From Clostridiales bacterium (GTDB lineage: Bacteria; Bacillota; Clostridia; Lachnospirales; Lachnospiraceae), in assembly GCA_021204045.1 (NCBI GenBank), contig JAJQAA010000044.1:1-64000 (forward strand): a stretch of DNA of 64,000 nt, in the 5' to 3' direction. The notes beneath the pieces are model-generated. The model did no database searches. It was not told where the DNA came from and was given only the letters and a program-made list of their open reading frames with translations. Position numbers and translations under genes: made by a program. Positions 1 to 64,000 of this stretch are shown piece after piece (within the stretch, counting starts at the first letter, position 1; each line of letters starts with the position of its first letter).

Positions 1-3
1 CAT

Positions 4-74
4 CGGGTCAAGGGTGAAACGCCTTGGCGGGTCGAGGGCGGCAGGCCCCGTCGGGTCAAGGGCGAAGCGCCTTG
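4..74. repeat. Pair of 23-bp direct repeats at window edge
   Basis: Two near-identical 23-bp units lie at 4-26 and 52-74 and differ at two positions. Between them is a GC-rich stretch with similar wording. A short hairpin follows (83-89 with 98-104). No coding sequence could be supported in 1-230. The stretch probably belongs to the mobile element that continues to the left of the window. Confidence 0.5.
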
Positions 75-230
75 CCCACATAGGATTGATGCTTGCGTCA
101 ATCCGTATTGGGTAGTATCTGTCGCAAAAAGGCTCAGAATTTCAGGCTTGTTGAGACGATTTCAGCAGCACCGCTGCCCTGCCTTTCTGAAAAAAATGAA
201 TCAGGATTGCACCGATCCAGCAAAAATTTC

Positions 231-259
231 TTGAACTGTCTTGGAATTCATGCTATAGT
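231..259 (+). promoter_or_regulatory. Sigma-A promoter of the antisense RNA
   Basis: The -35 box TTGAAC (231-236) and the -10 box TATAGT (254-259) are separated by exactly 17 bp. Transcription would start near 266 and run toward the 3' end of the oppositely oriented toxin gene. No open reading frame with a ribosome binding site follows, which fits an RNA gene. Confidence 0.65.
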
Positions 260-265
260 AAGCAT

Positions 266-383
266 AAGGAAAGACACCTGCGCTAACAGGTGTCCCCCGG
301 GAGCTACCGATAGACGGTTAGCCACAAAATAATTTAGTTAAAAGAAATAACCGCTTCACTTGCGACATGGGCGGTTATTTCTG
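266..383 (+). ncRNA. Putative antisense RNA antitoxin (RatA-like arrangement)
   Basis: The predicted transcript starts after the 231-259 promoter. It contains the hairpin GACACCTG...CAGGTGTC and ends in a hairpin with arms AGAAATAACCGC and GCGGTTATTTCT (about 340-383). That hairpin lies over the 3' end of the minus-strand toxin gene, so the two transcripts would overlap tail to tail, as in the B. subtilis TxpA/RatA type I system. A box GAGCTACC...CGGTTAGCC occurs both in this RNA and in the toxin mRNA leader. The promoter, hairpins and overlap are visible; the antitoxin role is inferred from the arrangement. Confidence 0.6.
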
Positions 384-473
384 CGTTTTATGATTATCCT
401 TGCCGAATGTATATCCGGCACAAAAGCAGCCGATGCCGAAGCTCAGCACTGCAATTAAGTCTGCGATACTCAT
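375..473 (-). CDS. Holin-like type I toxin peptide
   Basis: This is a 32-residue peptide with one hydrophobic segment covering most of its length (MSIADLIAVLSFGIGCFCAG) and a short charged tail ending KTQK. It resembles the putative holin-like toxins of Firmicutes (TxpA/BsrG type), which damage the membrane when made in excess. A strong ribosome binding site, AAAGGAGGG, sits just upstream of the ATG. The gene ends inside the hairpin shared with the opposing antisense RNA, so expression is probably controlled by RNA pairing at the 3' ends. Such modules are common on mobile elements and could stabilise this one. The peptide and its start are clear; toxicity is inferred. Confidence 0.7.
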   Translation of the reverse strand: MSIADLIAVLSFGIGCFCAGYTFGKDNHKTQK

Positions 474-631
474 TGGCTTAGCCCTCCTTTCCCTGGATTC
501 CCTTGCGGGTTTCTATGTAATCAGAGGGTGCAGTCCCTCTGTCGAGGGCTAACCGCCTACCATCCTGGTAGCTCTTGCTCATTATCCTATCATAGTTCGA
601 CAGGAATTTCCACAATAAAATATATTTTTTG

Positions 632-675
632 CGGAGGCCGAGGCTTCCGTTTCCAGACCGAGTACATGATTGTAC
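632..675 (+). other. Candidate oriT / relaxase recognition region
   Basis: Two inverted repeats precede the relaxase gene: CGGAGGCC/GGCTTCCG (632-639, 642-649) and GTAC...GTAC (662-665, 672-675). MOBV relaxases usually nick at small inverted repeats just upstream of their own gene, so this is the natural place for oriT. I cannot match it to a specific known nick site. Confidence 0.35.
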
Positions 676-720
676 CCGGTTATTTTTTTGCTCAAAAATC
701 GGAAAGGAGATTTTATTTTT

Positions 721-2175
721 ATGAGAATGACACGGCACAATGGACGCGCCGGCAAGAACGGCGTGTACAATCCGAAACACAATGACCGCCGGTTTGATAT
801 CGGCAACAGCGAACACATTGACCCGGAACGGTCGAAGCTGAATATCTACTGGGACACTTTCAACGGCTACCGGACGTTCGACCACATGGAACCGGAGACG
901 GAACTCGCGGACACTTTTGAAGATGTGGAGCAGCTTTATTATGAGCATTTCTACCGCGACTTCATTGAAGGACAGAACGCGAGAAATGAAAAGACCAGGC
1001 ATACAGAACGCAACCGCACCGCCGAGCAGATCAGGAAAAACAAAAAGACCTGCCCGGAAGAAACGGTCTACCAGATCGGCACGATGGACAATCATGTCCC
1101 GCCGGAGGTTCTGATGAAAGTCGTCGCGGAGTTTATGAGTACACTGGAGGAACGGTTCGGCTCCCACATTCACATTTTGGACTGGGCGCTCCATCTCGAT
1201 GAAAGCACGCCGCACATTCATGAGCGCCACGTTTTCAACTGTGAAAATAAATATGGGGAGTTGTGTCCCCAGCAGGAGAAAGCCCTGGAAGCGCTGGGAT
1301 TTGAACTGCCCTATCCGGATCAGAAGCAGGGGCGGCACAATAACCGGAAGATGGTTTTTGATTCTGCCTGCCGCGCCCTGCTCTTTGAGATCGCGAAGAA
1401 GAACGGCCTGGAACTGGAGGAAGAACCGGAGTATGGAGGCCGCAAGTATCTGGAGAAACAGGATTATATCCTGCTGAAGCAGAAAGAAAAAATTGCGGAG
1501 CGTGACCGGACGATTGAACAGCAGGGGGAGAAAATTTCAGATCAGGTTAAGATGCTTGTTGTTCAAAACGAGAAGATCAATAAGAACGCTGAAACGATTG
1601 AAGCCCAGCAGGATACGCTTGATGAGCAGGATGAAACCATCCAGTCCCAGCAGGTCACCATGCGGAAAAACGAGGAAGCAATCTCCGATCAGGGTGAGAT
1701 TATTCTTGAACAGAATACGAAAATTCAGGAGCTGACTATGAAGATCGACGACATGGAGACTTTGATACAGGATGTTTCTGAGGCCGCTTATGACAAGGCC
1801 GTGGAGGTTGTGACCGAAAAAGTCCGTGAACAGACCCAGCAGGAGGACATTGCTGCGGTTGCTGATTACAGGAAAAAGCTCAACCTGCCTGACGCAAAAA
1901 TCAATCCGAAGGTGCTGCCGACAGTCAATAAAGTCCTGGATAATGTCCAGTCGATTTTGAAGAATGCCGCGAAGCAGATTCAGAAAAAAGTCAGCGCCGC
2001 CCTGAAATCACCGGAGGCTAGAACGGCTGGCGTGGAACAGGTGAAAGAAAAAGCCAGGGAATCCATCCATGATGTTCTCAAGAGAAGTAAGGTCGAAGCT
2101 GACCAACAGAATGAGGAGCGCCGGGCGCGGGAAGGCCGGCCACAGCAAAACAGAAAAAAGAATATGGAACTTTAA
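721..2175 (+). CDS. MOBV-family relaxase (Mob/Pre, TnpZ-like)
   Basis: The 484-residue protein is a plasmid/transposon mobilization relaxase that would nick oriT and pilot the DNA strand during conjugative transfer. The metal-binding histidine motif HLDESTPHIHERHVF is present, with an upstream N-terminal block (residues 1-60) carrying the family's HN/RF pattern. Residues from about 255 to 365 form a long coiled coil built from repeated EQ/DEQ-rich heptads. The start chosen is the ATG after AAAGGAG rather than the longer frame beginning at 670. It is followed, 67 bp downstream, by the primase and helicase genes. Tn4451-type mobilizable transposons carry a relaxase of this family (TnpZ) and need a helper conjugative element. 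Confidence 0.85.
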   Translation: MRMTRHNGRAGKNGVYNPKHNDRRFDIGNSEHIDPERSKLNIYWDTFNGYRTFDHMEPETELADTFEDVEQLYYEHFYRDFIEGQNARNEKTRHTERNRTAEQIRKNKKTCPEETVYQIGTMDNHVPPEVLMKVVAEFMSTLEERFGSHIHILDWALHLDESTPHIHERHVFNCENKYGELCPQQEKALEALGFELPYPDQKQGRHNNRKMVFDSACRALLFEIAKKNGLELEEEPEYGGRKYLEKQDYILLKQKEKIAERDRTIEQQGEKISDQVKMLVVQNEKINKNAETIEAQQDTLDEQDETIQSQQVTMRKNEEAISDQGEIILEQNTKIQELTMKIDDMETLIQDVSEAAYDKAVEVVTEKVREQTQQEDIAAVADYRKKLNLPDAKINPKVLPTVNKVLDNVQSILKNAAKQIQKKVSAALKSPEARTAGVEQVKEKARESIHDVLKRSKVEADQQNEERRAREGRPQQNRKKNMEL

Positions 2176-2242
2176 ACGGCGCTTGCCATTTTCGATATGA
2201 GAATGTCAGGCGCTTTTTTTTATTTCCAGAAAGGAGATTGTG

Positions 2243-2860
2243 ATGAATGTATTTGAAGCTGTGAAGCAGTCTGTCACTCCCCGGCAGGCTGCGGAGCATT
2301 ACGGGGTGAAGGTAAACCGGAACGGGATGGCCTGCTGTCCTTTTCATCAGGATAAGAATCCGAGCATGAAGATTTATAAGCAGCGCTTCCACTGCTTCGG
2401 TTGCCAGGAGGACGGAGATGTGATCGACTTCACTTCCCGTCTCTACGGATTGTCTGCAAAGGAAGCTGCGGAGAAGCTGGCTGCGGATTTCGGTGTCAGT
2501 TATGAAAGCCGGAGCCGCGCCTCTCCCCGTCCGGTTCAGAAGAAAATTTCTGAGGAACTAAGGTTTAGAGAATCAGAACAGAAATGTTTCCGTGTTTACT
2601 CTGACTATCTCCGGCTACTGGAAAAGTGGCGGACGGAATACGCGCCAGAGCCAGATGATGAGGACTGGCACCCGCTTTTTGTAGAGGCACTTACAAAGCA
2701 GACCTATGTGGAATATCTGCTTGATATGCTTTTGTCCAGCACGATGGAGAAACGGTCAGAGTTGGTCACGGAACACGGGAAAGAGGTGAGGGATATTGAG
2801 CGAAGAATTTCAGAATTTACCGCCGGAAAAGAAAGAAGCGCTCCTGCACACTGCCGATAG
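2243..2860 (+). CDS. CHC2 zinc-finger primase-like protein
   Basis: This 205-residue protein starts with the zinc-binding domain of DnaG-type primases (residues about 1-90), with CPFH followed by HCFGC as metal ligands and then the sequence GDVIDF typical of the family. The C-terminal half is helical and has no recognisable TOPRIM catalytic domain, so it is not a full primase. The ATG follows AAGGAG by 6 bp; an in-frame GTG lies one codon upstream. The gene overlaps the next one by 65 bp, which suggests coupled translation. CHC2-domain proteins paired with VapE-like helicases are common on integrative elements, where they probably help replicate the excised DNA. Confidence 0.8.
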   Translation: MNVFEAVKQSVTPRQAAEHYGVKVNRNGMACCPFHQDKNPSMKIYKQRFHCFGCQEDGDVIDFTSRLYGLSAKEAAEKLAADFGVSYESRSRASPRPVQKKISEELRFRESEQKCFRVYSDYLRLLEKWRTEYAPEPDDEDWHPLFVEALTKQTYVEYLLDMLLSSTMEKRSELVTEHGKEVRDIERRISEFTAGKERSAPAHCR

Positions 2861-4211
2861 CATGGCAGAGGAAATGACGGTGGAGGAAGTCAGGGAGCTG
2901 CTGGACGTGTCGAAGAAAGGTGAGGTTCTCAACACGCCGGGCAACTATAAAACAGTATTTTTGTATGATCCACTGCTGCGCGGCGCGTTCAGCAACAACC
3001 TTCTGACAGACCGGATTGACATCGTGAAGCCGCTGGGCTGGTATCGTGAAGGAAGTCTTGTGACCGATGTTGATATCCAGTATTTACTGCTGTATCTGGA
3101 AAGGAATTACGGCCTGTATTCAGAGAAAAAGATTGACGGCGCGATCAAGGTGGCGGCGAATGAATACCGTCATCATCCGATCAGGGATTACCTGAACGCC
3201 CTGCAATGGGACGGACAGGAACGGGTGCGGTTCGCCCTGCACCACTTCCTGGGCGCGGAGGTGAATGATTACAACTACGAAGCGCTCCGGCTGTTCATGC
3301 TCGGCGCAGTCAGCCGGGTATTTAAGCCAGGGACTAAGTTTGAGGTGATGTTCTGCCTGGTCGGAGGCCAGGGAGCCGGGAAGTCCACGTTCTTCCGGTT
3401 CCTGGCAATCAAAGACGAATGGTTCACCGACGATCTGCGCCGTCTGGAGGATGATAATGTTTACCGCAAGCTGCAAGGACACTGGATTGTGGAAATGTCG
3501 GAGATGATCGCGACGGCAAACGCGAAAAGCATTGAAGATATCAAATCATTCTTAAGCCGCCAGAAAGACACCTATAAGGTGCCGTATGCAATTCATCCAA
3601 AGGATTACAAGCGCCAGTGTGTGTTTGGCGGAACTTCCAACACGCTGGATTTTCTTCCACTTGATCGGACAGGCAACCGCCGCTTTCTGCCGGTGCTTGT
3701 CAATCCGGAGGAAGCGGATGTTCACATCTTGGAGGATGAAGCAGCGTCGCGGGCATATATTGACCAGATGTGGGCAGAAATCATGGTGCTTTACCGGCAG
3801 GGGAAGTTTAACCTGAAACTGAACAGGGAGACGGAGCGCTATCTGAAAGAACACCAGAAAGAATTCATGCCGGAGGATACACAGGCCATGCGGATTCTGA
3901 ATTATCTGGATGATTTCAAAGGGCAGAATGTCTGCTCATTGCAGCTTTATTATGAAGCGCTGGGGCACCAGTCTTATGAGGAACCGAAGCAGTATGAAAT
4001 CAGGGATATCAATTCGATCATGAACAACTATGCAGCCGGATGGAAAGCCTTTGACAATCCCCGGCACTTTCCGGAGCCGTACAAGCGCCAGAAAGGATGG
4101 GAACGGATAGAAAACCCTGACAACGGGGTCGGCCAAAACGACGGCTTTCAGAAATTGACGGAGGAAGAAGCCCGCCAGATGGAGCTGCCTGCCGAGTGGC
4201 TGAATCCGTAA
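2796..4211 (+). CDS. VapE-family P-loop ATPase / helicase
   Basis: The 471-residue protein matches virulence-associated protein E. It has a Walker A motif GGQGAGKST near residue 190, a downstream acidic strand WIVEMSEM that fits Walker B, and GGTSNTLDFLPLDRTGNRRF, which resembles sensor and arginine-finger segments. Proteins of this type act as replicative helicases of phages and mobile islands. The frame starts at a TTG preceded by AGAGGTGAGGG, inside the 3' end of the CHC2 gene. Together they form a replication module for the mobile element. Despite the family name there is no sign of a direct virulence role. Confidence 0.8.
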   Translation: MSEEFQNLPPEKKEALLHTADSMAEEMTVEEVRELLDVSKKGEVLNTPGNYKTVFLYDPLLRGAFSNNLLTDRIDIVKPLGWYREGSLVTDVDIQYLLLYLERNYGLYSEKKIDGAIKVAANEYRHHPIRDYLNALQWDGQERVRFALHHFLGAEVNDYNYEALRLFMLGAVSRVFKPGTKFEVMFCLVGGQGAGKSTFFRFLAIKDEWFTDDLRRLEDDNVYRKLQGHWIVEMSEMIATANAKSIEDIKSFLSRQKDTYKVPYAIHPKDYKRQCVFGGTSNTLDFLPLDRTGNRRFLPVLVNPEEADVHILEDEAASRAYIDQMWAEIMVLYRQGKFNLKLNRETERYLKEHQKEFMPEDTQAMRILNYLDDFKGQNVCSLQLYYEALGHQSYEEPKQYEIRDINSIMNNYAAGWKAFDNPRHFPEPYKRQKGWERIENPDNGVGQNDGFQKLTEEEARQMELPAEWLNP

Positions 4212-4225
4212 AAAATGGGCGGCGC

Positions 4226-4421
4226 GTTGTCAGCCGGTTGTCAGCCCGTTGTCGGGCGCGTTGTCAGGCTAAACCGTCTGAAATGCCTTATTTTACGGGA
4301 TTCTTTTTCTTCTGACAACGAAAGCAACGGAAAAATCAGAAAAAAATTTATTTCAGAAAACCTGCGGAGCCGGAATTGAGCGTGCAAAGTCTTTTGGAGC
4401 CCGTTGCCGGACTTCGTTGTC
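4226..4421 (+). repeat. Phased GTTGTC repeats (iteron-like) in the intergenic stretch
   Basis: GTTGTC occurs at 4226, 4237, 4248 and 4260, with spacings of 11, 11 and 12 bp, so all copies face nearly the same side of the helix. A reversed copy is at 4314-4319 and another direct copy at 4416-4421. The stretch 4212-4484 contains no gene. Because it follows a primase/helicase pair, these may be initiator binding sites, but no initiator protein was identified. Confidence 0.5.
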
Positions 4422-4484
4422 AGGCACGCCCTCTCCGGCTCTCTCTCATTACCACACAATTTTGAAAATCAGGAGGATACCGAT

Positions 4485-4679
4485 ATGGATTATGAAAACA
4501 CAAACTCAAAATATACGATGAAGATCGGAAAGACCACTTATGTTGTCTGCGTAAAGCAGGCCGAAAACGCGAAAAAGCCTTTGGAATCAGCGTTCCGGGA
4601 TATCTGTCGGCATGTGGTTCTGGGCGACTTTTCCTCCGCAAATTCGTTCAGTTTTGACAAAATCTCAAAAATGTCTTGA
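4485..4679 (+). CDS. TnpW-like transposon protein
   Basis: The 64-residue protein carries the pattern KIGKTTYVVCVKQAENAKK, which resembles the small TnpW proteins of Tn4451-type mobilizable transposons (KxIGxTTYxVxVxFxExxKE). It starts at an ATG 8 bp after AGGAGGAT. The last residues, after the conserved block, are serine/phenylalanine rich and do not look like the family; they may be read from sequence at the edge of the element. The role of TnpW is not established. Together with the MOBV relaxase it ties this region to the Tn4451 group. No large serine recombinase (TnpX) is present in the window. Confidence 0.6.
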   Translation: MDYENTNSKYTMKIGKTTYVVCVKQAENAKKPLESAFRDICRHVVLGDFSSANSFSFDKISKMS

Positions 4680-4839
4680 CAAAGCGTTCCCCGACCGTAT
4701 GGGTTACAGCGACGCGGAATATACGCTGACGATCACGGCGCAGACCGTACAGGCGACCAAAAACGCGGTAGAAACGGCATTTGGCAGCGCAGTACTGGAC
4801 TATTGGGGCAGTGATCTGACGAGTGACGATAATCATTAG
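4680..4839 (+). pseudogene. 3' remnant of a TasA-like surface protein gene
   Basis: The open frame through this stretch reads YSDAEYTLTITAQTVQATKN, which closely parallels the C-terminal region of the next gene (YADSNYTLSVTVEFVQAT) and a segment of the 6324 gene (CRYTMDIRMTTVQATTAA). No start codon, signal peptide or N-terminal domain precedes it; upstream lies mobile-element sequence. It is therefore the tail of a third TasA/camelysin-type gene that was cut off. The element edge lies around 4640-4690. Insertion or deletion could both have produced this. Confidence 0.7.
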
Positions 4840-4880
4840 ACGCAGGCGGGATTGATACATATCCGGAAAGGAATGGAAAA

Positions 4881-5849
4881 ATGAAAAAAATCAGCAAAAA
4901 AAAGGTCGGGATTGCGGGTCTTGCGGCATTGGCATTGATCGGAGGGACGTTTGCGTACTATACCTCATCCGTCAGCCTGGGGAACCCGTTGAGTACAGGC
5001 AGCTATCAAACGACGCTGGTGGAAGAATTCACACCGCCGTCCGAAGATCTGCAGCCGGGCGCGGAATTGGACAAGACGGTCAAAGCGGAGAATATCGGCG
5101 ATTACCCGGTGCTGGTGAGAATCCAGATGAATGAGAAGTGGCAGTATAAGAATGGGAGCGAATACAAAACGCTCGGCAGTGAAAGCAATCTGTTTACGAA
5201 TGATGTGGCCTCACCCTCAAATGCTTCCCCGGATTATTATCTGGCGCAGCAGGAGGATGATACCGACGGACATACTCCGGCCAGTGACGGAACCGTAATA
5301 CATAAAAACATCGTGGAAACGGCGGATGGCTGGGTTGACGGGGGTGACGGTTATTGGTACTGGAACGGCGTCCTGGAGGAAGCGGGATCCGGAAAGTCGA
5401 CAACAACAAATTTTCTGGATGGCCTCGTAGTCACTACGAATATCGATCTTGGCCATTATGATACGACGGAATATTACGCGATCGCAAGCGCGAGTAACGC
5501 AGATGCGCCGTCGGCGTCGGATAGCAGTGCATGGACTGCGGTGGACTATACAGGTGTCGGTGATGTGTGGCCGGCTGATAAGGATGGAATTACTGACATC
5601 CGGGATTACCTGTACAGCATAGGTCAATTCCCGCTTGCGTCTGTGGATAAGCTTTACCGGATGTCTTCTTCCGCAATCGATCCCGATGCAAAGGGCTATG
5701 CGGATTCCAACTATACGCTGTCAGTCACGGTGGAGTTTGTGCAGGCTACGGTTGACGCGGTGACGGAAAGCTGGTCAGGCTGGGCAAATGTTAAGGACAA
5801 CCTGACAAATATCACAACCAATAATGCGGAATATGTAAATAATAATTAA
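4881..5849 (+). CDS. SipW-dependent TasA/CalY-like secreted protein
   Basis: The 322-residue protein has an N-terminal signal of the SipW-dependent type (KKVGIAGLAALALIGGTFAY followed by Y-T-S), then a beta-rich domain with the family feature NIGDYPVLVRIQMNEKW. The C-terminal segment carries YTLSVTVEFVQAT. TasA and camelysin proteins form biofilm fibres or bind the cell surface after cleavage by SipW. The gene starts at the ATG after GGAAAGGAATGG and is followed after 2 bp by the peptidase gene. It has no sortase signal, so it is probably released or polymerised. The natural promoter may have been displaced by the mobile element upstream. Confidence 0.8.
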   Translation: MKKISKKKVGIAGLAALALIGGTFAYYTSSVSLGNPLSTGSYQTTLVEEFTPPSEDLQPGAELDKTVKAENIGDYPVLVRIQMNEKWQYKNGSEYKTLGSESNLFTNDVASPSNASPDYYLAQQEDDTDGHTPASDGTVIHKNIVETADGWVDGGDGYWYWNGVLEEAGSGKSTTTNFLDGLVVTTNIDLGHYDTTEYYAIASASNADAPSASDSSAWTAVDYTGVGDVWPADKDGITDIRDYLYSIGQFPLASVDKLYRMSSSAIDPDAKGYADSNYTLSVTVEFVQATVDAVTESWSGWANVKDNLTNITTNNAEYVNNN

Positions 5850-5851
5850 AA

Positions 5852-6340
5852 ATGAATTATCTGAGAAAAATTTTTAATGTTCTATCCTGGCCCGTCTACC
5901 TGTGTATTGCCGCCTACCTGTGTATCGCAGCGCCCATGGCGCTGGGGTACCGGCCGGTGGTCGTCCTGAGCGGCAGTATGGAGCCAACCTACCATGTGGG
6001 GAGCGTGATTTATTATAAATCGGCGCCCTTTGCGTCTATCCAGGTAGGCGACGCTATCACTTACCTGACGGGCGAGGGTGGGAGCATGGTGACGCACCGG
6101 GTAGTAGAAAAGCACGATATTTCCCTGGAGTTTATTACTAAGGGAGATGCGAATGAGAGTGAAGACCCCGAGCCGGTTTCTTATGGCAGAGTCGTCGGGA
6201 AGACCTGGACGGTCTGCATCCCGTACGCGGGATATTTTGTCACGTTCGGAAGGCAGCCGACGGTGATTGCCCTGATGGCGGTGATTCTGATTCTGGGCAT
6301 TTTATTGGACAGAGGTATGGCAAATGAAGGGAAGAGGTAA
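5852..6340 (+). CDS. sipW: SipW-type (ER-type) signal peptidase I
   Basis: This 162-residue membrane peptidase has hydrophobic segments at about 10-30 and 135-153. The serine nucleophile lies in LSGSMEPTY, and the ER-type histidine, replacing the usual lysine, lies in VTHRVVE. KGDANESEDPEPV supplies the conserved aspartate region. It would cleave the signal peptides of the two flanking TasA-like proteins. There is no clear ribosome binding site: the ATG is two bases after the preceding stop, so translation is probably coupled. The 3' end overlaps the next gene by 17 bp. Confidence 0.85.
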   Translation: MNYLRKIFNVLSWPVYLCIAAYLCIAAPMALGYRPVVVLSGSMEPTYHVGSVIYYKSAPFASIQVGDAITYLTGEGGSMVTHRVVEKHDISLEFITKGDANESEDPEPVSYGRVVGKTWTVCIPYAGYFVTFGRQPTVIALMAVILILGILLDRGMANEGKR

Positions 6341-7958
6341 AATAGGGTTATTCTGCCTGGCGGTACTGGCGGCATTATCCGTGGGTGCGACCCTGGCGGC
6401 CGCGGTGTGGTCGTCTGAGCTCTATACGGGCAATGAGTACAGGGTTCAGAAGTACAAGACGAGCCTGGAGGAAGCGTTTGACGCCCCGGACAACTGGCAG
6501 CCGGGCGTCACCATACAGAAGGAGTTTTGGGTTTCCAACAACGTATCTGATGCGGACAGCGAGAGTGAGACGCCGGTGATCGCCAGGGTAGAGATCGGCC
6601 AGAGCTGGATCCGCAGGGCGGATATCTATGCGAGTGCCTCAAATGCCGATGAGAAGGTAAGGGTTGCCGCGGCCGGCGAGGAACTGCCGCTTACGGTTGC
6701 TACGGGGAATGGCCCGGAGTATGCGGCGTTATTAAATTTTAATAAAAATAGTGTCGTGGTATTGCGTTCCGGCATGGCTTCGGAGACCGGGCTGCGCCTG
6801 GGGCCGGATTATGTGGATTCGGTGGAGGACGCCGCGGGAAAGTGGCTGATTGTCAGCGAGACGCCGGACGCTTCGGGCAATTACGTGCTCTACTACATCG
6901 ACGTGATCCAGGCGGGCGAGGATACGCCGGTATTCCTGGAAAGCGTGACCATGAATCCGATACTGGAAAACACGGTGATTTCCAAGGAAACCTGGTATGA
7001 GGGGGATAATCAGGTCACTCAGAGCACGGTCAATTCCGATTGCGGTTACGACAGCTGTCGCTATACGATGGATATCCGGATGACCACGGTGCAGGCGACG
7101 ACTGCCGCCGTGGAACAGGTGTATTCCAACGGCTATTATGAGGAAGTCATCGACTATCTGGCGCATAATGTGGCGGATGAGGGCGTGTATGACGCGACAG
7201 ACCTGGAGAAGACGCTCACGATTACATATGACAGCAGCAGCGGCGAGCTGAGTTATATTCCTTACCGCACGGAGACGGGCAGCGAGGAAGGAAACTGGTT
7301 TATGAGCTTCACGGATATGCTGCCGGGCGGAATTTATATCGATGGTATGACGGTGGAAAACACATCGAGTATCGCGATGAATCTTTATATGAAGGTCGTC
7401 TCGCGTGATGACAATACCGTGATCCAGGATGAGCTGCTGGAACAGATTGATATGACGGTGACCTACGACGGCGAGGTGATCTATGAGGGCAAGGCGACAG
7501 GTGTTTCTTATAGCGGCACAAACCTGCAGAACCTGATTTTACTCGCCAGCCTAGATCCAGATTCCAGCGGACGGATAGAGGTGACCTTGGAACTTGATCC
7601 GGATATGGAGTGTGACCCGTTGACCGGCAAGTGCATCTACTCGGATCAGCTTTCAAAAATTGACTGGTACTTCTATATTTCGGGGTATACATCCGACGGA
7701 AACTCGAGCAGCGATAGCGGAGGTAACAGCAGCAGTTCGGGTTCTTCCGGTGATTCTTCCGGCAGCAGTTCGGGCACATCCTCCGGAACCTCAGGCAGCG
7801 TGAGCAGCGGCAGTCCAAGTGGCGAGCTGTATTCCCTGGAGCCGAGCCTGGCAAAGACGGGAGACCAGACACGCACGTATCTGCTTGCCGGTCTCGCGGC
7901 GCTGAGCATTTGTCTGCTGGCGGCGACAGCAGTTGTGTGGAAGAAGACAGGAAGCTAA
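6324..7958 (+). CDS. SipW-dependent cell-wall-anchored surface protein, LAKTG signal
   Basis: The 544-residue protein begins with a SipW-type signal (GLFCLAVLAALSVGATLAAA). It contains TasA-like segments in the first half, including QPGVTIQKEFWVSNN. A Ser/Gly-rich spacer (about residues 455-500) leads to a sorting signal: LAKTGD, a hydrophobic stretch, and WKKTGS. It should be processed by SipW and then attached to the wall by a sortase, probably the one encoded next. The motif is LAxTG rather than LPxTG. It may anchor fibres made by the neighbouring TasA-like protein; that link is inferred from operon order. Confidence 0.75.
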   Translation: MKGRGKIGLFCLAVLAALSVGATLAAAVWSSELYTGNEYRVQKYKTSLEEAFDAPDNWQPGVTIQKEFWVSNNVSDADSESETPVIARVEIGQSWIRRADIYASASNADEKVRVAAAGEELPLTVATGNGPEYAALLNFNKNSVVVLRSGMASETGLRLGPDYVDSVEDAAGKWLIVSETPDASGNYVLYYIDVIQAGEDTPVFLESVTMNPILENTVISKETWYEGDNQVTQSTVNSDCGYDSCRYTMDIRMTTVQATTAAVEQVYSNGYYEEVIDYLAHNVADEGVYDATDLEKTLTITYDSSSGELSYIPYRTETGSEEGNWFMSFTDMLPGGIYIDGMTVENTSSIAMNLYMKVVSRDDNTVIQDELLEQIDMTVTYDGEVIYEGKATGVSYSGTNLQNLILLASLDPDSSGRIEVTLELDPDMECDPLTGKCIYSDQLSKIDWYFYISGYTSDGNSSSDSGGNSSSSGSSGDSSGSSSGTSSGTSGSVSSGSPSGELYSLEPSLAKTGDQTRTYLLAGLAALSICLLAATAVVWKKTGS

Positions 7959-7991
7959 AAGAATTATTTAATTGGAGTCTGTTTATGGTAA

Positions 7992-8020
7992 TTGTCATTT
8001 GGCTTCCTATCCAGTATAAT
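7992..8020 (+). promoter_or_regulatory. Sigma-A promoter of the sortase gene
   Basis: TTGTCA (7992-7997) and TATAAT (8015-8020) are 17 bp apart. This gives the sortase its own transcription start near 8027, so it can be made independently of the upstream surface-protein operon. Confidence 0.75.
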
Positions 8021-8105
8021 GAAACAGACATTGATGGTTACCGGGCTTCTCGATGATCCGGAGAGAGGCGCGCAGATTGCAATCAGTCCCTGAGGGAGAA
8101 GACAG

Positions 8106-8984
8106 TTGAAACGACGATTCCTTGCTCTTATGATGGTATTTTTCGCGGCGGTATTTCTGGTAAGCGGGTTTCTTTTGGCGAGGACGCTGATGCAGAACCG
8201 GCGTCAGGAAAAGATATTTCAGGAGATGATTGGTCTTTTTCCGGATACCGTTGATATGCTGCAGACTCCGTCAACGGAGGAGAGGGCAGCAGGGAGTCGC
8301 GATGGGGAAGATGCTGAGAGGACAGATACTAAGGAGGCAGATGCGGTTGTCCCCCTGAAGGAGCGGATTCCGCCGGAAGAGTGGAAAGCCCGCTGGGAGG
8401 AGGCCGCGAAGGAGCGCTTTCCGATTTATCAGAGACTGACGGAGGGGAATCCGGATATCGTCGGCTGGGTGCGGATTGTGGATACAGCGATCGACTATCC
8501 GGTATGCCAGACGCCGCAGGATCCGGAGTATTACCTGCACCGGGACGTCAACGGGGCGGACAGCAGCTACGGGACGCCGTTTCTGGACGCGGCCTGTTCT
8601 CTGGAAGATCCGCGCAGCAGCCTGCTGATTTACGGGCATCATATGAAGAACGGGCGGATGTTTGCCGCGCTGCAGAATTATACGGACGTATCCTTTTATC
8701 AGCAGCATCCCTATATCCAGTTTGATACGCTGACGGAGGCTGGAAGTTATGAGGTCGTAGCGGCGTTGAAGCTGGAAGCCGACGGGACGCAGGTACTGTG
8801 GCAGGATCTGCTTTTTCCGGCGGACGGAGAGAATTTTGCGTCGGCATGGGAAAGCATCTGCAGCAATGTTTTTTACAATATTGGTGTCGGGGTTTCCATG
8901 GAGGACGAGCTTCTGGCGCTGGTTACCTGTGAGTATACGCTGCAAAATGGGCGGCTGATGGTGATTGCGCGGAGAATTTTCTGA
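8106..8984 (+). CDS. Class B-like sortase
   Basis: The 292-residue transpeptidase has an N-terminal membrane anchor (residues about 5-28), a charged linker, and a catalytic domain. The catalytic histidine lies in YGHHMKNG, the cysteine in LVTCEYT and the arginine in GRLMVIARR. The blocks NPDIVGWVRI and IDYPVC are typical of class B enzymes. The frame begins at a TTG with GAGGGAG upstream; the first ATG is several codons in and would clip the anchor. Its probable substrate is the LAKTG protein just upstream. Class B sortases normally recognise NPQTN-like or (S/P)PxTG signals, so the pairing is unusual. Confidence 0.85.
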   Translation: MKRRFLALMMVFFAAVFLVSGFLLARTLMQNRRQEKIFQEMIGLFPDTVDMLQTPSTEERAAGSRDGEDAERTDTKEADAVVPLKERIPPEEWKARWEEAAKERFPIYQRLTEGNPDIVGWVRIVDTAIDYPVCQTPQDPEYYLHRDVNGADSSYGTPFLDAACSLEDPRSSLLIYGHHMKNGRMFAALQNYTDVSFYQQHPYIQFDTLTEAGSYEVVAALKLEADGTQVLWQDLLFPADGENFASAWESICSNVFYNIGVGVSMEDELLALVTCEYTLQNGRLMVIARRIF

Positions 8985-9016
8985 GATAAGGGGCAGGAAG
9001 ATCTGCATATAAAACA

Positions 9017-9045
9017 GGGGCAGGGAAACCTGCCCCGAAATTTTC
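9017..9045 (+). terminator. Intrinsic terminator after the sortase gene
   Basis: GGGGCAGG and CCTGCCCC form an 8-bp stem around a GAAA tetraloop (9017-9036), followed by GAAATTTT. Confidence 0.75.
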
Positions 9046-9055
9046 ACTTTAAATT

Positions 9056-10072
9056 TTAAATTTCTGTAGTGACATGCGTATACATTTTCCGGACGTCATC
9101 GTTCATGCCTGTCGGTACAAGCTTAATCTCCGGATGTTCATTCGCAAAGACAACAAACAGCTGGTGGGCAAATCCCTGCCCCATCCATTTCACGCCATCG
9201 AAATCAATATCCACCTCCTGGAATCTTTCGAGGCGGTTGCACACACGTTTTGCCTGTGAACGGGATACCGGAGATGAATCAAAAATATTTTTCATCGGGA
9301 TGGTTGTTTTAACAAAACCGCCGTCCGGGTCAGCGTATAAATCAAAAACCTCACGGCTTTCTTTATGTGTAAAATTAGAGAGCGACATAAACACACAGGT
9401 ACCAACCGTTTCCCTTGCAGCGATATCTTTGGTTGCAGAGCTGTCATATTTATTAATGGTAAAAATTTTCCCTCCGGATATAATATAAAAATTATCCATC
9501 ATTTTAGAAGTAAAAAAAATCCCCTCGCCGGAATGGTTTTTGGTATCTGTTGTAAGCTTCCCTTTAAAAAGTTCGCAAATTGCATCTTCAATCGTCCCAA
9601 AGTGGAAATGATCCTGAATTTTTTTAAAAATACCAATACCGTCATCCTCAACCATAACGGTTGTTTTCAGGTAATCTTGTTCAATATGGATAGTAAGGTT
9701 TTCAGCATTGGAATGGTCCATGACATTATTAATCATTTCACTGAAAGCATAAGTCCAGATATCCTGTACATTAGCTGGCAGATGTTTCATGTGTTGCGAT
9801 AAACAGGTATCATAAGCATACATATCGGAAAGCAGTTCCCCGCTGCTTCTTTTTAAATGATAATCATATACCTGCCTAACAAGTTCGTACTGATTGCGTT
9901 TCATCCTTCGGATTACGTCATGCTCGACCAATTCGTTAATATATCGGTGTACCGTATTTTGGTTAATGCAAAAATTATCAGAAACAGCCTTTGAAATACT
10001 GCTGTCACCCTGGTCTATCTTTTCCAAAAGATAAATGATTATGGAAATTTTCTTATCCTGGTCAAAGCGCAT
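9056..10072 (-). CDS. HTH + GHKL ATPase + STAS-like (DUF4325) regulator
   Basis: The 338-residue protein joins three parts. Residues 1-65 look like a winged helix-turn-helix (ISKAVSDNFCINQNTVHRYI). Residues about 95-230 are a GHKL ATPase with N box EMINNVMDH, G1 box DDGIGIF and G2 box GEGIF. Residues about 265-335 match the STAS-like DUF4325 fold, with DFDGVKWMGQGFAHQ. This is the SpoIIAB/SpoIIAA kind of pairing in one chain, with a DNA-binding head. The position of the SpoIIAA phospho-serine is not serine here. The gene is noticeably AT-richer than its neighbours, which suggests transfer. A consensus promoter with a palindromic spacer precedes it. Its function is unknown; it may be a self-contained switch regulator. 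Confidence 0.7.
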   Translation of the reverse strand: MRFDQDKKISIIIYLLEKIDQGDSSISKAVSDNFCINQNTVHRYINELVEHDVIRRMKRNQYELVRQVYDYHLKRSSGELLSDMYAYDTCLSQHMKHLPANVQDIWTYAFSEMINNVMDHSNAENLTIHIEQDYLKTTVMVEDDGIGIFKKIQDHFHFGTIEDAICELFKGKLTTDTKNHSGEGIFFTSKMMDNFYIISGGKIFTINKYDSSATKDIAARETVGTCVFMSLSNFTHKESREVFDLYADPDGGFVKTTIPMKNIFDSSPVSRSQAKRVCNRLERFQEVDIDFDGVKWMGQGFAHQLFVVFANEHPEIKLVPTGMNDDVRKMYTHVTTEI

Positions 10073-10128
10073 ATATTCTTACCTCGCTGTCACGGTATTT
10101 GTTACTAAAATTCATTATTTCCACTGAC

Positions 10129-10157
10129 ATTATAAATTGGGTTACCCTTTCTGTCAA
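10129..10157 (-). promoter_or_regulatory. Consensus sigma-A promoter with palindromic spacer
   Basis: Read on the minus strand, TTGACA and TATAAT (10129-10134) match consensus with a 17-bp spacer. The spacer contains the palindrome GGGTAACCC, a likely operator, possibly for the encoded HTH protein itself. Three AAGAATA-type boxes lie further upstream (about 10160-10215). The leader to the ATG at 10072 is about 50 nt. Confidence 0.75.
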
Positions 10158-10394
10158 CTATTATTCTTTTTGGACGTTTATAATATTCTTTTTAAAATTA
10201 AAATTATTCTTCTAAAAAATCATGAAAGCGAATATCGCTGTCCACAGCCCTGTTCGTCTGGATCCATTTACAATTGAGTATATTGTTTTTAAATTATGGT
10301 TGCGATAAAATTTGATAATCTCGAATGATCCGATATTAAGAGTATCCCGGCAGAAAGAATCTGCCGGTGGTGTGGTGCCGGAAACGTTCCGGCA
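10158..10394. repeat. AT-rich intergenic stretch ending in two CCGG hairpins
   Basis: No gene was seen here. The right part holds two adjacent hairpins, CCGGCAGA/TCTGCCGG (10347-10367) and TGCCGGAA/TTCCGGCA (about 10376-10394), which share the CCGGCA core. They sit just past the stop of the Rpn remnant and may be its old terminator or a REP-like element. Confidence 0.45.
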
Positions 10395-10396
10395 GA

Positions 10397-10945
10397 TCAG
10401 GCATTTGAGGCTTCACAGGCATCACCGATGATGTGATACTGCGCGAGCATTTCTTCTACAAATCCCTCATCTTCTGCCAGCCGCGGGATCTCAGCCGTCC
10501 GGTCATCCGCGGTCATCGCGTTGATCAGCGTCAAAAGCCTGCTCTGGCCTTCCGCCAGACCTTCCGCATGGCCCTCTATGCGGCCTTCCCTGCGTTCTTC
10601 ATCCAATAGTTCCCCAAACGTCATGTAGCGTCCCTCCATCCTTCGGTCATGTTTAATCTGGCTGATCCTTTCGTGCAGGTGCCTGAGGAAACCGTCATCC
10701 GGGCTTTCCGGGAGTTCGGCTTTTTCGACATAATGCAGGAAGTCGACCAGTTCCCTGGGCACTTCCTCCGGATTTTTCCCCTTGACATTCAGGAAAATCT
10801 TGCACGTCCCGTCTCCCGGCAGATCCCCGTCCTCCAGGCATTTTTCCCGGTAGGTATAGCAGTACCGGCCTCTCCCAAACGGATCAAACATACAGATAAA
10901 GATCACGTAGCTCTCTGGAAGAGCGGTAAACTCTGCTCTCGAAAT
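10397..10945 (-). pseudogene. C-terminal remnant of an Rpn-family nuclease/transposase-like gene
   Basis: The frame encodes the second half of an Rpn (PD-(D/E)XK recombination-promoting nuclease) protein: LPESYVIFICMFDPFGRGRY, CLEDGDLPGDGTCKIFLN and a C-terminal E/G-rich helix with repeated EGHAEGLAEGQ units. The in-frame sequence SRAEFTALPES is still family-like but begins right after the stop of the UPF0210 gene, and the catalytic N-terminal half is missing. The only in-frame starts lie inside the conserved domain. It is therefore a truncated, non-functional copy. Confidence 0.7.
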
Positions 10946-10947
10946 GT

Positions 10948-12312
10948 TTAATTTTTAAAGCTGTGGATCGGCGCGGGGATCCGTCCGCCGCGGTCGACGA
11001 AACGTGCGCAGGAGTACGGATTGACCGGCATAACCGGCGCGTGACCGAGCAGGCCGCCGAACTCGACCGAGTCGCCCACAGACTTGCCGATCACCGGGAT
11101 CAGGCGCACGGCGGTCGTCTTCTGGTTGACCATGCCGATCGCCGCCTCGTCGGCAATGATGCCGGCGATCGTCGTCTCTGAGGTGTCGCCGGGGATCGCG
11201 ATCATGTCGAGGCCGACGGAGCAGACGCAGGTCATCGCCTCGAGCTTTTCGATGGTCAGCGCGCCGATCGCTGCCGCATCGATCATTCCCTGATCCTCGC
11301 TGACCGGGATGAATGCGCCGCTTAAACCGCCGACGTAGGAGGAGGCCATGACGCCGCCTTTTTTGACCTGGTCATTCAGCATTGCCAGCGCCGCGGTTGT
11401 GCCCGGCGCGCCGACCTTCTCCAGACCGATTTCCTCGAGAATCTCAGCGACGCTATCGCCTACTGCGGGCGTCGGCGCGAGGGAGAGGTCGATGATGCCG
11501 AAGGGCACGTTAAGCCGCCGGGACGCTTCCTGGGCCACAAGCTGGCCGACCCGCGTGATTTTGAAGGCGGTGCGCTTGATCGTCTCGCAGAGCACCTCGA
11601 AATTTTCGCCGCGTGCTTTCTCTAACGCTACCTTCACTACGCCGGGGCCGCTGACGCCGACGTTGATGATCGCGTCCGCCTCCGTGACGCCGTGAAACGC
11701 GCCTGCCATGAAGGGGTTGTCGTCCGGGGCGTTGCAGAAGACCACAAGCTTCGCGCAGCCCAGGGAATCGTTCTCTTTTGTAGCTTTGGCGGTATCCAGT
11801 ACAATCCGTCCCATCAGGCGCACCGCGTCCATGTTGAGACCGGTTTTGGTGGAGCCGACATTGACCGAACTGCACACGCGCTCGGTATCAGCCAGTGCCT
11901 GGGGGATCGAGAGAATCAGGTTTTTGTCCGCGGTCGTCATGCCCTTAGATACCAGGGCGGAGTAGCCGCCGATGAAATTGACCCCGACCTCCTTAGCCGC
12001 CTGGTCGAGCGTGCGCGCGATCGTGACGAAATCCTCCGGTGTTTTGCAGGCGCAGCCGCCGATCAGCGCGATCGGCGTCACGGAGATGCGCTTGTTGACG
12101 ATCGGCACGCCGAAATCCCGGGCGATGGCTTCTCCGGTCGGCACCAGGTCGCGCGCGCAGGTGGTGATCTTGTGATATATCTTTTCGTTGAGCGCGGCCA
12201 GATTGCTGTCGCAGCAGTCCAGCAGGCTGATGCCCATGGTGATCGTGCGCACGTCCAGTTTTTCGTGCTCGATCATGTTGTTGGTCTCAATGACTTCAAA
12301 TAAATTCAGCAT
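10948..12312 (-). CDS. UPF0210 (PFL/DUF711) family protein
   Basis: The 454-residue protein belongs to a conserved family of uncertain function that is nearly always encoded beside a small ACT-domain protein, as here. It starts [20 protein letters not shown] and contains glycine-rich segments such as [11 protein letters not shown] and [11 protein letters not shown]. The ATG follows AAAGGCGGG. It lies 15 bp after the ACT gene, in the same transcription unit. Length and ends agree with the family. The ACT partner suggests amino acid or small-molecule sensing, but the reaction is unknown. Confidence 0.85.
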
Positions 12313-12327
12313 TTATCGTCCCGCCTT

Positions 12328-12600
12328 TCAGATCCGGTGCATCTTGGTGAAAATTTCCTCGCGCTGGCACTTGACCGCCACGCCGATTTCCTCGCCGATG
12401 TGCCGCAGGGATTCGGAAATCTCGTCGAAGCCGACCGTCGCGTTGTTGATATCGGCGATCATCATCATATTGAAATACTCCTGCACGATCGTCTGGGAGA
12501 TGTCGAGGACATTGACCTGATGCTCCGCGAGATAGGTGCATACTCTGGCGATGATGCCAACCGTATCTTTGCCCACTACGGTAATGATAATCTTGTTCAT
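12328..12600 (-). CDS. ACT domain protein (UPF0237 family)
   Basis: The 90-residue protein is a single ACT domain of the UPF0237 type, with IITVVGKDTVGIIARVCTYL at the N-terminus and ISQTIVQEYFNMMMIAD in the middle. ACT domains bind amino acids or other small ligands. The start used is the internal ATG at 12600 (MNKIIITVVG), preceded by AAAGGCGG; the longer frame adds 16 non-conserved residues. It precedes the UPF0210 gene and is probably its regulatory partner. Confidence 0.85.
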   Translation of the reverse strand: MNKIIITVVGKDTVGIIARVCTYLAEHQVNVLDISQTIVQEYFNMMMIADINNATVGFDEISESLRHIGEEIGVAVKCQREEIFTKMHRI

Positions 12601-12660
12601 ATTCGTTTCCGCCTTTCTGTAAGGATTGTGTTTTGGGATATTTTCCACATGATCGTGTTT

Positions 12661-13458
12661 CTATAAATTAATAATCTGCGATACGCGGTCGCGCCCGGCC
12701 ACGGAAATGGAAAAGTCTGAGGCGTGGTAGGGCGTGTCGCCCTGGTCGATTTCCAGCCGTACGGTCTCGTAGGCGAGAGCCTCGTAATTGTTTTCTTTGC
12801 TCAAATGTCCCAGCAGGACATATCTCAGATGGTCGTGCAGCAGGCAGTTGAGCAGCCGTCCGGCGTTCTCATTGGAAAGATGGCCGTGGTCGCCGAGGAT
12901 CCGCTGCTTCAAAAAATAGGGATAGGGACCGGCCTGCAGCATATGGACGTCGTGATTGGCTTCGAGCAGGATGGCGTCAAGCCCCTGCAGGTGGTCGATC
13001 ACATACTGGTCATAATGTCCCATATCCGTGGCGACAGCGACCTGCGTCCTGCCGTTGCGGACGCGGTAGGCGACCGGGTTGGCCGCGTCGTGGTCGATGG
13101 AAAAGGGCAGGAGCGTCAGGTCGCCGATGGAAAATTCCACGTCCGGCAGTACCGCGTGAAGCAGCGCCGGGTCGATCTCGCCGAGACTGCTCGCGGCTGT
13201 GATTTCCTCCAGAGTTTCCTGCGTGCCGTAAATCGGCAGCCCGCGGCGACGTGCCAGGACGCCAAGTGCGCGGATATGGTCGGAATGCTCGTGTGTGATG
13301 ACGACGGCGTCGATCTCGCTGCTTTTGATGCCAATTTCATTTAACCCCTGCTCGATTCGTTTGTTGCTGATCCCGGCGTCCACCAGGATGTGCGTATGTT
13401 CGGAACCTATGTAAGTACAGTTGCCGCTGCTGCCGCTCGCGATACTGACCAGTCTCAT
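12661..13458 (-). CDS. walJ: Metallo-beta-lactamase-fold hydrolase, WalJ/YycJ-like
   Basis: The 265-residue protein begins MRLVSIASGSSGNCTYIGSE, typical of the YycJ/WalJ branch. The metal motif is THEHSDH, with later ligands at ATDMGH and GHLSNEN. YycJ proteins are nuclease-like hydrolases, often linked to the WalRK system and implicated in DNA repair; here the gene is not next to walRK. A strong AAGGAG site precedes the ATG. Its neighbours are the ACT gene downstream and the DUF523-CoaE fusion upstream. Confidence 0.8.
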   Translation of the reverse strand: MRLVSIASGSSGNCTYIGSEHTHILVDAGISNKRIEQGLNEIGIKSSEIDAVVITHEHSDHIRALGVLARRRGLPIYGTQETLEEITAASSLGEIDPALLHAVLPDVEFSIGDLTLLPFSIDHDAANPVAYRVRNGRTQVAVATDMGHYDQYVIDHLQGLDAILLEANHDVHMLQAGPYPYFLKQRILGDHGHLSNENAGRLLNCLLHDHLRYVLLGHLSKENNYEALAYETVRLEIDQGDTPYHASDFSISVAGRDRVSQIINL

Positions 13459-13489
13459 GGGAATTCTCCTTGTTGCCGGAAAGGAATTT

Positions 13490-14578
13490 TCAGTCCAGCC
13501 CCTCTCCCAGCAGCTTTTTTAGTTGTGCGTAAGTCTCTGCGATGGAGCCGCCGTTGTCGATCACCTGATCGGCCAGCTGCCGGAAGCTTTCGCGGTCACG
13601 CTGGCCGCGCATGATGTCCAGGCATTTTTCGCGGGAGTAGCCGCGGCTTTCCATCAGGCGCGCGATCCTTGTTTCGTCATCGGCGTCGACGAACCAGAGC
13701 TCGTCGACGTAATGACGGCTTTCCTCATCAAACAGCGCCGCTTCGACCGCGATGAGCTGCGCCCGGCTTGCGTGTACCCGGCGCTGGATCTCGGTCCAGG
13801 TCAGTGGATGGATGGCCTCGTTCACCTTCGTGAGCGCCGTCTCGTCGGCAAAGATTCGCGCCGCGAAAGCCGGTCGGTTTAATTTCCCGTCCGCGTCCAA
13901 TATTCCTTCGCCGAACAGCGCGACCAGCCGCCGCAGTCCTTCCTGACCCGGCGCCTCAAGCTCTGCCGCGATTTCATCCGCGCGCAGAATCTCGGCGTCA
14001 AATTCTTCCTGCAGCAGGTCGAGCACCCGGCTTTTTCCGGCTCCGACGCCGCCGGTCAGGCCAATGACCCGTTTGATCAGATGATAGTCCGCGAGCGCTT
14101 CCGCCACGTCGCTCTCCCCAAACACCGCAATCCCCGCGCTTTTTAAGAGAGCGGCGGCTACGCCATCCCCGGGAATCTGCGTGTGCGTGAAGCTGCCGTC
14201 GTAGATACGGCCGCAGCCGCAGGAAGGGCTGCGCTCCTTGAGTACCGCCAGACGGCAGCCAAAGCGCCGCGCAAGCTCCACAGACTCTTTTGCCCCGCGC
14301 GCATAGGCAGCTGTCACATCCGTGCCGTCCTGCATCATGACTCTGCCGTCCGCCTGGATCTCCGACGGACAGCGTGGAGTCGGCAGGCCGCCAAGAATCT
14401 CCGGACAGACCGGGATGAGCTCGGCCCGGCGCGCAAGCGCCGCTACGGTCTCGTTCCATTCGCCGCCGCCATTGTAGCGGCAGTGGACGCCCAGCAGACA
14501 GGCGCTGACGAGGACGGCCGGGCGGGCGTCGCGCGGTTCGGATTGAAGGAGCGCGGTGAGTTCTGTTTTGGTTTCCAT
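13490..14578 (-). CDS. coaE: DUF523 - dephospho-CoA kinase fusion
   Basis: The 362-residue protein has two domains. Residues about 20-165 are DUF523 (YbbK-like), with cysteine motifs VSACLLGVHCRYNGG and ERSPSCGCG. Residues about 170-362 are dephospho-CoA kinase, with P-loop GLTGGVGAGKS, HPLTW and EAALFDEESRHYVDELWFVD. The kinase adds the 3'-phosphate that completes coenzyme A. DUF523 proteins include a proposed thiouracil desulfidase. The start at 14578 follows AAAGGA; another ATG at 14611 overlaps the polA stop but lacks a ribosome binding site. CoaE lies next to polA in many Firmicutes; the DUF523 fusion is the unusual part. Confidence 0.8.
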   Translation of the reverse strand: METKTELTALLQSEPRDARPAVLVSACLLGVHCRYNGGGEWNETVAALARRAELIPVCPEILGGLPTPRCPSEIQADGRVMMQDGTDVTAAYARGAKESVELARRFGCRLAVLKERSPSCGCGRIYDGSFTHTQIPGDGVAAALLKSAGIAVFGESDVAEALADYHLIKRVIGLTGGVGAGKSRVLDLLQEEFDAEILRADEIAAELEAPGQEGLRRLVALFGEGILDADGKLNRPAFAARIFADETALTKVNEAIHPLTWTEIQRRVHASRAQLIAVEAALFDEESRHYVDELWFVDADDETRIARLMESRGYSREKCLDIMRGQRDRESFRQLADQVIDNGGSIAETYAQLKKLLGEGLD

Positions 14579-14607
14579 TGTGAGTTCCTTTTGTCTCGAA
14601 TCAAACG

Positions 14608-17253
14608 TCATTTGGCATCAAACCAGGTCGCGCCGCTGTGGGCTTCGACCTCGAGCGTTACGCGTAGCTGCGCCGCGCCGCACATTTTTTCTACCAGCAG
14701 GGTCTGTACCACGTCCAGCTCGTCTTTCCAGGTTTCCACGAGCAGTTCGTCGTGTACCTGCAGTACGACGCGGGAGCGCATGCCCCGGCTGCGCAGCTCG
14801 CGGTCGACCGCGGTCATCGCGAGCTTCATGATGTCCGCAGCCGTTCCTTGGATCGGCGAGTTCATTGCCACGCGCTCACCAAACTGCCGCTGCGCGAAGT
14901 TTGAGGATTTGAGCTCCGGAATGGGCCGACGCCGCCCGTAGAGGCTGGTGACGTATCCCTGGCTTTTTCCCTGCTCCACCTGGGCGTCCAGATAGGCTTT
15001 GACGCCGGGGTAGGTCTCAAAATACTGGTCAATGTAGGCTATCGCTTCCTTGCGCGAGATGCTCAAGCCCTCGCTTAATCCGAAGGCGCTGATACCGTAG
15101 ACGATACCGAAATTGACAGCTTTGGCGTTGCGCCGCTGCAGGGGCGTCACCTCGTCGATGGGAACACCGAAAACCTGGGAGGCGGTCATCGCGTGGATGT
15201 CCTCCGCGTTTGCGTAGGCTGCGATCAGGTGCTCGTCGCCGGACATGTGGGCGAGAATGCGCAGTTCGATCTGCGAGTAATCCGCGTCCACAAATACAAA
15301 GCCGTCTTCGGGGACGAAAACTTTGCGTATCTCCCGGCCCAGCGCGATGCGTACCGGGATGTTCTGAAGGTTTGGCTCCGTGCTGCTGATGCGGCCGGTC
15401 GCGGTGATCATCTGGTTGAACGTGCCGTGAATGCGCTCGTCTGCGCCGATGTAGGCGGCCAGCCCCTCCGCGTAGGTCGAGTTGAGCTTGGCAAGCTGCC
15501 GATAGTCGAGGATTTTCTGTACAATTGGGTAATCCGGCGCGAGCTTTTCCAGCACGCCGGCCGCTGTCGAGTAGCCGGTCTTGGTCTTCTTGCCGTGCGG
15601 CAGCTTCATGCGGTCGAAGAGAATTTCGCCGAGCTGCTTCGGGGAATTGATGTTGAACGGACCTTCGGCCAGCTCGTAGATCTCTTTTTCCAGCTGGGCG
15701 ATCTGCACACGTAGGTTTTCGCCATACTCCCAGAGCTGGGCGCGGTCAACGCGGATCCCCGCGGTCTCCATATGCGAGAGGCTGTAGACCAATGGCATCT
15801 CAAGCGTGAGGTAGAGCGTGAGCATCCCTGTCTCTTTCAGACGCGCCCAAAGCTTTGGCGCCGCTTTCCAGGCGACGTAGGCCATATAGCAGGCGCAGGT
15901 TACTGCTTTGTCCTCCCCCTCGGCCAGAGCCTCGCCGAGCGGGCGTTTGCCGAGCAGGTCTGCCTGGGACGGCACCGTCAGGCCGAGATAGTCGCGGGCG
16001 AGGTCATCGTAAGCGTAGGTATCCTTGAGCGGGTTGAGCAGGTAGGCGGCCAGGCTCCCGTCGAGCACCGGGCTGTCGTAGTCCAGCCCGAGTGCGGGAA
16101 GCTGTGGCTTCAGATCCAGGGTTATGGCTGCATCCGATAAGCTGCGCCCGTCCAGCAGGTCGCGCAGCTGCGTGTAGAGATCGCTGCTTGCGGTCACATC
16201 GCCCGCGAAAATCAGATAGATATCTTCCTCGCCAAAGCACAGGCTTAACCCCTGTACGCCGGCCGCGGAGAGAATCAGCTGAAAGCCCAGACGTTTTGCC
16301 TGCCGGGCTTTTGCAAAAATTTCCTCCGCACCCGTGGGATCCGCCACGGACCAGAAGTGCTCCTCGAGCGCGGCGGCATGATCCGCCTGCAAATCAAAAC
16401 GAGGCAGAATTGATTTGAATTCCAGACGTTTCATATATTCGTAGGCGGCCGGTGTGTAGAGATTTTCAATCCGGGCGTCCTCGTAGGAAAAATCGATCGG
16501 GCAGTTGATGCAGATCGTCGCCAGCTCCTTGCTCATCACGGCCATGTCGTAATGCTCGGCCAGCGCCTTCTGCGCCCGCGGCGGTCGCACCTCATCCAGA
16601 TGCGCCTGCACGTTCTCGATGCTCCCGTAGGCGGCGATCAGGCTGGTCGCCGTCTTCTCACCGATCGAGGGTACGCCGGGGATATTGTCGGAAGCATCGC
16701 CCATCAGCGCCTTGACGTCAATAAACTCCGCCGGTGTCACCTGGTACTCGCGTTTGACGTCCTCCGGATAATAATCCTTCACCTCAGTGCCGCTGCGCGT
16801 CGTCTTGGGGATGCGGATTTTGATGTGCTCATCGGCCAGCTGCAGCAGGTCACGGTCACCGGAGACGATGGAGACCTCGACGCCGTCCCCGGCGGTGCGT
16901 TTCGCCACGGTGCCGAGAATGTCGTCTGCCTCGTAACCGGGCAGCGCCATGATCGGTATGCCCATCGCCGTGAGTACATCCTTCATCAGCGGTACCTGCT
17001 CGGAGAGCTCCTGCGGCATCGGCTTGCGCGTCCCCTTGTACTCTGCGTAGCGCTTATGGCGGAAGGTCGGTTCTTTCCGGTCAAAGGCGACCGCCAGATG
17101 ATCCGCCTGCTCTTCCTCGAGAATTTTGAACATAATATTGAGGAACCCGTACACCGCGTTGGTGTGGAGCCCCTCCGAATTGGTCAGGTCCGGGATGCCG
17201 TAAAAGGCCCGGTTTAAAATGCTGTGTCCGTCAATCAGCACAAGCTTGTCCAT
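14608..17253 (-). CDS. polA: DNA polymerase I
   Basis: The 881-residue enzyme has an N-terminal 5'-3' exonuclease domain (KLVLIDGHSILNRAFYGIPD, GYEADDILGT, ALMGDASDNIPGVPSIGEKT), a middle domain and a C-terminal family A polymerase (DADYSQIELRILAHMSGD, RRNAKAVNFGIVYG, LQVHDELL). The middle domain lacks the acidic DxE residues of the 3'-5' proofreading site, so it is probably exonuclease-dead, as in many Gram-positive PolA proteins. The start at 17253 (MDKLVLIDGHS) lies 10 bp after AAGGAG; an ATG two codons earlier is also possible. It repairs DNA and removes Okazaki primers. Confidence 0.92.
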   Translation of the reverse strand: MDKLVLIDGHSILNRAFYGIPDLTNSEGLHTNAVYGFLNIMFKILEEEQADHLAVAFDRKEPTFRHKRYAEYKGTRKPMPQELSEQVPLMKDVLTAMGIPIMALPGYEADDILGTVAKRTAGDGVEVSIVSGDRDLLQLADEHIKIRIPKTTRSGTEVKDYYPEDVKREYQVTPAEFIDVKALMGDASDNIPGVPSIGEKTATSLIAAYGSIENVQAHLDEVRPPRAQKALAEHYDMAVMSKELATICINCPIDFSYEDARIENLYTPAAYEYMKRLEFKSILPRFDLQADHAAALEEHFWSVADPTGAEEIFAKARQAKRLGFQLILSAAGVQGLSLCFGEEDIYLIFAGDVTASSDLYTQLRDLLDGRSLSDAAITLDLKPQLPALGLDYDSPVLDGSLAAYLLNPLKDTYAYDDLARDYLGLTVPSQADLLGKRPLGEALAEGEDKAVTCACYMAYVAWKAAPKLWARLKETGMLTLYLTLEMPLVYSLSHMETAGIRVDRAQLWEYGENLRVQIAQLEKEIYELAEGPFNINSPKQLGEILFDRMKLPHGKKTKTGYSTAAGVLEKLAPDYPIVQKILDYRQLAKLNSTYAEGLAAYIGADERIHGTFNQMITATGRISSTEPNLQNIPVRIALGREIRKVFVPEDGFVFVDADYSQIELRILAHMSGDEHLIAAYANAEDIHAMTASQVFGVPIDEVTPLQRRNAKAVNFGIVYGISAFGLSEGLSISRKEAIAYIDQYFETYPGVKAYLDAQVEQGKSQGYVTSLYGRRRPIPELKSSNFAQRQFGERVAMNSPIQGTAADIMKLAMTAVDRELRSRGMRSRVVLQVHDELLVETWKDELDVVQTLLVEKMCGAAQLRVTLEVEAHSGATWFDAK

Positions 17254-17349
17254 GGTCATCGATCTCCTTATTATATGGCGTTCGCGGCGCACGGATGAGA
17301 CGTTCGCGCGGCCAGGGGCCCGGTTTGCATTACAGAAGTCTCATCCGTC

Positions 17350-17700
17350 TCACAGAAGCCCCATCTGCAGCCAGATGCGCAGCTGCAGGATCAGCGCCGT
17401 CGCCAGCCCGGTCAGGCCAAGGGTGTCCGCCGCGTAGCAGATCACCCGGCGCAGCTGTGTGGTTTTCACCCGCACCCAGGAATCCTCAAGGCTGTCCTCC
17501 AGGGCACCGGCGATGTCGTAAATGTTGTCCGATTCGTTGTCCAGCTGCTTTAACCCCTGAAATACCGTATAATAGATTTCCAGCTCTTCCATGCAGGAGG
17601 GGCAGGAACTGATATGCTTCAGAAAGCGTTCCAGCTCGTCCTCGCCCAGCTTTCCGTCAATATAGGGGATTACCATTTTTTCCGCTTCGCGACAGGTCAT
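17350..17700 (-). CDS. Zinc-finger anti-sigma-factor-like membrane protein
   Basis: The 116-residue protein has an N-terminal zf-HC2 domain with CREAEKM...HISSCPSC as zinc ligands, a helical linker and a hydrophobic C-terminus (about 95-115) that could span the membrane. This is the layout of small anti-sigma factors of ECF type, but no sigma factor gene is adjacent. GGAGG lies 7 bp before the chosen ATG; the longer frame begins 19 codons earlier without family resemblance. It lies upstream of polA in the same direction. Confidence 0.7.
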   Translation of the reverse strand: MTCREAEKMVIPYIDGKLGEDELERFLKHISSCPSCMEELEIYYTVFQGLKQLDNESDNIYDIAGALEDSLEDSWVRVKTTQLRRVICYAADTLGLTGLATALILQLRIWLQMGLL

Positions 17701-17816
17701 CGCAATTCCTCCGCCCTTTGGGTTATTGCCGTTTACCGTTGCTGATCGTTTTGGCAACTTTGGAGTTTCCTTTTCTCATAGCGGTAGTATAGCACAAAAA
17801 TCCGCTTTTGGCGACC

Positions 17817-17845
17817 TTGACGTGACTTTTATTCTTTGCTAGAAT
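17817..17845 (+). promoter_or_regulatory. Sigma-A promoter of dapL
   Basis: TTGACG (17817-17822) and TAGAAT (17840-17845) are 17 bp apart, giving a start near 17852 and a leader of about 55 nt. Confidence 0.7.
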
Positions 17846-17905
17846 CGACACCAGAAACGGAAAACGTCCGCCGCCGCGGACATCGTGATGACAGGAGGGG
17901 AACCC

Positions 17906-19111
17906 ATGCCAAAATTAAATGAACATTATCAGAATCTGAAGGAAAATTATCTGTTTGCGGAGATTGCCCGCCGTGTGGCCGCCTACCAGGAGGCGCATCC
18001 GGATCAGAAGGTGATCCGCCTCGGCATCGGCGACGTAACGAGGCCGCTCGGCGCGCGGGCGATTGAGGGGCTGCACGCGGGTGTGGAAGCCATGGGCAGC
18101 GCCGATACCTTCATGGGCTATGGCCCGGAGCAGGGATATGCGTTTCTGCGTGAGGCGATTTCCGCCTATTACGCGCGAAACGGCGTCTCGGTCGACGCTG
18201 AGGATATCTTTATCTCAGACGGCGCCAAGAGCGACACCGGCAATATTTCCGAGCTGTTTGACGTGGACAACGTTATTCTGATCCCCGATCCGGTCTATCC
18301 GGTATATGTCGATTCCAATATTATGGGCGGGAAGCAGATTGCCTACATGGCCGGCAACGCGGAAAACGGCTTCCTGCCGATGCCAGATGCGTCCGTCCAT
18401 GCCGATATTATTTACCTTTGCTCGCCGAATAATCCTACCGGAGCGGTTTACAACAAGGAACAGCTGAAGGTCTGGGTCGATTACGCGATCGCCAATGAGG
18501 CGGTGATCCTGTTTGATTCGGCTTACGAGGCGTTTATTACAGATCCGGAACTGCCACGCAGCATCTATGCGGTCGAGGGCGCGAAGCGCTGCGCGATCGA
18601 GTTCTGTTCGCTTTCCAAGACCGCGGGCTTTACCGGCACCCGCTGCGGCTACTGCGTCGTGCCGCGCGAGCTGACATTTACCGCGTCCAACGGTACCGTA
18701 ATGTCGCTGCACGCCATGTGGAACCGCCGCCAGTCCACCAAATTCAACGGCACCTCCTATATCGTGCAGAAGGGGGCCGAGGCTGTTTTCAGCGAGGAAG
18801 GCATGCGGCAGTGCCAGGAAAACATTTCGTATTATCAGGAAAACGCGCGCGTGATCGCGGATACGCTCACAAAGCTCGGCATCCGCTTCTTTGGCGGCGT
18901 GCATTCGCCTTACATATGGTTTGAATGCCCGGACGGCATGGAATCGTGGGCATTCTTTGATTATCTGCTGAGCAACGCGCAGGTCGTCGGCACGCCGGGA
19001 GCCGGTTTTGGGGAGAACGGCAGAAATTACTTCCGTCTGACCTCCTTTGGCAGTCGCGAAAATACGATCGAGGCCATGCAGCGTTTTGAAAAGCTGCTTG
19101 CGGCTGTTTAA
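17906..19111 (+). CDS. dapL: LL-diaminopimelate aminotransferase
   Basis: The 401-residue PLP enzyme converts tetrahydrodipicolinate directly to LL-diaminopimelate in the short lysine/peptidoglycan pathway. Family features include VIRLGIGDVTRPL near the N-terminus, CSPNNPTGAVYN, and SLSKTAGFTGTRCGY, which holds the PLP lysine. The ATG follows AGGAGGGG. dapA and dapB lie elsewhere in this window (47.4-49.2 kb). The gene has its own promoter and terminator, so it is monocistronic. Confidence 0.92.
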   Translation: MPKLNEHYQNLKENYLFAEIARRVAAYQEAHPDQKVIRLGIGDVTRPLGARAIEGLHAGVEAMGSADTFMGYGPEQGYAFLREAISAYYARNGVSVDAEDIFISDGAKSDTGNISELFDVDNVILIPDPVYPVYVDSNIMGGKQIAYMAGNAENGFLPMPDASVHADIIYLCSPNNPTGAVYNKEQLKVWVDYAIANEAVILFDSAYEAFITDPELPRSIYAVEGAKRCAIEFCSLSKTAGFTGTRCGYCVVPRELTFTASNGTVMSLHAMWNRRQSTKFNGTSYIVQKGAEAVFSEEGMRQCQENISYYQENARVIADTLTKLGIRFFGGVHSPYIWFECPDGMESWAFFDYLLSNAQVVGTPGAGFGENGRNYFRLTSFGSRENTIEAMQRFEKLLAAV

Positions 19112-19123
19112 GCCGGGCTATCC

Positions 19124-19155
19124 GATTCGGCAGGCATGCCTGCTGAATCGTTTTT
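19124..19155 (+). terminator. Intrinsic terminator of dapL
   Basis: GATTCGGCAGGC and GCCTGCTGAATC form a stem with one mismatch (19124-19149), followed by GTTTTT. Confidence 0.75.
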
Positions 19156-19193
19156 GATGCCTCGCGAGAGTTTTTACGCCCGCGTCGGCGTTT

Positions 19194-19715
19194 TTATGTC
19201 CGCATCAGCGTTTTCATCACAAAGGCGTAGATTTCCTGGCTGTTTTTCTTCCAGTTGCTGCTTATGAGCTCGGCCTGTTCCCGGTCGGGAACCGAGAGAT
19301 TGAGATCGATCAGGGTTTCCCTGCCCTCGCGCACCTCGCAGTGGACAATGTAATCCTGGTTGGTGGACTTGTAATAATCGGCGGTGGTGCCGAGCTCATT
19401 GCGCATGCGGAAACGATTTTCCTTCAGATACTGATCCATATCGGCGACGATGGCCGGGGAGATGTTTTTGCCAAAGAAGCGCAGCGTGTCCTCGCCCTCG
19501 CGCGTGATTTCATAGCGGGTGGTGTTGTGTGTGGATTCCGTGCGCACGAGACCGGATTCCGCAAGTTCACTCAACGCCTGCTGCAAGGTAAAGTAGTTCG
19601 TATATTCGTGCTGCAGGAAAAAGTCGGAGAGCTGGGCGCTGGTCAGTGGGGAGTTGACCTGCTTTAGCATATAAAGGTTCATCAGCTTATAGAGCGTCAT
19701 CGGTTCGGATAGCAT
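19194..19715 (-). CDS. DUF4364 family protein
   Basis: The 173-residue protein matches the DUF4364 family of Clostridia. The first 80 residues resemble a winged helix domain (MTLYKLMNLYMLKQVNSPLT, ALSELAESGLV), followed by an alpha/beta C-terminal domain. A transcriptional role is plausible but unproven. The start at 19715 has AGAGG at a good distance; another ATG at 19733 has none. It is convergent with dapL and divergent from the DUF5717 operon. Confidence 0.75.
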   Translation of the reverse strand: MLSEPMTLYKLMNLYMLKQVNSPLTSAQLSDFFLQHEYTNYFTLQQALSELAESGLVRTESTHNTTRYEITREGEDTLRFFGKNISPAIVADMDQYLKENRFRMRNELGTTADYYKSTNQDYIVHCEVREGRETLIDLNLSVPDREQAELISSNWKKNSQEIYAFVMKTLMRT

Positions 19716-19747
19716 GGGCGGCCTCTTTTCCATTTAACTTTTTTTTA

Positions 19748-19776
19748 ATCATACCAATTTACTCCTTTTAAATCAA
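19748..19776 (-). promoter_or_regulatory. Promoter of the DUF4364 gene
   Basis: On the minus strand TTGATT and TATGAT are 17 bp apart. It lies in the divergent region shared with the DUF5717 operon. Confidence 0.55.
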
Positions 19777-19840
19777 GTGAAAATATGGTAAGATAATCGG
19801 TACGGCACAAACCGTGCCGTGTAAGGAAACAGGGGATACC

Positions 19841-22800
19841 ATGAGAGAAAAGATCAACCGGCTGGCCAAGGGCATCATCGATACGGAGCGTGCAGATCTC
19901 GTTCTGCGTCCGGAGAAGATTGATGAGACCCTGCATGTGGGCGAGACCGCCTCAGGGCAACTGCATATCGCAGATACGGAAGGCAGATATCTCAAGGGAT
20001 TGGTGTATTCTTCCAATCCCCGTGTTTGTGTACGCGAAAGTGCGTTTGGCGGCGCATACAATTTTCTTGCCTATGAGGTCGATACTTCCTGGCTGACGGC
20101 AGGAGATACGATCGACGGCGCCTTCTATCTGGTTACCAGTGCAGGTGAGAAAAAGATCCCCTATCATTTTACGATGGAATATGGCGTTTCCGGGCGTCTG
20201 CTGCAGAGTCTGACGACCGCCCGGGAGTTTGCAGAGCTGACTCTCAGAGATCAGGAGACCGCGCTACGCCTGTTTGAATATCAGGATTTTGTGGACGCGC
20301 CGTTTATGCGTGACATGCATGCGCGCGCGCTTTATGACGGCCTGCGCGGCCGCCCCAACCGTCCGAATCAGCTGGAGGAGTTTCTTGTTGCTTTAAAAGC
20401 GAAGGAACCGGTAGATCTGGAGATGGACGAGAGCGCCCGGACTTATGAAGATCTGACACAGGCGCGGCAGGATGAGCTGCTGGTACGTGCCAGTACGTGG
20501 GGTTACGTGCGTTTTGATGTCGCTGCGGACGGCGATTTCATCGAATTATCAAAAAAAAGCTTTGACAGCCGGGACTTTTCGGAAGGGGTCTGCCATGTCC
20601 CCTTTATGATCAACCTGGCGCGTCTTCACGGCGGCAAAAACCTCGGCTCATTGACGGTGAGCACCATTCGCGGAAACTTGTCCGTGCGTGTGGAAGCGCA
20701 GGGGCAGGATGAGGAGAGCGGTCATACGGCGAGAATGGCGCGGGAGGGGTATGGAGCCTATCTTGCGCTTCGTCTGGAATATGAGATTGGCGTCCCGGGG
20801 GGAGAGCGGCAGCTTATCGACCGGATGTGGCAGGAGCTGGATGGAGCGCGTCACAGATACGGTGAGACGACGGTGGGCACGCTGCTGCGCGCGGATCTGT
20901 ATGCGCTTGAGGATCAGAAGGATAAGGCGCTGGAAACCCTGGAAAGCTGCCGCGCCGATGTGGTTACTACGCGTCTGGAAAATCCGGTCAACTATTGCGG
21001 TTACCAGTACCTGCTGCAGCAGCTGCAGGAGCGGCAGGGACAGACCGCCGCGCTGCTGCGTCTGGTAAAAAAATATCTCGGGGAGGATCCGCGATCGGGA
21101 TTTCTGTTCGCGCTGTGGATGAAGCTGGAGCCGGAGCTGGCGGACAGTCCGGAAAAGCTGCTTGCGATGGAAGCGGAGTTGTTTTCGCAGGGAAACTGCA
21201 GCCCGACCCTTTATCTTGGCGCGCTGCGGCTGTACATGAGCTCTCCGCGGTTGCTTACGCGTCTGGGGTGCTTCGAGGAACAGGTGCTGATGTTCGGCGC
21301 CAGACACAGGCTGGTCAGCCGCGAGCTGGCACTGCAGGCCGCGCGTCTTGCGATGACAAAAAAGCAGTTTGGCAGATTGCAGCTGCGCCTGCTGAAACTG
21401 CTCTATGAAGCGTATCCGGAGAAGGAAGTGCTCATGGCAGTCTGCGCGACCCTGATCCGGGGCGACTGCCGCAAACCGGGGGATTTTCCCTGGTATGAGC
21501 GCGCATTGCGGGAAGGCGTCAGTCTGACGCGCCTGTACGAATATTTTGTGTATTCGCTGCCGCGAGATTATCCTTACCTGCTGCCGAAGGAGGTCCTGCT
21601 CTATTTTTCCTATGAGCGGGCGATGGACGACGACCTTCGCAGCGTGCTTTATACAAACATTCTGAAATATTTAAAGCAGGATTCCCCGATCTATCAGCAG
21701 TACGAGCGGGATATGGAGCAGTATACGATGGAGCAGCTGCTGAAGGGGCGGATCAACCGGCGGCTGGTCGTACTTTACCAGCATATGGTTTATCCGGAGA
21801 TGATTGATAAGCAGGCGGCGCGGGTACTGCCGGGAATCCTCAATTCCTACCGCGTGCGGGTGAAAACTCCCGGTATCCGTTATGTCGTCGTCTGCTATGA
21901 GGAAGTGGAGGGCGAGGACGCCTATCCGGTTCGCGATGGCGTCGCCTATGTGCCGCTGTTTGTGGAGCGGACGGTGCTTTTGTTCCAGGACGGTTATGGC
22001 AACCGTTATGCCAATATTCCTTATCGCAGACAGCCGGCGATGGAGAAAAAGGATCCCAGGCTGGAGGAGCAGTGTTACGAGATCTATCCGTATCATCCGA
22101 TGCTGCGGCTGCGGGAGTGCGATGAGATCATGACAGCGGGGATCGGCAGCGGCGCGGATGTGGCGACGCTGCGGCGCGCGGGTGAAGATCTGCAGCTGCA
22201 TCCTCTGTACCGCAAACGTATTCTCTCGGCGGTGATCCGTTATTATCAGGACAGCCAGGCCGATGAGGAAGAGCAGAAGACGGGTGATGCCGCGTTTTTC
22301 CTCGATCTGGATCTGGAAAGGCTCAGCCGTGAGGAGCGCGCCGGTGTCTGCGAAGCTCTGGTGGGGTGGGATTATATCCGCGAAGCCTGGGAGATCGTGC
22401 GGCATTACGGCGGCTGGGAAGGCATGAGAGAGACGCGGCTTCTGAAGTTGTGTACGCGCACGATCCTGCAGCAGCTGTTCAACGAGGATGAAAAACTGCT
22501 GTCGCTGGCCAACCTGCTGTTCTCCTCAGGCAAGTACGACAGCGTGGTGCTCGATTATCTCTGCGAGCATTTCAATGGTTCGGGGAAGCAGATGTACCGC
22601 ATTCTCAGCCAGGGTGTGCACGAGCACGTCGAGCTTTATGATATGCCGGAGCGTCTGCTGGCGCAGCAGCTGTTTACCGGTGAGACGGATCGTGCCGATC
22701 AGGTGTTTGACTGGTACGCTGCCGCAAACGGCAACCAGGTCGATCAGCTGGCGCGCGCCTATTTTACCATGAAATCTGCCGCTTACTTTCTGGAAGACCA

Positions 22801-23419
22801 GCCGACGGCGGATCGGGTATTTGCGTATCTGGAGAGTGTGCTGCAGAGCGCGGCGCATCTGGAAAAGCAGCCGACGATCTATCTGCTGGCGCTGGCACGG
22901 CATTATGCCGGGCAGCAGGCACTGGATGAGGAGCAAAGCAGGCTCTGCGTGGAAATGGTGTCCGTCCTGCTCTCCGAAGACCGGGTGTTTGCGTGGTACC
23001 GGGAGCTTGGGCGTCTGATACCGATGCCGGAGAGCGTCATGGATAAGGCCGCGGTGGAATATCACAGCAGCCGCGACGCGAAGCCGGAGCTGCGGATTCG
23101 TATCCTGCCGGACGAGGAAACGTATCACAATGAAGAATTCCGCCGTGTTTATCCGGGCGTGTTTGTGATGCAGAAGGTACTGTTTGAGGGCGAAATCCTC
23201 GAATATCAGATTTATGAGGAACGCGAAGGGAGTCCTGCTCTGGTAAAGGAAGGGAGCGTTTCCACCGAGCCGGGACAGACCGGGTCATACGGGCGTTTTA
23301 CATCGCTGAACGAGATGAGCCTGTGCCTTGCGGCAAAGGAAGAGACCCGGCTGAAAGAACGTATGAAAAATTATCTGACGGATAATGCTGTCATGGAAGC
23401 GTTGTTCCCTGTGGAATGA
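19841..23419 (+). CDS. DUF5717 family large protein
   Basis: The 1192-residue protein resembles the large DUF5717 proteins of Lachnospiraceae. The first 130 residues look beta-rich, with HVGETASGQLHIADTEGRYL recalling an immunoglobulin-like domain. The rest is mostly helical with irregular TPR-like pairs and no signal peptide or membrane segment. It starts at the ATG after AGGGGATACC. It is followed by a DUF5716 gene and a third gene that overlaps DUF5716 by an ATGA. The family's role is unknown; helical repeats beside an Hsp70/actin-like protein suggest a chaperone-like or scaffolding complex. No catalytic motif was found. Confidence 0.65.
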   Translation: MREKINRLAKGIIDTERADLVLRPEKIDETLHVGETASGQLHIADTEGRYLKGLVYSSNPRVCVRESAFGGAYNFLAYEVDTSWLTAGDTIDGAFYLVTSAGEKKIPYHFTMEYGVSGRLLQSLTTAREFAELTLRDQETALRLFEYQDFVDAPFMRDMHARALYDGLRGRPNRPNQLEEFLVALKAKEPVDLEMDESARTYEDLTQARQDELLVRASTWGYVRFDVAADGDFIELSKKSFDSRDFSEGVCHVPFMINLARLHGGKNLGSLTVSTIRGNLSVRVEAQGQDEESGHTARMAREGYGAYLALRLEYEIGVPGGERQLIDRMWQELDGARHRYGETTVGTLLRADLYALEDQKDKALETLESCRADVVTTRLENPVNYCGYQYLLQQLQERQGQTAALLRLVKKYLGEDPRSGFLFALWMKLEPELADSPEKLLAMEAELFSQGNCSPTLYLGALRLYMSSPRLLTRLGCFEEQVLMFGARHRLVSRELALQAARLAMTKKQFGRLQLRLLKLLYEAYPEKEVLMAVCATLIRGDCRKPGDFPWYERALREGVSLTRLYEYFVYSLPRDYPYLLPKEVLLYFSYERAMDDDLRSVLYTNILKYLKQDSPIYQQYERDMEQYTMEQLLKGRINRRLVVLYQHMVYPEMIDKQAARVLPGILNSYRVRVKTPGIRYVVVCYEEVEGEDAYPVRDGVAYVPLFVERTVLLFQDGYGNRYANIPYRRQPAMEKKDPRLEEQCYEIYPYHPMLRLRECDEIMTAGIGSGADVATLRRAGEDLQLHPLYRKRILSAVIRYYQDSQADEEEQKTGDAAFFLDLDLERLSREERAGVCEALVGWDYIREAWEIVRHYGGWEGMRETRLLKLCTRTILQQLFNEDEKLLSLANLLFSSGKYDSVVLDYLCEHFNGSGKQMYRILSQGVHEHVELYDMPERLLAQQLFTGETDRADQVFDWYAAANGNQVDQLARAYFTMKSAAYFLEDQPTADRVFAYLESVLQSAAHLEKQPTIYLLALARHYAGQQALDEEQSRLCVEMVSVLLSEDRVFAWYRELGRLIPMPESVMDKAAVEYHSSRDAKPELRIRILPDEETYHNEEFRRVYPGVFVMQKVLFEGEILEYQIYEEREGSPALVKEGSVSTEPGQTGSYGRFTSLNEMSLCLAAKEETRLKERMKNYLTDNAVMEALFPVE

Positions 23420-23494
23420 TAAACGCGGAGGACAGAGCCGGATACGCGGGAGAAAACCGGAATGTCCGTGGGGAAGGAAAGGTATGGGGAAGAA

Positions 23495-24733
23495 ATGGAT
23501 GGTCTGATTGCTGGCGTTGATCTCTGCGACGCGTATACGCAGGTCAACTGCGCGGGCGAGGAGAAGGTGTGGACGATTCCCACGGTACTCTGCCGCAGCC
23601 GCGAGGAGGATCTCTGGTATGTGGGTGAGGATGCCTACGCGCACAACCTTAAGGGTGACGGGATCATTGTCGATAAACTGGTGAAGCTGGCGCTGCGCGG
23701 GGGGACGGCGACGCTGGCCGGCGTGCGCTATGAGGCCGCGGATCTGCTGCGGGAATTCTTAAAGCACGTGCTGGAGCTGCCCGGTCAGGAGTACGGCAGG
23801 CTGGATTTCCGCCAGATTGTGTTTACCGTGCGTCATCTTGATACGCGTCTGATCGGGATTCTGCGCGGCTGTATGGCCGGGCTGCAGATACCGCCGGAGC
23901 GGATTTCGGTGATCAGCCATCCGGAAAGCTTCATTTACTATACATTGAGCCAGAAAAAAGAAATCTGGAACAATACGGTCGGTATGTTTGACCTTTCCGA
24001 AGAATGCCTGCGTTACTATGAGATGAAGGTGCAGCGCGCACTCAAACGGACGACCGTGGTCGCCGAGTACGAGGAGATGGAGGAAGGGTTTAATCTTGAT
24101 ATTCTTGACTCCCCGTCGGGCGCGAAGCTGGCGGATCGGATCCTCTGCTCCTGCGCGGATCGGATGACGGCAAAAAAGCTTTATTCTGCGATGATTTTAA
24201 GCGGTAAGGGCTTTGAGGAACGCGGCTGGGCAGAGGGCTTTATGAAACAGATCTGCTTTAACCGCCGCGTATATACCGAACAGGCATTGTTTGCGCGCGG
24301 GGCGGCTGCGCGCGCCCAGGATATTCTCGTTGACAAAAATTCCCCGGAGAAAAACGGCAGTCCGTTTATCTGTATCTGTGAGGGACATTTAAAGGCGACG
24401 GTCTCGATGAACGTGCTTCATCGCGGTCAGGAGACGAATGTGGTGCTGGCCGCGGCCGGGGACAGCTGGTACGAGCGTCGCGCGGTGGTCGATGTGATCC
24501 CGGAGGCCCAGGAGACGATTGATTTTGTGATCACACCGGTGGACAGCAAAAAGAAACGGATTGTTACGATTCCATTGGAGGGCTTTCCGCGGCGTCCGGA
24601 GAAGACGACGCGCGTGAATATTCAGATCGCGTTTCTGGATGGACGCACGATGGATGTCCGGCTGAAGGATGAGGGATTTGGGGAACTCTTTCCCGCCTCG
24701 GACGCTCAGATCCGGCAGGAGGTAATGCTATGA
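23495..24733 (+). CDS. DUF5716 protein with actin/Hsp70-like ATPase features
   Basis: The 412-residue protein shows the order of motifs found in Hsp70/actin ATPases: an N-terminal phosphate-1-like loop (LIAGVDLCDAYTQV), a connecting segment (ISVISHPESFIYYTL), a phosphate-2-like strand (VGMFDLSEECLRYYEM) and a late segment ALFARGAAARAQDI resembling the adenosine region. The usual glycine-rich phosphate loops are degenerate, so ATP binding is uncertain. The start at 23495 gives MDGLIAGVDL; an upstream ATG at 23462 also has a possible site. The stop overlaps the next start (ATGA). Probably a partner of the DUF5717 protein. Confidence 0.6.
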   Translation: MDGLIAGVDLCDAYTQVNCAGEEKVWTIPTVLCRSREEDLWYVGEDAYAHNLKGDGIIVDKLVKLALRGGTATLAGVRYEAADLLREFLKHVLELPGQEYGRLDFRQIVFTVRHLDTRLIGILRGCMAGLQIPPERISVISHPESFIYYTLSQKKEIWNNTVGMFDLSEECLRYYEMKVQRALKRTTVVAEYEEMEEGFNLDILDSPSGAKLADRILCSCADRMTAKKLYSAMILSGKGFEERGWAEGFMKQICFNRRVYTEQALFARGAAARAQDILVDKNSPEKNGSPFICICEGHLKATVSMNVLHRGQETNVVLAAAGDSWYERRAVVDVIPEAQETIDFVITPVDSKKKRIVTIPLEGFPRRPEKTTRVNIQIAFLDGRTMDVRLKDEGFGELFPASDAQIRQEVML

Positions 24734-25542
24734 GCCTGTGGCTTTGCAGGCAGGAGCAGGTAAAGCGGCCTTATTATATGGAAGCGCTGCGGGTACATCT
24801 GTACTCGTCACAGGAGCTTTCCTATGTCATCTTCAATCATCCGTTGCTGGTGATGGATGATTTCGTAAATGAGGAGCTGCTTGCGTTCCTGCGCGACGAA
24901 CTGAATATGGGCTTTCTGGCACTGAAGCTGGAACGCTGGCTCAAGAGCGCGGAAAATCCGGACGAGACGCTGGTGTTGATCCTGCAGGAGTGCGATTATT
25001 ACAGCGCGGCGGACATTACCCGCTACCGGCAGCTGTTGCAGTCGCTGCGCAAAAAGCATCCGGCAGAGTACGGCAAGATGAAGGCGGACGAGCTGTTTTC
25101 CCTGCGTCGCTATGAAAAGGCGGCGGGGATGTACCGGCAGCTGCTGTTATCGCCGCGGGATGATTATGTAAATGAGGCGTTTCTCGGGCGGCTCTGGAAC
25201 AATTTCGGTTCCTGCTGTGCGCGCATGGGCCGTATGGAGCAGGCGCTGGCCGCTTACGAGAAAGCATGGGAGCTTGCGAAAAGTCCCCGGATGTTGGAGC
25301 AGATGTATGAGCTGACGCGCCTGGATGAGCGGTTAAAACTGTCCGCCCCCATTGCCGCCATGATAAACGACGAGCAGCGGGAAGGATGGGACGCCGCGAT
25401 CGAGAAGGCAAAGCAGGAGGCGTCGGGATCCGCGGCTGTGCTGCAGATCGACGAGCTGTTTGCGCGCGATCCGATCCGGCGGCAGCAGGGGGCGGCCAGG
25501 CTTTTACAGCAGTGGAAACAGGAATACCGCTCGATGGCCTGA
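24730..25542 (+). CDS. Tetratricopeptide-like protein of the DUF5716/5717 operon
   Basis: The 270-residue protein has an N-terminal helical region and a TPR-like section at about residues 115-190 (LFSLRRYEKAAGMYRQLL, NNFGSCCARMGRMEQALAAYEKAWELA). No signal peptide or catalytic motif is visible. It starts in an ATGA overlap with the DUF5716 gene, so the proteins are probably made in proportion. I do not recognise a named family. Confidence 0.65.
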   Translation: MSLWLCRQEQVKRPYYMEALRVHLYSSQELSYVIFNHPLLVMDDFVNEELLAFLRDELNMGFLALKLERWLKSAENPDETLVLILQECDYYSAADITRYRQLLQSLRKKHPAEYGKMKADELFSLRRYEKAAGMYRQLLLSPRDDYVNEAFLGRLWNNFGSCCARMGRMEQALAAYEKAWELAKSPRMLEQMYELTRLDERLKLSAPIAAMINDEQREGWDAAIEKAKQEASGSAAVLQIDELFARDPIRRQQGAARLLQQWKQEYRSMA

Positions 25543-25609
25543 GCGCAGGCACCCGATGGGCGTTTTTTGCTGCCGATCATTTTATAAATCAGGAAAGAAC
25601 CGGGCGTCG

Positions 25610-25638
25610 TTCCATACAATGTCCGGAACCGCTATAAT
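25610..25638 (+). promoter_or_regulatory. Promoter of valS
   Basis: TATAAT (25633-25638) lies 17 bp after a weak -35 box TTCCAT (25610-25615). The 30-nt leader leaves no room for a T-box. A short C-rich hairpin followed by T6 (about 25549-25569) probably ends the upstream operon. Confidence 0.55.
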
Positions 25639-25667
25639 GTATCAAGAGCATGGAGGAGAGCAGACGG

Positions 25668-28322
25668 ATGAAAGAATTAGCAAAGACTTACGATCCCTCG
25701 CAGATTGAGGAAAAGCTTTATCAGAAATGGCTGGACAACCGCTATTTCCACGCCGACGCCGAGCGCGGCAGGCGGGAAGGCAAAAAGCCGTTTACCATTG
25801 TGATGCCGCCGCCCAATATTACCGGGCAGCTGCATATGGGTCACGCGCTCGATAATACCATGCAGGATATCCTGACCCGCTACAAGCGGATGCAGGGCTA
25901 TGAGGCGCTGTGGCAGCCGGGGACGGACCACGCGGCGATCGCCACGGAGGTCAAGGTCATCGACAAGCTGCGCAGCGAGGGCATTGACAAGCATGATCTG
26001 GGCCGCGACGGTTTCCTGAAAGCCTGCTGGGACTGGAAAGAAGAGTATGGTGCGCGCATTATCCGGCAGCTGCATAAGCTGGGTTCTTCTGCGGACTGGG
26101 AGCGCGAGCGCTTTACAATGGACGAGGGCTGTTCGGACGCGGTGCTTGAGGTCTTCATCAAATTGTACGAAAAGGGTTATATCTACAAAGGCTCCCGCAT
26201 CATTAACTGGTGCCCGGTCTGCCAGACGTCCATTTCCGACGCGGAGGTGGAGCATGAGGAACAGAACGGCTTCTTCTGGCACATCAATTATCCGATCGTC
26301 GGTGAGCCGGGCCGCTTCGTGGAGATCGCGACCACGCGACCGGAGACGCTTCTGGGCGATACCGCGGTGGCGGTGAACCCGGAGGATGAGCGTTACCAGG
26401 ATCTGGTCGGGAAGATGCTGGAGCTGCCGCTTACCGGCCGTCAGATTCCGGTGATTGCCGATTCCTACGTTGACAAAGAATTCGGTACCGGCTGCGTGAA
26501 GATTACGCCGGCGCACGACCCGAACGATTTTGAGGTGGGCCGCCGCCACGGGCTTGCGGAAATCTGCATCATGCACGACGACGCTACAATCGACTGTCCC
26601 GGCAGCAAATACGACGGTATGGACCGCTATGAGGCGCGCAGGGTGATGGTGGCGGATCTGGAGGCAGAGGGCCTGCTGGTGAAGGTCGTGCCGCACGCGC
26701 ACAATGTCGGCACCCATGACCGCTGCAAGACCACGGTGGAGCCGATGGTGAAACAGCAGTGGTTCGTGCGTATGGACGAGATGGCCAAACCGGCGATCGC
26801 GGCGTTAAAGAGCGGGGAGCTCAGATTTGTGCCGGAGAGCTTTGGCAAAACCTATCTGCACTGGCTAGAGGGGATCCGCGACTGGTGCATTTCCCGCCAG
26901 CTCTGGTGGGGGCACCGGATTCCGGCCTATTACTGCGCGGACTGCGGCGAAATCACAGTTGCCAGGAGCAAACCGGAGAAATGCCCGAAATGCGGCTGCA
27001 CAGAGCTTACGCAGGATGAGGATACGCTGGATACCTGGTTTTCCTCTGCGCTGTGGCCGTTCTCTACGCTGGGCTGGCCGAAGCAGACGGCGGAGCTGGA
27101 ATATTTCTATCCGACAGATGTTTTGGTGACCGGCTATGATATCATCTTTTTCTGGGTCATCCGCATGGTCTTCTCCGGCCTGGAGCAGACCGGCAAAAGT
27201 CCGTTCCACACGGTACTGATTCATGGCCTGGTGCGCGATTCCCAGGGCCGGAAGATGAGCAAATCGCTGGGCAACGGCATCGATCCGCTCGAGGTGATCG
27301 ACAAGTACGGCGCGGACGCTCTGCGCATGACGCTGATGACGGGCAATGCGCCGGGCAACGATATGCGTTTCTACTGGGAACGCGTGGAGAACAGCCGCAA
27401 TTTCGCGAACAAGGTCTGGAACGCGGCGCGTTTTATCATGATGAATATGGAGACGGCCGACGCGGCCGTGTGCGACAGGACGGATCTGACGAAGGCCGAT
27501 CGCTGGATTCTCTCAAAGGTGAACACGCTGGCCAGGGACGTTACCGAGAATATGGACAAGTACGAGCTCGGTATTGCCCTGCAGAAGGTATATGACTTTA
27601 TCTGGGAGGAATTCTGCGACTGGTACATCGAGATGGTGAAGCAGCGTCTCTGGAAGGGCGAGGGGGCGGACCGCGGCGCGGCGCTGTGGACGCTGAAAAC
27701 CATGCTGATTCAGTCGTTAAAGCTTCTGCATCCGTTTATGCCGTTTATCACCGAGGAAATTTTCTGCAACCTGCAGGATGAGGAGGAGTCGATCATGATC
27801 TCCGCCTGGCCGGTTTATAAGCCGGAATGGAATTTCCCCGAGGAGGAGTACGCGGTGGAGACAATCAAGGAGGCTGTGCGCGCGATCCGCAATGTGCGCA
27901 CCTCGATGAGCGTTCCGCCGAGCAAAAAGGCGAAGGTCTATGTGGTCTCGGAGGACGAGGCGCTGCTGGCGCTGTTTGAGCACAGCCGAACATTCTTCGG
28001 TTCTCTGGCCAGTGCCAGCGAGGTCTGCTTGCAGAAAGACAAGGCCGGTATCGGCGAGGACGCCGTATCGGCGGTGATCCCCAAAGCGGCCATCTATCTG
28101 CCGTTCGCGGAGCTGGTGGATGTGGCGAAAGAGATTGAGCGGCTCACAAAAGAGAAGACCCGGTTGACGGGCGAGCTTGCGCGCGTTAACGGCATGCTCT
28201 CCAACGAGCGCTTTGTCAGCAAGGCGCCGGAGAGTAAGATTCGTGAAGAACGGGCAAAGCAGGAAAAATACACGCAGATGATGGAGCAGGTTGAGGCGAG
28301 ATTGTCGCAGCTGCAGTCATAA
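25668..28322 (+). CDS. valS: Valine-tRNA ligase
   Basis: The 884-residue class I synthetase charges tRNA-Val. The HIGH motif is in PPPNITGQLHMGHALD and KMSKS in GRKMSKSLGNG. The editing domain includes TTRPETLLGDTAVAVNP. A zinc-binding pair CADCGE...CPKCGC is inserted near residue 425-445. The C-terminal 70 residues form the ValS coiled coil (AKEIERLTKEKTRLTGELAR). The start at 25668 follows GGAGGAGAGC; the ATG six codons earlier overlaps that site. folC follows in the same direction, as in many Firmicutes. Confidence 0.95.
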   Translation: MKELAKTYDPSQIEEKLYQKWLDNRYFHADAERGRREGKKPFTIVMPPPNITGQLHMGHALDNTMQDILTRYKRMQGYEALWQPGTDHAAIATEVKVIDKLRSEGIDKHDLGRDGFLKACWDWKEEYGARIIRQLHKLGSSADWERERFTMDEGCSDAVLEVFIKLYEKGYIYKGSRIINWCPVCQTSISDAEVEHEEQNGFFWHINYPIVGEPGRFVEIATTRPETLLGDTAVAVNPEDERYQDLVGKMLELPLTGRQIPVIADSYVDKEFGTGCVKITPAHDPNDFEVGRRHGLAEICIMHDDATIDCPGSKYDGMDRYEARRVMVADLEAEGLLVKVVPHAHNVGTHDRCKTTVEPMVKQQWFVRMDEMAKPAIAALKSGELRFVPESFGKTYLHWLEGIRDWCISRQLWWGHRIPAYYCADCGEITVARSKPEKCPKCGCTELTQDEDTLDTWFSSALWPFSTLGWPKQTAELEYFYPTDVLVTGYDIIFFWVIRMVFSGLEQTGKSPFHTVLIHGLVRDSQGRKMSKSLGNGIDPLEVIDKYGADALRMTLMTGNAPGNDMRFYWERVENSRNFANKVWNAARFIMMNMETADAAVCDRTDLTKADRWILSKVNTLARDVTENMDKYELGIALQKVYDFIWEEFCDWYIEMVKQRLWKGEGADRGAALWTLKTMLIQSLKLLHPFMPFITEEIFCNLQDEEESIMISAWPVYKPEWNFPEEEYAVETIKEAVRAIRNVRTSMSVPPSKKAKVYVVSEDEALLALFEHSRTFFGSLASASEVCLQKDKAGIGEDAVSAVIPKAAIYLPFAELVDVAKEIERLTKEKTRLTGELARVNGMLSNERFVSKAPESKIREERAKQEKYTQMMEQVEARLSQLQS

Positions 28323-28399
28323 AAGCGGCTCATCCTGCATAGGAATGATAGCAGGGGCAAAAACGGAAGGCAAAATCGCGATCCACGGAGGGACAGGCA

Positions 28400-29650
28400 G
28401 TGACGGAAGAAACGAAAAGCGCGGCGGACGCGCGGGAATATCTGCTGAGGATCCCGATGTGGACGAGACACAAAAACACGCTGGAGCAGGTGCGCGCCTT
28501 TCTGGACGAGATGGGAGACCCGGAGCGGGGACTGCGCCTGGTGCATGTAGCCGGAACGAACGGCAAAGGTTCGGTCTGCGCCGACATGACGGCGATCCTC
28601 ACCGCTGCCGGGTACCGCGTGGGGACATTCATTTCACCGCACCTTGTCGATGTGAAGGAGCGCTTTTTGTTGGACGGGGAGCCGGTATCCGAGGAATTGT
28701 TTGCGGACGGCTTTGAGCAGGTGCTGGCGGTGACCAGACGCCTGACGGGACAGGGGTTCTGCCATCCGACGTATTTTGAGTTTTTGTTTCTGATGGCGAT
28801 GGCCATTTATGCTGAGGTGAGACCGGATTTTGTGATCCTGGAGACGGGGCTGGGAGGCAGGCTGGACACGACCAATGTGATCCGCGCGCCGTTATCCAGC
28901 GTGATCACGGCGATCAGCCTGGATCATACCGCTTACCTGGGCGACACGATCGCCGCGATCGCTGCGGAGAAGGCGGGGATCATCAAAGCGGGCGTACCGG
29001 TGATTTACGACGACAATCAGCAGGAAGCCTCGGCGGTCATCCGTGAGCGCGCGGTGGCGCTGGGTTCGCCGGTGTATCCGGTGAGCGAGGCGGCGGTCCG
29101 GGAGCTTGGCCTGGACGCGGTGCCATTCGCGGCGCCCTATCAGGCGATGAACGCGGCGCTGGCCGTGCGTGCGTTGCAGGTGATGAAAGTGTCCGGGGTC
29201 GATTTGCCCCTCTGTCATCGCGCCTTGAGCACGGTGCGCTGGCCGGGGCGCATGGAAGAGATTCGTCCGGGCGTCTGGCTGGACGGCGCGCACAATCCCG
29301 GAGGCATTGCCGCGTTTATCCGGGCTGTGAAGGCCATGAAGGCGCCCGCGGGGGAGATACAGCTGCTTTTTGCTGCCGTCGCGGACAAGGATTACCGGCA
29401 GATGATCGCGCTTTTGTGCGAAGAGCTGCCGCTGGGGCGCGTGACCGTGGCCCAGATGGAGAGTGAGCGCGCGCTGGGCGCGGCGGCTTTGGCGAATCAG
29501 TTTGTGCTAAGCGGCTGCCGGTCGGCACAGGGGTTTTCCGATACCCGCGCGGCGCTGGCTGACGCGCTGGCGCACAAAGGGCCGGAGGACAGGCTCTATG
29601 TGGTGGGTTCCCTGTATCTGATCGGTGAGGTCAAGGCACTGCTCGCGTAA
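28400..29650 (+). CDS. folC: Folylpolyglutamate synthase / dihydrofolate synthase
   Basis: The 416-residue ligase adds glutamate to folates. The P-loop is HVAGTNGKGSVCADM; FISPHLVDVKERF is the folate-binding loop region; ETGLGGRLDTTNV and ITAISLDHTAYLGDT carry metal and nucleotide contacts. DGAHNPGGIAAF begins the C-terminal domain. The start is a GTG after GGAGGGAC. It lies 77 bp after valS, probably in the same transcript. Confidence 0.92.
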   Translation: MTEETKSAADAREYLLRIPMWTRHKNTLEQVRAFLDEMGDPERGLRLVHVAGTNGKGSVCADMTAILTAAGYRVGTFISPHLVDVKERFLLDGEPVSEELFADGFEQVLAVTRRLTGQGFCHPTYFEFLFLMAMAIYAEVRPDFVILETGLGGRLDTTNVIRAPLSSVITAISLDHTAYLGDTIAAIAAEKAGIIKAGVPVIYDDNQQEASAVIRERAVALGSPVYPVSEAAVRELGLDAVPFAAPYQAMNAALAVRALQVMKVSGVDLPLCHRALSTVRWPGRMEEIRPGVWLDGAHNPGGIAAFIRAVKAMKAPAGEIQLLFAAVADKDYRQMIALLCEELPLGRVTVAQMESERALGAAALANQFVLSGCRSAQGFSDTRAALADALAHKGPEDRLYVVGSLYLIGEVKALLA

Positions 29651-29661
29651 GGAGGAAATAC

Positions 29662-29805
29662 ATGCTGGATTTCGAGGAGGAACTGAAACGCTTCCGGCCA
29701 AGCCTTGAGGTGGGCGAGGTCGAGGACGCCATCCGCAGAGAGGACATCACGGATATGACGGATCTGATGGTGGAGCTTTTAAAAGATCGAGACGGACAGA
29801 TATAG
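29662..29805 (+). CDS. Small acidic hypothetical protein
   Basis: A 47-residue frame, MLDFEEELKRFRP then mostly acidic helix ending LLKDRDGQI, starts 5 bp after a near-perfect AAGGAGG that overlaps the folC stop. It ends 13 bp before the next gene. The ribosome binding site and operon packing argue that it is translated. No family was recognised. Confidence 0.65.
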   Translation: MLDFEEELKRFRPSLEVGEVEDAIRREDITDMTDLMVELLKDRDGQI

Positions 29806-29818
29806 ACGGAGACGGAAG

Positions 29819-31123
29819 ATGGATGAGAGAACGTACAGCCGCCGGGTCGCCAACGCCTATTATAACGTAGGATTGGAAAAGGCGAAATACCGGGACTTGA
29901 GCGGTGCGGCTGCCGCGCTCAAGCGCAGTCTCCGGTTCGATAAATTTCATACGGACGCCCGGAACCTGCTCGGACTCATCTACTATGAGGTCGGCGAGAC
30001 GGGAGCTGCGCTGGCGCAGTGGGTCATCAGTCTGAATCTGCAGGAGACGGATAACCTGGCGGAAGAATATCTTGGCAGACTGCGCAAAGAAAAGGGATTT
30101 CTGGAGCTGGCGGATCAGGCGGCAAAAAAATACAACCAGGCGCTTGCCTATGCTCAGAATGATAACGCTGATCTTGCGGTTCTTCTGCTGATGCATATGC
30201 TGGACGAGCTGCCGAATTTTGTGAGGGCGCAGGAACTTCTGGCGCTTCTTTACATTACGCACGAGGATTACGCGAAGGCGGGGCGCTGTCTTTACCAGGC
30301 GCTCAAGGTGGACGCTTACAATCCGACGGCGCAGCGCTATATGACGATCGTAAAACAGAATACCAGCAGGGCTGACGTCGAGAAGCGCAAGCTGAAGAAC
30401 GCCTTTTCCCACCGGCAGATGCAGGACGACGACATTATCATGCCGCCCAGTTATAAGGAAAATACCGGCTGGCAGTCGGTGCTGAATATTCTCGTCGGGC
30501 TGCTTCTGGGCGCGGCGGTGATCTATTTCCTGGTCATGCCGGCAAGCAGGGAAAGCATGAACCGTACGCACAATCAGGAAATGATCGCGAATCTGGAGAC
30601 GATCAACCAGAAAAATCTCGCGATTGACAATCTGAATCGCCAGCTTGAGGATGCGGCGGCCGCGCAGCGCCAGGCGGAGGAGGAGCTGGAAACGCTGCTC
30701 GATGACAACGGCGGCGTGCTGGGCCAGTACCGGAGCCTGATTCAGATATTGCAGGCCTACCGGGACGGCGACCTGGGCGCGGCAGCTCTGCTCTATGTGG
30801 ATCTGGATACTTCCGTGCTGTACGACGGTGTTGTCGATGCGACGGTCGACTGGATTGAGCAGGATATGGTGGAAAACGGATATCTCGCGCTGGAACAGCT
30901 GGGCGATACGATGGCCGATGGAGGGAACACGGAGCAGGCGATCACGTACTATCAGAAAAGCCTGCAGATTCGCAGCGACAATACCGCGGCACTCTATAAG
31001 CTCGGTATGGCTTATCAGTCGAAAGGCGACACCGACGCGGCCAACGAATGCTTCGGCGAGATCATCATGAATGATCCGGAGTCGGAGTACGTACCAGCGG
31101 CGCGCGAGCAGAGAGGATATTAG
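29819..31123 (+). CDS. Membrane-anchored TPR protein
   Basis: The 434-residue protein has N-terminal TPR repeats (about 10-180), a single membrane helix at about 222-242 (VLNILVGLLLGAAVIYFLVM), a coiled coil (about 250-300) and C-terminal TPR units (about 350-430). It would display one TPR set in the cytoplasm and the other outside. TPR sets of this kind usually hold together protein complexes. Transcription ends at the terminator at 31190. The specific function is unknown. Confidence 0.7.
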   Translation: MDERTYSRRVANAYYNVGLEKAKYRDLSGAAAALKRSLRFDKFHTDARNLLGLIYYEVGETGAALAQWVISLNLQETDNLAEEYLGRLRKEKGFLELADQAAKKYNQALAYAQNDNADLAVLLLMHMLDELPNFVRAQELLALLYITHEDYAKAGRCLYQALKVDAYNPTAQRYMTIVKQNTSRADVEKRKLKNAFSHRQMQDDDIIMPPSYKENTGWQSVLNILVGLLLGAAVIYFLVMPASRESMNRTHNQEMIANLETINQKNLAIDNLNRQLEDAAAAQRQAEEELETLLDDNGGVLGQYRSLIQILQAYRDGDLGAAALLYVDLDTSVLYDGVVDATVDWIEQDMVENGYLALEQLGDTMADGGNTEQAITYYQKSLQIRSDNTAALYKLGMAYQSKGDTDAANECFGEIIMNDPESEYVPAAREQRGY

Positions 31124-31189
31124 AACCGGTCTTTAGACCTGCGATATCCGCAGGGCGGGATTTTATAATTACAGAAGAACAGTTAATTT

Positions 31190-31235
31190 GAGAGGATACG
31201 ATGGAAAATAAGCATCGTATCCTCTCTTGTTGTTT
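31190..31235 (+). terminator. Strong intrinsic terminator upstream of spoIIAA
   Basis: GAGAGGATACGATG (31190-31203) pairs perfectly with CATCGTATCCTCTC (31213-31226) around a 9-nt loop and is followed by TTGTTGTTT. It lies only about 30 bp before the spoIIAA start. Confidence 0.8.
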
Positions 31236-31264
31236 ATGCCAGGATCAAAAGGAGGACAACCATT

Positions 31265-31603
31265 ATGTCACAGACATTTTATTATGAGGCGAGGGCACAT
31301 GTGCTGATTATCCACCTGCCGAAGGAGCTGGACAATCACAATTGCCGCAATCTCCGCTATGAGACGGATCTTCTTCTTTCGGAGAATTATGTGAATCGGA
31401 TTGTGTTCGATTTCTCGAATACGGAGTTTATGGATTCTTCCGGGATCGGCGTTCTTTTAAACCGTTACAAACAGATGAAGGCGAGCGGCGGCAAGGTGAC
31501 GCTGTACGGGGCGAGCGCCCAGGTGGGGCGCGTGCTGGCGCAGAGCGGGGTAGAGCGGCTGATGGAACATTATGATGATAAGGAAGCGGCGGTCATCGGC
31601 TGA
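31265..31603 (+). CDS. spoIIAA: Anti-sigma F factor antagonist (STAS protein)
   Basis: The 112-residue STAS protein has the phosphorylation motif IVFDFSNTEFMDSSGIGVLL, whose serine is phosphorylated by SpoIIAB. When dephosphorylated it binds SpoIIAB and frees sigma-F in the forespore. A strong AAAGGAGG precedes the ATG. It heads the canonical spoIIAA-spoIIAB-sigF operon. Confidence 0.92.
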   Translation: MSQTFYYEARAHVLIIHLPKELDNHNCRNLRYETDLLLSENYVNRIVFDFSNTEFMDSSGIGVLLNRYKQMKASGGKVTLYGASAQVGRVLAQSGVERLMEHYDDKEAAVIG

Positions 31604-31695
31604 TGGGCCGGAAAACGAACCGGAACGGACAGCGGGAACAAATGGGCGGAGCAGACTGGCGGAAGAAACGATGGGAAAGAGATGGAGGATGCGGT

Positions 31696-32118
31696 ATGGA
31701 ACGTTTTCGGATGGAACTGGAGAGTCTTTCAAAGAATGAGGAATTTGCGCGCGTGGTGACCGCGGTTTTTATGAGCCGTATGAATCCGACGCTGGAGGAA
31801 ATCGAGGACGTCAAGACGGCGGTCTCCGAGGCGGTGACGAATGCGGAGATCCACGGTTACCGGGGTGGCAACGGCTTGATCCGGCTTGATGCGGAAATCG
31901 ACGGACAGCAGCTGACAATCCGGGTGAGCGATGCGGGCGTCGGGATATCTGATGTGCGGCGGGCGATGGAGCCGATGTTTACGACCGATAAGAGCGGGGA
32001 GCGCTCCGGAATGGGATTTTCCTTCATGGAAGCGTTCATGGACGAGGTACAGGTGGAGTCCGCTCCGGGTGAAGGCACGCGGGTGACCCTGAAAAAACAG
32101 ATCTGCAAGAGCGTATAA
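31696..32118 (+). CDS. spoIIAB: Anti-sigma F factor / SpoIIAA kinase
   Basis: The 140-residue GHKL kinase carries the N box EAVTNAEIHGY, G1 box VSDAGVGI and G2 region RSGMGFSFME. It holds sigma-F inactive and phosphorylates SpoIIAA. The start chosen is the ATG 6 bp after GGAGGATG (MERFRMELES); the frame stays open about 30 codons upstream, but that part is not conserved. The 92-bp gap to spoIIAA is longer than usual. Confidence 0.92.
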   Translation: MERFRMELESLSKNEEFARVVTAVFMSRMNPTLEEIEDVKTAVSEAVTNAEIHGYRGGNGLIRLDAEIDGQQLTIRVSDAGVGISDVRRAMEPMFTTDKSGERSGMGFSFMEAFMDEVQVESAPGEGTRVTLKKQICKSV

Positions 32119-32132
32119 GGCAGGTGGCTGGA

Positions 32133-32849
32133 ATGGAGGAAACCACGAAACTGATCGCTCTGGCGCACGCCGGGGACGGCAAGGCGCGGGAAAAGCTGGT
32201 TCTGGACAATACCGGCCTGGTCTGGAGCGTTGTGCGGCGTTTTCTGGGGCGCGGCTGTGAGCCGGAGGATCTGTATCAGATCGGCTGTATCGGCCTGTTG
32301 AAAGCGGTCGATAAATTCAATCTGGATTTTGAAGTGAAATTTTCCACCTATGCAGTGCCGATGATTGCCGGGGAAATCAAGCGGTTTTTGTGGGATGACG
32401 GCATGATACGGGTCAGCCGTTCGCTGCGGGAGCTGGGTCTGCGCGCGCGCAGCGCGAGGGAAGAACTGCTGTGGGAACTGGGACGGGAACCGCAGCTGGA
32501 TGAGATCGCCGGGCGCGTGGGAGCGAGCCGCGAAGAGATAGCGGCCTCGCTGGAGGCCGGAGCGGAGGTGGAATCGCTGTACAAAACGATCGGAGGCGAC
32601 GACCAGAGCCAAAGCCTGATCGACCGGCTGCCGGACGAGCGAGCGGATCAGGAGCAGGTGCTGAACCGTCTGATGCTGGAGCAATTGCTTGGAGAGCTGG
32701 AAGACCAGGAGCGGGAAATTATCGTGCGCCGTTATTTTGAAAATCAGACGCAAAGCCAGATTGCCGCGGATTTCCATATTTCGCAGGTGCAGGTTTCCCG
32801 GCTGGAAAAACGGATCCTGCGCCGTTTGCGGGAATATTTGAACGCGTAA
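32133..32849 (+). CDS. sigF: RNA polymerase sporulation sigma factor F
   Basis: The 238-residue sigma-70 family factor has region 2 (EDLYQIGCIGLLKAVDKFN, KFSTYAVPMIAGEIKRFL), region 3 and region 4 (QTQSQIAADFHISQVQVSRL). It is the first forespore-specific sigma factor and completes the spoIIA operon. The start used is MEETTKLIAL; a GTG three codons earlier is also possible. Confidence 0.93.
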   Translation: MEETTKLIALAHAGDGKAREKLVLDNTGLVWSVVRRFLGRGCEPEDLYQIGCIGLLKAVDKFNLDFEVKFSTYAVPMIAGEIKRFLWDDGMIRVSRSLRELGLRARSAREELLWELGREPQLDEIAGRVGASREEIAASLEAGAEVESLYKTIGGDDQSQSLIDRLPDERADQEQVLNRLMLEQLLGELEDQEREIIVRRYFENQTQSQIAADFHISQVQVSRLEKRILRRLREYLNA

Positions 32850-32899
32850 AAAGCCATACTATCCGCAGGGTATGATAGCGCGGAAAGGATGGGATCGCG

Positions 32900-33058
32900 A
32901 TGAATTTTCTGAGATCAAAAGCATGTGTTTTTGTGGTGCTGTTATGTCTGGCGATATTGGGCGGCGTAGTCTGGCACTGTCTGGCAGGCAGCCGGGGACA
33001 GCCGGTGATGGACGGGACTTTGGTAATGGAATCGTTGCGGGCTCTGCGGTTCGCTTAA
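32900..33058 (+). CDS. Small membrane protein between sigF and spoVAA
   Basis: A 52-residue frame starts MNFLRSKACVFVVLLCLAIL and contains one membrane helix (about 9-27) followed by a short polar tail. AAAGGATGGG precedes the ATG, and the stop TAA overlaps a GGAGG upstream of spoVAA. A longer overlapping frame exists but has no membrane or family features. The position suggests a sporulation-linked peptide; no family was recognised. Confidence 0.5.
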   Translation: MNFLRSKACVFVVLLCLAILGGVVWHCLAGSRGQPVMDGTLVMESLRALRFA

Positions 33059-33083
33059 GGAGGCGCGTAGTACGGGGAACAAT

Positions 33084-33701
33084 ATGGTCTATCTGAACCT
33101 GCGCGAGATGAGCGAGGTGTGCGACAGGACGGTATTTTTAAAAGATGTAGCTGACGTTTACTGCAAAAACCAGGCGGTCCAGAACCGCTGCAGGGCACTG
33201 AAAATTCTGAATGTCCCGCAGGGCGGCGAATGCAATATCATCCTCTCCGCCGCAGAGGTGATCCGCGGCCTGGAAGCGCTGGATCCGTCGGTTGAGGTCA
33301 GCAATATCGGGAAATCGGAGTTTGTCGTCGCGTACCGGCCGCCGCAGCCGCCCAGGCTCTGGTGGCAGTGGCTGAAGACGATTTTTGTCTGCATTGTCTG
33401 TTTCTGCGGGGCGGCGTTTGCGATCATGACCTTCAACAATGACGTGAATGTGAACGACGTTTTCCGGGAAGTGTATCTGCTGATTACCGGGAGAGAATCG
33501 GACGGCTTTACGATACTGGAGCTGAGCTATTCCATTGGCCTGGCGGTCGGCATTCTGCTGTTCTTTAATCATTTTGCCGGGTGGAAGCTGAATACGGATC
33601 CGACGCCGCTGGAGGTCGAGATGCGGCTCTATGAGGAAAACATTGCCAAAACACTGATCCAGGACAGCGAGCGGAAGGAGCGTGAGGTCGATGTTCGCTA
33701 G
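33084..33701 (+). CDS. spoVAA: Stage V sporulation protein AA
   Basis: The 205-residue protein matches SpoVAA, part of the machinery that moves calcium-dipicolinate into the spore. The N-terminal 90 residues form a soluble domain; two membrane helices follow at about 98-118 and 150-168 (TILELSYSIGLAVGILLFFN). It overlaps spoVAB by 11 bp. Confidence 0.85.
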   Translation: MVYLNLREMSEVCDRTVFLKDVADVYCKNQAVQNRCRALKILNVPQGGECNIILSAAEVIRGLEALDPSVEVSNIGKSEFVVAYRPPQPPRLWWQWLKTIFVCIVCFCGAAFAIMTFNNDVNVNDVFREVYLLITGRESDGFTILELSYSIGLAVGILLFFNHFAGWKLNTDPTPLEVEMRLYEENIAKTLIQDSERKEREVDVR

Positions 33702-34134
33702 AGCGGGCGTTTTCGCGCAGTCCGCCGTGCTTGCGCTGGTCGGAGGCGGCGCCGGAGGGATTGTCGCCGCGGGCGTATTTGCCTTTCTGGTGATCATCGG
33801 CGTGTTCCCGCGGCTGATCGGCAAGACCCGGACGCGCGCGCGGATTCGCCTCTATGAAACGCTGATCATCCTGGGCGGCGTCTGGGGCAATGTCTCCGAT
33901 ATTTATGAATTTCCCCTGCTGTGGGGCGGGAATGTGCTTCTGGGAACCTTCGGTCTCGCGGTGGGGATCTTTGTCGGTTGCCTGGTCATGTCGCTTGCGG
34001 AGACGGTGAAGACTCTGCCGGTAATCAGTCACAGCATCCATCTGGCAGTCGGTCTGCAGTATCTGATCCTGGCGATTGCTGCGGGAAAGCTGACGGGGGC
34101 GCTGCTGTATTTTGCGCGGGATATGGGCGCATGA
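33691..34134 (+). CDS. spoVAB: Stage V sporulation protein AB
   Basis: The 147-residue membrane protein has about four hydrophobic segments and the conserved run GGVWGNVSDIYEFPLLWGGN. It starts after AAGGAGCGTGAGG inside the end of spoVAA, which indicates coupled translation. Confidence 0.87.
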   Translation: MFARAGVFAQSAVLALVGGGAGGIVAAGVFAFLVIIGVFPRLIGKTRTRARIRLYETLIILGGVWGNVSDIYEFPLLWGGNVLLGTFGLAVGIFVGCLVMSLAETVKTLPVISHSIHLAVGLQYLILAIAAGKLTGALLYFARDMGA

Positions 34135-34156
34135 AAAACGGAAAGGAATGAGAGCG

Positions 34157-34618
34157 ATGGAACTCAATAAAGATGCTTATAATCAGTATGTGAAGGGCGT
34201 GACGCCGCAGCGCAGTCTGTGGGCGGCGATGGGAAAGGCATTTGTCACCGGAGGCTGCATCTGCACGCTGGGACAGCTTTCCGTCATGGGAATGACAACG
34301 TTTTGGGGAATGGAGAAGGAGACGGCGATGACCTGGGCACAGCTGGAGCTGATTCTGCTGTCCGTGCTGTTTACCGGGTGGAACCTTTATCCGAAGCTGG
34401 TAAAATGGGGCGGAGCCGGAGCGCTGGTACCGATCACCGGTTTTGCCAATTCGGTAGTTGCCCCGGCGGTCGAATACAAGGACGAAGGGCAGGTATTCGG
34501 CATCGGCTGCAAGATCTTTACGATCGCCGGCCCGGTGATCCTTTACGGGATCTTCACAAGCTGGGTGCTGGGGATACTATACTGGATCGGGCAGATGCTG
34601 GGATGGCTGCCGGTGTAG
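34157..34618 (+). CDS. spoVAC: Stage V sporulation protein AC
   Basis: The 153-residue membrane protein is SpoVAC, a component of the dipicolinate channel and in B. subtilis a mechanosensitive one. The sequence GGAGALVPITGFANSVVAPA is the family hallmark. Normally spoVAD follows directly; here 2.2 kb of other genes intervene. Confidence 0.9.
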   Translation: MELNKDAYNQYVKGVTPQRSLWAAMGKAFVTGGCICTLGQLSVMGMTTFWGMEKETAMTWAQLELILLSVLFTGWNLYPKLVKWGGAGALVPITGFANSVVAPAVEYKDEGQVFGIGCKIFTIAGPVILYGIFTSWVLGILYWIGQMLGWLPV

Positions 34619-34705
34619 AGAGACGGGAACGAAGAGGACGGAAAGCAGAATGGTGAGAGGAGAAAGGAAAATCACGGTTCTGCTTTCTTTCGTAGAGTGG
34701 AAGGA

Positions 34706-34756
34706 TCCTTCGGAAAATGTGATCGAATGAGGGAAAACTCCTTCGGAAAATGTGAT
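34706..34756 (+). repeat. 18-bp direct repeat at the left edge of the spoVA insertion
   Basis: TCCTTCGGAAAATGTGAT occurs at 34706-34723 and 34739-34756, a 33-bp period. It lies between spoVAC and the truncated ATPase gene and may be its former operator or a target of recombination. Confidence 0.7.
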
Positions 34757-35825
34757 TAGATGGGTTGTAAATGGTGAAAATTGCGTTTATAATGAACGAC
34801 ATGTTCAGATTATAGCGGCAGGCTCGCTTTTGGGAATCGCGCTGCGCGAAGGAACTTCCTTTCCGGTGGGGAAGGTAGATTTCTGCGATTTATATCCGAT
34901 GACATTCCGGGAGTTTTTACTGGCCTGTGGCGGGGATCAGCTGCTTGCTGTTCTGGATAATATGGATTTTGAATTAATGCGTGTATTTAAAACGAAGTAT
35001 GTCGATTATCTGAAGTATTATTATTATGTTGGCGGTATGCCGGAGGCAGTGCTTGATTTTATTACGAAGAAGGATTTGAAACGAGTAAGAAATATTCATA
35101 ATAAACTTCTTTTTGCTTATGAAAATGATTTATCCAATCATGCTCCGAAAGAGATTGTGACGCGAATCCGGATGTTGTGGAATTCCATTCCGACTCAGCT
35201 GGCCAAAGAAAACAAAAAATTTATTTATGGTCTGGTCAGAGAAGGAGCCAGAGCAAGAGAATATGAAGTGGCGATTACCTGGCTTATGGATGTGGGGCTG
35301 ATTTACAAAGTGAACCGGGTAAATAAACCGGATTTTCCGCTTAGAGCATATCAGGATTTTTCCGCATTTAAATTATTTATACTGGATGTCGGTCTTTTGG
35401 GGGCAATGTCACGACTGGATGCGAGAATGATACTGGAGGGGAACCGGCTTTTTGAAGAATTTAAAGGAGCTCTGACAGAACAATACGTGTTACAGCAGCT
35501 GCTTGTGATTCCGGAAAATGATATTTTTTACTGGTCGGCAGAAAACGCAACCGCTGAACTGGACTTTCTGATTCAGACGGATGAGAAAATAATTCCCGTT
35601 GAGGTAAAGGCAGAAGAAAATCTGCATGCGAAGAGCCTGAAGATATTTACGGAAAAATATGGAATAAAAGAAGCCGTCAGAACGTCGATGTCTGATTTCA
35701 GAAAGCAGGATTGGATGGTAAATTTTCCTCTGTATAATATCGGGAACCTGAACCATTATCTGATGATGCCAGAATCAAAAACATCATCGACTTTTGTCCC
35801 CGACATCACTTTGAAAGAAGAGTAA
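34752..35825 (+). pseudogene. N-terminally truncated DUF4143 (AAA_14) ATPase
   Basis: The 357-codon frame starts directly at the AAGSLLGIALREGTSFPVGK segment, which in complete proteins follows about 110 residues containing Walker A and B motifs. Those motifs are missing. The rest, including the DUF4143 domain and the nuclease-like strand LDFLIQTDEKIIPVEVKAE, is intact. The gene is much AT-richer than the flanking spoVA genes. It was probably inserted here and then lost its 5' end. A shortened protein could still be made, but without ATP hydrolysis. Confidence 0.7.
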
Positions 35826-35833
35826 TAGATACC

Positions 35834-36790
35834 ATGATGCCAGCATTAAAAAAAGAACCTCTGATTGTTACAAGATATTCGTTCCCGTTCCCGGCAGGTT
35901 TTTGTCCGGGAACGCCCTATGGCCGTTGTCCGGAAGTGTCCAGCGGCAGTTACCCGAAAACTTCCAGAGGCCTTCACTCGGAAGTGTCCCGCAGCCTGCG
36001 TCTCGCGCTCATTGCGGATCTGCATGAGGGCGACCCGCGTGCCGCGCTTCGCCTGCTGAAACGTGAGCGGCCGGATGTTATCCTGGTGGCGGGCGATTTG
36101 CTGGAACGCCATGAAGAAGGGGCGAGCGAGTGGACGAATGAGCGCATGGATGAGTGGATGAGCCGTGGAAACAGGAACTGCCATCCGGCGATAAGAACGG
36201 CGCGCAACGCGGCGATCCGCCTGCTCAACGGCCTGAGCAGGGAAAAGGACTCCCATGCTCGTAACGCGTATGCTTTCCTGAAAAATGCCCGCGCACTCGC
36301 GCCGGTATACTATTCTGTCGGCAATCACGAATGGTATTTTACGGATGAGGATCGTGCGCTGTTTATGCGGATCGGGATTACGCTGCTTGATAACGCGGAT
36401 ACGGTGTGGGAGAGTCCTGCGGGACCGATCCTTATCGGTGGACTTTCCACGCGTTATGACCTCGACTGGCTGGACCGGTTTTCGCGCAGGCCGGGGTATA
36501 AGCTGCTGCTCTGTCATCATCCGGAATACTATTTCCGTTACATACAGGGGACGGTGCGCGATGCCTTTGACCTCATTTTTTCCGGCCATGCCCACGGCGG
36601 ACAGTGGCGGATCGGCGGCCGCGGCGTGTTCGCGCCGGGGCAGGGCTTTTTCTCAAAATATGTTTATGGGGATTTTCCGACCGCGAAAGGCCGCCTGATC
36701 GTCTCGTCCGGCGCCAGCAATACGGTGACCATCCCGCGTCTGGGCAATCCCTGTGAACTGGTAATGATCGAATTGCATGAAACTGCATGA
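35834..36790 (+). CDS. Metallophosphoesterase (YkuE-like)
   Basis: The 318-residue protein has calcineurin-like metal motifs in order: IADLHEGD, AGDLLERH, VGNHEWYF, LCHHPEYY and FSGHAHGGQ. Proteins of this group act on phosphodiesters or phospholipid head groups; the substrate here is unknown. The N-terminal 55 residues are weakly conserved and no good ribosome binding site precedes the ATG, so the true start may be later. The gene begins 8 bp after the ATPase remnant and lies in the middle of the spoVA set. Its GC content is similar to the rest of the chromosome. Confidence 0.75.
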   Translation: MMPALKKEPLIVTRYSFPFPAGFCPGTPYGRCPEVSSGSYPKTSRGLHSEVSRSLRLALIADLHEGDPRAALRLLKRERPDVILVAGDLLERHEEGASEWTNERMDEWMSRGNRNCHPAIRTARNAAIRLLNGLSREKDSHARNAYAFLKNARALAPVYYSVGNHEWYFTDEDRALFMRIGITLLDNADTVWESPAGPILIGGLSTRYDLDWLDRFSRRPGYKLLLCHHPEYYFRYIQGTVRDAFDLIFSGHAHGGQWRIGGRGVFAPGQGFFSKYVYGDFPTAKGRLIVSSGASNTVTIPRLGNPCELVMIELHETA

Positions 36791-36842
36791 AAACGGATAA
36801 AATCCTCCCAAAATGGTTACAGTTATGGTAGGAGGAACGGAT

Positions 36843-37931
36843 ATGCAGAAAGGAAAAGCAAGTTTGCTGTTTGAAAGGCCGGTGATGATTGCCGGCGCGG
36901 CTTCGGTTGCCGGGCAGAAGGAGGGCGAGGGGCCGCTGGGCGAAGCGATTGACGTGGTGGAGCGCGATCCGATGTTTGGCGCGCCGAACTGGGAGCAGGC
37001 GGAGAGCACAATGCAGAAGCAGACGGCAGATCTGGCGCTGGAAAAAAGTGCTGTCCACCGTAAGGACATCCGTTATCTGTTCGCGGGCGATCTGCTCGGT
37101 CAGCTGATCGCGACCTCATTTGGCACGGTGGATCTGGAGATCCCGCTGTTCGGGCTTTACGGAGCCTGCTCGACGATCGGCGAGGCGCTGTGCCTGGGGG
37201 CGATGTGTGTTGACGGCGGCTATGCCGATCATGTGATGGCTCTTTCTTCCAGCCATTATGCTACGGCGGAGAAACAGTTCCGCTTCCCTTTGGGGTATGG
37301 AAATCAGCGCCCGGAAAGCGCCACCTGGACAGTGACCGGCTGTGGGGCCGTCGTTCTGACCGCAGATGCCGGAGAGCGCGCGCGGGAAGAGGCGGGAGAA
37401 GATGTGCCATTGCCGGGTTTTTACGGTCCTGGCAGAGGACGCGGCGTCCGGATCACGGCGGCTACCACGGGTCGTATGGTTGACATGGGAACGAAAGACT
37501 CCATGAACATGGGCGCGGCGATGGCTCCGGCCGCCTGGGACACGATCATGCAGAATTTCCGCGACCTCGACGCGGATGAAAACAGTTATGACCGCATTAT
37601 TACCGGGGATCTCGGAGAGATTGGGCAGAAGATTCTGCTCGATTTCATGAAAAATGAGGGGCACGACATTTCACGGATTCATATGGATTGCGGACTGGAA
37701 ATTTATGATAACCAGGCACAGGATGTACACGCGGGCGGGAGCGGCTGCGGCTGCGCGGCGGTGACGCTCTGCGCCGGCATCCTGCCGCGTCTGCTGGACG
37801 GGAGCTGGAACCGCGTGCTGTTTGTGCCGACCGGAGCAATGCTCTCGACGGTCAGCTACAATGAGGGCCAGAGTATCCCGGGCATCGCGCATGCGATTGT
37901 TCTGGAAGCGACGGGAGGTGAACGCGGATGA
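36843..37931 (+). CDS. spoVAD: Stage V sporulation protein AD
   Basis: The 362-residue thiolase-like protein binds dipicolinic acid. Family sequences include FAGDLLGQLIATSFG, GLYGACSTIGEALCLGA and GGSGCGCAAVTLCAGILPRL. The ATG follows GGAGGAACGG. It is coupled to spoVAE by an ATGA overlap but separated from spoVAC by the inserted genes, with no obvious new promoter. Confidence 0.9.
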   Translation: MQKGKASLLFERPVMIAGAASVAGQKEGEGPLGEAIDVVERDPMFGAPNWEQAESTMQKQTADLALEKSAVHRKDIRYLFAGDLLGQLIATSFGTVDLEIPLFGLYGACSTIGEALCLGAMCVDGGYADHVMALSSSHYATAEKQFRFPLGYGNQRPESATWTVTGCGAVVLTADAGERAREEAGEDVPLPGFYGPGRGRGVRITAATTGRMVDMGTKDSMNMGAAMAPAAWDTIMQNFRDLDADENSYDRIITGDLGEIGQKILLDFMKNEGHDISRIHMDCGLEIYDNQAQDVHAGGSGCGCAAVTLCAGILPRLLDGSWNRVLFVPTGAMLSTVSYNEGQSIPGIAHAIVLEATGGERG

Positions 37932-38287
37932 TCGATGTGGTGAAAGCCTTTGTAATTGGCGGTTTGATCTGTGCGTTGGTGCAGATTCTGCTGGAACGGA
38001 CGAAGATGATGCCGGGGAGAGTGATGGTGACGCTGGTGGTCAGCGGAGCGATCCTTGGCTGGCTGGGGCTTTATCAGCCTTTTGTCGAGTGGGCCGGGGC
38101 AGGCGCTTCGGTGCCGCTGCTCGGTTTCGGAAATACGTTGTGGAAGGGCGTATCGGAAAGTCTTGGTGAGGAAGGCTTCCTGGGAATCTTTAAGGGTGGT
38201 CTGACGGCCAGCGCCGCCGGTATCGCCGGAGCTTTGATTTTCGGATATCTGGGCGCGCTCATGTTCCGCCCGAAGATGAAAAATTGA
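37928..38287 (+). CDS. spoVAE: Stage V sporulation protein AE
   Basis: The 119-residue membrane protein has GGLICALVQILLERTKMMPG at the N-terminus and FEWAGAG-like loop WAGAGASVPLLGFGNTLWKG. It is the SpoVAEb-type partner of SpoVAC and SpoVAD. Confidence 0.9.
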   Translation: MIDVVKAFVIGGLICALVQILLERTKMMPGRVMVTLVVSGAILGWLGLYQPFVEWAGAGASVPLLGFGNTLWKGVSESLGEEGFLGIFKGGLTASAAGIAGALIFGYLGALMFRPKMKN

Positions 38288-38305
38288 TTAAAAACACGAA
38301 ATAAT

Positions 38306-38348
38306 AAAACACGGCGTTTCGATAGAGATAGTCGAAACACCGTGTTTT
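38306..38348. terminator. Bidirectional terminator between spoVAE and the PBP gene
   Basis: AAAACACGGCGTTTCGA (38306-38322) pairs with TCGAAACACCGTGTTTT (38332-38348) with one mismatch. A/T-runs on both sides allow termination of both convergent units. Confidence 0.8.
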
Positions 38349-38371
38349 GCTTCTCTGTTTTTTTCGATCCG

Positions 38372-41236
38372 TTAATCCGTCCCCGGACCCTTGGAGGTGC
38401 TGCCAAAGCTGCCCGGACGCGAGGTGTTGGAGCTGGGGCTCTTGCTCGGACTCTGGCTGGTGCCGGAGGAGCTGCTGCCGGAACCGGAACCGGGACTGGA
38501 ACTGCTTGAACCATAACTGGAGCCTGTGCCGGAACTGCTGCTTGATCCGCTGGTTCCGGAAGAACCGGAGCCGGGGCTGGAGCTTGTGCCGGAGCTGCCT
38601 CTGGAGCCGGAAGTACCGGAACCGGAGCTGGCGGATGAGGTATAACCGGGGCCGATCAGCTCCGCGCCGCTTCCGGAGGAATCGTCGCCGTCCTGCGATG
38701 AGATGATCGTATCCTGATGCCCGGGACAGATTTCCGTCGGCACGGCGTAAGGGGTATCGTCGGTCGCGCCCGCCGCGTCTTCCGGAAGCACAATCCGTAC
38801 TCCGGTCACGCGTGGGCAGTACGTGTCTGCGAGGTATCCGGTGGTCTCGCAGACAGTGACGCTTACATGCTTATCGCAGTATTCGGTGGGTGTCGTACCC
38901 GTGGCAAAATATTCCGTGTATGTGGCGTCGCCGCGCGGATCGTCCGTACAGAGACCGGGAACGGCCAGTTTGCCGGATTTGCGGCAGATGACGGCGGTCT
39001 CGATGCTGTCGGGGCGTGTGAAGCCGGGATCGTCCAGACCTTCGTGAATACGGGTCATAATCTTGCGCCAGATGTCCTTGTGAAAATTAGTACCGCCGTT
39101 GCGGGTGGTCAGCTTCTGGTTTTCATCACAGCCGCCCCAGACGCCGGCGGTATAGTACGGCGTAAAGCCGACAAACCAGATATCATTGTTTGCGGTCGTC
39201 GTGCCGCTCTTGCCCGCGGCCGACATATTGGACAGCTGAGAGCGGGTACTGGTGGAATTGACACTGACACCGGGGCGCGCCCATTTGCGGTTGCTCTGCA
39301 TGGAATCTTCCATTGCGTCTGTGAGCAGGTAGGCTGTTGAGTCCTTGAGCACGCGGTGAGTTTCCGGCTCATTATCGATGAGAATTTTGCCGTCATGATC
39401 GAGGATGCGCGTAAAGAATACCGGAGTTGTGTATATGCCTCCGTTAGCGATCGCGGCGAATGCGCCGGTGAGCTCGAGGTTGGTCACGCCGTAGGTAAGG
39501 CCGCCCAGCGCCATAGCCGCGTTGAGATCGCTGTCCACCAGTGTGGTAATGCCGAAGTTTTTGGCGTATTCCGCGCCGAGCTGGGGTGTGACGGTTTCAA
39601 TCATGCAGCGCACGGCGACGATATTCATCGAATAGATAATGCCGTCGTGAATGCTGGAATAGCCGAGATACCCCTGGCTGTACCAGTTGCTGAATGTCTT
39701 GGTGCCGACAGTATAAGGTTCGTCATAATAAACGGTACCGAGCGTAGCGCCGCAGGTGTCGATGGCCGGCGCGAATGAGGAGATCACCTTAAATGTAGAA
39801 CCAGGCTGGCGCTTGGCATTGGTGGCGCGGTTCAGAGTAAGGCTGGCGGTTTTCTCGCCGCGGCCTCCGCTGATTGCCTTCACATAGCCGGTTTTCTGGT
39901 CCATGATCACAAAGGAGACCTGGGGCTGCAGCGTTTTGGTCGCGCTCTCGCCGATAATGGTATCCGTTTCGGCAAGCAGATAGGCTTTGAATGCGTCGAT
40001 ATCCGTCTGGACGGCGTCCTCTGTATCGTAGAGACCGTCAAAGCTGTCGTAAAGCACGGAAGTATGCCAGTTCTGGATATCGACTTCCGAGAAATGTTCA
40101 GTCGATTCATCCGCGTGGGTGACGGAGAGACGGTATTCCAGGGAATAGCGCGACGCGGAATAGTTTTCCGGGTCATTGACTTCCTCATCCACGATCGCCT
40201 GGATATCCGGATCCTGCGTGGTATAAATCTGCAGGCCGCCGCTGTAGAGCAGATTGTGCGCCTGGGTCTCGGTGTAGCCGAGCTTCTCCATCAGGGCGTC
40301 CTTCACCTGCTGCGTGAGTTCGTCCGTAAAATAGCTGTAGGGGGAAGAGGTCTCCTTGGATACAATGTTCACGTTCTGAATGCGGTCATAGACGTCATCG
40401 GCGAGCGCTTCCTCCTGCTGCTCCTTGTCGATGTATCCCTGCTCGAACATGTTCTGGAGAATGATCTTGCGGCGCTCCGCGTTAGCCTCCTGGCCGGTAA
40501 TCGGATTGAGGCGGGAGGGATTCTGCGTGATGGCGGCGATGACCGTGCATTCGGAGAGCGTTAAGTCGGAAACTTCTTTATTAAAATAACGCTTCGCGGC
40601 TACCTTGACACCGAGAGAGTTGTTGCCGAGGTTGATGGTGTTGAGATAATTGACCAGAATCAGTTTGCGGTCCATGGATTTGGTCAGCTTCAGGGCGAGA
40701 TACTGCTCCTGGAATTTACGTTCCAGCTTGGCGCCGAAGCTGGTTTCCATGCCGCCGTTGAATACGTTGTTTTTGATCAGCTGCTGCGTGATCGTGCTGC
40801 CGCCGCCGAGATTCTCACCTGTAAGGACGCCGACGGCCGCACGGAAAATCGAGCGCATGTCAATGCCGTTGTGGCTCCAGAAACGGGCGTCTTCGATGGC
40901 GACAAAGGCGTTGATCAGATCCTCGGGAAGTTCGTCATAGGTGGCTTCCTCACGGTTGGAACCGGCGGTGACCAGCGTGTCGGTCAGGTTGCCGGCGCTG
41001 TCATAGACCGTGGTGGCGTAGCCGACCGGGACAATGCTGTCGACGTTGATATCGGGGGAACTGTCAATGATGCCCATAAACATGCCGCCGGCGACGCTGA
41101 AAGCGACCAGGCAGCAGAATAAAATCAGTACAAAGCAGGTCTTTAAGAAGGTCAGAAAGATCCGCGTGGCGTAACGGCCGGTGTTGGAATCGGCTGTTTT
41201 TAATTTCTTCTGTACAGCTTGCTTGCCGTAATTCAT
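38372..41236 (-). CDS. Bifunctional penicillin-binding protein 1A
   Basis: The 954-residue class A PBP has a membrane anchor at about residues 27-52. The transglycosylase domain includes IEDARFWSHNGID, GGGSTITQQLIKN and RKLILVNYLNTINLG. The transpeptidase domain has the active-site motifs GSTFK, SMN and KSGTT. The last 100 or so residues are a low-complexity Ser/Gly/Pro/Thr tail outside the membrane. It polymerises and cross-links peptidoglycan. The ATG at 41236 follows TTGGAGG; the frame is open further upstream only because the repeats there lack stops. The predicted mRNA leader is over 300 nt. Confidence 0.9.
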   Translation of the reverse strand: MNYGKQAVQKKLKTADSNTGRYATRIFLTFLKTCFVLILFCCLVAFSVAGGMFMGIIDSSPDINVDSIVPVGYATTVYDSAGNLTDTLVTAGSNREEATYDELPEDLINAFVAIEDARFWSHNGIDMRSIFRAAVGVLTGENLGGGSTITQQLIKNNVFNGGMETSFGAKLERKFQEQYLALKLTKSMDRKLILVNYLNTINLGNNSLGVKVAAKRYFNKEVSDLTLSECTVIAAITQNPSRLNPITGQEANAERRKIILQNMFEQGYIDKEQQEEALADDVYDRIQNVNIVSKETSSPYSYFTDELTQQVKDALMEKLGYTETQAHNLLYSGGLQIYTTQDPDIQAIVDEEVNDPENYSASRYSLEYRLSVTHADESTEHFSEVDIQNWHTSVLYDSFDGLYDTEDAVQTDIDAFKAYLLAETDTIIGESATKTLQPQVSFVIMDQKTGYVKAISGGRGEKTASLTLNRATNAKRQPGSTFKVISSFAPAIDTCGATLGTVYYDEPYTVGTKTFSNWYSQGYLGYSSIHDGIIYSMNIVAVRCMIETVTPQLGAEYAKNFGITTLVDSDLNAAMALGGLTYGVTNLELTGAFAAIANGGIYTTPVFFTRILDHDGKILIDNEPETHRVLKDSTAYLLTDAMEDSMQSNRKWARPGVSVNSTSTRSQLSNMSAAGKSGTTTANNDIWFVGFTPYYTAGVWGGCDENQKLTTRNGGTNFHKDIWRKIMTRIHEGLDDPGFTRPDSIETAVICRKSGKLAVPGLCTDDPRGDATYTEYFATGTTPTEYCDKHVSVTVCETTGYLADTYCPRVTGVRIVLPEDAAGATDDTPYAVPTEICPGHQDTIISSQDGDDSSGSGAELIGPGYTSSASSGSGTSGSRGSSGTSSSPGSGSSGTSGSSSSSGTGSSYGSSSSSPGSGSGSSSSGTSQSPSKSPSSNTSRPGSFGSTSKGPGTD

Positions 41237-41272
41237 GCAGGATGACCTCCAAAAGGTATCGGTTGGCGAGAG

Positions 41273-41485
41273 GGGCAGAACTTCGTTTAGCCATCTCGCT
41301 CTGCGCAAGGCGGTGGGGCAGAACTTTGAAAAGCCTGCGGCTTTTCTCGCTTTGCCGTTGCGCTCTGCGATTTGCGCGAGGTGGGCAGAACTTCGAAAAG
41401 CCTGCGGCTTTTCCCGTCCTGCCATTGCGTTCTACGCTCTGCGCGAAGTAGGGCAGAACTTCGAAAAGCCTGCGGCTTTTCTCAG
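41273..41485. repeat. Tandem 67-68 bp palindromic repeats in the PBP leader
   Basis: Units beginning GGGCAGAAC start at 41273, 41316, 41383 and 41451. Three contain the palindrome GAAAAGCC-TGC-GGCTTTTC; the first is shorter and degenerate. The unit length is 67-68 bp for the full copies. No gene lies in 41237-41664. Confidence 0.8.
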
Positions 41486-41501
41486 TCGCTTCGCTCGCCA
41501 T

Positions 41502-41604
41502 ATGAACCCAGACGGGAATCTTCCTGCGAGCAGGAGATTCCCATCCGGGTCCATCTGGTTCTGCCCTTTTCGGAGATTATACCAAATTAAAAGGAACAAT
41601 TCAA
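41502..41604 (-). promoter_or_regulatory. PBP promoter and leader hairpin
   Basis: On the minus strand TTGAAT (41599-41604) and TATAAT (41576-41581) are 17 bp apart, so transcription should begin near 41569, about 330 nt before the PBP start. The leader opens with an imperfect hairpin of about 50 nt (41502-41552, arms GGGAATC and GATTCCC flanked by ACCC/GGGT) and then runs through the tandem repeats. Confidence 0.7.
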
Positions 41605-41664
41605 GGGCGCAATCGGGGCGGGGTTATATGGCATGATGACTTGCTTATGGCAAGGAGTATTGCT

Positions 41665-42960
41665 TTAATTTTTCAGGCAGCCGACAGGAACAACGTATAC
41701 GCCGTCGTGGCGGCGGTATGCGTAATCTCCGGTTCCGGTCAGTACCATGAGAAATGACGGCGCTTTCATTCTATCGGTATCGATTTTGGCCTGCATCGTT
41801 TTCAGACTTCCGGCGCCTTCTTCAATCAGTTTATCGCCGCCGAGCTTGATTTCGATCAGGCCGTATCTGCCGTTTTTTAAATGGACGACAGCATCGCATT
41901 CCTGCCCGTCTTTATCGCGGTAGTGATAGACCTCACCGTTTAAAGCGTCCGCGAATACGCGAAGATCTCTTACACAAAGCGTTTCAAAGAGGAAGCCAAA
42001 GGTTTTGAGGTCGTTGATCAGGTCATTTGGACCGATACCCAAAGCCGCCGCTGCAATGGATGGATCAACATAGTATCGTGTATCCGATGAACGAATGGCA
42101 GTTTTTGAACGCAGATTTGGATTCCATGCCGGCATATCTTCAACAACAAAAATTTTACGGAGTGCGTTGGTATAGGATGCTATGGTTTCTTCATTTATCG
42201 GGGTTTCATCGTTGGCTGCGATATCCTGGGCAATTACGGTATTCGCCACCTGGCTGCCCTGATTTCTTGCGTAGGAACGCATGAAGCGTCTGACCCGATC
42301 CGGATTTTTCTGCACATTATCCGCCCGGTTTATATCGAAGTGAACGACGGCATCGTAATAATCCATTGCCTGGTCAAGTGCGATTTCCTCTCTCATGTCA
42401 ACCGCTTGCGGCCAACCACCCCGGCATATAAGGTATGCCAGATGGTCAATGCTGATATTGGAACCACCATCGATCATGGATATGCCGTCAAAAAGGTCTT
42501 TCAGACTGACTTCTCCGGTTGAATCTCCCGATTCATACAGGCTCATTGGTCTCATGGTGAGCCAGGTAAAACGGCCGGTACCGGAATGGGTGATTTTTTT
42601 CGTATCTGCAGGAACGGCAGAGCCGGTGAGAACAAACTGTCCAAGTTCTCCGCGATGATCAACTTCAAACCGGATGGCGTCCCAGAGTTTCGGAGCAAGC
42701 TGCCACTCGTCAATCAGTCTTGGAGTCGCGCCTGCCAAAAGCCTTTTGGGATTAAGTTCCGACATTGTGATGTTTTGTTCTTTTTTTTCAGGATCGTCCA
42801 TATACAAAATGCTTGCGGCGATCTGTTCGGCGGTTGTGGTTTTTCCGCACCATTTGGGTCCTTCAATCAGAACAGCACCTTTGCCCTCCAGTTTGCGTTT
42901 TAAAATATCGTCAGCGATTCGTTTCCTGTATTCTTTCACAGTAAGCACCTCAGATTTCAT
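41665..42960 (-). CDS. DUF4143-type AAA ATPase, intact
   Basis: The 431-residue protein has Walker A GPKWCGKTTTAEQIA near residue 34, the Walker B-like RLIDEWQLAPKLWD, and sensor LTGSAVP. The C-terminal DUF4143 part carries a nuclease-like strand pattern DAVVHLKNGRYGLIEIKLGG. Such proteins are widespread, often mobile or multi-copy, and of unsettled role. The gene is preceded by three 23-bp direct repeats. A related but truncated copy lies in the spoVA region. Confidence 0.8.
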   Translation of the reverse strand: MKSEVLTVKEYRKRIADDILKRKLEGKGAVLIEGPKWCGKTTTAEQIAASILYMDDPEKKEQNITMSELNPKRLLAGATPRLIDEWQLAPKLWDAIRFEVDHRGELGQFVLTGSAVPADTKKITHSGTGRFTWLTMRPMSLYESGDSTGEVSLKDLFDGISMIDGGSNISIDHLAYLICRGGWPQAVDMREEIALDQAMDYYDAVVHFDINRADNVQKNPDRVRRFMRSYARNQGSQVANTVIAQDIAANDETPINEETIASYTNALRKIFVVEDMPAWNPNLRSKTAIRSSDTRYYVDPSIAAAALGIGPNDLINDLKTFGFLFETLCVRDLRVFADALNGEVYHYRDKDGQECDAVVHLKNGRYGLIEIKLGGDKLIEEGAGSLKTMQAKIDTDRMKAPSFLMVLTGTGDYAYRRHDGVYVVPVGCLKN

Positions 42961-43004
42961 TCATTTTCTATAAGTATACACGATATTTTTAAACTTCCAA
43001 GAGC

Positions 43005-43067
43005 TTTTCCGACGATTGGCGAAAAATTTTTCCGACGATTGGCGGAAAATGAACCGGACGGATGGCG
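43005..43067. repeat. Three 23-bp direct repeats upstream of the DUF4143 gene
   Basis: TTTTCCGACGATTGGCG occurs at 43005 and 43028, with a degenerate third copy at 43051; the period is 23 bp. In the direction of the ATPase gene the core reads CGTCGGAAAA. It lies 45-107 bp upstream of the ATPase start, a position suited to an operator. Confidence 0.7.
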
Positions 43068-43080
43068 AGTGAGATTCTGA

Positions 43081-43109
43081 TTGTAAACGAAAGTTTTGTG
43101 TGGTACGAT
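43081..43109 (+). promoter_or_regulatory. Promoter of yigZ
   Basis: TTGTAA (43081-43086) and TACGAT (43104-43109) are 17 bp apart. Confidence 0.6.
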
Positions 43110-43154
43110 AAATGCAATTGATGGACCGGATAACGAGAAGGGATATATTCATAT

Positions 43155-43811
43155 ATGGAAAAAACAGAAAGCTGTAAGATCCTCTACCGCGGCGGCGTGG
43201 GCGAGCTGGTTGAGAAAAAGTCCCGCTTTATCGCCACGACCTTTCCGGTGCGGTCAGAGGAGGAGGCCGCGGCCTTTATTGAGCAGACGCGGAAAAAATA
43301 CTGGGACGCGCGGCACAACTGTACGGCCTGGGTGATCGGCGGCTCGCCTTTGCTGTCACGCTGCAGCGACGACGGCGAACCGGCACAGACAGCGGGGCGG
43401 CCGATGCTGGATGTGCTGTTGGGCGCGCAGCTGCGCGACGTTTGCGTGGTCGTAACCCGGTATTTTGGCGGCACGCTGCTGGGCACCGGCGGTCTGGTGC
43501 GCGCCTACTCCGGTGCGGTGACGGAAGGTCTGAAAAACAGCGTTATCCTTGAAAAATGCCGTGGCAGGAATGTCCTCGTGCGCACGGATTACAACGGCGT
43601 CGGCAAGCTCCAGTATGTCGCCGGACAGATGGGCTTGACGATTATGGATACGGAGTACACGGAGCAGGTGACTGCGAAGCTTCTCGTGCCGCCTGCGCTT
43701 CTTGGCAGCTTCCGCGCGCAGATGGAGGAGCGCACGGCCGGGCAGGCGCAGATGGAGCTGCAGGATGAGGTATGGTATGGGATGTTAGATGGGAAAGTCA
43801 TTCTGTTGTAG
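43155..43811 (+). CDS. yigZ: YigZ/IMPACT family protein
   Basis: The 218-residue protein has the family signature region [35 protein letters not shown] and [20 protein letters not shown], and a C-terminal ferredoxin-like domain. IMPACT-type proteins are linked to translation control in eukaryotes; the bacterial role is unclear. It has its own promoter and lies upstream of typA. Confidence 0.88.
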
Positions 43812-43853
43812 ACCGGTCTGCCGTGGTACATGCCGTGGACATCAACAAAATAC

Positions 43854-43882
43854 TTGCAATCTCCATTCTTTGATGCTATATT
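43854..43882 (+). promoter_or_regulatory. Promoter of typA
   Basis: TTGCAA (43854-43859) and TATATT (43877-43882) are 17 bp apart, giving a leader of about 50 nt. Confidence 0.7.
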
Positions 43883-43940
43883 AAAAAACTGATACCGGAG
43901 AGGGATCTCCGGAAAGAAGGAAACGAAAGCGGGAGTAATT

Positions 43941-45770
43941 ATGAATATGAAACGAGAAGACGTCCGTAACATTGCGATCATTGCCCATGTCGACCATGGC
44001 AAGACGACGCTGGTGGATGATCTTTTGCGGCAGAGCGGCGTGTTCCGCGCCAACCAGGAGGTGGTGGAGCGCGTCATGGACTCCAATGATATCGAGCGGG
44101 AGCGCGGTATCACGATTCTGTCTAAAAATACAGCTGTTTTTTATAAGGGAATCAAGATCAATATTATTGATACTCCCGGGCACGCAGATTTCGGCGGCGA
44201 GGTCGAGCGCGTGCTGAAGATGGTCAACGGCGTGATCCTGGTGGTCGACGCCTATGAGGGGCCGATGCCCCAGACCAAATTTGTGCTGCAGAAGGCGCTG
44301 GAGCTTGATCTGGCGGTCATTGTCTGTATCAACAAGATCGACCACCCGGAGGCGCGGCCGAAGGAAGTCATCGATGAGGTGCTGGAGCTGTTCATGGATC
44401 TGGACGCTTCCGACGAGCAGCTGGACTGCCCGTTTGTCTTTGCTTCGGCGCGGGCCGGTTATGCCAAGAAGGAGCTGGACGACCCGGATGTGGATATGAG
44501 TCCCCTGTTTGAGACGATCGTCGAGAGTATTCCCGCCCCGGAGGGCGATCCGGAAAAGGATACGCAGATGCTCATCAGCACGATCGATTACAACGAATAT
44601 GTCGGCCGCATCGGCATCGGCAAGATTGACAACGGCAGCATCCGGGTCAACGAGGAGTGTGTGATTGTCAATCATCATGACCCGGATAAGCTGCGCCGCG
44701 TTAAGATCGGCAAGCTCTATCAGTTTGACGGCCTGCAGCGCGTCGAGGTAACCTCGGCGACGGTCGGCGACATCGTCGCGGTATCGGGCATTACCGATCT
44801 TCATATCGGCGATACGATCTGTGCGCCGGAGAATCCGGTGTCGATCCCGTTCCAGAAGATTTCCGAGCCGACGATCGCGATGAATTTTATGGTGAATGAC
44901 AGCCCGCTGGCCGGTACGGAGGGACGCTATGTTACCTCCCGCCATATCCGCGACCGCCTGTTCCGCGAGCTGAACACCGACGTGAGCCTGCGGGTCGAGG
45001 AGACGGATTCGCCGGACTGCTTTAAGGTTTCCGGCCGCGGTGAGCTGCATCTGTCCGTTCTGATTGAAAATATGCGCCGCGAGGGCTATGAGTTTGCGGT
45101 GAGCAAGGCGGAAGTCCTTTATAAATATAACGAGCGCAACCAGAAGCAGGAGCCGATGGAGATCGCTTACATCGACGTGCCGGAGGAGTTTTCCGGCGCG
45201 GTCATTCAGAAGCTGACCACGCGCAAGGGCGAGCTCGAGGGTATGAGCCCGATGAGCGGCGACTACACGCGCCTTACGTTTTCCATCCCGTCCCGCGGCC
45301 TGATCGGCTACCGCGGCGAGTTTTTGACGGACACCAAGGGAAACGGCGTGATCAATACGATTTTTGACGGCTACGGCCCTTATAAAGGCGATCTGGCCTA
45401 CCGCAAGACGGGCTCGCTGATCGCTTATGAGAGCGGCGAGAGCATTACCTACGGACTGTTTAACGCGCAGGAGCGCGGGATCCTTTTTATCGGGCCGGGC
45501 GAGAAGGTGTATTCCGGTATGGTCATCGGCCAGAATCCGAAGGCCGAGGATATCGAAGTCAATGTCTGCAAGACGAAAAAGCTGACAAACACGCGCTCCT
45601 CGAGCGCGGACGAGGCGCTCAAGTTAGTCCCGAAAAAGGAGATGAGCCTGGAGCAGTGCCTGGAGTTTATTGATACCGACGAGCTGCTGGAGGTTACTCC
45701 GTCCAGCCTGCGTATCCGCAAAAAGATCCTGGATCCGACGCTGCGCAAGCGGGCGTCCTTTAAAAAGTGA
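43941..45770 (+). CDS. typA: Ribosome-associated GTPase TypA/BipA
   Basis: The 609-residue translational GTPase has G1 [10 protein letters not shown], switch [14 protein letters not shown]3 [14 protein letters not shown] and G4 [10 protein letters not shown], then EF-G-like domains and the TypA C-terminal domain. It binds ribosomes and supports assembly or growth under stress. The GTG/ATG choice is clear: ATG after GGGAG. Length matches the family. Confidence 0.95.
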
Positions 45771-45882
45771 GGTCGGCCATTGTCGATATTTTGCACACAA
45801 AAGCCGGAATAGCATGGAGATCCCGTTCATAGACATAGTATTAGCGTAAGCAAATCATAGTAAATGAGGAGAGGAAAGTACC

Positions 45883-46527
45883 ATGCCGGAAAAAGTAATT
45901 GAGAATAACAAGGTGAGCGTAATCGGGGAGATCGTTTCTGAATTCACCTTCAGCCATGAGGTGTTCGGAGAAGGCTTCTATGTTGTAGATGTAGCTGTGA
46001 ATCGGCTGAGCGAACAGGCGGACATCATTCCGTTGCTGATCTCAGATCGCCTGATTAATATCCGTGAGGATTATCGCGGCCGTACCGTGGAGGCGATCGG
46101 CCAGTTCCGTTCTTACAACCGCCATGAAGGGATGAAAAACCGCCTTGTACTCTCGGTATTTGTGCGTGAGATTCATTTTATGGAGGAATTCACTGATTAT
46201 ACGCGGACCAATCAGATTTTTCTCGACGGTTACATCTGCAAAGCGCCGATTTATCGCAAGACGCCGCTGGGGAGAGAGATCGCCGATCTGCTGCTGGTCG
46301 TGAACCGCCCATACGGAAAATCGGATTACATTCCGTGTATCGCGTGGGGCAGAAATGCCCGTTTTGCCTCCGGCTTTGAGGTCGGCACGCGGGTGCGTGT
46401 CTGGGGCCGGGTGCAGAGCCGGGAATATACCAAAAAGCTCAGTGAGACGGAGTGCGAGAAGCGCGTCGCCTATGAAGTCTCCATCAGCAAACTGGAATGC
46501 GGCGAGGAAGAGGCGGCAGGCCGGTAG
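45883..46527 (+). CDS. Tandem OB-fold single-strand DNA-binding-like protein
   Basis: The 214-residue protein seems to hold two SSB-like OB folds: residues about 8-100 (VSVIGEIVSEFTFSHEVFGE) and about 108-205 (NQIFLDGYICKAPIYRKTPL, DYIPCIAWGRNARFA). The second half resembles ordinary bacterial SSB more closely. There is no acidic C-terminal tip for partner binding, so it is unlikely to be the main replicative SSB. The ATG follows GGAGAGG. Confidence 0.65.
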   Translation: MPEKVIENNKVSVIGEIVSEFTFSHEVFGEGFYVVDVAVNRLSEQADIIPLLISDRLINIREDYRGRTVEAIGQFRSYNRHEGMKNRLVLSVFVREIHFMEEFTDYTRTNQIFLDGYICKAPIYRKTPLGREIADLLLVVNRPYGKSDYIPCIAWGRNARFASGFEVGTRVRVWGRVQSREYTKKLSETECEKRVAYEVSISKLECGEEEAAGR

Positions 46528-46558
46528 GAACCGTCAGAAACACAAGAGGAGCACAGGA

Positions 46559-47047
46559 ATGAATACAGGAAAGATTGAGATTATATGCGGCAGCGGCAAG
46601 GGAAAGACTTCGATGGCTTTCGGTCGTGCCCTGCAGGCGCTTACTTCGCACAGGGACGTGATTATGATCCAGTTCCTGAAGGGAAGCCAGAGGATGGAAA
46701 ACCAGGAAATCATCAAGCGCCTGGAGCCGGAGATGAAAGTATTCCGGTTTGAAAAATCGGACTATTATTTTGAGAATCTTTCCGAGGAGGCCAAGAAGGA
46801 GGAGCTGTTTAATATCCACAATGCCCTGAATTACGCGAGAAAGGTGCTGACGACGGGGGAGTGCGAGCTTCTTGTGCTCGACGAGGTGCTCGGGCTGGTT
46901 GATCAGAATATTATCACGGCGGCGGAACTGACGCAGATTCTGGAATGCAGGGATGAGGCAGATGTGATTCTTACAGGGAAAGCATTGCCGGAAGAAATTG
47001 CGCATGTCGCCGACCGAATTGTGACGGTTGAATCGCAGAGCAAGTAA
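46559..47047 (+). CDS. Corrinoid adenosyltransferase (CobO/BtuR type)
   Basis: The 162-residue P-loop protein has GSGKGKTSMAFG at the N-terminus, MIQFLKGSQ and LLVLDEVLGLVDQN, matching cob(I)yrinic acid a,c-diamide adenosyltransferases, which make adenosylcobalamin from ATP and corrinoid. The start is the ATG after AGAGGAGC. No other cobalamin gene is near, so it may serve salvage. Confidence 0.85.
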   Translation: MNTGKIEIICGSGKGKTSMAFGRALQALTSHRDVIMIQFLKGSQRMENQEIIKRLEPEMKVFRFEKSDYYFENLSEEAKKEELFNIHNALNYARKVLTTGECELLVLDEVLGLVDQNIITAAELTQILECRDEADVILTGKALPEEIAHVADRIVTVESQSK

Positions 47048-47128
47048 CATTCCTGTGTGATGGAGCGCCGCGATAGCGGCGTCGATTCAGATACGAAAAA
47101 ATGAACCGAAAAAATGATTGTGTACCGG

Positions 47129-47157
47129 TTGACAAGAACCGGTCATGGTGATAGGAT
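47129..47157 (+). promoter_or_regulatory. Promoter of the dapA riboswitch transcript
   Basis: TTGACA (47129-47134) and TAGGAT (47152-47157) are 17 bp apart, so the transcript begins just before the riboswitch. Confidence 0.75.
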
Positions 47158-47165
47158 TAAAAAAA

Positions 47166-47395
47166 CTGAGTAGAGGATGCGTGAAGCATGAGTAGCCCGT
47201 CGGATGCGCCGGATGCAGGAGATGGCAGGGTGAAAGGGTGGACGCCAAAGACGGAGACGGTACCGGATCGATTCGTCTGGGCGCAGGGTGAAAAACTTTG
47301 CGACTGTCATCCCAAAGACGGGGATGGAGCGCTACTTGAAATTATTATATTGATTATAATTATTTTAAGGAGTCCCCGTCGTTTGCGTGGACTCC
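47166..47395 (+). promoter_or_regulatory. Lysine riboswitch with terminator, upstream of dapA
   Basis: The aptamer (about 47166-47338) has the conserved L-box blocks GTAGAGG...GCATGAGTAGCC, GGAGATGGCAGGGTGAAAGG, GACGCCAAAG and CGACTGTCATCCC, and is closed by AGTAG/CTACT. Downstream, GGAGTCC (47369-47375) and GGACTCC (47389-47395) followed by ATTTTATT form a terminator. GACGGGG in the aptamer (47317-47323) can instead pair with CCCCGTC (47374-47380), giving an antiterminator. Lysine binding should therefore reduce dapA transcription. This accounts for most of the 370-nt gap before dapA. Confidence 0.85.
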
Positions 47396-47419
47396 ATTTT
47401 ATTAAAAGGAGGATGTGCT

Positions 47420-48304
47420 ATGGCAATTTTTGAAGGCGCGGGTGTCGCCCTGATTACGCCGTTTCTGGCGGATGGTTCGGTCAATTATACAAAGCTGGAG
47501 GAGATCGTCGAGGAGCAGATCGCCGGGAAGACCGACGCGATCATTGCCTGCGGTACGACCGGCGAGTCTTCGACGATGGATCATGAAGAGCATCTTCAGG
47601 TGGTGCGCCGTGTCTGTGAGATCGTAAATCACCGCATTCCCGTGATTGCCGGAACCGGGTCGAACTCCACTGCCGAGGCGATCCATCTTTCCGTGGGGGC
47701 GCAGGAAGTAGGCGCGGATGGTCTGCTGCTGGTGACTCCCTATTATAATAAGGCGACGCAGAACGGCCTGATTGCTCATTATAAGGCGATCGCCGCGACG
47801 GTCGATATTCCGATTCTGCTCTATCACATTCCGGGGCGTACCGGCGTGACGATGAAGCCTGAGACGATCGTGACGCTCTGCCGCGAGGTGGACAACATTG
47901 TCGGCGTCAAGGAGGCGAGTGCCAACTTCTCCGTGATCGCCGAGATTATGAACCTGGCGGATGGCTGCGTGGATCTGTATTCCGGAAACGACGACCAGAT
48001 CGTGCCGCTGCTTTCCCTGGGCGGTAAGGGTGTGATTTCCGTGCTCTCCAATGTCGCTCCGGAGCAGACGCATGAAATCTGTGCTAGCTATTTCGCGGGC
48101 GACGTGAAGAAAAGCTGCAAGATGCAGCTTGAGGCGATTCCGCTGATCAACGCGTTGTTCTGCGAGGTCAATCCGATTCCGGTGAAAGCGGCGATGAATC
48201 TCATGGGCAAGGAAGTCGGGCCGCTGCGCCTGCCGCTGACGGAGATGGAGCCGCAGAACCAGGAGCGTTTAAAGAAGGCGATACAAGATTACGGCCTGCT
48301 GTGA
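47420..48304 (+). CDS. dapA: 4-hydroxy-tetrahydrodipicolinate synthase
   Basis: The 294-residue enzyme condenses pyruvate and aspartate semialdehyde, the first committed step to diaminopimelate and lysine. Key residues lie in CGTTGESSTMDHEEH, TPYYNKATQNG, YHIPGRTGV and the Schiff-base lysine region VGVKEASANF. The start follows AAAGGAGGATG; an upstream in-frame ATG lies within the terminator. It is under the lysine riboswitch. Confidence 0.94.
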   Translation: MAIFEGAGVALITPFLADGSVNYTKLEEIVEEQIAGKTDAIIACGTTGESSTMDHEEHLQVVRRVCEIVNHRIPVIAGTGSNSTAEAIHLSVGAQEVGADGLLLVTPYYNKATQNGLIAHYKAIAATVDIPILLYHIPGRTGVTMKPETIVTLCREVDNIVGVKEASANFSVIAEIMNLADGCVDLYSGNDDQIVPLLSLGGKGVISVLSNVAPEQTHEICASYFAGDVKKSCKMQLEAIPLINALFCEVNPIPVKAAMNLMGKEVGPLRLPLTEMEPQNQERLKKAIQDYGLL

Positions 48305-48424
48305 CGGCGGATGCATGACAGACGCTGTGATCCGGAGCATGACAGGCACCTGCGGAGTATGGCAGGCGCTGGAGGCATCTGTGCGTATGGGAAACAGTTG
48401 GTTACCTGAGAGGAGCAGTAAAAA

Positions 48425-49183
48425 ATGACGAGGATAATATTACATGGCTGTGGCGGCGCGATGGGACGGGTAGTCAGCGACCTGGCAGCCGGGATGGATG
48501 ACGTGACGATCGTGGCCGGCGTGGATGTACGTCCGGAGGCGGTACCGTGTGCGTATCCGGTGTTTGCGGCGCTTGCGGACTGCACGGTTGACGCGGATGT
48601 GGTTGTGGATTTTGCCGCGGCGGCAGCGGTCGACGGCCTGTTGGACTGCTGCGGAGAAAGGGGTCTGCCGCTGGTACTGTGCACGACGGGACTAAGCGAG
48701 GCGCAGATTGTGAAAGTGTCGGAGACCGCAAAACGCGTGGCGCTGCTGCGTTCGGCAAATATGTCGCTGGGGATCAATCTGCTTTTGAAGCTCGTGCAGG
48801 ATGCGGCGAAGGTGCTTGCGGATTCCGGTTTTGATATTGAAATTGTCGAGAAGCATCATCACCGCAAGCTGGACGCGCCGAGTGGTACGGCGCTGGCTCT
48901 GGCTGATTTGGTCAACGAGGCGATGGATGGCCGTTATCATTACAAATATGACCGCAGCGCAACGCGCGAAAAACGCGACGAGAATGAGATCGGCATTCAG
49001 TCGGTACGCGGCGGTTCGATTGTCGGCGAGCATGAGGTGATTTTCGCCGGTACGGACGAGGTCGTGACGATCTCGCACACGGCCTACTCGCGGGCGATTT
49101 TTGCGAAAGGGGCCCTGGAGGCCGCGAAATTCCTGGCGGGGAAAGAGCCGGGACGGTATACGATGGCGGATGTGATTGGGTAA
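48425..49183 (+). CDS. dapB: 4-hydroxy-tetrahydrodipicolinate reductase
   Basis: The 252-residue enzyme uses NAD(P)H to make tetrahydrodipicolinate, the substrate of DapL. The nucleotide loop is LHGCGGAMGRVV and the active-site region EKHHHRKLDAPSGTALALAD. It lies 120 bp after dapA in the same direction and is probably co-transcribed. A terminator follows. Confidence 0.94.
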   Translation: MTRIILHGCGGAMGRVVSDLAAGMDDVTIVAGVDVRPEAVPCAYPVFAALADCTVDADVVVDFAAAAAVDGLLDCCGERGLPLVLCTTGLSEAQIVKVSETAKRVALLRSANMSLGINLLLKLVQDAAKVLADSGFDIEIVEKHHHRKLDAPSGTALALADLVNEAMDGRYHYKYDRSATREKRDENEIGIQSVRGGSIVGEHEVIFAGTDEVVTISHTAYSRAIFAKGALEAAKFLAGKEPGRYTMADVIG

Positions 49184-49202
49184 CGTTTATAAAACCAGAT
49201 GA

Positions 49203-49252
49203 AAAACGGGTGCAGATGTGATTTCCGATCATGACTGTACTCGTTTTATTTA
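49203..49252 (+). terminator. Terminator of the dapA-dapB operon
   Basis: AAAACGGGTGCAG (49203-49215) pairs imperfectly with CTGTACTCGTTTT (49235-49247), followed by a T-rich tail. Confidence 0.6.
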
Positions 49253-49341
49253 TTGCATTCTGAAATGAATCCTATTGTATTTACAAATTAGACAGAAAGT
49301 AAAAATCGTGTTAAACTCATGGACAGAGGATGATGAGAAAT

Positions 49342-50736
49342 ATGGGACCAAAAGCGGAGAAACTACGAAGCGTTGACCTGACAGAGGGGAATATTGCTAG
49401 GTAATTGATTACGTTTGCAATGCCGATTCTTTTATCAGAGGTCTTTCAGAACCTTTATAACAGTGTCGACAGCATCGTGGTAGGTAACTGTGTGGGAGTA
49501 GAAGCGCTGGCCTCCGTGACCTCATCGGCAGATATTTCCCAGATGATTATCGGTTTTTTTACGGGACTTTCTGCCGGTTCCGGGGTGCTGTTTTCCCGGT
49601 GCTTTGGCGCGAAGGATCAGGAACATTTGCACAGGGCAATTCACACTTCCATGTTGTTTTCGCTCATTCTTGGCGTTGCAATGGCGGCTCTTGGAATTGT
49701 ATTTACGCCGTTATTGCTGCGTCTCGTCAAATGTCCGGAGGATGTATACGACCAGTCAATGATATATTTAAGAATTTATCTGATTGGTGTTTTCCTGACG
49801 TCGGTATATAATATCGCGTCCGGTGTGCTGCGGTCAGTGGGGGATTCCCGGACGCCGTTTTATTATCTGGTACTTGCCAGCTGCGTGAATGTTTTTCTGG
49901 ATCTGCTTCTGGTGGCGGTATTCGGGATGGGCGTTGCGGGAGTAGCCATTGCGACAATCCTGTCTCAGGCGTTTTCCAGCATACTTGTGCTGCGTCGAAT
50001 GCTGAGGACGAATGATGTATACAGACTGGTTCCGGGAGATTTAAAGATTGAAGCAGATATTTTAAAAGAGATTATGATCCTGGGAATGCCGGCCGGAATA
50101 CAGTCGTGTATTATATCGTTCTCGAATTTGTTTGTCCAGCGTTATCTGAACAGTTTTGGTTCCGCAGCCATGGCAGGCGCGGGAGCGGCGAAAAAAATTG
50201 ATAAATATCTCGGCCTGGTCGGCAATTCGATCGGCCTGTCGGTCACGACGTTTGTCAGCCAGAATGTTGGCGCGAAAGATTACAGGCGCGCGTTTTCCGG
50301 CATTAAGACGGCGATGCTTTTATGTCTTGGCTTCAATATAGTGATTGGTATTCCGATTTATTATTTCGCTCCGTATTGTGTGCGGCTGTTCAGTGCCAAC
50401 GAGGGAGCAATCTATTATGGAACCATGCTGATACATGTGATGATTCCGCTGTATTATGCGCAGTCTCTTCATAATGTATTCGGGAATGTTGTTCGCGGTT
50501 TTGGAAAATCAGTGGTTACAATGATTACGGCAATTACCGCAATGGTTGTTTGCAGACAGATTTTTCTGGCAATTGCGATGAACATTGATTACCGGCTCGA
50601 GTTTGTCTTTTTCGCTTATCCGTTTGGATGGATCTGTGCGGCAGTCTTTGAGGCGGCCTATTTTCTGTTTGCGATTCTGAGACCGATAAAAAAATCGGAA
50701 AATAAGGAAAAAACAGAGTCGTGGACGCGTACATAA
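49342..50736 (+). pseudogene. MATE-family efflux transporter with stop codon 21
   Basis: The frame from ATG 49342 reads MGPKAEKLRSVDLTEGNIAR, then TAA at 49402-49404, then TTG ATT and a complete MATE body (AMPILLSEVFQNLYNSVDSI onward, about 12 membrane helices, ending 50736). The residues before the stop are typical MATE N-termini, where a glutamine or lysine codon is expected, so one base change would restore the gene. The downstream TTG at 49405 could allow restart, giving 443 residues, but no ribosome binding site is well placed. A promoter with TAGACA (49289) and TAAACT (49312) precedes it. Probably inactive or weakly expressed. Confidence 0.75.
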
Positions 50737-50787
50737 TTTTTTTCTTCCTTCACATACTAAGAGAAAACGTGAAAGGAGACAACGATT

Positions 50788-51162
50788 ATGAGGAAAATCA
50801 GAATGATATCCTGCGTCCTGCTGTTTGCTGCGGCGATATTGTGTTTGACAGGCTGCAGCAACAGGAAAAGTTCCGGACAGGAGAGCAGTACGGAGCAAAC
50901 GACAGCCGCTCAAACGACCACAGCGGGGAGTGGGAGCGGGACATCGGAGGGCAGCGGAAGCGGTTCCGGCAGTGCTTCTGAGGGTACTTCCGGCAATACT
51001 TCGGGAAGCACCTCCGGCAGTACTTCCGGAAACACTATGACAGGCAATGGCGAGAGCGGCGGCGTCATCGACGGCGTGATTGATGATATCGGCGAGGGAA
51101 TTGAGAATGCGACCGGGGACGGTGCCGCGATGGGCACGGCGGCCTCGGGCGAGGCGGATTAG
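50788..51162 (+). CDS. Serine/glycine-rich lipoprotein
   Basis: The 124-residue protein has a lipoprotein signal with the lipobox LTGC (cysteine near residue 23). A low-complexity Ser/Gly/Thr stretch follows (about 28-85) with repeated GSTSG units, then an acidic C-terminus. A good AAAGGAG precedes the ATG. It would be a surface-tethered protein of unknown role. A terminator follows. Confidence 0.7.
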   Translation: MRKIRMISCVLLFAAAILCLTGCSNRKSSGQESSTEQTTAAQTTTAGSGSGTSEGSGSGSGSASEGTSGNTSGSTSGSTSGNTMTGNGESGGVIDGVIDDIGEGIENATGDGAAMGTAASGEAD

Positions 51163-51189
51163 CTGAAATAAAAGAGAAGTTGTGGGCTG

Positions 51190-51223
51190 GAGAGGCCGGG
51201 CAGGTGGTGCCCGGTCTCTCTTT
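51190..51223 (+). terminator. Terminator after the lipoprotein gene
   Basis: GAGAGGCCGGGCA and TGCCCGGTCTCTC form a stem (51190-51220) with one wobble and a GGTGG loop, followed by TTT. Confidence 0.7.
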
Positions 51224-51376
51224 GCATCGAAAAATCGGAACCAAGAATCCGACGTTCTTGAATTACTTGTTGTATTTTACGTTAGCATGTGATAAGCTGT
51301 TTTGACAGAGCCTGTTGGAAACTGGAGAGATTCGTGCCGGGTGTATGGCAAAATTATCTGAATGGGGGATATACAG

Positions 51377-52336
51377 ATGAAAAATGTACGAAATGAAATC
51401 GTGATATATGAATCCTCGGATGGCGCTGTGAAGCTGCCTATCCGGGTTGATTATGGAGAGGAAACGGTGTGGCTTAACCGTGCGCAAATAGCGGAGTTGT
51501 TTGACCGGGATATTAAAACGATAGGTAAGCATATCAATAACTCATTGAAAGAAGAGCTTACGGATCAAGTGGTTGTCGCAAAATTTGCGACAACCAGCCC
51601 ACATGGAGCGATTGAGGGGAAAGTACAGACTCATATGACGGAATTTTATAACCTGGACGTCATCATTTCCGTCGGCTACCGTGTTAAATCCAAGCGGGGC
51701 ATTGAATTCCGCAAATGGGCGAACGCTGTGCTGAAAGATTACATAATGAAAGGATATGCCGTTAACCATAACCGTATCAAAGAACTTGGAGAGGTGATAC
51801 GGATTATGAAGCGGACAGAACAGACCCTGGATGCAAAGCAGGTGCTGTCTGTTGTTGAAAAATACAGCGCGGCGCTGGATATGCTGGACGACTATGACCA
51901 CCAGAGAATGAAGCGTCCCAAAGGCAATGAAGCGGTATATGTTCTTACTTATGAAGAATGCCGCAAGGTAATCGATCAGATGAAGTTTTCATCACAGTCA
52001 TCACTTTTCGGGAATGAAAAAGACGACTCTTTTAAGGGCAGTATCGGGAATATTTATCAGAGCTTTGGTGGGCAGGATCTATATCCGAGCATTGAGGAAA
52101 AAGCCGCAAATCTTTTATACCTGATTACAAAGAATCACAGCTTTTCCGATGGGAACAAACGGATTGCCGCAACGATATTTCTGTATTTTCTTGATAAAAA
52201 CGGTATTTTGTTTGTGGGTGACGAGAAGCTGATCGATGACCATACACTGGTTGCTTTGACAATTTTGATAGCGGAGTCAAGACCGGAAGAAAAAGAAATG
52301 ATGATTACCGTGATTATGAACTGCATTTGCGGTTGA
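51377..52336 (+). CDS. RhuM family protein with Fic/DOC domain
   Basis: The 319-residue protein has a RhuM N-terminal half (VWLNRAQIAELFDRDIKTIG, ISVGYRVKSKRGIEFRKWAN) and a C-terminal Fic/DOC domain with the active-site loop HSFSDGNKRIAATIF. Fic domains transfer AMP or phosphate to proteins, and DOC-like versions act as toxins. No separate antitoxin gene was seen next to it. The gene is AT-richer than its neighbours and sits in a decaying accessory stretch. The start is the ATG after GGGGGATATACAG. Confidence 0.8.
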   Translation: MKNVRNEIVIYESSDGAVKLPIRVDYGEETVWLNRAQIAELFDRDIKTIGKHINNSLKEELTDQVVVAKFATTSPHGAIEGKVQTHMTEFYNLDVIISVGYRVKSKRGIEFRKWANAVLKDYIMKGYAVNHNRIKELGEVIRIMKRTEQTLDAKQVLSVVEKYSAALDMLDDYDHQRMKRPKGNEAVYVLTYEECRKVIDQMKFSSQSSLFGNEKDDSFKGSIGNIYQSFGGQDLYPSIEEKAANLLYLITKNHSFSDGNKRIAATIFLYFLDKNGILFVGDEKLIDDHTLVALTILIAESRPEEKEMMITVIMNCICG

Positions 52337-52388
52337 AGGCAACCGTATTGAGGGAAAAACGCTGAATTTGAATGACGCGATGCGTTGA
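52329..52388 (+). pseudogene. Short Fic-protein N-terminal fragment
   Basis: Overlapping the RhuM stop in another frame, the sequence reads AVEGNRIEGKTLNLNDAMR and then stops. This resembles the conserved IEGNxxTL segment found early in many Fic proteins. Only about 20 codons remain and there is no start, so it is a remnant. The rest of 52337-52474 holds nothing recognisable. Confidence 0.45.
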
Positions 52389-52474
52389 AAAACTCCTGGG
52401 AAACCTGTGGAAATATTGTAAAATCCGGAAAAATGTGTTATGGTAGCAACGTGGCAATAAAAAGGAGGCAGTGG

Positions 52475-52852
52475 ATGAGCATGCTTTCGCTGTGCCGTCA
52501 GCCGCTTGGCGGGAGGCGGCCCTGGCGTTACCGGAGGTTTTGCGCGGGTGGTTCCGTGCGGCGCCGTTTTGGCGGCAGTGCTTTGCTGCGGTGTATGCTG
52601 GGCGCGGCGCTGGCGTTGGAGTGCGCTTACGGGTTTTTGATTTTCGGAATGCCGGACGCGGAATGTCTGACTGGTCTGCTGCCGGAAAAGTGGATCTCCA
52701 TTTCCTGTGACGAGGAGGTCTGGTACCTGGAATGGCCGGGGGAAGACGCGGAGCATGAGGAGGTCAGCGGCATCCGTTTCCTGCCGAAAACCTGGGAAAT
52801 CCAGTATTACCACAGAGATGAGACCGTGAAAGAATCGGTTGCAAATCCATAG
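52475..52852 (+). CDS. Hypothetical protein with one membrane segment
   Basis: The 125-residue frame begins after AAAAGGAGG and contains an arginine-rich N-terminus, a hydrophobic segment (about 41-58) and a soluble C-terminal part with WISISCDEEVWYLEWPGED. I recognise no family. An overlapping frame from 52471 is also open for 79 codons, so the reading frame of the first third is not certain. The purC promoter overlaps its 3' end. Confidence 0.45.
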   Translation: MSMLSLCRQPLGGRRPWRYRRFCAGGSVRRRFGGSALLRCMLGAALALECAYGFLIFGMPDAECLTGLLPEKWISISCDEEVWYLEWPGEDAEHEEVSGIRFLPKTWEIQYYHRDETVKESVANP

Positions 52853-52867
52853 ACGGTGTATTATAAT
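52839..52867 (+). promoter_or_regulatory. Promoter of the purine operon
   Basis: TTGCAA (52839-52844) and TATAAT (52862-52867) are 17 bp apart. The start would be near 52874, only a few bases before the four-way-junction element, giving a leader of about 230 nt before purC. Confidence 0.75.
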
Positions 52868-52879
52868 GCTTCCGTAATA

Positions 52880-53022
52880 ATTCGGGACGGCGCGATCTCA
52901 GACAGGAAAATCTGCGTCAAGCTTGCTTGTAAGCAGATTTTCCTGCCTGAGATCACATCGGAGGAATCTCCGATGCTTCTTGGCGCGGCTTTCAGCCGTG
53001 CCAAGAAGACGCCGTCCGGAAT
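52880..53022 (+). ncRNA. Structured leader element: closed four-way junction
   Basis: Four helices can form with almost no unpaired bases. P1: ATTCGGGACGGCG (52880-52892) with CGCCGTCCGGAAT (53010-53022), one mismatch. P2: 52894-52915 with 52933-52954, 22 bp with one mismatch and a 17-nt loop. P3: CATCGGAG/CTCCGATG (52956-52963, 52968-52975), loop GAAT. P4: 52976-52990 with 52994-53008, 15 bp with one G-U, loop TTC. Junction bases are only C52893, A52955 and A53009. It is not a purine riboswitch or any motif I know. It could be a regulatory RNA or a palindromic mobile repeat. Confidence 0.65.
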
Positions 53023-53104
53023 GTCAGAGTTCCAGAAGTATATTCTGAGTTGCGAATTGTTTAAAAAATCATATCATCAATCTGAGAAGGGACCGGTGGA
53101 TACG

Positions 53105-53815
53105 ATGGAGAAAAAAGAGTTACTGTACGAGGGAAAGGCGAAAAAGGTCTTTACGACGGAGGATCCGGACGTACTGATTGTTTCCTACAAGGATGACGCG
53201 ACCGCATTTGACGGCATGAAGAAGGGGACGATCGTCGGCAAGGGCGCGATCAACAACCGTATGACCAACCACATTTTCCGCCTGCTGGAGAAAAAGGGCG
53301 TGCCGACGCATCTGATCGAGGAGTTAAACGACCGCGAGACCGCCGTGAAGAAGGTGGAGATCGTGCCGCTGGAAGTGATTATCCGCAACTATTCTGCCGG
53401 AAGCTTCGCCAAGAAGATGGGCATGGAAGAGGGAATCCGTTTTTCCCGCCCGACGCTGGAATTCAGCTACAAAAACGACGACCTGCATGATCCGTTTATC
53501 AACAGCTACTACGCGCTGGCGCTGGATCTGGCGACGGAGTCGGAGATTGCGGCGATCACGAAATATGCCTTTATTGTCAACGAAGTGATGTCGGAGTATT
53601 TTGACAGTCTGGGTATCGACCTGATTGATTTCAAGATTGAGTTTGGCCGTCTTGCAGACGGTACGATCATCCTTGCGGACGAGGTTTCCCCGGACACTTG
53701 CCGTCTGTGGGACAAGGAGACGCACGAGAAGCTGGACAAAGACCGTTTCCGTCGTGACCTTGGCAATGTGGAGGACGCTTACAATGAAGTGTTCCGCCGT
53801 CTTAACATCCAGTGA
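53105..53815 (+). CDS. purC: Phosphoribosylaminoimidazole-succinocarboxamide synthase
   Basis: The 236-residue enzyme joins CAIR and aspartate in purine synthesis. It begins [16 protein letters not shown] and has [16 protein letters not shown] and [16 protein letters not shown]. The frame is open back through the leader element, but only the ATG at 53105 gives the family start; a GTG at 53096 is an alternative. It leads the purC-purF-purB-purA run. Confidence 0.92.
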
Positions 53816-53866
53816 AGAATCATTCGGTGAAGGACCATCCAGTGAAGACAGCATTCAGTGAAGAGA
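53806..53866 (+). repeat. Four 15-16 bp tandem repeats between purC and purF
   Basis: Units resembling CATCCAGTGAAGA start at 53806, 53821, 53836 and 53852. The first includes the purC stop codon. They fill the gap before the purF start. Confidence 0.65.
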
Positions 53867-53880
53867 GGAACCGCAGCCTG

Positions 53881-55323
53881 ATGAATGAAGAGAGATTACC
53901 GGAGGTTTCCGATCAGCCGCACGAGGAGTGCGGCGTCTTCGGCATATATGATTTTGATGGCAATTCGGTGGCGTCGACGATTTATTATGGGTTGTTTGCG
54001 TTGCAGCACTGTGGCCAGGAGAGCTGCGGTATCGCGGTCAGTGATACCGCCGGTCCGAAGGGCAAAGTAAACGCTTATAAGGGCATGGGACTCTGCAACG
54101 AGGTGTTTACGCCGGAGATTCTTGACCGTTTACAGGGCAATATCGGTGTTGGCCATGTCCGTTACTCGACGGCCGGCAGCAGCACCCGCGAAAATGCCCA
54201 GCCTCTGGTGCTCAATTATATCAAAGGCACGCTTGCCCTGGCGCACAATGGCAATCTGGTCAACGCGCCCGAGCTGCGCAGAGAACTGGAGTATGGAGGC
54301 GCGATTTTCCAGACGACGATCGATTCCGAAGTCATTGCCTACCACATTGCACGCGAACGTGTGCGCACGCCCAATGTCGAGAGCGCCGTTGCGAACGCGA
54401 TGAAGAAGATTTCCGGCGCGTATTCGCTGGTGATCATGAGTCCGCGCAAACTGATCGGCGCGCGCGATCCCTTTGGTTTCCGTCCGCTGTGCATTGGCAA
54501 AAAGGACAACGCCTGGATCATCGCCTCGGAGAGCTGTGCGCTTGACATGATCGGCGCGAAATTCGTGCGCGATGTGGAGCCGGGAGAGATCGTCACGATC
54601 ACGAAAGAGGGACTCCAGTCGGATCGTTCGCTTTGTCTGCCGGATCCTTCAAAGCAGGCGCGCTGTATTTTTGAATATATCTATTTTGCACGTGCGGACA
54701 GCGTTTTTGACGGGATCGGCGTTTATCACTCACGAATTTATGCAGGCCGTTGTCTGGCGGTGGATTCGCCGGTGGACGCGGATATCGTGGTGGGTGTCCC
54801 GGAGTCAGGGATTGCCGCCGCGCTGGGTTATGCGATGGAATCCGGCATCCCGTACAGTACGGCGTTCGTGAAAAATTCCTACGTTGGCCGTACCTTTATC
54901 AAACCAAAACAGAGCAACCGTGTCTCCGCGGTCAGAGTAAAGCTCAATGTCCTGAGAGAAGCGGTGGCCGGTAAACGGGTGGTCATGATCGACGATTCGA
55001 TTGTGCGCGGGACGACGAGTCATCTGATTGTCGGTATGCTGCGGGAAGCGGGAGCCACGGAGGTCCATATGCGGATCAGTGCTCCGCCGTTTCTGCATCC
55101 CTGCTATTTTGGCACGGACATTCCCTCCGAGGATCAGCTGATTGCGCATGGCAAGACGGTAGAGGAGATTCGCGAACAGATCGGCGTCGACAGCCTTTCT
55201 TATCTCAGAATGGAGCGGCTGCCCGAGATGGCCGGAGGCCGCCCGATCTGCACCGCCTGTTTCTCCAGCGATTATCCCATCGCTCCCCCGACCGAAGACA
55301 TCAGGGGCGACTATTCGAGATAA
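53881..55323 (+). CDS. purF: Amidophosphoribosyltransferase
   Basis: The 480-residue enzyme makes phosphoribosylamine from PRPP and glutamine, the first step of purine synthesis. The catalytic cysteine lies in HEECGVFGIYDF after a propeptide of about 17 residues. The PRPP loop is RVVMIDDSIVRGTTS. Conserved cysteines near the C-terminus (CTACFSSDYP) may hold an iron-sulfur cluster, as in the Bacillus-type enzyme. The start is the ATG at 53881; the frame is open upstream through the tandem repeats. Confidence 0.93.
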   Translation: MNEERLPEVSDQPHEECGVFGIYDFDGNSVASTIYYGLFALQHCGQESCGIAVSDTAGPKGKVNAYKGMGLCNEVFTPEILDRLQGNIGVGHVRYSTAGSSTRENAQPLVLNYIKGTLALAHNGNLVNAPELRRELEYGGAIFQTTIDSEVIAYHIARERVRTPNVESAVANAMKKISGAYSLVIMSPRKLIGARDPFGFRPLCIGKKDNAWIIASESCALDMIGAKFVRDVEPGEIVTITKEGLQSDRSLCLPDPSKQARCIFEYIYFARADSVFDGIGVYHSRIYAGRCLAVDSPVDADIVVGVPESGIAAALGYAMESGIPYSTAFVKNSYVGRTFIKPKQSNRVSAVRVKLNVLREAVAGKRVVMIDDSIVRGTTSHLIVGMLREAGATEVHMRISAPPFLHPCYFGTDIPSEDQLIAHGKTVEEIREQIGVDSLSYLRMERLPEMAGGRPICTACFSSDYPIAPPTEDIRGDYSR

Positions 55324-55389
55324 GCAGACCGACACGGCGAAATAGCTTTTGACGGCGCGGCCATGCTTGCATGAGAAAAGGAGACCTTT

Positions 55390-56820
55390 ATGAACGATCG
55401 TTACCAAAGCCCGCTCTCCGAGCGCTACGCGAGCCGGGAAATGCAGTATATCTTTTCACCGGATAAGAAATTTAAGACCTGGCGGAAACTGTGGATCGCT
55501 CTGGCGGAGACAGAGAAGGAGCTCGGTCTGCCGATCACGCAGGAGCAGATTGACGAGCTGAAGGCCCATGCGGAGGACATCAATTACGATGTGGCGAAGG
55601 AGCGCGAAAAACAGGTGCGCCACGACGTCATGTCGCATGTTTATGCCTACGGACAGCAGTGCCCGAAGGCCAGGGGGATTATTCATCTGGGCGCGACCTC
55701 CTGTTATGTGGGCGACAATACTGATCTGATCATCATGACGGAAGGTCTGCGTCTGGTGCGCAAAAAGCTTGTCAATGTGATTGCCGAGCTGGCGAAGTTC
55801 GCCGACGCATATAAGGATCTGCCGACCCTGGCGTTTACGCATTTCCAGCCGGCGCAGCCGACGACCGTGGGCAAGCGGGCGACGCTGTGGTTAAACGAGC
55901 TCTGTCTGGATCTGGAGGATCTGGATCATGTGCTGGGTACGATGAAGCTGCTTGGCTCGAAGGGGACGACCGGTACGCAGGCGAGTTTTCTGGAGCTGTT
56001 TGAGGGCGATCATGAGAAATGCCGTCGCGCGGATGAGATGATCGCAGCGAAGATGGGCTTTTCGGCCTGCTATCCGGTCTCCGGCCAGACCTATTCGCGC
56101 AAGGTAGATACCCGCGTGCTGAATGTGCTCGCCGGGATTGCGCAGAGTGCACATAAGTTTTCCAACGACGTGCGCCTGCTCCAGCATCTGAAGGAAGTGG
56201 AGGAGCCCTTTGAGAAGAATCAGATCGGTTCCTCAGCGATGGCCTACAAACGCAATCCGATGCGCTGTGAGCGTATCGCTTCGCTGTCCAACTATGTGAT
56301 GAGCGATGTGATCAATCCGATGCTGGTATCCTCGACGCAGTGGTTTGAGCGCACGCTTGATGACTCAGCCAACAAGCGCCTGAGTATCCCGGAGGGCTTC
56401 CTGGCCATCGACGGCATTCTTGATCTCTATCTGAATGTGGTCGACGGTCTTGTGGTTTATCCGAAAGTGATCGAGAAACACCTGCTCGCGGAGCTGCCGT
56501 TCATGGCGACCGAGAATATCATGATGGACGCGGTGAAGGCCGGCGGCGACCGCCAGGAGCTGCATGAGCGTATCCGCCAGCTTTCGATGGAAGCCGGGCG
56601 TAACGTCAAGGAACTGGGTCTGGACAACAACCTGCTCGAACTGATCGCCGCGGATCCGGCGTTTGGTCTCTCACTGGATGAGCTGAAAGCCTGTATGGAT
56701 CCGGCCCGCTATGTCGGGCGCGCGCCGCGTCAGGTGGAAGAGTTCCTGGATGAGGTGATTCGCCCGATTCTGGAGGCAAACAAGGCGGATCTCGGCCTGA
56801 AAGCGGAAATTAATGTATAA
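55390..56820 (+). CDS. purB: Adenylosuccinate lyase
   Basis: The 476-residue enzyme of the fumarase/aspartase superfamily acts twice in purine synthesis, releasing fumarate from SAICAR and from adenylosuccinate. The signature is GSSAMAYKRNPMRCER, with THFQPAQPTTVGKR and ATSCYVGDNTDL as other active-site segments. AAAAGGAG precedes the ATG. Confidence 0.94.
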   Translation: MNDRYQSPLSERYASREMQYIFSPDKKFKTWRKLWIALAETEKELGLPITQEQIDELKAHAEDINYDVAKEREKQVRHDVMSHVYAYGQQCPKARGIIHLGATSCYVGDNTDLIIMTEGLRLVRKKLVNVIAELAKFADAYKDLPTLAFTHFQPAQPTTVGKRATLWLNELCLDLEDLDHVLGTMKLLGSKGTTGTQASFLELFEGDHEKCRRADEMIAAKMGFSACYPVSGQTYSRKVDTRVLNVLAGIAQSAHKFSNDVRLLQHLKEVEEPFEKNQIGSSAMAYKRNPMRCERIASLSNYVMSDVINPMLVSSTQWFERTLDDSANKRLSIPEGFLAIDGILDLYLNVVDGLVVYPKVIEKHLLAELPFMATENIMMDAVKAGGDRQELHERIRQLSMEAGRNVKELGLDNNLLELIAADPAFGLSLDELKACMDPARYVGRAPRQVEEFLDEVIRPILEANKADLGLKAEINV

Positions 56821-56822
56821 AG

Positions 56823-56865
56823 ATGATGCCCGGGAGTGCGGGGCATAAAGCAATTCGGGCATCAT
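56823..56865 (+). repeat. Hairpin between purB and purA
   Basis: ATGATGCCCG (56823-56832) pairs with CGGGCATCAT (56856-56865). No T-run follows, so it may be a processing or stabilising stem rather than a terminator. Confidence 0.5.
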
Positions 56866-56872
56866 AGAATGA

Positions 56873-58183
<1,311 letters not shown>

Positions 58184-58200
58184 GGATGAATTGATCGAAG

Positions 58201-58240
58201 AAAAGCGATATCTGGGTTGATGATCAGGTATCGCTTTTTT
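58201..58240 (+). terminator. Terminator of purA
   Basis: AAAAGCGATA (58201-58210) pairs with TATCGCTTTT (58229-58238), followed by further T residues. It may also act on the convergent exonuclease gene. Confidence 0.8.
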
Positions 58241-58251
58241 GACATTTGCAA

Positions 58252-59328
58252 TTACATCAGATAGTGAACCAGCTGCCGCACATACGTATCCATGCGCTTC
58301 GTATCCTCCGGATGCACATCCTCCAGCGCGACGTAGCAGAGCTTATCTTTCCGTTCCTGCTTCATGACCGGTTCCCAGAGCGGTTCCAGCTGGGGAACGA
58401 AACAGCCGTTGCGTCTGGTGTAGCAGGTTTCGGCCGTGGCCCGGACGCGGGCGCTTTTATCGACATATTCTCCGACGCTTTTGTGGATAGCATTATCCTC
58501 GTAAATGAGATAGTAATAATTCTTATAGTCCGGGTAGAAATGTTTCAGTGTGCCGTCGCAGAGATCAATATCCAGCTGCAGGCGACTGCCGGAAACGGAG
58601 CAGTGCACGGGGGCGTGTGCGGCTTCAAAGGGCACCGGGACGGAATATTCGCTGGCGCAGGTAAGGCGCAGCTGATGAGCGGATGGCGTGCGGACGGTTT
58701 CATACGTTTCGACGAGAAAGGGATGCTCGAGCAGATCCGGATAACTGAGGATCGGCAGAATTCCCGGCATGCCTTTGAGATCATCCTCGTTGTGCAAAAG
58801 CAGCAGTTTTTCAAGCTCCGGGCGATGGTCGCGCAGCCAGGTGTGGTAGACTTCGATCAGTTCGCCGCCGGAGAAGCGGTCGCTGCGCCGGACGCCAAGA
58901 AAATGTTCGACGGCCTTCTGCTTCATGCTGTCCAGGCCGAGAAGCTTGCGGTAGGGGCGGACGCGCCGGTAGATATCGAAGCTTTCGATGTTGGAAAAAT
59001 CATAAGACAGTCCATAATGACGGCAGCGTTTACTCAGAAAGGGAAGGTCAAAGCCGTCGCCATTAAAGTGAACCAGTACGCGGAAACGGGTAAGGAAAGC
59101 AAAAAATGCGTGCAGCAGCTCCTGCTCCGCGGCAGCGTTGTCGGCAAGCCACTGGGTCAGTCGCCAGCTTCCGTCCTGATACCAGGTGCAGCCGATCAGA
59201 TAAAGCTGGTCGCGGTCGCCGGAAAAACCGGTCGTCTCAATATCAAAAAACAGCAGCTCTTGGGGACGGCCGATGCGCGTGAGCGGATAGGTTTCCGGTA
59301 AATGTAAGTTTTTTTCGATGGTAATCAT
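58252..59328 (-). CDS. RNase H-like 3'-5' exonuclease domain protein (YprB-like)
   Basis: The 358-residue protein has exonuclease motifs ELLFFDIETTGFSG, HFNGDGFDLPFLSKRC and LHNEDDLKGMPGIL, which place the DEDD acidic residues of the YprB RNase H-like family. The second half is less conserved. The ATG at 59328 lacks a ribosome binding site but lies exactly where transcription from the strong promoter should begin, so the mRNA is probably leaderless. The substrate is presumably single-stranded nucleic acid. Confidence 0.75.
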   Translation of the reverse strand: MITIEKNLHLPETYPLTRIGRPQELLFFDIETTGFSGDRDQLYLIGCTWYQDGSWRLTQWLADNAAAEQELLHAFFAFLTRFRVLVHFNGDGFDLPFLSKRCRHYGLSYDFSNIESFDIYRRVRPYRKLLGLDSMKQKAVEHFLGVRRSDRFSGGELIEVYHTWLRDHRPELEKLLLLHNEDDLKGMPGILPILSYPDLLEHPFLVETYETVRTPSAHQLRLTCASEYSVPVPFEAAHAPVHCSVSGSRLQLDIDLCDGTLKHFYPDYKNYYYLIYEDNAIHKSVGEYVDKSARVRATAETCYTRRNGCFVPQLEPLWEPVMKQERKDKLCYVALEDVHPEDTKRMDTYVRQLVHYLM

Positions 59329-59334
59329 GATCTG

Positions 59335-59363
59335 ATTATAACGACAGAAAAAAAGCAAGTCAA
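59335..59363 (-). promoter_or_regulatory. Promoter of the exonuclease gene, overlapping the manA upstream region
   Basis: On the minus strand TTGACT (59358-59363) and TATAAT (59335-59340) are 17 bp apart. Only six bases separate the -10 box from the ATG at 59328. The manA start lies 28 bp away on the other strand. Confidence 0.7.
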
Positions 59364-59390
59364 TCAAAAATCGACACAGGAGGCAGTGTT

Positions 59391-60494
59391 ATGAAAACAA
59401 ATGAAACAATCGGTCATTTCCCAATCCGTCTGGATAACCCGAGAGCCTGGCGCACTTATCTGGGCGGCAGTCAGCTCGATCTGCTTCATGGGAAGCCAGA
59501 TGGAGAAGACGGGCATTTCCCGGAGGAGTGGATTATGTCTGTGGTGGCTGCGCGCAACGCGGGTCGTGAAGATATACGGGATGAAGGTATGAGTCATATT
59601 TACGGCACGGAAATGACCTTGAAGGAGCTTCTGGAAAAGGATCCGGCCGCTTATCTTGGCGCCGATCACGCGGCAAAATCCGGCGCGTCTCTCGGCGTCC
59701 TCGTGAAGCTGATTGACAGTGCGGAGAGGCTGACGCTGCAGGTCCATCCGGATCGGGAGACCGCGATGAAGCTGTTTCACAGTCCTTACGGTAAGACCGA
59801 ATGCTGGCACATCCTCGGCGGACATGAAGTGGACGGCGAAAAGCCCTGTATCTATTTTGGTTTCCGGGAGGGGATCACGCGGGAGTACTGGAAACGGCTT
59901 TTTGATGAGCAGGATATCCCGGGAATGCTCTCGGCAATGCAGAAGTTTGAGGTTTATCCCGGCGATACAATCCTGATTGAGAGCGGCATGCCGCACGCGA
60001 TCGGCGCGGGCTGTTTCCTCGCCGAGATTCAGGAGCCTACGGATTTCACGATCCGCGTGGAGCGCACGACACCGAGTGGCTTTGCGGTCGCCGATTTTAT
60101 GTGCCATCAGGGGCTGGGCTTTGAGCGTATGTTTGATGCTTTTCATTATGTAAGCATGAGCCGTGAGGAGATCCGGGACAAATACTTCGTCCGTCCGAAA
60201 ACCATCCAGCAGGAGAGCAGCGGGAGCGTCGCCACGTTGATCGGTTATGATACGACGCCGCTGTTCCGGCTCGATGAGATCCGCGCGGCCAGTGAGCTTA
60301 CGGTAGCAAACCGGCAGTCGTTTGGCGGTCTTTATGTGCTGGAGGGAGAGGGAACGCTATGTGCGAACGGAAGGGAAACGGCTCTCGAAAAAACCGCGCA
60401 GTATTTCATCCCTGCGGGAACCGGTGATTTTCAGATCAGAGCCGCTTCGGGCCGTCCGCTGCGCATCCTCCATTTCTACGGACCGGAGGAATAA
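59391..60494 (+). CDS. manA: Mannose-6-phosphate isomerase, class I
   Basis: The 367-residue zinc enzyme interconverts mannose-6-phosphate and fructose-6-phosphate. Metal ligands lie in LTLQVHPDRETA, KTECWHILGG and ESGMPHAIGAG. The cupin-like C-terminal domain is present. CAGGAGG precedes the ATG. It is transcribed divergently from the exonuclease gene and ends at a strong terminator. Confidence 0.9.
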   Translation: MKTNETIGHFPIRLDNPRAWRTYLGGSQLDLLHGKPDGEDGHFPEEWIMSVVAARNAGREDIRDEGMSHIYGTEMTLKELLEKDPAAYLGADHAAKSGASLGVLVKLIDSAERLTLQVHPDRETAMKLFHSPYGKTECWHILGGHEVDGEKPCIYFGFREGITREYWKRLFDEQDIPGMLSAMQKFEVYPGDTILIESGMPHAIGAGCFLAEIQEPTDFTIRVERTTPSGFAVADFMCHQGLGFERMFDAFHYVSMSREEIRDKYFVRPKTIQQESSGSVATLIGYDTTPLFRLDEIRAASELTVANRQSFGGLYVLEGEGTLCANGRETALEKTAQYFIPAGTGDFQIRAASGRPLRILHFYGPEE

Positions 60495-60520
60495 CCGTTT
60501 TCAGATTTTCAGACAAAGCA

Positions 60521-60560
60521 ATGGGGCTGCGCACGGATTTTGCTTCGTGCGCAGCCCCAT
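60521..60560. terminator. Bidirectional terminator between manA and gntR
   Basis: ATGGGGCTGCGCACG (60521-60535) and CGTGCGCAGCCCCAT (60546-60560) form a perfect 15-bp stem between convergent genes. T-runs are weak on both sides. Confidence 0.7.
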
Positions 60561-60579
60561 ATCTGTTAAATCTCTCAGA

Positions 60580-61254
60580 TTACGCGAAATATTCTTTGGG
60601 ATATAGTTCCCGGATTCCCTTTTCGTCCATATGATAGCGGGAAAGGTGTTCATCCATACACGCTTTTGCCGAAGCCGCGTCCTGACGGACGATGGCTTCG
60701 TAAATCTGCCGGTGGTCATTGACAATCTTCAGATCTTTTACGGTATGCAGCGCCATCTCGCGCACCCGGTCAAAATGGATCGAGTAGTATTGCATCATTT
60801 CGTATAAATGGACTTTTCCGGCAATACGAAACAGTTCCCGATGAAAGCAGTTATCCAGATCCATCAGTTTTTCGCGGTTATCGAGATGGAATTCCTGTAA
60901 TATCACATTTTCCTCAAGAATTTTCCGGTCTTTTTCCGTGATATCATTGTTGCAAAGAAAATCCAGCACAGCGTTTTCAAGAGAATTGCGTGCGAATTGA
61001 ATTTCCTCCACAAAGTTGTAATCAATGAGACTGATCTGAATTCCCCGCTGCGGAAGGATTTTAATAATTTCGGACCGGGCAAGCTCCTGCAGCGCCTCCC
61101 GTACTGGTGTGCGTGAAAGCTCCAGATTGGCTGCCAGTTCCTTCTCGTTGACCATGCTTCCTGGTTTCAGTGTCAGGTCAATGATGTTATTTTTCAGGAT
61201 ACGCAGGGCATAGTCACGTCCATTTTCTAATGCCTGTCGTTTTTCAACCCTCAT
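60580..61254 (-). CDS. GntR/FadR-type transcriptional regulator
   Basis: The 224-residue regulator has a winged helix at about residues 15-75 (GSMVNEKELAANLELSRTPVREALQELARS) and a helical FCD ligand-binding domain with metal-type residues such as NCFHRELF and YSIHFDRVRE. It follows the TRAP transporter genes by 53 bp in the same direction and probably controls them in response to the transported acid. Confidence 0.88.
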   Translation of the reverse strand: MRVEKRQALENGRDYALRILKNNIIDLTLKPGSMVNEKELAANLELSRTPVREALQELARSEIIKILPQRGIQISLIDYNFVEEIQFARNSLENAVLDFLCNNDITEKDRKILEENVILQEFHLDNREKLMDLDNCFHRELFRIAGKVHLYEMMQYYSIHFDRVREMALHTVKDLKIVNDHRQIYEAIVRQDAASAKACMDEHLSRYHMDEKGIRELYPKEYFA

Positions 61255-61307
61255 AACGCACCTCTGGTCAGAATGACTATAAAGATCCCGGTCCGGGCTG
61301 GGCGGTT

Positions 61308-62588
61308 TTAAACGCCGTACACCAGATTCGGCAGGAACAGTACCGCCTGCGGGAAGAAAATCATAAACAGGATGACCGCGATTACTGCCAGGTAGAATGG
61401 CCAGCCGTATTTTACCGTCTCATCGATCGTACACCCCATAATGTCGGAAGTAGCGTACAGTGCCGTGCCGACCGGAGGCGTCATGACGCCGAATGTGACG
61501 GCCGTCATCATGATCATGCCGAATACGACCTCATCCACGCCGACGCTGCGCATAACCGGAAGCAGGATGGGCGTGAGGATCAGCGCGATAACCGTCGTCT
61601 CCATGAACATACCGCAGGCCAGCAGGAAGAGGACAACCAGTGCCAGCAGCAGTGTGGAGTTGCTCGTGATGGAGGTCAGAGCGTTGGCGATCGACACGGT
61701 GATGTCATCGTAGACGACGCCGTAGCCAAACACGCCGGAGAACGCAAGGATGATCGTGATAACCGTGATATCCTTCACGCTGCCGCGCAGCGTATCAATC
61801 AGCTTCTCCCAGGTTAGCTCGCGATGGATCACAATACCGACAAACAGAGCGTAGGCGCAGGCGAATGCGCCGGACTCGGTCGGGCTCATGATGCCGAAAC
61901 GGATTAATACGATCAGCAGTACCGGGAACATCAGCGCCCAGATACTGGAGACCAGTGCCTTGAGAATCTCGGACATCGGCGCGGCCTTTTCATGCTCCGG
62001 TTTGTAGCCGAAATGACGCGCGCTCCAGGTAACTGCGATCATCAGGAACACGCACATGACGATGCCGGGAACCCAGCCCGCCATAAACAATCGCCCGATT
62101 GATACTTCACCGACGGTTCCGTAGATGATCAGACCCATGCTTGGCGGAATCGTCGCCACGATCAGGCCGGACAGGCCGTTGATTGCTGCGGACCAGCCTC
62201 TGGCGTAGCCCAGACGGGTCATTTCCGGTCCGAGGATACGGCATTCCATGGAAGCGTCCGCCACGGCCGAGCCGGAGACGCCGCCCATCAGCGTGGACAT
62301 CAGGCAGGAAACCTGGCCGATGTTGCCGTACATATGGCCGGTGCAGGCGTTGGCGAAACGCATGATGCGCTCGGTAATGCCGCAGCTGTTCATCAGGTTG
62401 CCTGCGAGGATGAACAGCGGGATCGCGAGCATCGTGAAGCTCTGCGAGGTGGAGATGGATTTCTGAACCAGCACCGTCATCGGGAGATCACGGATCACGA
62501 AAAAGGAAAAACCGGACAGGCCGATCGCGAAGGCTACCGGCATACCTAACAGAAGAAATACAAAAAAGATACCTATCGCTGCAAACAT
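61308..62588 (-). CDS. dctM: TRAP transporter large permease subunit
   Basis: The 426-residue DctM-type membrane protein has about 12 hydrophobic segments. Family sequences include SCLMSTLMGGVSGSAVADAS, TIPPSMGLIIYG and TPPVGTALYATSDIMG. It uses an ion gradient to import organic acids or related solutes delivered by DctP. Its AGGAGG lies inside the end of dctQ, whose stop directly abuts the ATG. Confidence 0.92.
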   Translation of the reverse strand: MFAAIGIFFVFLLLGMPVAFAIGLSGFSFFVIRDLPMTVLVQKSISTSQSFTMLAIPLFILAGNLMNSCGITERIMRFANACTGHMYGNIGQVSCLMSTLMGGVSGSAVADASMECRILGPEMTRLGYARGWSAAINGLSGLIVATIPPSMGLIIYGTVGEVSIGRLFMAGWVPGIVMCVFLMIAVTWSARHFGYKPEHEKAAPMSEILKALVSSIWALMFPVLLIVLIRFGIMSPTESGAFACAYALFVGIVIHRELTWEKLIDTLRGSVKDITVITIILAFSGVFGYGVVYDDITVSIANALTSITSNSTLLLALVVLFLLACGMFMETTVIALILTPILLPVMRSVGVDEVVFGMIMMTAVTFGVMTPPVGTALYATSDIMGCTIDETVKYGWPFYLAVIAVILFMIFFPQAVLFLPNLVYGV

Positions 62589-63074
62589 TTATTCCGCACC
62601 TCCTGTTTTTCCTGCCGGAGTTTTGATGGTTTCAACCAGGCGGATGATCGTGGAAATGATCATAAAGAATGATCCCACGGGTACCGACATGGTTACCCAG
62701 CCGTAACTGATATGTAACGTCGTGATCTGGCGCGTCCAGCCGGACACGGTCATCTGATAGCCATATACGACCAGCACACCCAGGAACGCGATAATAATCA
62801 CTTTAAAGATAATGTCAATGATTTTCTGAAGCGCTGCGGGGAAATTCCGCACGATCAGGTTAACGCCGATCAGACCCGGCCCGCGGATCGCGATATCGCT
62901 GCCGAGGAAGATCATCCAGGCGAAAGCCACCAGCGCGACGTCCTGCGCCCAGTTCAACGGCATCTTGAGTGTGCGCATCAAAGCGGACACAAACACCAGG
63001 ATGGTCAGTCCGGCAAGCAGACACAGTGCGAACCATTCCTCAAATTTACAAAATCCTTCGTATAACTTTTTCAA
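62589..63074 (-). CDS. dctQ: TRAP transporter small permease subunit
   Basis: The 161-residue protein has four membrane helices and the DctQ pattern WAQDVALVAFAWMIFLGSDI. The start is a TTG about 10 bp after AAAGGAG. It forms the membrane complex with DctM. A hairpin terminator between dctP and dctQ probably lowers its expression relative to the binding protein. Confidence 0.87.
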   Translation of the reverse strand: MKKLYEGFCKFEEWFALCLLAGLTILVFVSALMRTLKMPLNWAQDVALVAFAWMIFLGSDIAIRGPGLIGVNLIVRNFPAALQKIIDIIFKVIIIAFLGVLVVYGYQMTVSGWTRQITTLHISYGWVTMSVPVGSFFMIISTIIRLVETIKTPAGKTGGAE

Positions 63075-63118
63075 TTTATACCATTCTCCTTTCGCCTGCC
63101 AAAACCTGTGAAAAAAAT

Positions 63119-63150
63119 CTGCCAGAAAGGTCTTGCGGCCAATCTGGCAG
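63119..63150 (-). terminator. Attenuating terminator between dctP and dctQ
   Basis: On the minus strand CTGCCAGA and TCTGGCAG form a stem with a 16-nt loop, followed by ATTTTTTT. Partial termination here would make the binding protein more abundant than the permeases. Confidence 0.75.
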
Positions 63151-63163
63151 AATCAACCGAAAC

Positions 63164-64000
63164 TTAGTTCAGTCCAGCTTCCTCATACAGAGCCGCGCGC
63201 AGATCGGTCCAGCCGAGCACGTCATAGGCGCTCTTTGCTGCTTCCTTGAAGGCGTCTTTGTCGACCTCAACGATCTCCATGCCGTTGTCAATCAGCGTCT
63301 GCTCCATGTCTGCCTGAGCGTCAACGATATCCATCGCGTTGTCATATGCGCAGGAATAGAAGTCGTCGAGCATGATCTGCTGATATTCCGCCGGCAGCTG
63401 GTTGAACCAGGTTTCGCCGCAGATCAGCATGTTGAACAGGTTGATATGCTCGGTCTTGCTCACATATTCGCAGACCTCATAGATCGCGCTGGAAACAGCG
63501 GAGGTGTACTGAACCTCGCAGGCGTCGATCGCTTTGGTCTGAATGCTGTTGTAAACCTCGGACCATGCGATGTTGTAAGGAGTTGCGCCCATGGCCTTGA
63601 TGGACTCGTTGTACGGGTCAGCGCCCGGGGTACGGGTAACAACGCCCTTCAGATCCTCCGGCTTGGTCCATGCGGCATGTCCCATGAAGGAACGGGCGCC
63701 GTCATAGTAGTTGTAAGCCAGAACACGGATGCCGGCTTGCTGCAGCTGAGAATCCCAATCCTTGGCGGTAGCAGTGTCCAGAAGCTTCAGGCCATCCTCG
63801 TAGTTGTCTACGATGTAGGCCATATTCAGAATACCGATATCATATACATAGCTGGACAGACGGCCTGCGTCGGTAAGAACCGCGATGCCCATGCCCTGCA
63901 GAGCCTGGTCAATCATATCTTCCTCGCCGCCGAGCTGGCTGGACGGATAGATCGTGATCTTCACGCCGCCGTTGGTATCCTCAGCGACCTTGTCTGCCGC
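63164..64000 (-). CDS. dctP: TRAP transporter solute-binding protein, 5' end outside window
   Basis: The visible 278 codons are the C-terminal part of a DctP-family periplasmic-type binding protein, anchored or free outside the membrane. It reads from AADKVAEDTNGGV at the window edge, with IYPSSQLGGEEDMIDQALQG and later VTRTPGADPYNESIKAMGAT, where the family's carboxylate-binding arginine lies. The start codon and signal peptide are to the right of the window. The ligand cannot be deduced. Confidence 0.88.
   Translation of the reverse strand, partial: AADKVAEDTNGGVKITIYPSSQLGGEEDMIDQALQGMGIAVLTDAGRLSSYVYDIGILNMAYIVDNYEDGLKLLDTATAKDWDSQLQQAGIRVLAYNYYDGARSFMGHAAWTKPEDLKGVVTRTPGADPYNESIKAMGATPYNIAWSEVYNSIQTKAIDACEVQYTSAVSSAIYEVCEYVSKTEHINLFNMLICGETWFNQLPAEYQQIMLDDFYSCAYDNAMDIVDAQADMEQTLIDNGMEIVEVDKDAFKEAAKSAYDVLGWTDLRAALYEEAGLN

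Follow-up and report, generated by a model that had tools for sequence, protein, structure and literature searches.

The question raised by this locus is whether the compact structured sequence that precedes purC in a Lachnospiraceae genome is a regulatory RNA of that gene or a mobile repeat inserted in front of it. The window analysed here is a stretch of 64,000 nt (positions 1 to 64,000 of contig JAJQAA010000044.1 of a Clostridiales bacterium), and the initial annotation, made from its letters, had named both possibilities. The features on which the argument turns are as follows.

52839-52844, + strand: native -35 box of purC (TTGCAA), common to related purC genes as judged by eye
52862-52867, + strand: -10 box of purC (TATAAT), separated from the -35 box by a spacer of 17 bp
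52866-52873, + strand: presumed left target duplication ATGCTTCC, overlapping the -10 box
52874-53025, + strand: the element, assigned as a mobile element (MITE) from its covariance-model match and its termini, right end eroded
52874-52892, + strand: left terminal inverted repeat GTAATAATTCGGGACGGCG, containing the 5' arm of P1
52880-52892/53010-53022, + strand: helix P1, 12 pairs and one mismatch, from folding
52894-52954, + strand: P2, the long hypervariable compensated stem with its tip hairpin, from folding, comparison of copies and covariation
52894-52915/52933-52954, + strand: arms of P2, 21 pairs and one mismatch, with a 4-bp hairpin at the tip
52914-52934, + strand: conserved tip of P2, GCGTCAAGCTTGCTTGTAAGC, from the alignment of copies
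52956-52975, + strand: P3, CATCGGAGGAATCTCCGATG, a conserved hairpin of 8 bp, from folding and alignment
52976-53008, + strand: P4, a hairpin of 15 bp, from folding and alignment
53010-53025, + strand: right terminal inverted repeat, truncated, CGCCGTCCGGAATGTC, containing the 3' arm of P1
53026-53033, + strand: possible right copy of the target duplication, AGAGTTCC, identical to the left copy ATGCTTCC at 6 of 8 positions
53105-53815, + strand: purC (SAICAR synthetase; Pfam PF01259, E 1.4e-89)

Folding of positions 52880-53022 gives four helices with three unpaired junction bases (52893, 52955 and 53009) at an MFE of -99.3 kcal/mol (z -13.5; shuffles with a mean of -45.3 and an sd of 4), and none of 200 shuffles was as low in energy, which bears out the closed four-helix fold that had been proposed. 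The tip of P2 is made up of an inner stem CAAG/CTTG and a loop CTTG, with GT and TAA on either side. The predicted consensus promoter ahead of the element is likewise present, and 82 nt lie between the 3' end of P1 (53022) and the ATG of purC (53105), close to the distance of about 80 nt given before. The element had also been said to begin about 6 nt after the predicted +1; here the promoter stands but the start does not, as the terminal repeat begins earlier, with GTAATAATTC at 52874, 6 nt past the -10 box, and the element start is therefore approximately +1 itself.

The initial annotation knew of no purine-pathway riboswitch that the element matches. In Rfam, the window copy has no match at the gathering score, and at E<=10 there are only ten chance-level matches (four microRNA, three sRNA and two snoRNA families and one other gene family), which lie far under the cut-offs and include no riboswitch, so that a riboswitch identity was rejected. 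The only Rfam match in the window at the gathering score is a lysine riboswitch (RF00168, 47163-47342, + strand, 84.8 bits). The protein encoded at 51362-52333 combines a RhuM domain (PF13310) with a Fic domain (PF02661).

The element is not confined to purC. A nucleotide search of its own genome returned 9 matches, including the element itself and its own P2 on the reverse strand. A covariance model was built from an alignment (A1) of 28 hand-chosen copies; this model (R1) matches positions 52872-53027 with an E value of 3.8e-44, the window copy being one of its 28 sequences. In the own genome it gives 14 matches at E<=0.01, one of which is a fragment of another copy, leaving 13 places; eight score over 100 bits, and the other five are weaker, at 89, 59, 46, 46 and 28 bits. 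These copies precede genes reading as purC, purE, mreB, mraY, spo0A and others. Many copies at unrelated loci within one genome is the outcome by which the initial annotation had proposed to recognise a mobile repeat. At the same threshold, the model finds matches in 20 of 24 genus genomes, in some of them only weak ones, with 124 in G012, 92 in G007, 61 in G001, 29 in G006 and 18 in G018, counts that include antisense and partial matches.

Beyond the genus, 39 of 392 genomes sampled from the order, the own genome counted, have a match at E<=1e-4. When 29 loci were read out of these order-level matches, the tip GTCAAGCTTGCTTGTAA was present within 4 mismatches in 18 and absent in 11, and several of the 18 have the compensated form GTCATGCTTGCATGTAA; the match at L151 looks like chance. 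When 84,980 species, each represented by a single genome, were scanned for exact occurrences of the tip, at least 119 stretches were found, and among the matches listed are, by record title, Lachnospiraceae, Enterocloster, Blautia, Roseburia, Hungatella and Clostridium and, by title alone, Oscillospiraceae, Bacteroidales and one Hanstruepera. Phage and plasmid records gave no match and the tip pattern was absent from the viral contigs searched; a phage or plasmid origin was rejected. At four loci (L044, L045 and L046 on contigs C3, C83 and C7 of G012, and L043 on C67 of G001) the element is repeated in tandem, with periods of approximately 129-145 bp. In the own genome, the 3' arm of P4 together with P1 is seemingly repeated behind several copies (L343, L349, L344, L348 and L395), as if by slippage through hairpins. 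At L011 and L090, a gene reading as guanylate kinase is preceded by the element in G019 and, at a similar position, by a 38-bp remnant in G001.

The marks of transposition were sought in 99 strong copies, i.e., the sense matches above 70 bits among 149 model matches minus one duplicate, which are not a random sample because they were drawn from the best-scoring part of the match list. Both inverted ends are kept (<=3 mismatches) in 60 of these 99. Among the 60 two-ended copies, an 8-bp duplication is exact in 16 and present with at most one mismatch in 27 (cross-pair control, 0.6%); any other length from 3 to 12 yields 0-2 exact duplications. The left ends of the 60 read GTAA in 25, GTTA in 17 and otherwise in 18, and of the 27 with a duplication 15 start with GTAA and 8 with GTTA. 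The window copy has GTAA at its left end and an eroded right end; with identity at only 6 of 8 positions, its own duplication is weak. The element is approximately 150 bp long and lacks a transposase gene, its longest open frame being 50 codons. On the + strand the purC frame stays open through the element (52856-53815), and one frame of the - strand is open as well; both are probably side effects of the palindromes. Internally reduced, shorter forms also exist, the extreme being L082, a 38-bp palindrome of the two ends flanked by the duplication GCAGCATT. Copies at unrelated loci, inverted ends and 8-bp duplications support the possibility, raised at the outset, that a transposon-type palindromic repeat lies in the leader, with P1 serving as its terminal inverted repeats.

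The termini point to the IS66 group. An IS66 member described in PMC12888890 has the end GTAACCGTCCGGGCA and 8-bp duplications. In L066, a locus of the genus, GTAACTGTTCAG at 670 and GTAACTATTCAG, whose last base is at 2474, enclose an IS66 transposase ORF (1009-2451) that scores above the cut-offs of PF03050 and NF033517. A transposase 60% identical to it, in another genus (L410), lies between the ends GTATCTGTTCAG and GTAACTGTTCAG, one of them with a mismatch, and one such end was seen for a transposase 46% identical to it (L411). The complete copy L012 of the element has the 12 bases GTAACTGTTCAG at both ends, which agrees at 12 of 12 positions with one end of each transposon, the left in L066 and the right in L410. 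The left end of the window copy agrees with the IS66 ends at 9 (nearer end) and 8 of 12 bases, and BLAST found no match between it and the IS66 stretches. Comparing three copies with three IS66 stretches, we found only the 12 terminal bases and chance matches of 9-14 bases; the interior of the element is unrelated to these stretches. Derivation of the interior from a parent IS is not required of all MITEs.

No matching 8-bp duplication of their own was found for L066 and L410, nor was an IS66 with the shared termini found in the own genome, where the single IS66 locus, L060, lacks them. When 13 IS66 loci were searched for inverted ends together with an 8-bp duplication, only L056 and L061 showed both, and their ends are different ones. 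L056 comes from the same order; each of its ends is GTAAGCGTCAAATAATAGAT, and the duplicated sequence is GTTCCATA. L073, an IS66 relative at a greater distance (PF03050 above cut-off; NCBIfam 142.7 of 180 bits), begins with GTTACTATTCACGGG, resembling the GTTAC ends of G007. Dispersed copies, inverted ends, 8-bp duplications and the 12 bases shared with IS66 together make the element an IS66-type MITE. That it is mobile and of transposon origin is almost certain, and from its termini we infer that an IS66 transposase moves it in trans. Compared with IS66 insertion sequences and their MITEs, it has the same GTAA-type termini and 8-bp duplications; it differs in lacking a transposase, in that its interior is a conserved four-helix fold, and in that many copies start with GTTA.

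The feature that sets the family apart is stem P2, whose pairing is kept while its sequence is free. In A1, 95.9% of the cells are paired, a figure favoured by the derivation of the structure from A1 itself, and 0 of 500 shuffles were as good; sliding the pair partners lowers pairing to 36-45%. Both sides have changed at 37 of 51 pairs, and there are 241 double-changed cells compared with 66.7 in shuffles, a number that none of 500 shuffles reached. Among the eight scored copies of the own genome, per-site differences are 0.52 and 0.50 in the P2 arms and 0.43 in the terminal repeat, and 0.19 in the tip, 0.11 in P3 and 0.26 in P4. P2 thus differs at about half of its positions yet stays mostly paired. 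Of 319 changed pair comparisons, 226 changed on both sides and are still paired. A protein, either a host factor or the transposase, probably recognises the conserved tip.

How P2 changes is illustrated by closely related pairings (41 pairs listed, 8 apparent orthologues measured). In the orthologous copies L169 and L277, from Enterocloster MAGs, the flanks are identical at 997 of 1000 positions and P2 differs at 11 of 44, comprising four pair-keeping double changes, one repaired mismatch and one exchanged mismatch (A.G to G.A), a burst that could be an assembly error because both MAGs are of low coverage; the P4 loop also differs by two bases. Four other pairings at 98-99% identity, two of which come from one locus, show 0, 0, 0 and 2 changes in P2: L183/L137 and L183/L229 (one locus in three genomes, approximately 98%) have identical P2 stems, and, with identity taken over 850 nt including the element, L426/L446 (99.1%) has 0 of 44 and L429/L452 (99.2%) has 2 of 44. 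Among the five close pairings, then, a single one shows the burst. Where the flanks are less alike, P2 has changed strongly (L114/L130, 10/44; L137/L153, 24/44; L118/L276, 29/44; L434/L449, 8/44). For L154/L155, where only one flank aligns, the difference is 15/44, and for L383/L272, with flanks of only 64-73%, it is 32/44. Another set of seven pairings includes two, L423/L448 and L434/L449+603, that involve partial or tandem copies; the partial copy L277-2556/L169+2081 has no change in P2.

The double changes in P2 may have arisen on the DNA, by template switching in the palindrome or by gene conversion between copies, and not through selection on the RNA. The burst in L169/L277 seems faster than point mutation followed by selection would allow, and the exchange of A.G for G.A swapped both letters, as replacement would. 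However, a donor of P2 for L277, sought in the contigs of both MAGs, was not found (the best copy has 84% identity in the sister and 79% in its own), and the other four close pairings are nearly unchanged. A further argument comes from the strands, since strand-neutral repair would not produce an excess of G-U over A-C mismatches on one strand. Over 58 dissimilar genus copies from the 99 sense matches the ratio is 106:57 (p 1.5e-4). By helix it is 13:15 in P1 (no excess), 7:2 in P3 and 39:9 in P4, which supplies most of the overall excess, in part through a single pair that 15 of 28 copies have as U-G. For P2 itself it is 47:31 in the genus, not significant, and 55:21 at other loci (78 representatives; p 1.2e-4). 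This is moderate evidence that folding takes place on the strand with P2 first, whether that strand is RNA or single-stranded DNA. We give the DNA-level origin slightly less than an even chance. The earlier claim that the compactness of the element implies selection on structure agrees with the covariation, but part of that covariation may have a DNA-level cause.

A second distinctive property is position. Of 119 genus flanks, 30 have a -10-like hexamer (at least 5 of 6) that ends 4-6 nt short of the element on its left side, as do 14 of 110 others, in a test that was framed after the pattern had been noticed; two of the 30 (L114 and L130) are one orthologous site, and some of the 110 are records of G012. 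On the right side there are 4 of 114 at 4-6 nt and a small peak of 7 at offset 1. The background is about one per offset, so roughly 3-4 would be expected at 4-6 nt. On reading, each of the 13 copies in the own genome is followed by a gene in the sense orientation; automatic scoring gives 10 sense and 0 antisense, and 6 of these 10 are behind a -10-like hexamer. Elsewhere the sense/antisense counts relative to the downstream gene, which rest on crude ORF picks, are 26/12 in G012 and, with no bias towards sense, 8/13 in G007 and 6/8 in G001; they are 28/12 for recent copies, 56/48 for copies with both ends and no duplication, and 42/21 for those without the right end.

This position may reflect nothing more than a transposase preference for AAT-rich targets, with an RNA that has no effect. 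The duplications of 42 recent copies lean to A-A-W-T-T-T-W, a non-symmetric pattern satisfied by TATAAT, and 9 of these 42 are already behind such a hexamer. Against this, the side is fixed, as the left and right counts in the genus show, and the copies of the own genome combine 6 of 10 behind a hexamer with none antisense. Overall, we regard target preference as a serious contender that falls a little below the halfway mark. The initial annotation had the repeat "happening" to sit in the leader; in the leader it is, but in view of the enrichment behind -10-like hexamers, "happening" may be too weak.

The purC leaders of the relatives bear on the remaining alternatives. Of the 24 genus genomes, 17 yielded a purC gene, and 16 leaders (420 nt) were readable, one being cut. 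The promoter is common to 15 of the 16 by eye, the exception, G003, being the most distant, and the four-helix element is present in that of the own genome only, which indicates a lineage-specific insertion between the -10 box and the gene. In G018 the purC leader has a separate short palindrome with GTAAC ends farther downstream (L362), and in G020 a P3/P4-like fragment lies in the opposite orientation upstream of the promoter. A cis-regulatory RNA specific to purC or to purine genes, such as a new riboswitch or attenuator, is very improbable: the element is structured, lies between promoter and gene, and also precedes a purE-like gene in the own genome by reading of its translation, but one occurrence in 16 readable leaders fails the conservation proposed for a cis-regulator, the other copies of the own genome precede genes reading as unrelated, and the window copy has no Rfam match at the gathering score. 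The empty leaders would weigh less only if this strain alone had recruited the element as a regulator. Hardly credible is a widespread immobile class of regulatory RNA serving many genes, for although structure, varied genes and the sense orientation in the own genome would suit it, the 8-bp duplications, the empty purC site in relatives and the internal deletions down to a 38-bp palindrome of the two ends do not.

We consider it likely, with fair confidence, that an IS66-type MITE was inserted in the purC promoter and forms a folded 5' end. An IS66 transposase acting in trans would have moved the element into the promoter, just behind the -10 box. The purC transcript would then begin with the element's first nucleotide or close to it, and its 5' end would be locked in the closed four-way junction. 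Judged from the predicted fold and the position, the RNA of the element probably caps the 5' end of host transcripts. 5' stem-loops can protect mRNA. By analogy with CREE and with BOX and RUP repeats, the effect most to be expected is that the structure alters mRNA decay, through the access of 5' exonucleases or pyrophosphohydrolase or through cutting of P2 by RNase III; this effect we propose only tentatively, with the balance tilted somewhat against it. The most far-reaching version is unlikely. In it, the element would insert at transcription starts and supply a folded 5' cap, host mRNA beginning with its closed junction; selection on the RNA would keep it there, and P2 would be renewed in bursts on both arms under a fixed, protein-read tip. 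If true, the burst in L169/L277 would represent a new way of diversifying a double-stranded stem.

REP and REPIN sequences are palindromic. They are small mobile repeats with many copies, according to PMC3116915; the element differs from them by its 8-bp duplications and IS66-like ends. The BOX, RUP and SPRITE sequences of the pneumococcus, which belong to different hosts, are described in PMC3049150 as small interspersed structured repeats that are judged parasitic and are likely to affect co-transcribed genes. The CREE of Neisseria, according to PMC2649163, are commonly 104-108 or 153-157 bp long, with inverted repeats and a target duplication, and often lie 5' of genes; the stem of CREE RNA is bound or cut by RNase III, and in one case CREE lies between a native promoter and its genes. 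CREE can generate promoters, whereas the present element sits behind host promoters, and it differs from CREE in its four helices and hypervariable stem. A literature search, mostly of papers outside subscription, found no description of the element.

In summary, the element is of a known kind, a structured MITE, and belongs to a large family whose window copy has no Rfam match at the gathering score. Its compensated stem is unusual in being hypervariable, and its copies are enriched behind -10 boxes. Genomes of the genus carry from none to over a hundred matches. Because its copies resemble a strongly covarying RNA, the family can mislead searches for riboswitches. It also makes testable the idea that transposons are suppliers of 5' structures to mRNAs.
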